Shown here: in pieces, positions 1 to 38,634 of the stretch
Position numbering within the stretch: the first letter of the stretch is position 1
Layout: each line of letters opens with the position of its first letter
Assembly: GCA_945865625.1 (NCBI GenBank)
Contig: CAMBFD010000012.1
Span: forward strand, 1-38,634
DNA: 38,634 nt
From: Chitinophaga pinensis
GTDB taxonomy: Bacteria > Bacteroidota > Bacteroidia > NS11-12g > UBA955
Direction of reading: 5' to 3'
Program-made: the position numbers and the translations under genes
Notes under the pieces: generated by a model
What the model was told of the DNA's origin: nothing
Database searches by the model: none
What the model saw: only the letters and a program-made list of their open reading frames with translations

Positions 1-1239
1 GTATTGATATTTGGATTAAATATTGCTACCTCATCATTATTAGCTCAAACTAAATCAGCTCCAAAGAAAACAGAGCAAAAAGAAGTTGAGCCTAAAGAAC
101 TTGCCCCTGCTGTTCAAATTTACTTCGACAACAACAAATTTGAAGTTAAGAATGAAGAAATTAAAAAATTAGATGCTCTCTTAGATCGTTTAAAATCTAT
201 CAAAGAATATAGATTGGTACTCACAGGTCATACCGATAGTACAGGAAATGATGATTACAATATGGAATTGTCTAGAAATCGAGTTGATGAAGTTTATGAC
301 TATTTACTCGAAAAAGAAATTGGAGAAGATTTTATGAAGAAAGAGTATTTTGGTAGAGCAAAACCTCGTCAAAAAAATGAGTCAGATGCAACATTGAAAG
401 CTAAAAATAGACGCGTTGAAATTACGGTTATTGAAAAACCAAAGCCAGTTGATGTGCCTAAGCCAATTGTTAAAGGCGACACATGTACTAGAGATACAAC
501 AGTAACTATTGGTGCTGGTATGTCTATCACAATGAATAAATGTGAATATATTAGAATGTGTAAATCTACACCGGGAAAATGTGTTACAATTCGTAAAACA
601 ATTGACATTATGGAAATCATTAAGAGTGGTCATCCATTAAAATTAAAAGGTAATGAAGGATTGGTTTGGGCTGGAATTTTAGAATTCAAATTCCCTGGCG
701 ATACTTGTTTATCAAAACCATTCACTGCGAATGTAAAAGTTGAAGGATTTGATGGATATAAGAAAGCTAAAATTAAACTTTACGTAAAAGACGATAAAAC
801 GGGTAATTTAAAGGCGTCTTCTGATAGAGAAAAGAAAATTGTTGCTGACAAGTCAGATAAAAAGAAAGAATCTATCAAATATGCAGTTACAGTTAAATGT
901 CCTACAAGTAAAGATAAAGAAGGTACAATTTTCGTAGCTGGAGGAGCTGGTAAAGGTAAAACTTCTATCATAAAAGATAAAACCGGTCAAATCGATAGAG
1001 TATTTGTTATACAAGAAGCAGATCCATCAAATGGTTTACCATTAACAATTATTGAAGGCGATAAAAAAGAAAATGTATTTACGGTAAAATATGGTAATTT
1101 GAGTGAGGCACAATTCATATTTCAGTTGAACGATGGAACATTTACATCACAAATTCCAGTAGCCCAGGTTAAACCTACAAAGGTAAAAACTGAATTGCGT
1201 AAAAAATACAAAATCAAAGTAAAGCACCTTAAAGATTAA
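1..1239 (+). CDS. OmpA-family peptidoglycan-binding protein with long C-terminal extension (5' end cut by window)
   Basis: The frame is open to the first base, and the visible start resembles the end of a signal peptide (LLAQ), so the true start lies upstream. Visible residues 37-143 form an OmpA-like domain: a YFDNNKFEV strand, GHTDSTG at 75-81 and NRRVEI near the end. D78 and R93 lie at the spacing used by this family to bind the diaminopimelate of peptidoglycan, so the protein probably anchors an envelope structure to the cell wall. The remaining ~260 residues are lysine-rich, contain several cysteines, and match nothing I recognise; they may be beta-sandwich material. The gene ends 11 bases before nuoI on the same strand and is probably co-transcribed with it, an unusual neighbour for complex I. 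OmpA domain confident; role of the extension unknown. Confidence 0.85.
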   Translation, partial: VLIFGLNIATSSLLAQTKSAPKKTEQKEVEPKELAPAVQIYFDNNKFEVKNEEIKKLDALLDRLKSIKEYRLVLTGHTDSTGNDDYNMELSRNRVDEVYDYLLEKEIGEDFMKKEYFGRAKPRQKNESDATLKAKNRRVEITVIEKPKPVDVPKPIVKGDTCTRDTTVTIGAGMSITMNKCEYIRMCKSTPGKCVTIRKTIDIMEIIKSGHPLKLKGNEGLVWAGILEFKFPGDTCLSKPFTANVKVEGFDGYKKAKIKLYVKDDKTGNLKASSDREKKIVADKSDKKKESIKYAVTVKCPTSKDKEGTIFVAGGAGKGKTSIIKDKTGQIDRVFVIQEADPSNGLPLTIIEGDKKENVFTVKYGNLSEAQFIFQLNDGTFTSQIPVAQVKPTKVKTELRKKYKIKVKHLKD

Positions 1240-1250
1240 TAGGCAAAAGG

Positions 1251-1790
1251 ATGGAGCGTTTAACATCGAGATCGAAAGATGTTGTAAATAAAAAAATGAA
1301 CTTTTGGGAGAGAATTTATCTTCCAGCAGTTTTGGGGGGTATGTGGATTACATTAAAACATTTTTTCAAGAAAAGCAATACCCTACAATATCCAGAAGTA
1401 AAACGACAAATGAGTCAAATTTACCGTGGTCAACATGTTCTTAAACGAGATGAGGAGGGTAGAGAGCGTTGCACAGCCTGTGGTTTGTGTGCCGTTGCTT
1501 GTCCAGCAGAAGCCATCACCATGATTGCCTCTGAAAGAACAAAGGATCAAGAAACATTATACAGAGAAGAAAAATATGCTTCAACCTATGAAATCAATAT
1601 GTTGAGATGCATCTTTTGTGGTCTTTGTGAAGATGCTTGTCCGAAAGAAGCCATTTTTTTAACTGATAAAATTGTTGATGCTAATTTTGGTCGTGATGAA
1701 TTTATTTTTGGGAAAGACAAGTTGGTTGAACCTATAGATGCTAGAATTGACGTAAGTAAACGTCAAGTTTGGGATTATCAAAATTCATAA
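1251..1790 (+). CDS. nuoI: NADH-quinone oxidoreductase subunit I (two 4Fe-4S ferredoxin)
   Basis: NuoI carries clusters N6a and N6b, which pass electrons along the peripheral arm of complex I towards the quinone site. The 179-residue protein has two full CxxCxxCxxxC motifs: C74, C77, C80, C84 and C120, C123, C126, C130, each followed by a proline. The N-terminal segment (about 17-40), containing WERIYLPAVLGGMWITLKHF, fits the amphipathic helix that docks NuoI on the membrane arm. Length is normal. It is the first nuo gene visible; nuoA to nuoH are not in the window. The stop lies two bases before the nuoJ ATG. The ATG at 1251 directly follows an AAAAGG run with almost no spacer, so a classical ribosome binding site is not evident. 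Confidence 0.97.
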   Translation: MERLTSRSKDVVNKKMNFWERIYLPAVLGGMWITLKHFFKKSNTLQYPEVKRQMSQIYRGQHVLKRDEEGRERCTACGLCAVACPAEAITMIASERTKDQETLYREEKYASTYEINMLRCIFCGLCEDACPKEAIFLTDKIVDANFGRDEFIFGKDKLVEPIDARIDVSKRQVWDYQNS

Positions 1791-1792
1791 AT

Positions 1793-2341
1793 ATGCATAT
1801 ATCTAATTTGCCTTTGCCTTTTTTGATACTATCGTTTATCACAATCTTGTGTGCTTTGTACGTAGTCACGAGTAAGAATCCAGTACACAGTGTATTGGCA
1901 TTAATTTTAACATTCTTTAGTATATCTGCACATTATATTTTATTAAATGCCCAATTTCTAGCAATTGTGAACTTGATGGTTTATGCAGGTGCTATTATGG
2001 TTTTATTTCTTTTTGTTTTAATGCTGCTTAACCTCAGTAAAGATTCAGAACCAGTTAAATCCAATTTATGGGGTGTTGCTGCAGCAATTTCTGCTGGTTT
2101 GTTGCTTATAGTGATTACAGCGTCTCTTCAAAAATCAGGAATTGCAGTTATGAAAGGCAATTCACCTGAAATTGGTTTGGTGAAAAACTTGGGCCGTGTA
2201 TTGATGACTGAATATCTCGTTCCATTTGAGCTTTCTGGTATTCTTTTCATTGCAGCCATGGTTGGTGCAGTTTTATTGGGTAAAAGAGATTCGGAAAAAC
2301 AAGATTTATTACAACAAAACGACGTTCAAGAAAATGCTTAA
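1793..2341 (+). CDS. nuoJ: NADH-quinone oxidoreductase subunit J
   Basis: NuoJ is a membrane-arm subunit of complex I next to NuoK. The 182-residue product has about five hydrophobic helices and the family-typical NLMVYAGAIMVLFLF stretch that includes the pi-bulge helix linking quinone chemistry to proton movement. A longer reading frame begins at a TTG inside nuoI (1769), but the ATG at 1793, two bases after the nuoI stop, gives the normal start (MHISNLPLPF). The C-terminal tail is charged (KRDSEKQDLLQQ). The end of the gene overlaps the start of nuoK by 8 bases, as expected for translational coupling in this operon. Confidence 0.95.
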   Translation: MHISNLPLPFLILSFITILCALYVVTSKNPVHSVLALILTFFSISAHYILLNAQFLAIVNLMVYAGAIMVLFLFVLMLLNLSKDSEPVKSNLWGVAAAISAGLLLIVITASLQKSGIAVMKGNSPEIGLVKNLGRVLMTEYLVPFELSGILFIAAMVGAVLLGKRDSEKQDLLQQNDVQENA

Positions 2342-2660
2342 TATTTTTCAAAGTTTAGATATAAGTCATTATATATATTTGAGTTGTGTGCTCTTTTGTA
2401 TTGGTTTATTTGGAGTGCTTTTTCGTAGAAATGCGATTGTATTGCTAATGTGTATTGAACTAATGTTAAATGCAGTTAACCTATTATTCGCGGCATTTTC
2501 TGAATATATGGGCGACAAAGATGCAAATGGTCAAATGTTTGTATTCTTTATCATGGTAGTTGCTGCTGCTGAGGCAGCCGTTGGGTTGGCCATTTTGGTC
2601 ATGGTTTATCGAAATACTCGAAAAACCGATGTGAGTTTCTTAGATAGTTTAAAAGATTAA
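2334..2660 (+). CDS. nuoK: NADH-quinone oxidoreductase subunit K
   Basis: NuoK is a small three-helix proton-channel subunit homologous to MrpC. I place the start at the ATG at 2334 (MLNIFQSLDI), giving 108 residues, the usual size. The open frame extends upstream inside nuoJ without sense. The two conserved membrane glutamates are present: E42 in the motif CIELMLNAVNL and E80 in AAAEAAVGLAI. The region between them (MGDKDANGQMFVFF) is the normal connecting loop. The gene overlaps nuoJ by 8 bases, and its TAA shares one base with the nuoL ATG (TAATG), so translation of J, K and L is probably coupled. Confidence 0.96.
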   Translation: MLNIFQSLDISHYIYLSCVLFCIGLFGVLFRRNAIVLLMCIELMLNAVNLLFAAFSEYMGDKDANGQMFVFFIMVVAAAEAAVGLAILVMVYRNTRKTDVSFLDSLKD

Positions 2661-4561
2661 TGAATAGCATAGCTTTAATTTTAGGATTGCCAATTGCTGG
2701 TTTTTTAATCAATGGTTTGTTTGGCAAATCATTGCCTAAATCTGTAGTTGGTTGGTTAGGTACTTTTGCAGTGCTTGCTTCATTTGTGATTGCGTTGGGT
2801 GTTTTTAATGATTTTAGGTTAAACCCTGATTTTCAAAATGGATTGGATTTTAAATTATTTACATTCTTAAATGTAGGTAATTTCCATGTTGACTTTGCAT
2901 TTTCATTAGATAGACTTTCTGTAATGATGACTCTCATTATTACAGGTATTGGGTCTTTAATTCATTTATATTCAATTGCATATATGCATGATGATGAAGG
3001 TTTTTATAAGTTTTTCGCTTATTTGAACTTGTTTATTTTCAATATGTTAATTTTAGTGTTGGGTTCAAACTTTATGATGCTTTTCTTTGGTTGGGAAGGC
3101 GTAGGCTTGTGTTCATACCTTCTCATTGGCTTTTGGTATAAAAATGCTGAATATGGAAAAGCTGCGCGTAAAGCATTTGTAATGAATAGAATTGGTGATT
3201 TAGGGTTGTTAATGGGTTTGTTTTTAATTTTCCATCAATACCAATCACTCGATTATAATATAGTTCTTCCAAAAATTGCTGATGGTTCTACCTCAGTTTA
3301 TATGTTAACTGCCATCAGCATGTGTTTATTTGTTGGAGCAATGGGTAAAAGTGCTCAAATTCCATTGTTTACGTGGTTGCCAGATGCAATGGCTGGTCCT
3401 ACGCCTGTTTCAGCTTTAATTCACGCAGCAACTATGGTAACTGCTGGTATCTATTTAATTGTACGTTGCGAAGCTTTATTTTACTTATCACCTATTACAA
3501 ACAATGTCATTATGTGGGTGGGTTTAGCAACTTCTTTGTTGGCAGCATTTATTGGATTAAAACAGAACGATATAAAGAAAGTTTTGGCTTACAGTACTGT
3601 GAGTCAACTCGGATTAATGTTTGTAGCTCTAGGTTGTGGCGCGTATACTGCTGCTATGTTCCATTTGGCAACGCATGCTTTCTTTAAGGCATTGTTATTC
3701 TTAGGATCAGGGAGTGTCATTCATGCAATGCACCATGAGCAAGATATTCGCCAAATGGGCGGCTTGAAAGCTAAAATGCCAATTACTTACATTACTTTTT
3801 TAATTGGAACTTTGGCCATCACTGGTTTTCCATTCCTTTCAGGTTTTTTCTCAAAAGACGAGATATTAATTGCTGCTTTTGAACACAATAAAATAGTGTA
3901 TGTTTTGGCTATTTTAAGTGCTACAGTTACAGGTTTATATATGTTTAGAATGTTCTTTACAACATTCCATGGTACATACAGAAATCACCACCATTCTTTT
4001 GAAAAAGTGCATGAATCACCTTGGCAAATGTCGGTTCCATTAATGATCTTGGCCGTTTTGTCGGTATTGGGTGGGCTCTTGAATTTGCCAAAATATTTGG
4101 GCGAAGGGGTTTCACATAAATTAGCGCATTGGTTGGCTCCAATTTTGCCTATGGCAGAAAACCATTCAGAAATTTCGCATTCAACTGAGTTTGCATTGTT
4201 GGGAGTTGCCATTACAATATTTATTGTTGCATTCTTATTTACAAGATTTAAATATGTAAGTAAAAATGCTGTCCCTGAATCAGATGAAAAAACACCATAT
4301 TTAGGTAAGTTATTGGCAAATAAATTCTATGTTGATGAAATTTATGATACAATTATTGTGAAACCATTAGAAATGTGTTCTCAAATTTTAGATTCATTCG
4401 TGGATTCAAAAATTATTGGTGGATTTGTTTCTGGAATTTCTTCAGTGTTATTGAAAATTTCTGGTTTGAATAAACGAATTCAAAACGGAAATATTGAGTA
4501 TTATTTAACGTTCATGGTTATTGCCTTGGCGTTGTTTTTGGGCTTTAATCTATTATTCTAA
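2660..4561 (+). CDS. nuoL: NADH-quinone oxidoreductase subunit L (antiporter-like)
   Basis: NuoL is the distal antiporter-like proton pump of complex I. The 633-residue protein has the expected length, many transmembrane helices and the key charged residues: E146 in FFGWEGVGLCSYLL, K230 in GAMGKSAQIPLFTWLPDAM, a histidine in ALIHAATMV near 255, and later lysines in LKQNDIKKVLAYST and HAFFKALLF. The C-terminal part (about 530-633) fits the long lateral helix followed by a last transmembrane helix. The ATG at 2660 overlaps the nuoK stop by one base. The TAA at 4559-4561 is directly followed by the nuoM GTG with no spacer. Confidence 0.97.
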   Translation: MNSIALILGLPIAGFLINGLFGKSLPKSVVGWLGTFAVLASFVIALGVFNDFRLNPDFQNGLDFKLFTFLNVGNFHVDFAFSLDRLSVMMTLIITGIGSLIHLYSIAYMHDDEGFYKFFAYLNLFIFNMLILVLGSNFMMLFFGWEGVGLCSYLLIGFWYKNAEYGKAARKAFVMNRIGDLGLLMGLFLIFHQYQSLDYNIVLPKIADGSTSVYMLTAISMCLFVGAMGKSAQIPLFTWLPDAMAGPTPVSALIHAATMVTAGIYLIVRCEALFYLSPITNNVIMWVGLATSLLAAFIGLKQNDIKKVLAYSTVSQLGLMFVALGCGAYTAAMFHLATHAFFKALLFLGSGSVIHAMHHEQDIRQMGGLKAKMPITYITFLIGTLAITGFPFLSGFFSKDEILIAAFEHNKIVYVLAILSATVTGLYMFRMFFTTFHGTYRNHHHSFEKVHESPWQMSVPLMILAVLSVLGGLLNLPKYLGEGVSHKLAHWLAPILPMAENHSEISHSTEFALLGVAITIFIVAFLFTRFKYVSKNAVPESDEKTPYLGKLLANKFYVDEIYDTIIVKPLEMCSQILDSFVDSKIIGGFVSGISSVLLKISGLNKRIQNGNIEYYLTFMVIALALFLGFNLLF

Positions 4562-6001
4562 GTGGAAATCATAATTTTACCTTTGTTTTTATCTGTCTTA
4601 GCTGCCGCTTTTGGTAGTAAAGTCAATAAAATAGTTTGGGGTGCGCTATCTGCATTGACATTACTCGCAATGATTTGGGTGAAATCAAATCTCAATATTC
4701 AAAATGATGGTGTATGGCATACAACTTACGACATGCCTTGGTTTTCAAGTGGAATACATTTTACACTCGGAATTGACGGATTTACAGGTTTAATGTTGTT
4801 ATTAACCAATATTTTATCTCCAATCATTATTTTTTCCATAAATAGAGATAAACAAAAATCTCTATTGCCGTTAATTTTATTCATGCAAGCCGCCCTGAAT
4901 GGAGTTTTCATGGCTAAAGATGGTTTAATGTTCTATATCTTTTGGGAACTTGCTTTGATTCCAATTTATTTTATTTGTTTACTTTATTCATCAAAAGATG
5001 CATTTAAAACAACCATTAAATTTTTTATCTATACATTCATTGGTAGCTTAGCAATGTTAGCTTCGTTGATTTATTTGTATTTAAAAACTAAAAATCATTC
5101 ATTTGCTTATGAAGAACTCCTCGCAGTTCAATTAAATCATGCTGAGTCTATTTGGGTAGGTGCCGGATTTCTTTTTGCATTTGCTGTCAAAATCCCAATT
5201 TTTCCTTTTCATTCTTGGCAAGCAAATACATATACTTATGCTCCCGCTCAAGGATCAATGCTTCTTTCAGGAATCATGCTCAAAATGGGATTGTATGGTT
5301 TGATTCGTTGGTACATGCCAATTGCGGCTGAAAGTATTTCTTTTTACCAACCAATTATTGTAACCCTTTCAGTGATAGGTGTTATTTATGGTGCAGTTAT
5401 TGCAATTAAGCAAAACGATTTAAAACGCTTAATCGCGTTTTCTTCTTTGTCTCACGTTGGTTTAATTGCAGCCGGGTTTTTTACCCTAACCGAAATTGGA
5501 ATCCAAGGTGGAATCCTTCAAATGTTTGTGCATGGCATTAACGTTGTGGCTCTGTTTTACATTGTTGAGATTATTGAAACACATTCAGGATCAAGAGAAT
5601 TATCTGGTTTGGGAGGGTTGGCGAAATTCAATCGCTTATTCGCAGCTCTATATTTAATTGTAGTGTTAGGCACAGCGGCAGTTCCATTTACAAATGGATT
5701 TCCAGGTGAATTCATGTTGTTAAAAGGTGTTTTTGATTATAATACCATTTCAGGAGTTTTTGCAGGACTTACAATTATTTTATGTGCGGTTTATATGCTC
5801 AGAATGTATCAATTTTCAATGCTTGGTGAAAGTAAAACTTCCTTCAAAGAAATTGGCATTAAACAACTTTGGCCTCTTATCATATTAGTTGTGATTATTC
5901 TTGTCATTGGTATTTCACCAATGTTAATTTTAGATAAAGTAAATCCTTCTGTTCAAAAAATCATGTTAGAAATTTCAAATTCGAAAGGAGTATTGTCGTG
6001 A
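4562..6001 (+). CDS. nuoM: NADH-quinone oxidoreductase subunit M (antiporter-like)
   Basis: NuoM is the middle antiporter-like proton pump. The 479-residue protein has E129 in FYIFWELALIPIYF and K210 in FAFAVKIPIFPFHSWQ, both needed for proton transfer in this family. The following loop reads ANTYTYAPAQGSMLL, where the proteobacterial protein has LPDAHVEAPT; this is the form I associate with Bacteroidota. The start is GTG at 4562, adjoining the nuoL stop; the next candidate would remove the first membrane helix. The last bases form GTGA, in which the nuoN GTG overlaps the nuoM TGA. No separate promoter is visible, so expression depends on the upstream operon. Confidence 0.97.
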   Translation: MEIIILPLFLSVLAAAFGSKVNKIVWGALSALTLLAMIWVKSNLNIQNDGVWHTTYDMPWFSSGIHFTLGIDGFTGLMLLLTNILSPIIIFSINRDKQKSLLPLILFMQAALNGVFMAKDGLMFYIFWELALIPIYFICLLYSSKDAFKTTIKFFIYTFIGSLAMLASLIYLYLKTKNHSFAYEELLAVQLNHAESIWVGAGFLFAFAVKIPIFPFHSWQANTYTYAPAQGSMLLSGIMLKMGLYGLIRWYMPIAAESISFYQPIIVTLSVIGVIYGAVIAIKQNDLKRLIAFSSLSHVGLIAAGFFTLTEIGIQGGILQMFVHGINVVALFYIVEIIETHSGSRELSGLGGLAKFNRLFAALYLIVVLGTAAVPFTNGFPGEFMLLKGVFDYNTISGVFAGLTIILCAVYMLRMYQFSMLGESKTSFKEIGIKQLWPLIILVVIILVIGISPMLILDKVNPSVQKIMLEISNSKGVLS

Positions 6002-7377
6002 TCGGTATATTCATAACTTTTATTGGAGCAATTTTAGTTCTTTTCTTGGGGATTTCGAAACAAGAATCTTCTTCGAAAAATCTTTCAGCAAGTTTTTTAT
6101 TTTTGGCTGCTATTTTATCATTAGTTGAAGCTTTAGGATTTGCTAATTTCAGTTCAATTGCAACTTGGGCTCCTAAAACAATGATTGATTTCTCTCAAGG
6201 AGAAATGATGTTTGTGAGTCTATTGGCTGCAGTAACTTCTGCAATCATTGCCATATTCCCCTCATCAAATCATAAAGGCTCTGATAAGTTGGGCTTAATG
6301 ATGTTGAGCTTGACGGGGGCATTCATGATGATAGGTGCAAATCACCTTGTAATGTTGTTTTTAGGCATTGAAGTGCTGTCTATTCCGCTTTATGTATTGG
6401 CTGGCAGCGATAAGCTAAATCTGAATAGCAATGAGGCGGCAATTAAATACTTCTTGATGGGTGCATTTTCGACAGCAATTTTCCTATTGGGATGCGCTTT
6501 TATTTATGGAGGGACAGCGACTTTGTCATTGACTGAAATTGAAGTGAGAATGTCAATCGTTGGGCATTTTGCAGAGTTCCCGTCTTTGGTAAAAGCAGGG
6601 GTGGTGCTAATGTCAACTGGATTATTATTTAAGGTATCTGCATTTCCGTTCCATTTTTGGGCTCCAGATGTTTATCAGGGTAGCCCAAATAAAATCACAA
6701 CATTTATGGCCGTGGTTGTTAAAATTGCTGGATTTGTGGCTTTCTCAAACTTTTTACAAGCGTTTAGCGCTTTATCGGGTTGGAATAATCAATGGATCAT
6801 TCTGTTATCCGTTTTAACCATCATATTCGGAAACGTGGTGGCTTTATCTCAGAAGTCAGTGAAAAGAACGCTTGCTTACAGTAGTATTGCTCATGCAGGT
6901 TATTTGTTGTTGTTTTTAATCACTCCAATGCAAGGTAACATGTGGGTGTTGTTCGCATATTCAGTTGCTTATGCATTGAGTACTGTGGTTTTATTTTATT
7001 TTAACGATAAATATTCAACCAATGGAGAATTCGGATTTTCAATGTTCACAGGATTATTTCATTCGAATAAGTCTGCTGCCATTTTAATGACAATAGCATT
7101 GTTTTCTATTGCTGGAATTCCAATTACAGTTGGATTCACTGCAAAATATTATTTATTTACAAGTGCTTTTGATGTTTCTCCAATTGCAGTTTGTATTGCT
7201 TTGATAGGATCAGCGATAAGCATTGTATACTATTTTAAAGGATTTAAAAATATCTATGAGGTTGATATAAACATGAATCAATTACATGCCTCTAAAATTC
7301 ATTGGATTGTTTACATGATGGTAGCAGTGTCTATAGTTTTAGGAATGTGCCCTTATTTATTTGAAAGATGTTTTTAA
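5998..7377 (+). CDS. nuoN: NADH-quinone oxidoreductase subunit N (antiporter-like)
   Basis: NuoN is the third antiporter-like pump, placed next to NuoK in the membrane arm. The 459-residue protein shows E125 in FLGIEVLSIPLYVL and K212 in LLFKVSAFPFHFWAPDVYQG, followed by SPNKITTFMAVVVKIAG, all characteristic of NuoN. The start is GTG at 5998, overlapping the nuoM stop by four bases. Two stops in tandem (TAATAA, 7375-7380) end the gene, and a strong hairpin with flanking A and T runs follows within about 20 bases. This is therefore the last gene of the nuo operon. Confidence 0.97.
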   Translation: MIGIFITFIGAILVLFLGISKQESSSKNLSASFLFLAAILSLVEALGFANFSSIATWAPKTMIDFSQGEMMFVSLLAAVTSAIIAIFPSSNHKGSDKLGLMMLSLTGAFMMIGANHLVMLFLGIEVLSIPLYVLAGSDKLNLNSNEAAIKYFLMGAFSTAIFLLGCAFIYGGTATLSLTEIEVRMSIVGHFAEFPSLVKAGVVLMSTGLLFKVSAFPFHFWAPDVYQGSPNKITTFMAVVVKIAGFVAFSNFLQAFSALSGWNNQWIILLSVLTIIFGNVVALSQKSVKRTLAYSSIAHAGYLLLFLITPMQGNMWVLFAYSVAYALSTVVLFYFNDKYSTNGEFGFSMFTGLFHSNKSAAILMTIALFSIAGIPITVGFTAKYYLFTSAFDVSPIAVCIALIGSAISIVYYFKGFKNIYEVDINMNQLHASKIHWIVYMMVAVSIVLGMCPYLFERCF

Positions 7378-7388
7378 TAATTTTAAAC

Positions 7389-7419
7389 AAAAAAAACCTC
7401 TTAAAAGAGGCTTTTTTTT
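7389..7419. terminator. Bidirectional terminator between nuoN and the convergent envelope gene
   Basis: A short GC-containing stem (CCTCT at 7397-7401 with AGAGG at 7406-7410, loop TAAA) has eight A's before it and eight T's after it. It can therefore act as an intrinsic terminator on both strands, ending the nuo operon (+) and the gene at 7422-7979 (-). Confidence 0.85.
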
Positions 7420-7421
7420 GT

Positions 7422-7979
7422 TTAAAATCTAAATCCCACTCTAAATACAAGTGCACCTAGAGGATTTATAAATGAATACTTATCGCTAATTGCCAAACCA
7501 AATAAAGCATAAGACTCCATATCTTCTCCATACATATATCCTATACCTATAATTGGAACTTTATACCATTCTCTTTTGTAAAATGGCATTGTAATTCCAT
7601 TTTGGATTCTATATTCACCGTGCAAAAAGAATTTGTTTACTGGGATTCTTAAAAATGCATTTGCACCATAAGCTGTATAAACTTGATTTCCCAATGAATA
7701 AACAGCACCAAAAGCTCCTGCACATAGGTAAATTCTCTCTCTAAAATGAATTCCTGTGTATGGATTAGCTTCAAATGTTAAACTGTAAGAAATAGGATCA
7801 AATAGTAAATCAATACCGTGAATACTCATATCAGAATAGGCTATTTTATCACTATAGTCATCTTTAACTTTTTGAATATCTTTAGATTGCCTACGATTTG
7901 TATCAAGGCCATCATATTGAGCCATTAGTTTAACTGAACATATACACATAAAAAGTGCAAAACAATGTCGGAACTTCAT
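7422..7979 (-). CDS. Small secreted outer-membrane beta-barrel-like protein of unknown function
   Basis: The 185-residue product begins with a signal peptide (MKFRHCFALFMCICSVKLMAQ, cleavage after AQ). The mature part has alternating aromatic and polar strands (for example YSLTFEANPYTGIHFRERIYL and KFFLHGEYRIQNGI) and ends in VFRVGFRF. A C-terminal aromatic residue in a final beta strand is typical of outer-membrane barrels. With about 165 mature residues it would form a small barrel of roughly eight strands. I recognise no specific family. It is a single gene, convergent with nuoN and divergent from serC with only 50 bases between them, so its promoter must lie in or next to that short gap. 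Localisation inferred; function unknown. Confidence 0.75.
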   Translation of the reverse strand: MKFRHCFALFMCICSVKLMAQYDGLDTNRRQSKDIQKVKDDYSDKIAYSDMSIHGIDLLFDPISYSLTFEANPYTGIHFRERIYLCAGAFGAVYSLGNQVYTAYGANAFLRIPVNKFFLHGEYRIQNGITMPFYKREWYKVPIIGIGYMYGEDMESYALFGLAISDKYSFINPLGALVFRVGFRF

Positions 7980-8029
7980 TCTATTTTTCTTGTTTCAACG
8001 CAATTATACGCTTAAAATTGTAGTAGTTT

Positions 8030-9106
8030 ATGTCGAACACGATAAAGATTCACAATTTTTCTGCAGGTCCGTCTATACTTGCCGAAAGCGCCCTAGAAAA
8101 AAGTATTGCAGATATTCAAAATTTTGCAAATACTGGCCTTAGTATTTTAGAAATTTCTCACAGAAGTAAACAGTTTGAAGCTGTGATGGATGACACTAGA
8201 ACTTTAATCAAAGATTTACTCGGTTTAAATGATAACTACGACATTTTATTCCTCGGTGGCGGTGCCTCATCTCAGTTTTATCAAATTCCAATGAATTTTT
8301 TAAAAACAAAAGCTGCGTATACCAAAACTGGAACTTGGGCGTCTAATGCTATCAAACAGGCAAAAGGGTATGGTGAAACCTTGGTATTAGCGAGTTCTGA
8401 AGAATCTAACTTTAGTTATATTCCAACAGATTACACGGTTCCATCTGATGTAGATTACTTTCATTGCACAAGTAACAATACCATTTTTGGAACTCAAATG
8501 AAATCTTTCCCTCAATGCAATGTTCCATTGTTTTGCGATATGAGTTCGGATATTTTCTCTCGTGAAATTAATGCCTTGGATTTTGATCTTATTTATGCCG
8601 GCGCGCAAAAAAATATGGGACCCGCAGGTGTGACAGTGGTCATTGTAAAAAAAGATCTTTATGAAAAGAAAGCTGAACGACATATTCCAACCATGCTTGA
8701 TTATAAAACTCACGCAGATGGTGGAAGTATGTACAACACGCCTCCAGTTTTCCCAATTCTGGTTTCTAAATACAATTTAGAGTGGGTTAAAGAAATGGGC
8801 GGTTTAAAGGGGATGGCCCAACGCAATACGGAAAAAGCAAATTTATTATATAATACAATCGATCATAGTCCTTTGTTTAAGGGAACAACAGCTGTTGATT
8901 CTCGAAGTCAAATGAATGCATGTTTTGTTTTTGAACCTGAACATATTTATTTGGAAGAAAAATTTGAAAGTGCTTGCAAAGAAGCTGGCATTAGTGGAAT
9001 TAAAGGGCACAGAAGTGTAGGTGGTTATAGAGCGTCTATGTACAACGCTTTACCTATTGAAAGTGTTCAAGCTTTAGTTAATGTAATTGAAACTTTCGCC
9101 AAATAA
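8030..9106 (+). CDS. serC: Phosphoserine aminotransferase
   Basis: SerC converts 3-phosphohydroxypyruvate and glutamate to O-phosphoserine and 2-oxoglutarate, the second step of serine biosynthesis; it also serves pyridoxal phosphate synthesis in many bacteria. The 358-residue protein starts with the family signature NFSAGPSILAESAL. It has the glycine-rich cofactor loop GGGASSQF (76-83), W103 that stacks on the cofactor, D170 in FCDMSSD, and the Schiff-base lysine K194 in YAGAQKNMGPAG. A C-terminal GHRSVGGYRASMYNA stretch supplies substrate-binding arginines. Length is normal. Its TAA overlaps the serA ATG by one base, giving a serC-serA-DUF1015 operon. Confidence 0.97.
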   Translation: MSNTIKIHNFSAGPSILAESALEKSIADIQNFANTGLSILEISHRSKQFEAVMDDTRTLIKDLLGLNDNYDILFLGGGASSQFYQIPMNFLKTKAAYTKTGTWASNAIKQAKGYGETLVLASSEESNFSYIPTDYTVPSDVDYFHCTSNNTIFGTQMKSFPQCNVPLFCDMSSDIFSREINALDFDLIYAGAQKNMGPAGVTVVIVKKDLYEKKAERHIPTMLDYKTHADGGSMYNTPPVFPILVSKYNLEWVKEMGGLKGMAQRNTEKANLLYNTIDHSPLFKGTTAVDSRSQMNACFVFEPEHIYLEEKFESACKEAGISGIKGHRSVGGYRASMYNALPIESVQALVNVIETFAK

Positions 9107-10053
9107 TGAGAATTTTAGCCAACGACGGTATCGATGCCGCAGGGAAAGCAATTCTTGAAGCAGCTGGTTTTGAAGTGATTACTTCTAAAATCCCTCAAGA
9201 ACAATTAGCTGATCAAATCAATCAATTCGATGTTATTATTGTCCGTAGTGCTACAAAAGTTACATCGGATATTATCGATAAAGGCAATCTAAAACTAATA
9301 GCAAGGGCTGGAGTGGGTTTAGATAATATAGACATGAAACATGCTGGGTTGAAAAATATTCCAGTTGTAAACACTCCAAATGCGTCATCTAAATCGGTGG
9401 CTGAATTGGTTTTTGCACATTTATTTAGTGTTGCACGTTACTTGCATTTAACAAATCGAGAAATGCCCGAAAACGGTATTGAAAAGTTTAATGCATTAAA
9501 GAAAATTGGATCTTCAGGATTTGAATTACAAAATAAAAAAATTGGCATTATTGGTTTTGGAAGAATTGGCCAAGAAGTTGCAAAAATGGCTATTGGTTTA
9601 GGAATGGAAGTTTTGGTTTATGATTATAAACAGCGTGAATTTGACTTGACTGTTTCTTTGCATCCAAAATATCAAATGAATAACTTCAAAGTGACTTTGA
9701 AAGGCATTACAATGGATCAATTGCTAGCTGATAGCGATATCATTACGCTACATACTCCTGGCAGTGCTGAAGTAATTACTGAAACTGAACTTAATAAAAT
9801 GAAGCAAGGTTCAGTTTTGATTAATTGTGCGAGAGGTGGAGTTGTAAATGAAGTGGCATTGAAAAATGCAATGGACTCAGGTAAAATTGCTTTCTCTGGT
9901 ATTGATGTTTTTGAAAATGAACCTCCAGTAAATGATACGATGCTTTCTTTGAAAAATGCTTCTTTGTCGCCACATATAGGTGCAAGCACATCAGAAGCTC
10001 AAGAAAGAGTGGGTATTGAGTTAGCTGAACGTATTTGTCAATTCTTTAAATAA
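9106..10053 (+). CDS. serA: D-3-phosphoglycerate dehydrogenase, short form without ACT domain
   Basis: SerA oxidises 3-phosphoglycerate to 3-phosphohydroxypyruvate with NAD, the first step of serine synthesis. The 315-residue protein carries the D-2-hydroxyacid dehydrogenase fold: RAGVGLDNID (67-76) in the substrate domain, the Rossmann motif GFGRIG (150-155), and the catalytic set R243 (NCARGG), E272 (DVFENEPP) and H290 (SPHIGAST). It stops right after the catalytic domain, so the C-terminal ACT domain that gives serine feedback in E. coli SerA is absent. Control must then be different or transcriptional. It overlaps serC by one base and lies six bases before the DUF1015 gene. Another 2-hydroxyacid dehydrogenase is possible by sequence alone, but the context makes SerA most likely. 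Confidence 0.94.
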   Translation: MRILANDGIDAAGKAILEAAGFEVITSKIPQEQLADQINQFDVIIVRSATKVTSDIIDKGNLKLIARAGVGLDNIDMKHAGLKNIPVVNTPNASSKSVAELVFAHLFSVARYLHLTNREMPENGIEKFNALKKIGSSGFELQNKKIGIIGFGRIGQEVAKMAIGLGMEVLVYDYKQREFDLTVSLHPKYQMNNFKVTLKGITMDQLLADSDIITLHTPGSAEVITETELNKMKQGSVLINCARGGVVNEVALKNAMDSGKIAFSGIDVFENEPPVNDTMLSLKNASLSPHIGASTSEAQERVGIELAERICQFFK

Positions 10054-10059
10054 ACCAAA

Positions 10060-11271
10060 GTGATTCGTATTTTACCATTCAGAGCTTTAATGCCAGCGGC
10101 TGAATTTGAAAAAACTTTGCCTACATTGGGTTCTGGTAAAATTTCTGAGTCAATTCTTCGAGAAAAAGCCCTCAATATCCCAGAGAGCTATATACGTGTT
10201 GTTAAACCGCAATATTTCGACAATTCTTTAGAGCAAGGCACAGAGCTATTCTATCGTGCATCTTTAAATAACTACAAACAATTAATTGATAGGCATGTAC
10301 TTGTATCTCAAGAATATGCTTTTTATTTTTATAAACAAAAGCATCATTCAGGCGTTGAACTTTCTGGTTGGATTGTAGGCGTTGATGCATATAATTATCT
10401 TGAAGGGTCTGTTAAAAAACATGAAAACACCTTAATAGGTAAAGAAAATCGACTCATTGAACATATTCGTGTAATTGAATCTATGGGAGAACCAGTTTTA
10501 TTATCTCAAAAACTGCCTAAAGAGTTAAAATCAATTGCCAACGAAATATTGAATCATCCAGTTTCTGAAATAACGGATGAATACAACAATATACATCAAT
10601 TGTGGCAGGTTACTGAGTTAGAAACGATCCATAAAGTCATTGCTATTTTCAATCAATTTGATTCATTGTATATTGCCGATGGTCACCACCGTGTTGCATC
10701 TACATCAAGATATTTAATAGAAAATAAACCAATGGAATCTGAAAAAGGATTCATGGCATTGGTTATGGATGAAAATGAATTGTTAATCAATTCGTTCTAT
10801 CGCTTCCTTAAAAATGTTGATGAAACAAAATTGATAGACTTTTTGAAACATCACGAAATTTCTTATACGTTAATTGAATTAAATTCTGAAGTTAATTTAA
10901 CCCAAGGAAATGTGCTTTGTATGGCAAAAGGTTTTTCTTTGATCATTCATTTAGATTTGCCAAGTGAAGATTTAGATGCAAGAGAAAAATTAGATATTTC
11001 TAGGATTGAGCAATTAATCTTTAAAGAATTATTTAGAATTAACGACACCAGTAACGATGAGAGAATTTCATTTTTACGTGGCGACAAACCGTTGAAGAAT
11101 GTTTTAAATCAATTAAAAGAAAATGAAATTAGTCTTGCTTTTCAATTTGCCCCAAATACAATGCAAGAGATTAAGGAAGTTGCTGATTCAGGATTAATAA
11201 TGCCCCCCAAAAGTACATTTATTGAGCCTAAATTGCTTACAGGTATGCTTATTGAAGACTACAGTTGTTAA
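10060..11271 (+). CDS. DUF1015 family protein, candidate serine-related enzyme
   Basis: The 403-residue protein matches the DUF1015 family from end to end: RILPFRALMP at the start, a GSVKKHENTL motif (about 116-125) and YIADGHHRVASTSRY around 204-218. The DGHHR motif (207-211) resembles the nucleotide-binding motif of the ParB/sulfiredoxin fold, which includes free-serine kinases. Together with its place after serC and serA, this suggests a role on serine or phosphoserine; that is inference, not shown. The start is GTG at 10060, six bases after serA. The TAA ends at 11271, directly against the stop of the convergent regulator gene. No signal peptide is present, so it should be cytoplasmic. 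Family confident, function open. Confidence 0.88.
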   Translation: MIRILPFRALMPAAEFEKTLPTLGSGKISESILREKALNIPESYIRVVKPQYFDNSLEQGTELFYRASLNNYKQLIDRHVLVSQEYAFYFYKQKHHSGVELSGWIVGVDAYNYLEGSVKKHENTLIGKENRLIEHIRVIESMGEPVLLSQKLPKELKSIANEILNHPVSEITDEYNNIHQLWQVTELETIHKVIAIFNQFDSLYIADGHHRVASTSRYLIENKPMESEKGFMALVMDENELLINSFYRFLKNVDETKLIDFLKHHEISYTLIELNSEVNLTQGNVLCMAKGFSLIIHLDLPSEDLDAREKLDISRIEQLIFKELFRINDTSNDERISFLRGDKPLKNVLNQLKENEISLAFQFAPNTMQEIKEVADSGLIMPPKSTFIEPKLLTGMLIEDYSC

Positions 11272-11601
11272 TTAAAACAACGACAATTGTTTCTTTTCTG
11301 CTTTTAATCTAAAAACTTCTTGAATTGATTTTTGCAATTCTAATAGGGTTTCAGTTTTTATATCGTAAATACTCGAAGTTTTATGCAATTTTAGAGTGAT
11401 ATAATTATCCTCTTTTAGTTTCTGTAGATGCCCAGATACGGTACTTTGTGAATACGGTAATTTATCTACGATATCTTGACATGTACTCGCACCATTGTCC
11501 ATTAAGAACAATAGTATAGAAATTCTAGCTGGGTGACCAATTGACTTGCAAAGTTTTGCGAGAAATTCAATATCGGCTTCAAATTTATTTCTTTTTTTCA
11601 T
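11272..11601 (-). CDS. ArsR-family winged-helix transcriptional regulator
   Basis: The 109-residue protein has the ArsR fold: LAKLCKSIGHPARISILLFL (helices 1-2), then CQDIVDKLPYSQSTVSGHLQKLKEDNYITL (about 41-70), which includes the recognition helix and the start of the wing. The classical metal site ELCVCDL is not kept: only one cysteine stands near that position (STCQDI), so a metal-sensing role is not supported. It may sense another ligand or act with protein partners. A TATATTTG box lies just upstream on the same strand, close enough for autoregulation. It is downstream of the acyltransferase gene but separated by 119 bases, so it probably has its own promoter. Target genes cannot be read from the sequence. 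Confidence 0.9.
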   Translation of the reverse strand: MKKRNKFEADIEFLAKLCKSIGHPARISILLFLMDNGASTCQDIVDKLPYSQSTVSGHLQKLKEDNYITLKLHKTSSIYDIKTETLLELQKSIQEVFRLKAEKKQLSLF

Positions 11602-11627
11602 AGATTAATTCGCTTTATCGTAAAATG

Positions 11628-11660
11628 CAAATATAGGCATTGTGAAATAAAACAGACGAA
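11628..11660 (-). promoter_or_regulatory. Putative Bacteroidota-type promoter of the ArsR-family gene
   Basis: On the minus strand a TATATTTG box (11635 to 11628) matches the -7 consensus TAnnTTTG. A TTCG near-match to the -33 TTTG lies 21 bases upstream (11660 to 11657). The expected leader of about 20 bases fits the start at 11601. AT-rich DNA makes chance matches likely. Confidence 0.35.
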
Positions 11661-11720
11661 TATTATGTTAAATTTATTGTTTTCATCGCTAACAGCAAAT
11701 GATGTTTCGTTGAAAACAAC

Positions 11721-12623
11721 CTAAGATTCTTTTTTGTGTTTCCACCTTCTGTGGCTCCAAAGCCATATTTCCGGTTGATCTAAAATCTCTTTTTCTGTTC
11801 TCTTTGCAATAATTTCTGTGATTTCACCATCTTTTAAATCTTTAGGATTTTGGATGATCATTTCACTGCGCGCCTCATAATACCCCCGTTTTATTTTCCT
11901 TGATGATAAATATACAATAGGGTAATTGAACATTTTTGATATTTTCTCTGGGCCATTCATAAACGGAGTGTCTTGGTTGAGTATGTATGACCAATGAGCG
12001 GTTTTACCTGAAGATGGATTTTGATCGCCAATAAATGCTGTGACGGTTGCCAAATTTTTATTATTTGTCATGACTCTTAAGGTTTGCTCCATAGACATTG
12101 GAATTGCTCCAAAACGACTCCTGATTTTATACATCAACCAGTCGAAACCTTTGCTAGATAATGTTTTATAAACGCATTGTACTTGTTGTTTGCAATCAAC
12201 CTGTGACATATCACAAACCCATTCCCAGTTGCCGCAGTGACTCATGACTACAATAAAGCTTTGTCCCTTTAAATAAAAATCATCATATATATGTTGATCT
12301 ATATTCGTCATTCTGCGTTTGAGTTGATTTTTGGTCATTGTCAATCCTTTGATTGTCTCAAAAAACAAATCCGACAGATGCTTGTAATATTTGATTTCAA
12401 TTTCCAATCTTTCCGCTTCAGATTTTTCTGGGAAAGAGTTTTTCAAGTTCTCTTTTACAACTTTCACCCTATATTTAACTAGCTTATATAGTATAAAATA
12501 CACCACATTGCCTAAACATTGAGTCATAAAAAATGGGAGAGAAGCAAATATGTAAATAATCGGAAAAATGAACAGTTTAAATCCTGTTGTTCCTATGGGT
12601 TTAACTGTTCGTTTTGCTTCCAT
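11721..12623 (-). CDS. Lipid A biosynthesis-type acyltransferase (LpxL/HtrB family)
   Basis: This family transfers a late acyl chain to the lipid A precursor at the inner membrane. I choose the ATG at 12623 (MEAKRTVKPI, 300 residues), eight bases after the M42 gene; the open frame extends further but only into that gene. An N-terminal hydrophobic segment (about 15-48) anchors the protein. The catalytic HX4D/E motif appears as H129-CGNW-E134 in VVMSHCGNWEW, and the C-terminus has the family ending PEIWLWSHRRWKHK. Bacteroidota lipid A usually carries fewer acyl chains, and their single late acyltransferases often look like this. It could instead act on another lipid such as an aminolipid. Probably co-transcribed with the upstream peptidase gene. 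Confidence 0.9.
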   Translation of the reverse strand: MEAKRTVKPIGTTGFKLFIFPIIYIFASLPFFMTQCLGNVVYFILYKLVKYRVKVVKENLKNSFPEKSEAERLEIEIKYYKHLSDLFFETIKGLTMTKNQLKRRMTNIDQHIYDDFYLKGQSFIVVMSHCGNWEWVCDMSQVDCKQQVQCVYKTLSSKGFDWLMYKIRSRFGAIPMSMEQTLRVMTNNKNLATVTAFIGDQNPSSGKTAHWSYILNQDTPFMNGPEKISKMFNYPIVYLSSRKIKRGYYEARSEMIIQNPKDLKDGEITEIIAKRTEKEILDQPEIWLWSHRRWKHKKES

Positions 12624-12631
12624 ATTGTGAT

Positions 12632-13702
12632 TTAAAAATAATTGAATGATTTTTGATGGTCTAACTGAATGACAGCTTGATACATCAATTGAATACATTC
12701 CTCAACATCTTTTTCATCGACCATTTCTACCGTTGTATGCATATATTTCAAAGGAAGTGAAATTAAAGCAGATGGAACGCCAGTGCCTGAATACGCAAAA
12801 CTATCGGTATCTGTTCCTGTAGATCTGCTAACTGCATTTCTTTGAATGCTAATTTCAGATTTTTTGGCAGTTTCAATGATATATTGCAATAGGTTATTTT
12901 GAACCGCAGGTCCATAAGTTACAACTGGTCCGCGACCACATTTACAATCACCTTGTTGTTTTTTATTATAAAGAGGACTGTATGTGTCGTGCGTTACATC
13001 TGTAACAATGGCGACATCTGGTTTCAATCTTCGAGAAATCATTTCAGCACCTCTTAAACCAATTTCTTCTTGTACACTATTCACAAGATAAACAGTGAAG
13101 GGTAGTGTGTGTTTATTTTCAAATAAATGACGTGCAACTTCGGCAATCATAAATCCGCCCATTCTATTGTCGAGGGCTCTACCGATAATATATTTATCAT
13201 TCAGCCACTCACAATTAGCCTCAAAAACAGCAACGGAACCAACGTGAATCCCAAGCTTTTCAACTTCTTCTTTCGTTGAACATCCCACATCAATAAAAAC
13301 GGTATCTGGTTTCATTTCAGGATTTTTCTCGGTACGCACATGAATTGCAGGCCAACCAAAAACACCTTTAACAATGTTTCCATTTTCGCAATAAATGTTG
13401 CATCGCATAGAAGGGGCAATTTGAAAGTCGCTTCCCCCATTTCGAATCACATATATGTAACCATCGTCGGTAATGTAATTTACAAACCAAGAAATTTCAT
13501 CGGCATGAGCTTCAAGTACAACTTTAAAATCACGCCCTGGATTAATGACACCAACGGCTGTCCCGTATGCATCAATTACAGTTTCATCGATATAAGGTCT
13601 TAAATATTCCAACCAAATTTTTTGGCCACTACTTTCAAAACCTGTGGGAGAAACGTTATTCAAATATTTCTCTAAAAATGCTCTAGACTCTGTTCTCATC
13701 AT
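12632..13702 (-). CDS. M42 family metallo-aminopeptidase
   Basis: M42 (glutamyl aminopeptidase/TET) enzymes are cytoplasmic dinuclear zinc or cobalt peptidases that trim peptides from the N-terminus, often as large tetrahedral dodecamers. The 356-residue protein has all expected residues: H66 in LEAHADEIS, the bridging aspartate D178 in GRALDNRMGG, the catalytic glutamate pair E212/E213 in QEEIGLRGAE, D235 in IVTDVTHD, and H322 in KYMHTTVEMV. Length is normal. No signal peptide is seen. Two adjacent ATG codons at the start (13702 or 13699) are equally plausible. It is the first gene of a pair with the acyltransferase (8-base gap), an arrangement with no obvious functional link. Confidence 0.94.
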   Translation of the reverse strand: MMRTESRAFLEKYLNNVSPTGFESSGQKIWLEYLRPYIDETVIDAYGTAVGVINPGRDFKVVLEAHADEISWFVNYITDDGYIYVIRNGGSDFQIAPSMRCNIYCENGNIVKGVFGWPAIHVRTEKNPEMKPDTVFIDVGCSTKEEVEKLGIHVGSVAVFEANCEWLNDKYIIGRALDNRMGGFMIAEVARHLFENKHTLPFTVYLVNSVQEEIGLRGAEMISRRLKPDVAIVTDVTHDTYSPLYNKKQQGDCKCGRGPVVTYGPAVQNNLLQYIIETAKKSEISIQRNAVSRSTGTDTDSFAYSGTGVPSALISLPLKYMHTTVEMVDEKDVEECIQLMYQAVIQLDHQKSFNYF

Positions 13703-13799
13703 TGAAACTGCAATTTATTCAATAAATAAAACAAATCAAAATCTTTGTTGCTTTTAGATGAGGTAATTTGTGAATTCAAATTCAATTTAAAAATGAAAC

Positions 13800-13827
13800 A
13801 AAAAAGCCTCATTGATGAGGCTTTTTT
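13800..13827. terminator. Terminator downstream of tRNA-Val
   Basis: A perfect stem (GCCTCA at 13806-13811 with TGAGGC at 13816-13821) has six A's before it and six T's after it. On the minus strand it lies directly after the tRNA 3' end, so it most likely terminates that transcript. The symmetry would let it work in both directions. Confidence 0.85.
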
Positions 13828-13832
13828 GTTTG

Positions 13833-13907
13833 TGGGAGATACTGGGTTCGAACCAGTGACCCTCTGCTTGTAAGGCAGATGCTCTGAACCAGCTGAGCTA
13901 ATCTCCC
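13833..13907 (-). tRNA. tRNA-Val (anticodon TAC)
   Basis: On the minus strand this 75-base gene folds as a full cloverleaf. The acceptor stem pairs GGGAGAT with ATCTCCC, followed by discriminator A. The D arm is GCTCAGCTGGTTCAGAGC. The anticodon stem TCTGC/GCAGA holds the loop CTTACAA, giving anticodon TAC (valine, GTA codons). The T arm is ACTGG-TTCGAAC-CCAGT. The CCA end is not encoded, since the next bases are CAA. It stands alone between two protein genes. Confidence 0.97.
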
Positions 13908-14042
13908 TTTCGGTGGTGCAAATATAGTAATTTGTCGTGAAGTTGCAAATTCATCAATTCTTTTTCTGAGATTATTTTCATCTATTTGTAAATACATCTT
14001 TTGAAGTAGCTTGTAATGTAATAGTTAAGTTAACATTATTGA

Positions 14043-15629
14043 TCACAAATCTTTTGGCTCTACATCTATAAACGACTCTTGCAAAACATGCACTTCCCCA
14101 GGCATCGCTTTTTTAGGCTTTGAGACAAATTTTCTCATTGTAAACTGTACTTGTACCAAAGATTGATGTTTCGCTTTTGAATGAAATGCCGCCAATTGCG
14201 CGCCTATTTGAATTACATCTTTAGAATATTCTCTTCCTTTTTGCTTAATGATTACATGGGATCCTGTAAAATCTTTCACATGCAACCACAAATCGTTCTT
14301 GCTAGATAATCGGATTAATTCATCATTCGATTTTGCATTCTTCCCAACCCAAATTTCATTTCCATTGTATTCATATTTTTTGTAGGGCAGTGATGGTCCA
14401 CCTTTTTTGGGAGGGACATTTGAGGGATTTCCTTTTTTCTGGAGAGATTTAATTTCACTAAACGCCGTTGCTTTTTGAACCAAAGTCAACTTTGTCGTGC
14501 TTTCTTCAATTCTAATTTCCAAAGATGTTATATTTTCTTTTAACTTATCGAGTTCTAAAAATTCATTTTTCCCTTTCCGATAATACTTCTGAGCATTTTC
14601 TGCTGCATTTAAATTCTCATCAAGCTTGATTCTAATTCTCTGATTCGTATAATAATCCATTAAAAGTGCATTGGTAACGCCTTTTTTAATGCTGTGCGCA
14701 TGCGCCAGAATTAAATCTCCAATTTCCCTGTAACTTCTTCTTTCAGTTATTTCTAATGTTCTTTTTTGATACCCTTTTAACAATGATTGGTCTTGCTTAA
14801 TGCGTTTTTGGGTAACATCTATAAATGAATTCTTGAAATTATCGAAAAAATACCAACGTATAAATACCTGTGTTTTTTGCAATAAATCATCAATAATTAC
14901 ATTTAAACCTCCCTTGATAATATTGTTGTAACTATTATCAATAATCATTTTATTTGATTTTTGCGATATAGTAAATTCCATTTTGGTACAAATTTCAGTA
15001 AAATACCGATAGAGATATGCTGTTTGAGATTCAATGGTTGGCAAATTAAAGAAATTTGGATCAAAATCGTATTCTATTAATGATTCAAGTGATACTGACT
15101 TGATAATTGATTGATAATTATTTATATCTAATTTTAATATACTCGGATTAGATACTTTTTGATAGAAATTTGAATAATTCAGCGTATTCCATTCAGGAAG
15201 ATTAATTTCCCAGTCAGCTTTGATGTTTAAACGAAACAAATTTTCAGGTGTTTTTAAGTTAGGGGACTCTAAAAGAATGTTGCCAAATCTACCAAAACCT
15301 TTAAACCAGAGCTTACAACCATTGTCGAACTCTATGAATAATAAACGATCAAAGAGCCTCGTGCCAATATCTTTAACTCTCTGTCCCTCAATTTCTTTAA
15401 ATTGAAAATGGCCTTTGTTTTTATGTTCGGCAGCTTGTTTATCCGATTCTATAATAAATAGTTCGCCACCAATAAATTTTAATTCCAAGGAATATTGTTC
15501 TTTGTTTCTGATAAAAAACAAATAGAGTGAATCTTTATCGTAGCTAATTGCTTGAATAAAAAAGGATTCATGAATTTTGGTAAAGAGATAATTGGCCCAA
15601 ATTTGATAGACCCAAAATGATGAATACAT
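14043..15629 (-). CDS. rqcH: NFACT ribosome quality-control factor, RqcH/Rqc2 homologue
   Basis: RqcH binds obstructed large ribosomal subunits and recruits tRNA-Ala to add alanine tails to stalled chains. The 528-residue protein has an NFACT-N domain (about 1-190) in which D94-R95 (RLFDRLLFIEF) matches the DR pair needed for tRNA binding. A long helical/coiled-coil middle follows, including LDENLNAAENAQKYYRK (336-352). The NFACT-R domain runs from about 417 to 515, with NDLWLHVKDFTGSHVII and GEVHV. The short N-terminus (about ten residues before the first helix) is usual for Bacteroidota forms. The gene begins 16 bases after the large T9SS gene and is the last of that operon. Older names such as fibronectin-binding protein A are misleading. 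Confidence 0.92.
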   Translation of the reverse strand: MYSSFWVYQIWANYLFTKIHESFFIQAISYDKDSLYLFFIRNKEQYSLELKFIGGELFIIESDKQAAEHKNKGHFQFKEIEGQRVKDIGTRLFDRLLFIEFDNGCKLWFKGFGRFGNILLESPNLKTPENLFRLNIKADWEINLPEWNTLNYSNFYQKVSNPSILKLDINNYQSIIKSVSLESLIEYDFDPNFFNLPTIESQTAYLYRYFTEICTKMEFTISQKSNKMIIDNSYNNIIKGGLNVIIDDLLQKTQVFIRWYFFDNFKNSFIDVTQKRIKQDQSLLKGYQKRTLEITERRSYREIGDLILAHAHSIKKGVTNALLMDYYTNQRIRIKLDENLNAAENAQKYYRKGKNEFLELDKLKENITSLEIRIEESTTKLTLVQKATAFSEIKSLQKKGNPSNVPPKKGGPSLPYKKYEYNGNEIWVGKNAKSNDELIRLSSKNDLWLHVKDFTGSHVIIKQKGREYSKDVIQIGAQLAAFHSKAKHQSLVQVQFTMRKFVSKPKKAMPGEVHVLQESFIDVEPKDL

Positions 15630-15645
15630 GGTTCAAAATTCGGTG

Positions 15646-18600
15646 TTATTTATCACTTTTTCGCAGTAACATGATTGATTGTGTTAAAGTTTTTGTAGCA
15701 ACTCTCAATCCACGATATTCAATGTATGCGATATATATACCTTCTGGACAATCAATTCCATTAATTTCACCATCCCAAGAGCCATTCAAATCAAAAGATC
15801 TAAAGATAATTTCTCCCCAGCGATTATAAATGTGCACTTTGATTTGCGAACAACCAAAGCTATTCCATTGAAATGCATCGTTTAAGCCATCGTTATTTGG
15901 AGTAAATGCCGATGGCACATACAAGATCACAGTATCTTTATAGCAAATAGTGATTTCGGAAGTATCTGCACAACCTCCTGCGTTTTCTACAAAAAGTTTA
16001 ATGCGATATTGATTCAATGCCATATTGGCCATTAAAACTGGGTTTACGTTCGAAATAAAGGTATCTAACAATGTTTCATTTACCATCCATTTTCCTTTTG
16101 TTGCGCCAATTGTACTGTTGAAAATGGTTAAAGGTACTTCTTCTGGTGTGTAACAAGGTGAATTAATTGGTTGCTGGATGCTAAATAGTGCTTTAATTGC
16201 TGAATAACCTGGTAAGTAAATCGTAGTGTCGGAAAAGCATTTTGTTAAACTATCAATTAAAAAAACCTTGTATGATCCACCTGCCGGGGCATAAAAAGTA
16301 TCGCTTGATATCTTTCCTGGATAATTCCATTTAATTGTCATTGGGTTTCCATTTCCACTTTTCAATAATGCAAATCCATTTTTTCCATAACAAACCGGAC
16401 TATTTACTGTTGTGTTGCTCCAAACTATTGGATGTACAATAATGTTAACTTTTTGACTAGCAATATTGCTACATCCATCACTTACATAGCTGATGTATGT
16501 TGAATTGGCTTTGGGTGATGTTAGTGTCTTGTATCCATTTTGGCCATTTGACCACCAAAATTGGTAATTTCCAGTACCTCCAGATGCATTTGACTGCAAA
16601 ATTGCCACTTCTCCTTTACATATACTATCGCTTTTTGGCGATAGTATTATTTGTATACTATCCAAAATTTGAATGTCGAATGAGTCTTTAGCAAAGCAAG
16701 TTCTGCTATTTACCATATAAAACAGCTTTTGAACGCCTGGCTTTAGCTGCCCTGGATTGAAGATTGGTATCGTTATGCCATCAATTTCATATTTCCCACC
16801 TAATGGACTAATTGACAATACAATAGAAGAATCTCTGAAACAAAAAGTTTTAGTAGGATGTGTATACTTAATGAGTGGAATTGTATCAACAGCAATGCTG
16901 AAAGTATTCTTACAACCGAGAGGGGTTAAGTAGTTGATTATAAACAATCCTGATTTAGAAAGGAGAGGGTTGAATTCTTGTTTGGTTCCATATTGCATCC
17001 CTGTCCCCCAAAATATAGATCCTTTAATCAAAGGAGTTAACGCAATTGGTTTTGATATTATGCAAATATTGGTATCGTTTGGAACATTTGGTTTAGGCAA
17101 TACTCTGATTATGAGATTATCTGAGCAACCATTCTTTGAATAAGTTAGATTGTAAAGCGCAGGAGGGAGGTTCTTAGGGGTGAATTTTGATACCCCAATC
17201 ACCCCGATTCCTGACCATGTTCCATTTGGTAGGTTAGTCGTGATCTTCTTTGAGATGACAAACGTATCAGCATCGTGACATACATCAACAGTGTCTGGAC
17301 CGAGAATTGTAGTTCCAATGATTCTTATAATCTTATAATCAGTGCATCGACCTGATTTGAAAACGAGAGTATCTGTTGCATTTTTGCCATTGGTCCAACT
17401 TGCATCATATTTGCTTTGAGTTGCATTGATGATACCTTTTCCTGCCCAAGTAAATGAATTGGTATATCTTATATTCAATAAGTTGTAATTTGTTGTGTTG
17501 GGACAAATGGTATCATCTTTTCCCGCGTAACATGGCAGAATTGTGAGTTTTGTGGTGTCCTTGCATCCACCAATCGCTGTGAAAATGATATTTCTTGTGC
17601 CGGCACCGCCCATTAAGCTTGGATTAAACCAACCGTAATAAGTATTTGTAAGTCCAACAAAATACTGACTGTAAATGCCATATGGTTTAAATTGAAGTGT
17701 ATCCAAAGTTCTGGATTCGCAAGTGGTATCAAATTCTGGTACCGTGACTTTCTGTACTTCAATATTTTTCTTAGAAGTACATCCCTTCCAAGTATAAGTG
17801 ACTACATATGTTCCAGCACTATCGGGAGTAAACATTCCTGCAGGGTTAATTTTAGGTCCGGTCCATGTCCCTCCAATTGGACCATACCAAATTACAGCCA
17901 ATGGTGTTTTACTTGGGCAGAAAACATTGTCATAATTGTAGGGATTTGTAACGTTAATGATCATGGTGTCGGCACAACCAGCAATTTTATACCAAACTTT
18001 AACATTTCCCCATTGTCCATAAGGTTTAAATTCTCCTGAAGTGGCATTTACAATTCCATTGCCAAACCACTTCCCACCGACTGGAAAACCTTTTAGGTAT
18101 AAATTTGGCGATAAATAGCAAACTTGAGTATCTTTTGGAGCAATTGGTGGCTGCATTACGACAATTTGAACTGAATCTGCTCCAGGGATAGCTGTGCCAT
18201 CAGAAACGGTGAGGGTGTATTTGACATTGGATTTGGGGCATAAATTTAATGGACCTTTGCCTGAAAGGGTTCCGGGATTCCATTTATATACATATTTAGA
18301 ACTATTACCGCCACTAATATTTGTAGTTAAGGTTATGCATTCTCCAAGGCAAATTGTATCCTTTGTGGTTTTAAGATCTACAAAAATGGGACAATTTGAA
18401 ACTGTAAATATTTGATTGCTTGACAACTGATAGATACTATCGCAATAATCCCGGTAGCCGTGTTTATGTGAAATTGTATAATTGCCATTTGTATTTAGGG
18501 ATGTGAGTAGGCCAAGTTTAAATTTAGTTGCCTTGCCATTGTTGCAATTCAGTGGTGAAACGTATTTAAAGGTATTGCCATTTAATTTTGTATTGTTGAT

Positions 18601-19125
18601 ATTCATTGAGTCGCACGGAATGGCGAAGTCAAGGGTTAATTCGATTGTAGAATCGTAACAAATTGGCGATTTTGATAAATTTATTTTAGCAGCAATTGGA
18701 ACTTTAATATTGTTGATGACATCGGCTTCCCATCCAGTGCAAGAAACGCTTTTATCGGAACTGAAATAGAGTGTTATTATACTGTCTGTACTTGTAATTT
18801 TCCCAGGGTTTACGCTGCCTGAGTAAGATCCAATTAAAGTTGAATTGGTGTCTTTTCCATCGTAAATTTTGAGTATGTCGTTGTCTTTTTCGGTACAAAA
18901 GCTTTTGAATAACAAGGTAATGTTTTTTGCCCCTGGAAGGGCTAATGTCATGATTAGCTTCTCGTTATGATCGTAATATCCAGTATTTTTTCCTTTTTCA
19001 GAATCTCTAATCTTGCCTTTGCAAATCCTATATCGTCCATTTTGTTGATTTTGAATGGTTTGAGATATTCCATCTACATAAAGTATTGAAGTAAACAACA
19101 GTGCTATGTAAGAAATGAATTTCAA
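15646..19125 (-). CDS. Large secreted CUB-domain protein with T9SS type B (CHU_C) sorting domain
   Basis: The 1159-residue protein starts with a signal peptide (MKFISYIALLFTSILYVDGISQ). Residues ~30-135 form a CUB-like domain: acidic NDILKIYDGKD, a cysteine on each side, and the closing VSCTGWEADV. The long middle consists of repeated immunoglobulin-like modules of roughly 80-90 residues rich in GxW, Cys-x-D and PNGTWSG motifs, similar to SprB-type and gliding-associated surface proteins. The last ~95 residues are a type B sorting domain (VPSAFTPNNDGLND, HIYNRWGEIIF, GSWDGEINGIDCPEGIYIAYIEY), which sends the protein across the outer membrane through T9SS and attaches it to the surface. It lies 5 bases after the small lipoprotein gene, inside the same operon. 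Substrate or partner unknown; adhesion is likely. Confidence 0.92.
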   Translation of the reverse strand: MKFISYIALLFTSILYVDGISQTIQNQQNGRYRICKGKIRDSEKGKNTGYYDHNEKLIMTLALPGAKNITLLFKSFCTEKDNDILKIYDGKDTNSTLIGSYSGSVNPGKITSTDSIITLYFSSDKSVSCTGWEADVINNIKVPIAAKINLSKSPICYDSTIELTLDFAIPCDSMNINNTKLNGNTFKYVSPLNCNNGKATKFKLGLLTSLNTNGNYTISHKHGYRDYCDSIYQLSSNQIFTVSNCPIFVDLKTTKDTICLGECITLTTNISGGNSSKYVYKWNPGTLSGKGPLNLCPKSNVKYTLTVSDGTAIPGADSVQIVVMQPPIAPKDTQVCYLSPNLYLKGFPVGGKWFGNGIVNATSGEFKPYGQWGNVKVWYKIAGCADTMIINVTNPYNYDNVFCPSKTPLAVIWYGPIGGTWTGPKINPAGMFTPDSAGTYVVTYTWKGCTSKKNIEVQKVTVPEFDTTCESRTLDTLQFKPYGIYSQYFVGLTNTYYGWFNPSLMGGAGTRNIIFTAIGGCKDTTKLTILPCYAGKDDTICPNTTNYNLLNIRYTNSFTWAGKGIINATQSKYDASWTNGKNATDTLVFKSGRCTDYKIIRIIGTTILGPDTVDVCHDADTFVISKKITTNLPNGTWSGIGVIGVSKFTPKNLPPALYNLTYSKNGCSDNLIIRVLPKPNVPNDTNICIISKPIALTPLIKGSIFWGTGMQYGTKQEFNPLLSKSGLFIINYLTPLGCKNTFSIAVDTIPLIKYTHPTKTFCFRDSSIVLSISPLGGKYEIDGITIPIFNPGQLKPGVQKLFYMVNSRTCFAKDSFDIQILDSIQIILSPKSDSICKGEVAILQSNASGGTGNYQFWWSNGQNGYKTLTSPKANSTYISYVSDGCSNIASQKVNIIVHPIVWSNTTVNSPVCYGKNGFALLKSGNGNPMTIKWNYPGKISSDTFYAPAGGSYKVFLIDSLTKCFSDTTIYLPGYSAIKALFSIQQPINSPCYTPEEVPLTIFNSTIGATKGKWMVNETLLDTFISNVNPVLMANMALNQYRIKLFVENAGGCADTSEITICYKDTVILYVPSAFTPNNDGLNDAFQWNSFGCSQIKVHIYNRWGEIIFRSFDLNGSWDGEINGIDCPEGIYIAYIEYRGLRVATKTLTQSIMLLRKSDK

Positions 19126-19130
19126 AACTT

Positions 19131-19586
19131 TTAACGAATAATTTCAATGTTTGGCGTAAAAATAATGTTGCTCCAATTTTTCGATCTGTCTTTGAGCTTG
19201 ATTTCGAATTTTGTGGTCTCCGATGGGCCGGATGAAAGTAAGAAAATATTTTTTATTTTAAGGTTTAAAACACCTTCAATGCTTATTTTATTCCCTATTG
19301 GCGATAAAGGAAATAAGTGTAAATAATCTGGCTTAGTTAACCTGTTGTCTCTAACATAAATTGAAAAAGAGTCAGCTGAAATATCTCCAAGGTCGCCATC
19401 GCCGTCTTTGTACTTCAAAGTAACCACCAAACTGTCTGAAAACTGTTTCAACTTATTGCTCGAAATAGAGACAAATTGGATGTTGGGGATAGGGTTTTCA
19501 GTTGAAACAATCTCTTCCTTACATGAACATATGGAAAATGTTAAAATTGAAGCTATAATATAAATATATAATGATTTAGTATTCAT
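19131..19586 (-). CDS. Small lipoprotein with DGDGDLG motif
   Basis: The 151-residue protein has a lipoprotein signal peptide (IYIIASILTFSICSCKEE; lipid-bearing Cys probably in the lipobox ICSC). Charged residues right after the cysteine are typical of Bacteroidota lipoproteins. One beta-sandwich-like domain follows, with VTLKYKDGDGDLGDISADSFSIYVRDNR; the acidic DGDGDLGD could bind calcium. This motif recurs in Bacteroidota lipoproteins, but I know no assigned function. The ATG overlaps the stop of the upstream cytochrome-like gene by one base (TAATG), and the T9SS gene follows after 5 bases. It is likely a structural or accessory part of the same envelope assembly. Confidence 0.75.
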   Translation of the reverse strand: MNTKSLYIYIIASILTFSICSCKEEIVSTENPIPNIQFVSISSNKLKQFSDSLVVTLKYKDGDGDLGDISADSFSIYVRDNRLTKPDYLHLFPLSPIGNKISIEGVLNLKIKNIFLLSSGPSETTKFEIKLKDRSKNWSNIIFTPNIEIIR

Positions 19587-20521
19587 TAATTAAACTTTAA
19601 AGCGAAGTATTTTTTGATGGCAAACATCGAATTCGGGTTTGGCAATTGAATGGTTTGTTTATCATCTGTTAACGTGATGCGAATCCATAACACATCTAAG
19701 GGTTTTGTATACATTGATTCGATGTCGAAATTAAACCAATATTTAACAGATTTCCCATCAATGCCATTCATGATTTTTTCTGGACCAGCAGATAGCGATT
19801 TTTCATTGACAATATCAAATGAATCCGGGGTTACACTTACATTTATGGTACAGTTTTTCAATTGAGATTGATCGAGCTTATCATCTAAAATAGAAAAATA
19901 GACTGTTGTGTTCATTGCTGAAGTCGCAATGGCAGCTTCGTATTTTCCTGGTCGAGATAAAACGTTATTGCCTTGAATAAACACAACTCCTTGAATACTC
20001 GGAGGGAAGTTGGGTGATGTTGGCAAATTGCCCGCCAAATCTTTAGCCCCGTCGTTAATCCATTTCGTAATCCTCTGTAAATACTCTGATTTTTGTTTAT
20101 TGTAGGTTGATTTAGGCTCCAATGCTAGTGGCATGATTCCTGAATTTCCATTTAAATCTATAGTCATTCTCTGTAATAACATACTTTTAGCAGCATCACT
20201 AGGAACAACCCTGTAAGGAAATGTCCCTCCAGAAATACTTGATTTTATTGGTGTTACATTCACCAAGCCGTAATAACTACTCTCAACTGTTCTGAAGTCA
20301 GGTTCGAAATTTCCATCATGGCAACCAGAATTTGCACAGGTGGGTTTTAATATATCTTTATGAATTGAGAAAATGGAATACGGATCATATTGATTCGTAT
20401 CTATAGAATTGGTATCATTTGAGTTAGAATCAAATGGGTTTGCTGGCAATGGTTCTTTTGAACATGAAAAAAATTGCACGCAAACGAAAATTGTTGTTAA
20501 GGAACTGATTAAATTTTTCAC
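19586..20521 (-). CDS. Lipoprotein with CX4CH cytochrome-like motif
   Basis: The 311-residue protein has a lipobox (VQFFSC, Cys20) and then an Asn/Asp/Ser linker (about 29-47). Next comes HKDILKPTCANSGCHDGNF, where C62, C67 and H68 form CX4CH instead of the usual haem-attachment motif CxxCH. The following region (VPSDAAKSMLLQRMT, GIMPLALE, ITKWINDGAKDL) matches the layout of planctomycete-type cytochrome c domains, including a distal methionine in a MP context. The C-terminal half is a beta-rich domain without a name. The start is GTG, overlapping the DUF1501 gene stop by four bases (GTGA). Either it binds haem through an expanded motif or it is a haemless relative; the sequence cannot decide. 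Confidence 0.78.
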   Translation of the reverse strand: MKNLISSLTTIFVCVQFFSCSKEPLPANPFDSNSNDTNSIDTNQYDPYSIFSIHKDILKPTCANSGCHDGNFEPDFRTVESSYYGLVNVTPIKSSISGGTFPYRVVPSDAAKSMLLQRMTIDLNGNSGIMPLALEPKSTYNKQKSEYLQRITKWINDGAKDLAGNLPTSPNFPPSIQGVVFIQGNNVLSRPGKYEAAIATSAMNTTVYFSILDDKLDQSQLKNCTINVSVTPDSFDIVNEKSLSAGPEKIMNGIDGKSVKYWFNFDIESMYTKPLDVLWIRITLTDDKQTIQLPNPNSMFAIKKYFALKFN

Positions 20522-21858
20522 ACGCGCATGAATTGACTCATCGCTGAAGGGTCGATATATCCTGCATTCATCACATCATCATACACTCCAAATATATCCG
20601 CGATTGTTGGTACTAAATCAGTTAAACGCCCAATTGGATTCCCTTCAGAACCAACAGACATTTTAGGAACATTTTTACCCACCATTAAACTCCACACTCT
20701 TAAGGCATTTGCATCTGAGTGATCAAAAGCAACCCAATCGTTTTCATCAAGAATTGGATTTGGGTTTAAATTTCTTCCACACTCCGGCGTCACTATAAAA
20801 ACAGTATTGTCTTTCATTTCAGGTATGTTGGTTTGAATGTAATCATACAGCCATGCTGTGATGTGGTCGGCGCGATGGAGGCTCCTTAAATAGCCAGTGA
20901 AGTTGGAATGGCAGCCATCCACTTCAGAAATATTTACGGCAAGCATTTTAGGTTTGAATTCCTTGAGTATTTCGGCGGCATACGCCACATTAAATGCATC
21001 GCCACTGCTTGCTGCAGGTGGCATAGCAATTTGACCTAAGCTTTGTTTTGTATAAATACCACGCATAAATTCTTTGATATGCGTTCTTTCATCATCTGTG
21101 TTTTTAATCGTTGTTTGACGAGAATCCTCCAAAGCAAAACTATTGTTCAAGAAATTTTTCATTTCGTACATTGGCATTAACTCATTATTTGAGTATGCTT
21201 TAGAATTGGAAAGAATATTTCTGCCATAACTACCAAAGGTAATTGGAGGAATAAACATATTCGCTCCGTAATCGAGCCCGTAATTCGCATGATTGCTAGA
21301 ATTTAATAGGGGAGTACTGTTGCCAATTCCATTCCCAATAAACCAACAATCTGTTGCCTTAAAGCCTCTATGTTTCCTTAAATACTCAAAAATAGTGGGA
21401 GATACGGGTCTGGTTTTTAACCCTTGTGCGGTTCCAAGGCTACCAGTTAAAAGCGTATTTAATCCAACATAATGTCCTGCACTTTGAGCACGCACTTCGT
21501 TAAATACCATTCCTTTATTTGCCAATGAATCCGACAATAATCTTGGAATTGGATCTGAACCCTTTGTTTGTCCCGCTATATCTAAACCATAAACAACTTT
21601 TTTTGTAGGCGCATTGCCATTGAATAAATTAGGCATGATATTTCCAGCTGCGCCATTGACACCTTGGCTATCTTCGAGATACCTACCAAGGATACTTTCT
21701 TGCTGACGAACACCCCCTGCAAACATCACCATGACAACATGTTCTGCTTTTTCTGTTCCCGTTCTTGCAAACAACCTGCCAGAAGGCAAGATATATGGCG
21801 CAACAATTCCTGCACCTATTGTGAGCGTTGACTTTTTAATGAATTCTTTTCTTTTCAT
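20518..21858 (-). CDS. Exported DUF1501-like (alkaline-phosphatase-fold) protein
   Basis: The 446-residue protein begins with a Tat-like leader (KRKEFIKKSTLTIGAGIVAPYILPSG) that has KR in place of the twin arginine. The body fits DUF1501/sulfatase-like proteins. VVMVMFAGGVRQQESI (41-56) sits where the fold's first metal loop is expected. NISEVDGCHSNFTGYLRSLHRADH (about 309-332) holds D314, H317 and later histidines. VFIVTPECGRN (353-363) corresponds to the EFGR motif of DUF1501, and FDHSDANALRVW (378-389) gives a second histidine site. It is probably exported and metal-binding, but no substrate is known for the family. It lies 5 bases after the second lipoprotein gene and overlaps the next by 4 bases. 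The DUF1501 assignment is by motif, not by search. Confidence 0.8.
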   Translation of the reverse strand: MKRKEFIKKSTLTIGAGIVAPYILPSGRLFARTGTEKAEHVVMVMFAGGVRQQESILGRYLEDSQGVNGAAGNIMPNLFNGNAPTKKVVYGLDIAGQTKGSDPIPRLLSDSLANKGMVFNEVRAQSAGHYVGLNTLLTGSLGTAQGLKTRPVSPTIFEYLRKHRGFKATDCWFIGNGIGNSTPLLNSSNHANYGLDYGANMFIPPITFGSYGRNILSNSKAYSNNELMPMYEMKNFLNNSFALEDSRQTTIKNTDDERTHIKEFMRGIYTKQSLGQIAMPPAASSGDAFNVAYAAEILKEFKPKMLAVNISEVDGCHSNFTGYLRSLHRADHITAWLYDYIQTNIPEMKDNTVFIVTPECGRNLNPNPILDENDWVAFDHSDANALRVWSLMVGKNVPKMSVGSEGNPIGRLTDLVPTIADIFGVYDDVMNAGYIDPSAMSQFMRV

Positions 21859-21863
21859 GGCAC

Positions 21864-22367
21864 TTAATAGAATGAATATTCGTCGCTCGTTGAAAATGCT
21901 GTATAAATCATTTCAACTGTAACTTCTGGTTTGTTTTTGATATAATTTGTGAAATAAACTTTTTCAGCTTCTGAAGGATACCTCAAATAAAAACGCTTAT
22001 AGGTTTCAGTGATGAAATTTGGAATATCTTTTCTCATTTCAGCATTGCTCGGAATGAGGATATTGGGATTGTTAAAATACCCACTTAACAACATTTCTTT
22101 GGCTACATTTTGATCTCCAATACTATAGAGAACACTTTGTGCCTGAAATAGAACCATTGGGTCAATTGCCTTTTGATAAAGATTGGTATACAAAATTGAA
22201 ATGTATTCTGCTTCATTTTTAGCCTTGAATTTTTGAGCTTTTGTTTCGTATATATTGGCAGCGTTCACTTGGTAGTTTAGGTGAATCTCCTTTGTGCAAT
22301 ATATGTTGAAAATCAATATATTGATCACTATCAATTGAATAATAACTTTATAACTAAAACTGCGCAT
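21864..22367 (-). CDS. Helical-repeat lipoprotein, paralogue-like partner of the upstream gene
   Basis: A GTG at 22376 opens the frame, but the ATG at 22367 gives a better signal sequence (MRSFSYKVIIQLIVINILIFNIYCTKE, 167 residues). Cys24 in NIYC would be lipidated, although tyrosine before the cysteine is unusual. The mature protein is helical. Two segments, EYISILYTNLYQKAIDPMVL (about 54-73) and FITETYKRFYLRYPSEAEKV (118-137), follow a pattern also seen three times in the preceding gene, and both proteins end in SDEY plus two residues. The pattern resembles helical motifs in DUF1549/DUF4214-type proteins. The gene overlaps the previous one by 14 bases, so the two are probably translated together and may form a complex. 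Confidence 0.7.
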   Translation of the reverse strand: MRSFSYKVIIQLIVINILIFNIYCTKEIHLNYQVNAANIYETKAQKFKAKNEAEYISILYTNLYQKAIDPMVLFQAQSVLYSIGDQNVAKEMLLSGYFNNPNILIPSNAEMRKDIPNFITETYKRFYLRYPSEAEKVYFTNYIKNKPEVTVEMIYTAFSTSDEYSFY

Positions 22368-23271
22368 ATTCGTCACTGATTAAAATTTTACGTTGCATAT
22401 TTTCTATACTTTTGTCTGTCAAATATTGGGCCAAAACAGGATAAAGTAGGGTTGAGTTAATTTCTCTTCTGATCAATTGAAAATACCACCACCTAATTTC
22501 AGCTTCGTAAAAGCCTGAAGCAGAAGTTATACCCTCGCAAAATTCATTTTTATTGGAAATTACCCGGTTGAAAATAAACTGAGGATTGTTTTTTTCAATT
22601 ATCTGAAAAGATCGATTAAACTCTTCACTATTTGGCTTCCTACCAAATATATCATCAAAGGTTGCATTTACAAAATTAAATGATCCCATATTTATCAAAT
22701 CATAAATTCCATTGTTTAACATGTATTCGCACATCTGATTGTATGAAATTGATTTTCGACTGAACCAATAATTACTTTTCAATACGCGATCATAGTATTT
22801 CTTTTGATTGATTGCAGAGAACATGGCTATAGAATCTCCGTCAAGTTGACTCACAAGAATTGCAAATCCTAAATTACCGGAACGTTGAGCGATATCCATA
22901 TCAGCGGCACCTTCAAGAAATCTTGATTTACAAATATTATAGATTCTTGTGGTATAAGCTTTTCGATAGCTTGAATCGCCACCTCTGAAAATGGTATCGA
23001 ATTGCAAAGTTTTTACTATAGAATCTCTTGTATTGAAATTTAACTTGCCTTTTCTCAATGCTAAAACAAATTGATTTCGCTCAGTATCAGTTGCTTCTCT
23101 CCCTAAAACATCAATAAATAATCGATTCACATAGTTTTCAACCATAATTGTCGAAACTTCTGAATACTTTGGAGGTTTATTGTTGTTGCGAATGACCATT
23201 TCCTCTTTTGTACATGAAACAAAGAGAAATGCAATGAATAAAAATCGAATTATCATATTTTTAAGATTCAT
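22354..23271 (-). CDS. DUF1549-like helical-repeat lipoprotein, first gene of the seven-gene operon
   Basis: I use the ATG at 23271; the open frame begins at a TTG (23292) that falls inside a likely promoter box. The 305-residue product has a lipoprotein signal (FLFIAFLFVSC, Cys20, then TKEE). Three similar helical segments appear: YVNRLFIDVLGREATDTERNQF (47-68), FVNATFDDIFGRKPNSEEFNR (200-220) and IRWWYFQLIRREINSTLLYP (259-278). The first two share the form h-h-x-x-F/LGR-x-P/A-x-x-x-E, close to the LGR-P core of DUF1549 and DUF4214. The protein ends ISDEYAQF. It stands at the head of the operon, next to a 148-base gap shared with divergent hmgA. Function unknown; family link moderate. Confidence 0.72.
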   Translation of the reverse strand: MNLKNMIIRFLFIAFLFVSCTKEEMVIRNNNKPPKYSEVSTIMVENYVNRLFIDVLGREATDTERNQFVLALRKGKLNFNTRDSIVKTLQFDTIFRGGDSSYRKAYTTRIYNICKSRFLEGAADMDIAQRSGNLGFAILVSQLDGDSIAMFSAINQKKYYDRVLKSNYWFSRKSISYNQMCEYMLNNGIYDLINMGSFNFVNATFDDIFGRKPNSEEFNRSFQIIEKNNPQFIFNRVISNKNEFCEGITSASGFYEAEIRWWYFQLIRREINSTLLYPVLAQYLTDKSIENMQRKILISDEYAQF

Positions 23272-23289
23272 TTTCGCAAGCAATTTTAT

Positions 23290-23297
23290 CAAATATA
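23290..23297 (-). promoter_or_regulatory. Putative -7 box for the lipoprotein/DUF1501/T9SS operon
   Basis: On the minus strand TATATTTG (23297 to 23290) matches TAnnTTTG and lies about 19 bases before the ATG at 23271. I find no clear TTTG at the matching -33 distance, so support is partial. The box also argues against the upstream TTG start. Confidence 0.33.
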
Positions 23298-23419
23298 CTC
23301 ATTTTTCATTAAAATAGTGGCGTTTTTAATTGCAATTCATACAATTTATTCACCACTTATAGCTTTTGGTTCAATTATTGACAGACAATAATTATATTCG
23401 TAATTCGATATTATATTGT

Positions 23420-24577
23420 ATGGCATTTTATTATAAACAGGGAGATATCCCTAAAAAACGACACACGCAATTTAGAAAGCCCAATGGGGAATTGTATTCT
23501 GAAGAGCTCATTAGTACTGAAGGTTTCAATAGCTTATATTCTTTGGTTTATCATTGCCATCCGCCAACTTTGGTAAAAGACATTGGAACTCCATTTAGTG
23601 TGGAACCTAAAATAGCATTAAAGCAAAATATGCAAAGTCGGAGTTTTGTAACTTTTAATACAAAACCAGAGGATGATTATATCAAAAGCAGAAAAGCTTT
23701 ATTGACAAATAGCGATTTAACAATTTCAGTCGCGGCACCTACAAAAGGCAATTCAGATTACTTTTTTAAAAATAGCGACAATGATGAAGTTATTTTCATT
23801 CATGAGGGAAAAGGTAAGCTTAAAACCATTTTTGGTGAAATTCCATTTGAGTATGGCGATTACCTTGTAATTCAAAGAGGAACCATTTATCAATTTGAGT
23901 TTGATGGATCAGACAATAGACTCATGATTATTGAATCTCCAACGCCAATTTATCCACCAAAAAGATATCAAAACTCTTTTGGTCAGTTACTTGAGCACTC
24001 TCCATACTGTGAAAGAGACATTAAATTACCACAAAATCTGACAACGCATGATGAAATGGGTGATTTTTTGGTGATGATTAAAAAGCAAAATACCATTTAT
24101 CCTTACACATATGCTTCACATCCTTTCGATGCAATTGGTTGGGATGGTTATAGTTACCCTTATGGATTTAGCATTCATAATTTTGAGCCAATTACTGGCA
24201 GATTGCACATGCCACCTCCAATACATCAGACTTTTGAGGGACGGAACTTTGTGATTTGTAGTTTCGTACCGCGCATTTATGATTACCATCCGTTATCAAT
24301 TCCAGCACCTTATAACCACAGCAATGTAGATAGTGATGAGATTTTATATTATGTTGATGGTGACTTTATGAGCCGCAAACATGTAGAGCGTGGAATGATT
24401 ACCCTGCATCCGAAAGGAATACCTCATGGTCCACATCCAGGAACAGTTGAAAAAAGCATCGGTAAGAAGGAAACTTTGGAGTTAGCTGTTATGATTGACC
24501 CATTCTATCCTTTGATGATTACTGAAGAGGCAATGCAAGTGGAAGATCCTAACTATTATAAATCATGGGTTGAGTAA
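23420..24577 (+). CDS. hmgA: Homogentisate 1,2-dioxygenase
   Basis: HmgA opens the ring of homogentisate to maleylacetoacetate with Fe(II) and O2 in tyrosine/phenylalanine breakdown. The start is the ATG at 23420 (MAFYYKQGDIPKKRHTQF, 385 residues); upstream in-frame codons have no family similarity. The N-terminal domain has the typical RKPNGELYSEELISTEGF. The C-terminal catalytic part holds the likely iron ligands H300 and E307 in APYNHSNVDSDE and H336 in GIPHGPHPG. The one-residue longer H-to-E spacing compared with human HGD is the form I know from Bacteroidota. A weak TATATTCG box lies at 23393-23400. Other tyrosine-degradation genes are not adjacent. The next gene, 10 bases on, is an unrelated-looking T9SS cargo. 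Confidence 0.93.
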   Translation: MAFYYKQGDIPKKRHTQFRKPNGELYSEELISTEGFNSLYSLVYHCHPPTLVKDIGTPFSVEPKIALKQNMQSRSFVTFNTKPEDDYIKSRKALLTNSDLTISVAAPTKGNSDYFFKNSDNDEVIFIHEGKGKLKTIFGEIPFEYGDYLVIQRGTIYQFEFDGSDNRLMIIESPTPIYPPKRYQNSFGQLLEHSPYCERDIKLPQNLTTHDEMGDFLVMIKKQNTIYPYTYASHPFDAIGWDGYSYPYGFSIHNFEPITGRLHMPPPIHQTFEGRNFVICSFVPRIYDYHPLSIPAPYNHSNVDSDEILYYVDGDFMSRKHVERGMITLHPKGIPHGPHPGTVEKSIGKKETLELAVMIDPFYPLMITEEAMQVEDPNYYKSWVE

Positions 24578-24587
24578 ATCTGTTCAT

Positions 24588-27500
24588 ATGAAAAATCAAA
24601 ACTCTATTAAAACAATCTTATTATCTTTAATTATTTGTGTAAGTAGTTTATCGTATTCGCAAGAAAATCAAACATATAAAACTATTTCAAATAATAAACA
24701 TGCTCGAAATATTTCTAAAATAGAAAAGCAGTTTAGAAAGAATAAGGAAAAGTATAAAAAAACGGGTTCTGCAATGTATTTAACCCCCGATAAATATTGG
24801 GAACAGGAATATATTGCGACAATGAATCCCGCGTTAAAACGACCTACACCGGAAGTATTGGATAAGGAAATTCAGAATATCTTGGCGAAACAAGCGGCAA
24901 GTGAAATTGCGATTCAACCAGGAACAACAAATACAACTTGGAATTTAAGAGGTCCTAATTATGTGGGTGGAAGAACAAGGGCCTTAGCATGGGATCCTAA
25001 CGATACTACAGGTAAAAAAGTTTGGGCTGGGGCGGTTACCGGAGGATTATGGTACAACAACGATATCACAAGCAGCACAAGCCAATGGGTTTCAGTGAGC
25101 AGCGTTTGGTCAAATATTACAGTTTCATGCATTGCTTTTGATCCAAATAATTCAAAAATAATTTATGTAGGAACTGGTGAGGGATGGGGAACTACAAATA
25201 GTTCTTCTAGAGGACAAGGAATTTATAAAAGTACCGATGGTGGAAGTTCGTTTTCTTTGCTAACGAGTTCCACGTCGTATGTGTATATAAATGATATAGC
25301 TGTAAGGAATGTAAGTGGGACATCAGAAGTATGGGTGGCAGTGGATGCTTTGTATTATGGAGGACAATGGAATGGTCTTTCAAGTTACGGACTTAAAAAG
25401 AGCACCGATGGGGGTTCAACTTGGTCAAGTCCTTTGTCGTCATCGCCACAATATTCAATTGCAGACATAGAAATTGCGAAAGACAACAAAATTTGGGTTG
25501 GAACTCGCAAAAATCCCTACGGAACTACAACCAATGATGGGGGTGGAGGTCGAATATTTTACACAAGTAATGGATCAACTTGGTTTCAATGTTATGCGCA
25601 TACCGACAAGTTAAGTAGGGTGGAAATTGCATGTGCTCCAAACGATGCGAATACGATTTATGCACTTTTTGAATCAGGTGGGAAAGCAGACACACTGATT
25701 AAATCGAGAGATGGTGGAGCAACTTGGACAAGTATGAAAAAGCCTGTGGATGCAGATCAAGGCATTCCGGTTAAAGATTTCACAAGAGGACAGGCATGGT
25801 ATGATTTAACGATGGCAGTTTCTCCGTTAGATTCTAATAAATTAATTGTTGGAGGAATTGATTTATTTTATTCATCAAATGCTGGAAGTTCTTGGGTGCA
25901 AATGAGTAAATGGTCTAACAATCCAGGTTTGAGTTCTTTAAATTGTTCTTATGTACATGCCGATCAACATGCAATCATTTTTAAGCCAAATACATTAGGC
26001 ACTGTGTTATTTGGCTGTGATGGAGGTGTATTTTATTCTAACAATATCACAAACAATCCAGGAAGTACCGATGTAACTAGCGATAGAAATAATGGATATT
26101 TCGCAACTCAATTTTATGCTGGTGATTTATCGCAAACAGCAAATAAAAACATGTTTATCGGGGGTGCTCAAGATAATGGAACACATTTACTTACCAATGC
26201 AGCAATTTCTGATTGGAATATGGTTAGTGGGGGTGATGGAGCATATTGCTTTATTAGTCCCTCAAATGATTTAAAACAAATTTCAGCATACGTTTATAAC
26301 AACATATTTTATACAATAGATGGTTGGGCTTCTTCAAATCCCTTGATTTCCGATGGAACTACTGGAAAGTTTATCAATCCATCCGTTTGGGACGATAATG
26401 GCAGCGGTTATTTTTCAGGAAAAGATGCATTGACACTTTATCGCATTAAATTAACAACTGCACCAGGTACCCTCGGAACAATTACCGTTAAATCTTCTGG
26501 TTCGCCAGGAAAAGCAAGTGCTTTTGCTACATTTAAAAACCCTACAACTGGAAAAACAGAACTTTTTGTTGGTACAGATATTGGAACTATTTATAAAACA
26601 ACGGATGCTTGGGCTACAACACCTGTTTTTACTCAATTAGGTACCATTAACGCAGGCAATATATCATCAATCAGTATTTTAAACAAAGACACCATTGCAA
26701 TTACTTTATCCAATTATGGAATTAATAACATTTATGTTTCTCTTGATGCCGGAGCAACATGGAATGCCAAGGATGCTGGATTTGCCGATATGCCAATTTG
26801 GGGATTGTTATTTAATCCAAAAAGGCTAGGAGAGGCATTAATTGCAACAGAATTAGGTATTTATGGTACAAATGATTTGTATGCATCAACGCCAACATGG
26901 TCTGAATACAATTTAGGAATGGGTCCTGTTAAAACATTGCAATTGAAATATAGAAGTTCCGACCAAACAGTCATGGCAGTTACGCATGGTCGAGGTATTT
27001 TTACATCAAACGCATGGTCAATTTTAGATCCAATCACAAATTTGGGTTTTTCAGATGTCAATCCTTGTGTCAATCAAATTGTTACTTTCGTTGATTCAAC
27101 AAGGAATTTACCGACTTCTTGGAAATGGTCAATTACACCATCGACGTTTGCAACATATACTAATGGTGATTCAACTTCTAAAAGCCCTAAAGTGAAATTC
27201 TTAAAAAATGGAACATATACCATAAAATTAACGGCTACAAATGTTTCGGGTTCCAATACTAAATCAAAAGATATTGTTGTTCAAGACACCATTGGTATGG
27301 GTTTGTTTGTGAGTCATAGTCCATTGAAACCTTGCTTTGGAGATTCGGTTGGATTTATAAGTTCGCCAACAAATTCTAAAATGATTGGTATGAAATTAAA
27401 ATATCAATGGTATATAAATGGAGCTATTTTAACAGGAAAAGACACATTGACGTATTATAAAAAATACAAAATATCAGCAGACAGCAGTAATTTTAGTTTA

Positions 27501-28034
27501 AAGGTTACATCAACAGCAAAATGTGCGGTTCCAGCAAGCGTTTTTAGCAACAATGATGCGGTTGTGTTGAAAGTTAAGAAAATTAGCATCAAATGCAGCA
27601 ATGATACATTTTATGTGAACGTTAAGCCAACTGGAGGCTCTGTAAAATGGTTTAGAAACGGCATCAATGTTGGAAATGGTGACTTTTATCATGCTAAACA
27701 AAAGGGAAATTACAATGCGGTTTATATGAATTCAGGATGTAATTCTGACTCATCCAATAGAATTACTTTGTTGTCGGTTGGTATTCAAAAAAACAACCAA
27801 ATGGCATTTGGAAAGCTGTATCCAAATCCTGCCAAAGATTGGTTGCATTGGGATTCAAAATCAAATGGAACATTAGAATTATGGTCTATAAATGGTCAAA
27901 TTTGTATGGAACAAATTGTTGAGGTAAACAAGACTTACAAATTGAATGTAAGTCAATTAGCAAAAGGAATATATACAATGAGATTAAAGACCAATGACAA
28001 TCGAATTTATATTGATCAAATTGTAATACAATAA
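24588..28034 (+). CDS. Secreted Asp-box (sortilin/VPS10-like) repeat protein with PKD and T9SS type A sorting domains
   Basis: I choose the ATG at 24588 over the TTG at 24570; it gives a clean signal peptide (KTILLSLIICVSSLSYSQ) and 1148 residues. Residues ~100-820 carry many Asp-box/BNR-like turns (STDGGSSF, STDGGSTW, SRDGGATW, SSNAGSSW, SLDAGATW), which predict one or two large beta-propellers as in sortilin-like and glycan- or glucan-binding exo-proteins. A PKD-like domain follows (about 830-910; SWKWSIT, FLKNGTYTIKLTATN), then an Ig-like region. The last ~75 residues are a type A sorting domain (LYPNPAKDWLHW, LWSINGQI, LAKGIYTMRLKT). Catalytic residues are not identifiable, so enzyme versus binding protein is open. 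A terminator follows. Confidence 0.9.
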   Translation: MKNQNSIKTILLSLIICVSSLSYSQENQTYKTISNNKHARNISKIEKQFRKNKEKYKKTGSAMYLTPDKYWEQEYIATMNPALKRPTPEVLDKEIQNILAKQAASEIAIQPGTTNTTWNLRGPNYVGGRTRALAWDPNDTTGKKVWAGAVTGGLWYNNDITSSTSQWVSVSSVWSNITVSCIAFDPNNSKIIYVGTGEGWGTTNSSSRGQGIYKSTDGGSSFSLLTSSTSYVYINDIAVRNVSGTSEVWVAVDALYYGGQWNGLSSYGLKKSTDGGSTWSSPLSSSPQYSIADIEIAKDNKIWVGTRKNPYGTTTNDGGGGRIFYTSNGSTWFQCYAHTDKLSRVEIACAPNDANTIYALFESGGKADTLIKSRDGGATWTSMKKPVDADQGIPVKDFTRGQAWYDLTMAVSPLDSNKLIVGGIDLFYSSNAGSSWVQMSKWSNNPGLSSLNCSYVHADQHAIIFKPNTLGTVLFGCDGGVFYSNNITNNPGSTDVTSDRNNGYFATQFYAGDLSQTANKNMFIGGAQDNGTHLLTNAAISDWNMVSGGDGAYCFISPSNDLKQISAYVYNNIFYTIDGWASSNPLISDGTTGKFINPSVWDDNGSGYFSGKDALTLYRIKLTTAPGTLGTITVKSSGSPGKASAFATFKNPTTGKTELFVGTDIGTIYKTTDAWATTPVFTQLGTINAGNISSISILNKDTIAITLSNYGINNIYVSLDAGATWNAKDAGFADMPIWGLLFNPKRLGEALIATELGIYGTNDLYASTPTWSEYNLGMGPVKTLQLKYRSSDQTVMAVTHGRGIFTSNAWSILDPITNLGFSDVNPCVNQIVTFVDSTRNLPTSWKWSITPSTFATYTNGDSTSKSPKVKFLKNGTYTIKLTATNVSGSNTKSKDIVVQDTIGMGLFVSHSPLKPCFGDSVGFISSPTNSKMIGMKLKYQWYINGAILTGKDTLTYYKKYKISADSSNFSLKVTSTAKCAVPASVFSNNDAVVLKVKKISIKCSNDTFYVNVKPTGGSVKWFRNGINVGNGDFYHAKQKGNYNAVYMNSGCNSDSSNRITLLSVGIQKNNQMAFGKLYPNPAKDWLHWDSKSNGTLELWSINGQICMEQIVEVNKTYKLNVSQLAKGIYTMRLKTNDNRIYIDQIVIQ

Positions 28035-28059
28035 TTTTAGATTTCTATATTTTGATAAA

Positions 28060-28087
28060 AGCCCTGTAATTTACGGGGCTTTTTTTA
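28060..28087 (+). terminator. Terminator after the hmgA/T9SS cargo unit
   Basis: AGCCCTGTAA at 28060-28069 pairs with TTACGGGGCT at 28071-28080 (one G-T pair; the tip opens into the loop) and is followed by seven T's. It lies 26 bases after the stop at 28034. Confidence 0.85.
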
Positions 28088-28315
28088 TGGATATAAGGGT
28101 GATTTTTTGCCTGGCATTTAATTGTTTGGAATGGATATGAGATCTTATAAGTATTGAGATTATCGTCTAGATAGAATATAGAAAAGAGTATATTTCCTTA
28201 AATGATATGGAGTTTGGTTAACTTTGTGGGCATCCACACGGAATCCATAATTGTTTTATAATTTACATTATGTTAAATAGTAATTTCGCTAAACAACCTA
28301 CTTCATAGCGTTTAC
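28088..28315. other. Intergenic stretch without recognisable features
   Basis: Between the two convergent terminators lie about 230 AT-rich bases. I see no open frame with coding character, no tRNA-like fold, no repeat array and no strong promoter box. It is probably plain spacer between convergent units. Confidence 0.5.
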
Positions 28316-28346
28316 AAAAAAAAAAGCCCGATGAATATCACCGGGC
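28316..28346 (-). terminator. Terminator after the gyrA/TPR lipoprotein unit
   Basis: On the minus strand GCCCGGTGA (28346 to 28338) pairs with TCATCGGGC (28334 to 28326) around a 3-base loop, with one G-T pair, followed by ten T's. It lies just past the stop of the TPR lipoprotein gene. Confidence 0.87.
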
Positions 28347-28369
28347 CTCTTTAGATTTAAAATAATATT

Positions 28370-29902
28370 TTAGAAGATTACTGAAGCTTGAGCCCCATTA
28401 CCTTCAGTTTGCATTTCTTTTACAAGAACGCCATTTACGAATAATTCTACTTTTACATTTCCAGATTTTCCATTATTTCTAGCACTGATTTGTAACATGT
28501 CTGACTTGTCGATATAGTCAAACTCTTTTTCCCAAGTTCCTTTAATATCAGTTAACGATGAAACAGTATTCATTTTATTATTATAAGAAATATCAAACGA
28601 AGAACCTGTTCCAGAAACGCGATATTTAAATGTTGAACCTATAGAAATCGAAACACCGTCATAATTTCTTATTTTATCGCGTTGTTCCGATGCACATGTC
28701 TTATCGTTTAATTCTAAACAAACATTTCTTAAAGCCTTTGCAATATCCTTCAATTCAGTGAGTTTGTAATTCGTGTTTTCTGAGGCAAATTGTAAATTTG
28801 TTTTAGCATCGATGAAAGTTTCGAGTATTTTGGAATCTAATTTTTTCTTTTCGTCTACATTTCCAGTTTTTGCTTTTTGCTCGTTTAATTTACGAACTTC
28901 AAATTTATAGAGTGCAACGCCTAAATTCCAGCAGGCATCATAATTGAATTCATCCAATTTTTTCGACTCTCTGTAATCAGCCATTGCTGCATCATAATCT
29001 TTACGTTGTTCATTCAAATAACCTCTAATCCAATAATTCTTAGATGTTGGATTTTGTTTAATTTGATTGTCAACATCTGCAAATAATTCATTTTCTTTTT
29101 CCGCAGAAATGTAAAAATTAACCAAGACTGTAAAAATTTCATTGTCGTTATTTGACTTTACCAAAGCCGCTTTAATCACCTCTTTAGCTTTTAAAGTATC
29201 TTTCGACTCTAGATAAAGACGACTTAACGCTTCCACTACTGCAGCTGTTGGCTTTTCTTCGGTTACAAGACTGGTTAAAATACTTTTTCTCTTTTCAACA
29301 TCAGAATTTCCAATTGCAAAATATGCCAATCTTTCAATGAAGTACTTTCGATCTACCGTTGATCTTTTGAAATCGTTACTTGTTGCAGTATCAAGTTTAT
29401 CGTATAAATTTAACAATAAACGATAATAAACAGTTAAAGTATCAGCGATTAATGGCTTCTTTTTTACATCTGTAGTTTTTATGAAATCTTCAGAAAATGT
29501 TTGAGATTCATAAAAAGTTGCAATAAAAACATTGCGCAATTCAATATCGGCATCTTCCTTATATTCACTTTTCTTTGGATCTGGATGTTTGTAAAATTCC
29601 CAGAACGATTCACCTGCAATTAAACCAGCATTGTGTGAATAAGGTTTAATGAGTTCATTTCCTTTCTTTTCATAGATACGGCAATAAACTTTACCTTTTA
29701 CGAAATACATTCGAGCAGCGGTTTTTGTTTTCTCATTCACCGCCGCCATATCTATTTCTTCTTTGGCTGTAATGATTTCTTCCACTGCCCCGCTACTTAA
29801 ACTGAATTCAGCTGTGTTAATTGCTTTATTCTGCGCTGTACAAGCACTTACTAAGATGAACGGAAGTCCTAGAAATAAAGCTTTGATGTTGATTTTATTC
29901 AT
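28370..29902 (-). CDS. TPR-containing lipoprotein coupled to gyrA
   Basis: The 510-residue protein has a lipoprotein signal ([17 protein letters not shown], lipobox VSAC). The central part is helical with tetratricopeptide-like units, clearest around 290-335 ([30 protein letters not shown], then a second helix pair beginning [14 protein letters not shown]). A short beta-rich C-terminal domain (about 420-510) has [17 protein letters not shown] and ends with VKELFV-type strands. TPRs usually hold protein partners, so an envelope scaffolding role is likely. The ATG lies inside the last codons of gyrA (8-base overlap), which predicts translational coupling. I recall TPR genes beside gyrA in other Bacteroidota. 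No functional link to gyrase is known to me. Confidence 0.83.
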
Positions 29903-32483
29903 TATTTTCAGAGTTTACTGTGGTTTCATTGTTATCTACATTTCCTTCAGTTGTAATATCAATATTGGTTTCATCGGAAATTCCCTCAATCATTTCAATT
30001 TCTTCATCTTCATCTTCTTTAGGCGTTTTTGCAATGCTTGCAATTGCGTCTTTATCTTTGATGTTGATTAAACGAACACCTTGAGTTGCTCTTCCCATGA
30101 CTCTAAGTTTATCTACAGCCATGCGAATTGTCATTCCACTTTTGCAAATAATCATCAGACCATCCTCGTCATTTACACTCATCAAGCCAACCAAATGACC
30201 TGTTTTTTCAGTGATGGATAAAGTTTTAACACCTTTGCCACCTCTTCCAGTCACACGATAATCGTCTAGATCGGACCGTTTTCCATATCCTTTTTCACTC
30301 ACAACCAAAATGGTAGTACTTTCTTTGTTAGGATTAACACAAACCATGCCAATTACTTCATCTTCGTCATCTTCTAATGTAACTCCTCTTACGCCTGAGG
30401 CAGTACGACCCATTGGACGAACCTTTGCTTCAGGGAAACGAATTGCTTTTCCTTTCTTTTTAGCAATGATAATTTCACTTTCACCATCAGTAAGATTTGC
30501 TTGCAACAATTCATCACCTTCTCTAACAGTAATTGCATTGATACCATTTGTTCTTGGACGACTGTAGGCTTCTAGAGTTGTTTTCTTAACAGTTCCTTTT
30601 TTGGTTACCATGATAATTGAATTGTTATTCAAGTATTCAGGATCTTTAAGGTTGTTTACATTTAAATAGGCCTTGATTTTATCTCCAGGAGGGATACTAA
30701 TTAGGTTTTGAATAGGTCTGCCTTTGGTTGCTTTAGCACCTTCAGGAATTTCATAAACTTTTAACCAGAAGCATCTTCCCTGCTCTGTAAACAATAATAA
30801 ATAGTTGTGAGTACTTGCAATAAATAAATGTTCAACGAAATCTTCATCTCTATGTGAAACACCTCTTAATCCCTTTCCACCTCTATTTTGTTCTTTATAT
30901 TCAGATAATTGAGTTCTTTTGATATACCCCTTATGCGAAATGGTAATTACAACTTCTTCATTTGGAATTAGATCCTCAATATTGATTTCTTCAGCATTGA
31001 ATTCAATTCTAGTTCTGCGATTATCACCATATTTAAGAACCATTTCATTGGTTTCATCTTTAATGATTTGCATTCTTAATTGTTCATCAGCCAAAATACT
31101 TTCGTAGTATTGAATTTCTTTCATGATGGCATTGTATTCTTCACGAATTTTATCAATTTCTAGTCCAGTTAAGCGTTGTAAACGCATGTCTAATATTGCT
31201 TTAGATTGAATTTCGCTCAATCCAAAATTCGACATCAACCCTTCTCTCGCTTCATCTGGGGTTCTGCTTTGTCTAATTAATTTAATGACCGCGTCTAAGT
31301 TGTCTAACGCAATAATTAGTCCCTCCAAAATATGGATTCGTTTTCTAGCTTCCGCTAGTAAATACTTCGTTCTACGTAAAATAATTTCATGTCTGTGGTT
31401 CACGAAATGCTTAATCATGTCTTTTAGATTTAACATTTCAGGTTTACCGGCAACCAAGGCTATATTGTTTACTGAAAAACTACTTTTAAGTGGTGTAAAT
31501 TTAAATAATTGATTCAAAACGATGTTTGGTATCACATCTCGTTTCAAATCGAATACTATACGCATCCCTTGTCTACCAGATTCATCGCGAACTGCCGATA
31601 TACCTTCAATGATTTTCTCATTGATTAAGTCAACAGTTTTAACAATAATTTGCGATGGAGTTACTTGATAAGGAACTTCAGTGATTACAATCATTTCTTT
31701 ACCTGTACTTGATTGTTCAAACTCAGCTTTACCACGCATAACAATTCGACCACGGCCAGTTTCGAAAGCATCACGTATTCCTTCAACACCATATATCACG
31801 GCACCGGTTGGAAAATCTGGACCTTTTACAACCTCCATTAATTCTTCAATGGTTACGTCGTTGTTGTCAATATATTTGATAACACCTTCGCAAACCTCTG
31901 TTAAATTATGAGGGGCCATATTGGTTGCCATACCTACTGCAATACCACTGGCTCCGTTGATTAATAAATTCGGAACTTTTGCGGGCATTACTGTTGGTTC
32001 TTGTAAACTTTCATCAAAATTTGGCTTGAAATTAACAGTGTCTTTGTCGATATCTGTAATCATTTCTTCCGCAATTTTGCGCATACGTGCTTCTGTGTAA
32101 CGCATTGCTGCCGGTGGATCACCATCGATAGAACCGAAGTTACCTTGTCCGTCAACAAAAGGGTATCTTAAACTCCAATCTTGAGCCATACGCACCATGG
32201 TATCGTATACACTGCTATCGCCATGTGGGTGATATTTACCCAAAACCTCCCCAACAATACGGGCAGATTTTTTATAAGGTCTATTAGATGCAAGTCCTAA
32301 GTCAACCATTCCATACAATACCCTTCTGTGTACTGGTTTTAAACCGTCTCTCACATCAGGGAGTGCACGTGAAACAATCACCGACATTGAATAATCAATG
32401 TAGGCAGTTTTCATTTCATCTTCAATATTTATCGAGATGATTCTTTCGTTCAATTCTTCTAGGTTGTTGTTATTCTCTTCCAT
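29895..32483 (-). CDS. gyrA: DNA gyrase subunit A
   Basis: GyrA is the DNA-cleaving subunit of gyrase, which introduces negative supercoils. I choose the ATG at 32483 ([20 protein letters not shown], 862 residues) over the upstream frame opening. The catalytic tyrosine is Y129 in [11 protein letters not shown]. The quinolone-resistance region reads [11 protein letters not shown], with serine and aspartate at the E. coli 83 and 87 positions, i.e. the susceptible state. The C-terminal pinwheel has the GyrA box as QNRGGKG, where the second residue differs from QRRGGKG. A long acidic tail ([17 protein letters not shown] and beyond) ends the protein. Identity as gyrase rather than topoisomerase IV ParC rests on the GyrA box and the tail. 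Confidence 0.96.
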
Positions 32484-32702
32484 GTGAAAATATAAGTACT
32501 GCAATTTAGTGAAATTGGCTCGATAAACCTCTTTTAACTACACTATCTTGCCCACATTTTTTATACATTTTAACGATTTATTTTAGCTAATAAGTTTGTC
32601 TAATTTGGAATTTAAGAATTTAGAAAAACAAAACCACCAAAAAACAACACTTAACTAATTTATTTTGAATGCTTTAAGTTATTTTTCTTATTCGTAATAT
32701 TG

Positions 32703-32732
32703 CAAAAATATGACAATCTCAAATTGTTCAAA
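32703..32732 (-). promoter_or_regulatory. Putative gyrA promoter
   Basis: On the minus strand TTTG (32732 to 32729), an 18-base spacer and TATTTTTG (32710 to 32703) match the Bacteroidota -33/-7 pattern TTTG-N-TAnnTTTG. It would give a leader of about 215 bases before the gyrA ATG. The rest of the 32484-32751 gap is AT-rich, and I see nothing else in it. It is the best of the promoter matches here, but chance hits are common in such DNA. Confidence 0.4.
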
Positions 32733-32751
32733 ATAGGCAATTTAACAACAC

Positions 32752-32779
32752 AAAAAAGGCCGAACGATGTTCGGCCTTT
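32752..32779 (-). terminator. Terminator after the M16 peptidase gene
   Basis: AAAGGCCGAAC (32755-32765) and GTTCGGCCTTT (32769-32779) form a perfect 11-base stem with loop GAT. The A run at 32752-32757 becomes a T run on the minus strand. It lies 27 bases past the stop of the peptidase gene and separates that gene from the gyrA promoter region. Confidence 0.9.
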
Positions 32780-32805
32780 AAAAAGATAATTTAATCCTTA
32801 AAAGT

Positions 32806-35724
32806 TTACTTATAATTTTTCATGTGGCCTGTAGATCCAGCTTTATAGTACTTGAATTTTCCTGAACCGTCTCTATTTAGTATTTGCATTTTTCCAAATC
32901 CTAAATTTTCCAAACGGCTTTTCATTTGAATTACATCACCAGAAACAACAACGACTAATTTATCGGAGCTTAAATTTTTCTTAGCGAGGTCATTCAATTC
33001 ACTTAAAGTAATATTTTGAAGGATACTCAATTGCTTTTCTGCAAAGTCAACCGGTAAATTTCTATTTGCAAGTAGCGATATAAATCCAGCTTTTTGATTG
33101 ATTGATTCATATTCTAATGCTTCACTTGCAATCAAAGCAGATTTTGTAAAATCAAATTCCTCTTTGGTTAAGCCTTTTTCTTTGAAATTTTCAACTTCCC
33201 ATAAAATTTCATGAATTGCAGAATCTGTTGCTCTAGATTTAACTCCAGCTGAAATTACATACATACCTGGCAAATCTTCATAGCTCGCACTAAATCCACC
33301 TCTAATGCCATATGTCCAAGCTTTCTCTTCACGAATTTTCAAGTTTAAACGACTATTAAAATTGCCTGCCAATGCAAAGTTCATGATTGTATTTTTATAA
33401 AACTCACCGTTTGCATCATAAGGCAAGCTTCTAAATCCTAAAATGATATCACTTTGCTCTGCATCGTAATAATTCACTCCAAAGATTTGTGAAGTTTCAA
33501 AATTCGCTGCTTGAGTAGGCTTAGGAACAGAAATATTCAATGGTTTCCAATCTACAAGAAAAGAGAATTTTGAATTGACTTCATCTTGAGTTAAAGGCCC
33601 AACAACAACCAATTTAGCGTTGTCTGGACCAAAAAATTTGTTATAATAGTTTTGAACATCGGAGATGTTAATTTTACCATATTTTTCAGCGCCAACATAT
33701 CTGCCTAAAGGTGAAGTTTCACCATTGATTAATCTAGACCATGCATTACTCATACCTGTTCCTCTGCTCGACAATTCACTTTTAGCACCTTCTACGGTAC
33801 GTTTTTTATCTTTCGCAAATTCTTGTTTATCCCATCGAGGTTGGAACATCATTTCCTTTAATAAATCAATGGATTTGTCTAATTTATCTTTATCGCAACT
33901 CAACATTACATTAAACGAGGTACCAGAAGCACTGAAACGAACATTCGCACCAAGCATTTCCAATTCTTTTTCTAATTGTTCTGGTGTTTTATTTAAAGTA
34001 CCATTTGATAAACTAGTTGCCAACATATCAGCTGTTCCTGGCAGAATGTCTTTATCATCCTCAAATAATGCACCACCTTTCATAGAAATCATAGCAATCA
34101 CTTGAGGTGTTTCATCAAACGAAGAACCCCATACATCTAAACCATTGTTTAATTTAGATTTAAATGTTTTGGGAACAGTAACAGGTTTAACAACTTTAGG
34201 ATCAGGGCGTTTACTGCGATCAAAATTATCTACCAAAGGTTGATATTTTAGATTTTGATATTCAAAATCTAAGGCATCATTTTTATAATTTGCATTGGGA
34301 TTAAAACTGATATATTTATTCGGTTTTTCGCCTTCTGGAGTTGGCGAAGGTTTAATTTCTACAGTAGAAGAAAATTTACCTTTTAAATATTTACGGTAAA
34401 CCCTCATGATATCTTCACGGGTTACTTTTGCATAACGTGCAGCATCGTCATTTAAATTGATCATTTTGCCTTCTGCTCCTTTCAAACCTAAATACCAAAA
34501 TAAGCTCAAATAGCTTGCTTTTTGAGTTGTAGATTCTAATCCACTACTATAACTACTTAAAATTTTAGATTTAGCACGCACCAAATCGTCATCAGAAAAA
34601 TTCAAGTATTCAAATGAATCAATTGACTGGAACAACATATCTCTCAATTTAAACATATCGGACCATGGATAACCTACAACTGTAAATGCAAATTCACCAG
34701 CTAATTCGTGGTTGATAGGACTTAACATATTGTTTGCTGATTGCACTTGTAGAGCCCATTCGGCATCTATGAATTTTTTATAAAGTACTGAGCTTTTTGT
34801 GCTTCCCATCAAATAACTCAACATATCCATTGCGGCTTCGTCTTCATGGAAAACAGGCACTCCAGGATAAGTGATCATCATCAATGGCAAATCTGCATTC
34901 GGATCAGGATAACTGCGTAGTTTATTATCTGTTAAAACTACAGGCTTTACCCTTTTCTTTGTCACATCTTTAACTCTTTTAATCGACCCAAAATATTTCT
35001 CACACCACTGAACGACTTCTTGTGGATTAACATCTCCACTAACAATCACTGCAGCGTTATTTGGCCCGTACCAACGCAAAAAGAAGTTCTTAAGGTCGTT
35101 GCTATCTGCACGATTTAAATCATCAACAAAACCAATAGTTGACCAACTGTAAGGGTGATCTGATGGATATAATTCTTGATCTTTTACTTCCATTAAAAAT
35201 CCATAAGGTCCATCATAACGCTCATCTTTTTCGTTTTTAACTGTGGCACGTTGAATTTCAAACTTCTTTTGAGTAAATGCTTCTAGGAAACAACCCATTC
35301 TATCAGCTTCCATCCACAATGCGGTTTCGGTGAAATTTGAAGGGAAAGTTTCTACATAAACGGTTCTATCTCTCGTTGTGTTTCCATTTACATCTCCTCC
35401 ATATTGTTTGATGATTTTAAAGTGTTCTTCGTCGGCAATGTGTTTAGAACCTTGAAACAACATGTGTTCAAAGAAATGTGCAAAGCCTGATTTACCTGGA
35501 GTTTCTCTCGCTGAACCAACATGATAAGACACATTTAAATGTACCACTGGATCTGAATGATCTTCATTAATGATGACAGTCAACCCATTTGGCAATACAT
35601 ACTTTTCATAAGGAACAGCAAGGGTACCTTTCTGAGATTCTACCTTTTCAATCAATGTTGCTTGTGCATTTAATGTGCAAGCCCCTATGAATGTAATTGA
35701 AGCTAAAAATAGCAGTTTTTTCAT
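32806..35724 (-). CDS. Secreted M16 family zinc metallopeptidase, two-domain
   Basis: The start is the ATG at 35724 (MKKLLFLASITFIGACTLNAQ, 972 residues); a TTG three codons upstream opens the frame. The leader can be read as a lipobox (IGAC) or as a standard signal cleaved after NAQ. The first M16 half has the inverted zinc motif HFFEH (83-87), and about 77 residues later the third ligand E165 in VKNEKDERYD. The second half (about 520-970) has the same fold but no HxxEH and should be the inactive partner that closes the clam-shell. It includes ALAGNFNSRLNLKIREEKAWTYGI, the R/Y-containing motif of M16. It likely degrades peptides in the periplasm. Single gene with its own terminator. Confidence 0.95.
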   Translation of the reverse strand: MKKLLFLASITFIGACTLNAQATLIEKVESQKGTLAVPYEKYVLPNGLTVIINEDHSDPVVHLNVSYHVGSARETPGKSGFAHFFEHMLFQGSKHIADEEHFKIIKQYGGDVNGNTTRDRTVYVETFPSNFTETALWMEADRMGCFLEAFTQKKFEIQRATVKNEKDERYDGPYGFLMEVKDQELYPSDHPYSWSTIGFVDDLNRADSNDLKNFFLRWYGPNNAAVIVSGDVNPQEVVQWCEKYFGSIKRVKDVTKKRVKPVVLTDNKLRSYPDPNADLPLMMITYPGVPVFHEDEAAMDMLSYLMGSTKSSVLYKKFIDAEWALQVQSANNMLSPINHELAGEFAFTVVGYPWSDMFKLRDMLFQSIDSFEYLNFSDDDLVRAKSKILSSYSSGLESTTQKASYLSLFWYLGLKGAEGKMINLNDDAARYAKVTREDIMRVYRKYLKGKFSSTVEIKPSPTPEGEKPNKYISFNPNANYKNDALDFEYQNLKYQPLVDNFDRSKRPDPKVVKPVTVPKTFKSKLNNGLDVWGSSFDETPQVIAMISMKGGALFEDDKDILPGTADMLATSLSNGTLNKTPEQLEKELEMLGANVRFSASGTSFNVMLSCDKDKLDKSIDLLKEMMFQPRWDKQEFAKDKKRTVEGAKSELSSRGTGMSNAWSRLINGETSPLGRYVGAEKYGKINISDVQNYYNKFFGPDNAKLVVVGPLTQDEVNSKFSFLVDWKPLNISVPKPTQAANFETSQIFGVNYYDAEQSDIILGFRSLPYDANGEFYKNTIMNFALAGNFNSRLNLKIREEKAWTYGIRGGFSASYEDLPGMYVISAGVKSRATDSAIHEILWEVENFKEKGLTKEEFDFTKSALIASEALEYESINQKAGFISLLANRNLPVDFAEKQLSILQNITLSELNDLAKKNLSSDKLVVVVSGDVIQMKSRLENLGFGKMQILNRDGSGKFKYYKAGSTGHMKNYK

Positions 35725-35903
35725 ATCCCTCAAAAATAAAGATAAAATAATTCATCTCATAGTGATGTTAGACAATTGTTTAAAAACATTAGATGAAAAT
35801 AAATGTTATATTGTTAAAATATTGTCATTATTTATCTATAAACCTCACATAACTGGAGTGATTGAATCTTGACGTTAAAAAAAAAATTATCTTTACCACG
35901 AAT

Positions 35904-38531
35904 ATGAATCTATCTAAATTAATAAAGTACGCGCTATTGAGTGCCATGATAATTTCAAGCTCAATTTTGACAATTAAAAGTAAATCTAGTGGTCTATCGG
36001 CAGGTTATACTGGTGCACCATCTGAAACAACATGCACATCCTGTCACAGTACATATTCCCTTCAAACAACAGGAACAAATCACAATAAGATTAAACTGAC
36101 CGGAAATTTTACAAGTGGTGGCTATATTCCAGATTCTACTTATAAAATCATAGTCACTTATAAAGAAACAGGTAAATCTCGATTCGGATTTCAGGTCACA
36201 GCTTTAAAGGAACAAACAGGCTCATACCCAACTCCCGCCGGCAGTTTTACAAGTAAAGATACTAGAACTGCAGCATTTACGCAGACAGCTGGATCTACTA
36301 CACGTTATTACATTGAACATACTTCAACTGGAACTAGCGCCGTTAGCACAGATTCCGTTTCATATGTATTTGAATGGAAAGCGCCTTCCAGTAACCTCGG
36401 AAATGTAAAATTCTACTTAGTTTTAAATGTTGCAAATGACAACAATAACGATCAAGGAGATTATATATACACAAAAAGCTTTGTTATTTCACCTGCAACT
36501 TCATTACCCGTTGCTAAGGCTAAGATTTCAGACACCTTTTATTGCGCCAATACACCAATTAACTTTTTAGGAACATCTACCAACAACGCAACAAGTTATT
36601 CATGGAAATTTCCTGGCGGTTCAATTACAACTTCTACGTTACAAAACCCTTCTGTTACATATTCTTCAATAGGAACAAAGATGGCCATCTTAGAAAGCAA
36701 AAATGGCAAAGGAAAATCTAATTCCGACACATTGATTTTCAATGTAATACAAGGAGCAACCATTCCAGTATTGACACCTTCTTCTGGTCCAATTACAATT
36801 TGCTCAGGAGATTCTTCATTATTGAAGGTAAGCGCAGCGGTAAACCACAGCTATGTTTGGTCACCCAACGGTCAAAAAACTACCTCTATTTTCATAAAAC
36901 AACAAAACTCATATGTTGTAACAGCAATTAATTCTAATGGATGCAAGAAAACTTCTTCACCCATTCAGCTTATTGTAAATCAGAGACCACAACTTCAATA
37001 TAATTTAAGTCCTTTAACAGATACAATTTGTCAATCTACACCTTTAACGGTTTCTTTCAAGAACACAAATGGATTTTCTGATTCTTTTAGTATCAACAAT
37101 GCCAAAAGTAATTTCTCAAAAGATTCAAATTTGACCTATAATTTAAGTTTGGGATTGAACAACCTATCATTTTATGCAAAAAGCAAAAATGGTTGTGTGA
37201 GTTATCCAGTAAAGAAATCGATAATCGGTAAGGACAGTGCCGAGGCTCCAACAATTTCGGTCATCAATAAATCAACGAATGGATTTACATTTACTTGGAC
37301 AAACGTCAATTTTGCAACTGAATATAGAATTAGCTTAGACTCAGGTAAAACTTGGAAAAATCCAACAGGCGGCAAACTTTCAACATTTGAAAATATGCAA
37401 GTCAGTTCAATTGGTGAAAAACGGAATATTTTGGTATACGCAATGACTCAAAAATTTTGTGGAACCTCAAAAATGGCAAGTGGATTGGGTCAATCTTCGG
37501 GTTGTAAAGATATTCCCTACTCCATTGTCCCTCAAAAAAACAAACCATGTTATGGCGATAGTTTACGTGTTCAAATTTTTGGCTTGAATGTTATTAAGCC
37601 ATATCGAATCGTATATAACGGAATGCAATTAAAGGATACATTCCTTGATATTTTGGCTTCAAAATCACAAAATTTACAGATTTCAATTTTAGATTCAAAC
37701 AATTTATTGTGTGGAACTACAGATAAAAGCATTTTTCTTAGCGTTGATTCAGGTAGAATTCCCAATACCAATATTTCGATTTCAAATCTTTTATTTTGTG
37801 GTGGATTAAGTAATGCTAATTTAAACTTCAATGTAACCAATATTAAATCGGGTGACAGTATTTTTTATAGCACCTTGACATCGAAATCTTATCTGGGAAA
37901 GGCAAATCCATTTATATTGAATATTCAAAAATCCATTCCATTTAAAATTTACTTAAAGAATTCGAATGGTTGTTTCAATCAATCAAACACATACATTGGA
38001 GATTTTAGACCTAAAATCAATGCCACATTTACCAAGAATTATGTAACTTCATTTACTTATAAATTCAAATCAAATGATACAATTTCTTATAGTAAATGGT
38101 ATTTAAGTGAAAATGGAATCCTTGTTGATTCATTTACGGGCAAAGATCAAACTGTAAATTTATCGCAATATGCAGATAAAGTTTTAAATATGAAGCATCT
38201 AGTGATTGATTCAATCAACAATTCAAATCAATGTTCCGATACGTCATCTCAAACTTTTCAAATTTTGAACTATTCTAAGGTTGTGAATATTCTTAACAAT
38301 CAATTGAAAATATCACCAAATCCTATATCCAAAGGTGATCTATTGCAAATTCATACAAAAGATCAAATACAATCAATCAAGATTTTAACAATTGATGGAA
38401 GGTTTGTAATAGCATTGAAAGTGAATAAATTCAATCAAGTTGAAGTAGTCGATAAAATACCATCGGCAACTTATGTGATCGAAATTGTTACCAATAAAGG
38501 ATGTTATAAAGAAAAGTTGAGTATCAATTAA
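35904..38531 (+). CDS. Secreted CxxCH (choice-of-anchor V-like) protein with PKD-like and T9SS type A domains
   Basis: The ATG at 35904 (MNLSKLIKYALLSAMIISSSIL, 875 residues) gives a proper signal peptide; the TTG at 35862 does not. Residues ~30-205 form the domain annotated elsewhere as choice-of-anchor V (reeler-like): SAGYTGAPSETTCTSCHSTY, with a c-type haem motif C44-TS-C47-H48, then beta strands RFGFQVTAL and FYLVLNVANDNN. A PKD-like domain follows (ATSYSWKFPGGSI), then further Ig-like modules. The last ~75 residues are a type A sorting domain (LKISPNPISKGDLLQI, ILTIDGRFV, ATYVIEIVTNKG). It is probably exported to the surface; haem attachment is plausible but unproven. Its end overlaps the convergent uvrA-like gene by 8 bases. 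Confidence 0.88.
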   Translation: MNLSKLIKYALLSAMIISSSILTIKSKSSGLSAGYTGAPSETTCTSCHSTYSLQTTGTNHNKIKLTGNFTSGGYIPDSTYKIIVTYKETGKSRFGFQVTALKEQTGSYPTPAGSFTSKDTRTAAFTQTAGSTTRYYIEHTSTGTSAVSTDSVSYVFEWKAPSSNLGNVKFYLVLNVANDNNNDQGDYIYTKSFVISPATSLPVAKAKISDTFYCANTPINFLGTSTNNATSYSWKFPGGSITTSTLQNPSVTYSSIGTKMAILESKNGKGKSNSDTLIFNVIQGATIPVLTPSSGPITICSGDSSLLKVSAAVNHSYVWSPNGQKTTSIFIKQQNSYVVTAINSNGCKKTSSPIQLIVNQRPQLQYNLSPLTDTICQSTPLTVSFKNTNGFSDSFSINNAKSNFSKDSNLTYNLSLGLNNLSFYAKSKNGCVSYPVKKSIIGKDSAEAPTISVINKSTNGFTFTWTNVNFATEYRISLDSGKTWKNPTGGKLSTFENMQVSSIGEKRNILVYAMTQKFCGTSKMASGLGQSSGCKDIPYSIVPQKNKPCYGDSLRVQIFGLNVIKPYRIVYNGMQLKDTFLDILASKSQNLQISILDSNNLLCGTTDKSIFLSVDSGRIPNTNISISNLLFCGGLSNANLNFNVTNIKSGDSIFYSTLTSKSYLGKANPFILNIQKSIPFKIYLKNSNGCFNQSNTYIGDFRPKINATFTKNYVTSFTYKFKSNDTISYSKWYLSENGILVDSFTGKDQTVNLSQYADKVLNMKHLVIDSINNSNQCSDTSSQTFQILNYSKVVNILNNQLKISPNPISKGDLLQIHTKDQIQSIKILTIDGRFVIALKVNKFNQVEVVDKIPSATYVIEIVTNKGCYKEKLSIN

Positions 38532-38634
38532 TCTGATTGTTCATCTTATACTTTAAATAAGGCGCTGTAATACTTTCCTTGCAATCTAACAATCCTTTAG
38601 GTTCACCTTGGTAAACCAAGTATCCACCTTTATC
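38524..38634 (-). CDS. uvrA: UvrA-like excinuclease ABC subunit A, C-terminal end only (cut by window)
   Basis: The minus strand is open from the window edge to a TGA at 38524-38526 and encodes 36 residues starting DKGGYLVYQGEPKGLLDCKE and continuing to SITAPYLKYKM. This matches the end of UvrA, where GPEGG..GG..V..GTPE is followed by an S-x-T-x-x-L/YLK tail. UvrA is the ATP-dependent damage-recognition subunit of nucleotide excision repair. Only the last few percent of the protein is visible, so a UvrA paralogue is equally possible. The gene is convergent with the T9SS cargo gene and overlaps its last 8 bases; no terminator lies between them. Confidence 0.7.
   Translation of the reverse strand, partial: DKGGYLVYQGEPKGLLDCKESITAPYLKYKMNNQIN

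Follow-up and report, generated by a model that had tools for sequence, protein, structure and literature searches.

In PVC bacteria, the domains PSCyt1, PSCyt2 (DUF1549) and PSD1 (DUF1553) are joined in one fused protein of about 770-815 amino acids, which carries a CXXCH motif, gives strong Pfam matches and lies adjacent to a DUF1501 protein. Nothing is known of the functions of PSCyt and PSD domains, and a role in carbohydrate metabolism has been suggested for them (He et al., PMC5615132). DUF1501 and DUF1800 are found in operons with chitin synthase in other bacteria (PMC5122149). Here we analyzed a 38,634-nucleotide stretch of Bacteroidota DNA (the window), where a six-gene cassette likewise brings together helical domains, a protein similar to DUF1501 and a haem domain resembling PSCyt1. 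In contrast to the fused PVC module, the cassette is split over four to six genes, bears CX4CH, and includes helical lipoproteins resembling PBS-linker and DUF4214 domains as well as a T9SS giant. The PSCyt/PSD-type parts are never fused, occupying separate genes in every cassette.

The cassette appears to be a Bacteroidota variant of the PVC PSCyt/PSD/DUF1501 module in split form. The original prediction of a Bacteroidota version of the Planctomycete module is borne out in that several parts have counterparts here, but by its defining features the cassette is neither the fused module nor a DUF1800-DUF1501 pair, and it is not the sole version: Bacteroidota also keep, separately, the ordinary fused PSCyt1-PSCyt2-PSD1 protein paired with DUF1501, and the cassette is therefore an additional system. 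The DUF1800-DUF1501 pair shares with the cassette an exported DUF1501-like protein beside one or more helical partners and differs in that the cassette helical proteins lack DUF1800 similarity. A search by family for own-genome paralogues of the cassette genes gave one such pair on C37, where the DUF1501 protein bears a T9SS type-A tail and lies outside any cassette. None of the papers found in a literature search describes the cassette; it is apparently a cell-envelope system not described so far.

Gene order, inheritance and types of the cassette

Inspection of the window reveals six minus-strand open reading frames in the order D4214a, D4214b, D1501, CX4CH, DGD and giant (genes 1 to 6, Table 1). 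Genes 1 and 2 overlap by 14 nucleotides, genes 3 and 4 by 4 and genes 4 and 5 by 1, and gaps of 5 nucleotides separate gene 2 from gene 3 and gene 5 from gene 6; the 14-nucleotide overlap is counted with ATG starts at 23271 (gene 1) and 22367 (gene 2). These reading frames and spacings are exactly those first proposed for six same-strand genes. Export signals are present on all six products, as had been claimed: four are of the lipoprotein type, one is Tat-like (gene 3) and one is a signal peptide combined with a T9SS type-B sorting domain (giant). They therefore represent three export routes rather than the four types originally counted. The window's own genome encodes SprA, TatC and a cytochrome c assembly protein. 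Scans for sigma-70 promoters and terminators gave signal at chance level.

Table 1. Positions of the cassette genes and of selected motifs in the window.
Feature	Position	Strand	Remarks
Candidate Bacteroidota -7 promoter element, TATATTTG	23290..23297	minus	18 nt before gene 1 ATG; from sequence alone
Gene 1 (D4214a), helical repeat lipoprotein, DUF4214/PBS-linker-like	22354..23271	minus	
Gene 2 (D4214b), small helical lipoprotein	21864..22367	minus	GTG start at 22376 also possible
Gene 3 (D1501), divergent DUF1501-like, alkaline-phosphatase superfamily	20518..21858	minus	Tat-like exported
Gene 3 D314-x-x-H317	20908..20919	minus	aligned with superfamily metal-site-1 Asp/His
Gene 3 E359-C360-G361-R362	20773..20784	minus	PECGR; PEHGR in type B; aligned with canonical TTDHGR
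Gene 3 D379-H380	20719..20724	minus	aligned with DH of DUF1501
Gene 4 (CX4CH), c-type-cytochrome-like lipoprotein, PSCyt1/FoxE-like domain and C-terminal Ig-like beta-sandwich	19586..20521	minus	
Gene 4 CX4CH haem-attachment motif, C62-ANSG-C67-H68	20318..20338	minus	invariant, 46 sequences
Gene 4 M130-P131, candidate distal haem ligand	20129..20134	minus	invariant, 46 sequences
Gene 5 (DGD), small beta-rich lipoprotein with DGDGDLG loop	19131..19586	minus	
Gene 5 DGDGDLG loop (aa 61-67), Ca-loop-like	19386..19406	minus	D61, D65, G67 invariant
Gene 6 (giant, 1159 aa), CUB/Ig/PKD-type adhesin, T9SS type-B sorting domain	15646..19125	minus	
Giant CUB domain, aa 51-134	18724..18975	minus	E 1.4e-11
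Giant CHU_C T9SS sorting domain, aa 1070-1139	15709..15918	minus	CHU_C 1.4e-14

Relatives were found in 39 of 57 related genomes (P0004 search) and also in named MAGs whose labels are Flavobacteriales, Chitinophagales, Saprospirales and Bacteroidetes. The neighbourhoods of these relatives, obtained with profiles of the six window proteins, present six genes in identical order nearly everywhere, and a class-wide profile search with inspection of neighbourhoods extended the cassette to many more families. In total, 47 loci hold all six genes in one order and 18 hold the first five, with no violation of the order; a few of these loci derive from genomes present in two records. Of the remaining loci, some are truncated at contig ends, others lack one overlapping short reading frame, and others are solos. 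Median junctions among the relatives' loci are -20, 8, 0, -4 and 2 nt. Because the order recurs without exception in relatives and the junctions stay tight, the six-gene arrangement is not due to chance. The expected recurrence of gene order in other Bacteroidota extends across the class Bacteroidia; in a phylum-wide sample of 394 genomes the cassette occurred only in G000 and G117, both inside the class, and none was found on plasmids.

To describe co-inheritance, independent profile searches for D1501 and D4214a were compared genome by genome across 396 genomes of the class. Both genes are present in 89 genomes and neither in 305, with one genome holding D1501 only and one D4214a only (Fisher p 4e-87, uncorrected for phylogeny). 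D4214a adjoins 102 of the 108 D1501 copies, and for five of the six non-adjacent copies the genome has both genes on different contigs. Pairwise distance matrices of the six families correlate with r of 0.70-0.92. The cassette is of ancient origin and its conservation is very strong; its genes are almost certainly co-inherited as a unit. Its fixed order in dozens of distantly related Bacteroidota indicates a real cell-envelope system.

The loci fall into two types. Type A has six genes, as in the window, and in some families adds a PorP/SprF gene; type B has five genes and lacks the giant. The two types are separated in the D1501 tree with support of 99/95, and many genomes recovered in the class-wide profile search carry both. 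Because complete five-gene type B cassettes exist, the giant is dispensable for the core. One type-A core (L120) is likewise found without a giant beside it. The PorP/SprF gene lies directly downstream of the giant in six lineages, as expected for T9SS type-B cargo, and being limited to those lineages it is no seventh universal gene; none was found among the neighbourhoods. An M20-type peptidase gene, named from its sequence, stands upstream of some type-B copies. Neither a substrate nor a regulon emerged from the analysis, nor did a catabolic gene that co-occurs with the cassette.

D1501 stands by itself in some lineages, which means that it can work without the other cassette genes. Two such solo genes (L074, L075) belong to the window's own genus and occupy the same chromosomal slot, between a homogentisate-dioxygenase-like gene and an NFACT gene, and two others (L140, L141) fall inside the type-B clade. 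These four are most simply explained by loss of all cassette genes but the third. The most divergent solos (L076-L078, L142) are of unsure placement in the tree because of their long branches.

Predicted properties of the component proteins

Genes 1 and 2 have a repeat in common (hhalign, A2 vs A3, E 5.9e-6). The matches of the window proteins to the DUF4214/phycobilisome linker superfamily in Pfam (5e-4 and 2e-4) stay just below cut-off, and among relatives the best values reach 6e-7 for DUF4214 and 1e-8 for PBS_linker_poly. Corresponding values for DUF1549 and DUF1553 are 0.012 and 0.003 at best among relatives, with hhalign E of 0.14 and 0.028; Pfam gave neither domain in window gene 1 and only 0.13 in window gene 2. 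The proposal that DUF1549-like parts had become lipoproteins is therefore only hinted at, because DUF4214 and PBS_linker_poly match better. A split DUF1800 protein, considered as another source of the helical lipoproteins, was rejected because DUF1800 gave no match (hhalign E 0.2 or worse). Among PDB sequences, the helical profile gave only weak phycobilisome-linker matches. Linker domains hold protein assemblies together, from which a scaffold role for genes 1 and 2 may fairly be inferred. The lipobox of gene 1, SC-TKEE, resembles the Bacteroidetes lipoprotein export signal, C-x-K-(D/E)2 (PMC5080379), and on the basis of this likeness the products of genes 1 and 2 are predicted to be exposed at the surface.

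Gene 3 carries KRKEFIKK as its Tat-like signal in the window copy, and RRxF/L is present in 58 of 83 relatives. Its original assignment to DUF1501 is supported at the level of a DUF1501-like protein, through profile comparison with Bacteroidota DUF1501 (hhalign E 2.5e-7) and an alkaline-phosphatase fold, and lies below Pfam detection: Pfam DUF1501 (PF07394) had no match at E 5 in the window copy or at E 1 in 28 relatives, and a type-B relative scored 0.16, not over the cut-off. The AlphaFold model (pLDDT 78.7, pTM 0.82) matched alkaline-phosphatase-superfamily proteins and sulfatases in Foldseek (E 9e-9, prob 1.0, TM about 0.4), and a type-B homologue exceeds the Pfam Phosphodiest (PF01663) cut-off with 6.8e-6. 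The D1501 profile matched nothing relevant among PDB sequences.

Motifs of gene 3 were aligned stepwise from canonical members (LDGxRW, DDxAH, TTDHGR) through type B and type A to DUF1501. The DUF1501 set D-x-H, E-F-G-R and D-H is kept in order, with E-(C/H)-G-R in gene 3 in place of E-F-G-R. With the superfamily, which includes type I phosphodiesterases and sulfatases, gene 3 shares D-x(n)-H, D/E-H/C-G-R and His metal residues in addition to the fold. In contrast to the superfamily, it has Gly for the strand-1 metal Asp, an AGHY region without a Thr, Ser or Cys nucleophile and, in most type A copies, Cys (PECGR) instead of His. By this alignment, which puts D314/H317, E359-C360-G-R362 and D379-H380 at the metal positions, gene 3 keeps one metal site, Asp/His/His, and the motifs, the Gly for Asp and the absent nucleophile together argue for a DUF1501-branch superfamily member with an altered active site. 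Gene 3 may not hydrolyse phosphate or sulfate esters, because the strand-1 Asp and the Thr/Ser nucleophile are absent.

Profile comparisons support a cytochrome-like domain in the CX4CH protein. A domain-only profile, comprising eight proteins of the cassette and four CX4CH proteins of other origin, matches FoxE (PDB 5mab), an iron-oxidising c-type cytochrome, in two places (E 4e-8) and cytochromes c6 more weakly. FoxE carries CXXCH at the corresponding position and matches with two domains, whereas gene 4 has one CX4CH domain followed by an Ig-like domain. The PSCyt1 part of fused PSCyt-PSD proteins is also matched (hhalign E 1.6e-5, prob 79%). Pfam PSCyt1 found no match in window gene 4 or in 32 relatives, and a small CX4CH relative gave weak matches to PSCyt1 (0.0057) and Cytochrome_CBB3. 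The full-length CX4CH profile had no match among PDB sequences. In the structural model (pLDDT 89), four helices in the motif region precede an Ig-like sandwich; Foldseek of the whole model matched only Ig-like and other beta domains and no cytochrome fold, so that the cytochrome claim rests on sequence. A c-type haem in gene 4 is likely.

No family was found for the gene 5 lipoprotein. The CUB and CHU_C domains of the giant, like the CX4CH and DGDGDLG motifs, were recovered as anticipated. Among 21 giant relatives, CUB is present in 19, PKD in 18 and CHU_C in all, with 30 invariant Cys and a nearly fixed length. The giant profile matches the Aureispira grappling-hook protein GhpA with E 1e-67, the best stretch being the CHU_C region. 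GhpA and SprB-type adhesins have the CHU_C domain and Ig-type repeats in common with the giant but extend over thousands of residues, compared with about 1160 for the giant, which has one CUB domain and a fixed length. Judged by its sorting domain, the giant is T9SS type-B cargo, and the original suggestion that a T9SS adhesin was added to the module applies to type A only, where the giant with its CHU_C domain is attached.

Possible functions of the cassette

The earlier proposal of one cell-surface assembly is supported as far as co-inheritance goes, and that the cassette products form a physical complex is probable. As to what such a complex would do, we tentatively prefer, with somewhat less than even confidence, a redox enzyme scaffolded in the envelope, in which gene 4 would serve as a one-electron carrier coupled to the metal-site enzyme, gene 3. 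Genes 1 and 2 would be the scaffold that holds genes 3 and 4, along with gene 5, in a single outer-membrane or periplasmic complex. The gene 3 metal site would act on a substrate, and the gene 4 haem would pass single electrons between this reaction and the respiratory chain in either direction. In type A, the substrate would come from an extracellular polymer or surface captured or held by the giant. One haem lipoprotein makes a slender case for electron transfer.

Modification of the cell's own envelope glycan is an unlikely alternative, in which D1501 would transfer or hydrolyse a group on surface polysaccharide, the lipoproteins would serve as scaffold, the giant would belong to the surface layer or matrix, and the haem would be structural or sensory. 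DUF1501 in operons with DUF1800 and chitin synthase elsewhere (PMC5122149), lipoteichoic acid synthases and YejM in the D1501 Foldseek list and the existence of solo D1501 lineages are consistent with this, but no gene for a glycosyltransferase or for polymer synthesis recurs next to the cassette, and the haem motif and Met of gene 4 are strictly invariant. Alternatively, the role of genes 1-5 might be to mature the giant adhesin, to anchor it or to present it on the cell surface. The giant adjoins these genes and is co-inherited with them in type A, PorP/SprF follows it in several families, and its distances track those of CX4CH best (r 0.92). Type B is nonetheless complete without the giant, as is the L120 core, and the core therefore has a giant-independent role, which makes cargo handling quite improbable as its function.

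Extracellular electron transfer, with the CX4CH cytochrome and helical lipoproteins conducting electrons to external acceptors or, FoxE-like, from Fe(II), appears very improbable: FoxE is the best solved-structure match of the gene 4 domain and the export-signal-like lipoprotein N-termini suggest surface exposure, but each cassette holds one haem motif, no multihaem protein or porin of such systems recurs adjacent to it, and D1501 is the most conserved component. Strict order with overlaps, though the outer flanks differ between lineages, and near-perfect co-occurrence also weigh against a conserved operon only, whose genes would be co-regulated for one niche (e.g., particle attachment) and whose proteins would form no complex. 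The three export routes would fit such an operon, which we regard as distinctly improbable.

A broader form of the redox reading is rather unlikely as it stands. It would make the cassette a class-wide Bacteroidota cell-surface redox machine, in which a nucleophile-less DUF1501-like enzyme of the alkaline-phosphatase superfamily, with a Glu-Cys/His metal pair, is electronically coupled to a CX4CH cytochrome lipoprotein, and the two, held on a PBS-linker-like scaffold and fed by a dedicated T9SS adhesin, carry out new chemistry on extracellular polymers. If true, the PVC PSCyt/PSD/DUF1501 proteins would work as the cassette machine does. DUF1501, DUF1800 and the Planctomycete-specific cytochrome and PSD domains are widespread in bacteria and have no known function. 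The cassette presents such parts in separate small genes that are easily deleted, tagged and purified, and in versions with and without the adhesin, and the role of DUF1501-cytochrome modules is therefore directly testable in Bacteroidota.

Genes beside the cassette

Inspection of the flanks (Table) reveals that the genes for the HgmA_N/cupin protein and the 1154-aa T9SS type-A protein remain beside the cassette slot throughout the genus and in a large part of its family. A PorP/SprF gene lies immediately downstream of the giant, the T9SS type-B cargo gene, in six lineages (L113, L115, L119, L121, L122 and L041), but no PorP/SprF gene follows the giant in the window. An M20-type peptidase gene, labeled from its sequence, repeatedly lies immediately upstream of some five-gene type-B cassettes, which lack the giant, and of their solo derivatives (L126-L129, L131, L140 and L141), 5' of D4214a, the helical lipoprotein gene, or of D1501.

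Table. Features of the window and of a second contig.
Feature	Position	Remark
D1501 motif	20773-20784	
Divergent HgmA_N/cupin protein	23366-24577	
T9SS type-A protein, 1154 aa	24570-28034	PKD domains; overlaps HgmA_N/cupin gene
Protein matching Reeler and PKD domains	35862-38531	
Separate DUF1800-DUF1501 pair	L081:2125-5386	same genome (G000:C37)

DUF1501 and CX4CH relatives

The D1501 motif reads PECGR in most proteins of the six-gene type A, whereas PEHGR is present in type B and one Saprospirales type A, a His-to-Cys change at a presumed metal position. The DUF1501 protein of the separate pair carries a type-A T9SS sorting domain at its C terminus. Several Bacteroidota families carry classic PVC-type PSCyt1-PSCyt2-PSD1 lipoproteins with an adjoining DUF1501 gene (L198, L199, L202, L203). 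A related CX4CH domain forms the N-terminal part of ~440-aa fusion proteins at L181, L189 and L191; L189 and L191 (E 3e-5 for L191) match a copper type II ascorbate-dependent monooxygenase C-terminally, and L181 looks alike.

Solo D1501-like genes

At L074 (G002), L075 (G011), L140 and L141, a shortened D1501-like gene stands alone. Because L074 and L075, both of the window's genus, occupy the exact cassette slot between homogentisate-dioxygenase-like and NFACT genes, they suggest that six genes collapsed to one.
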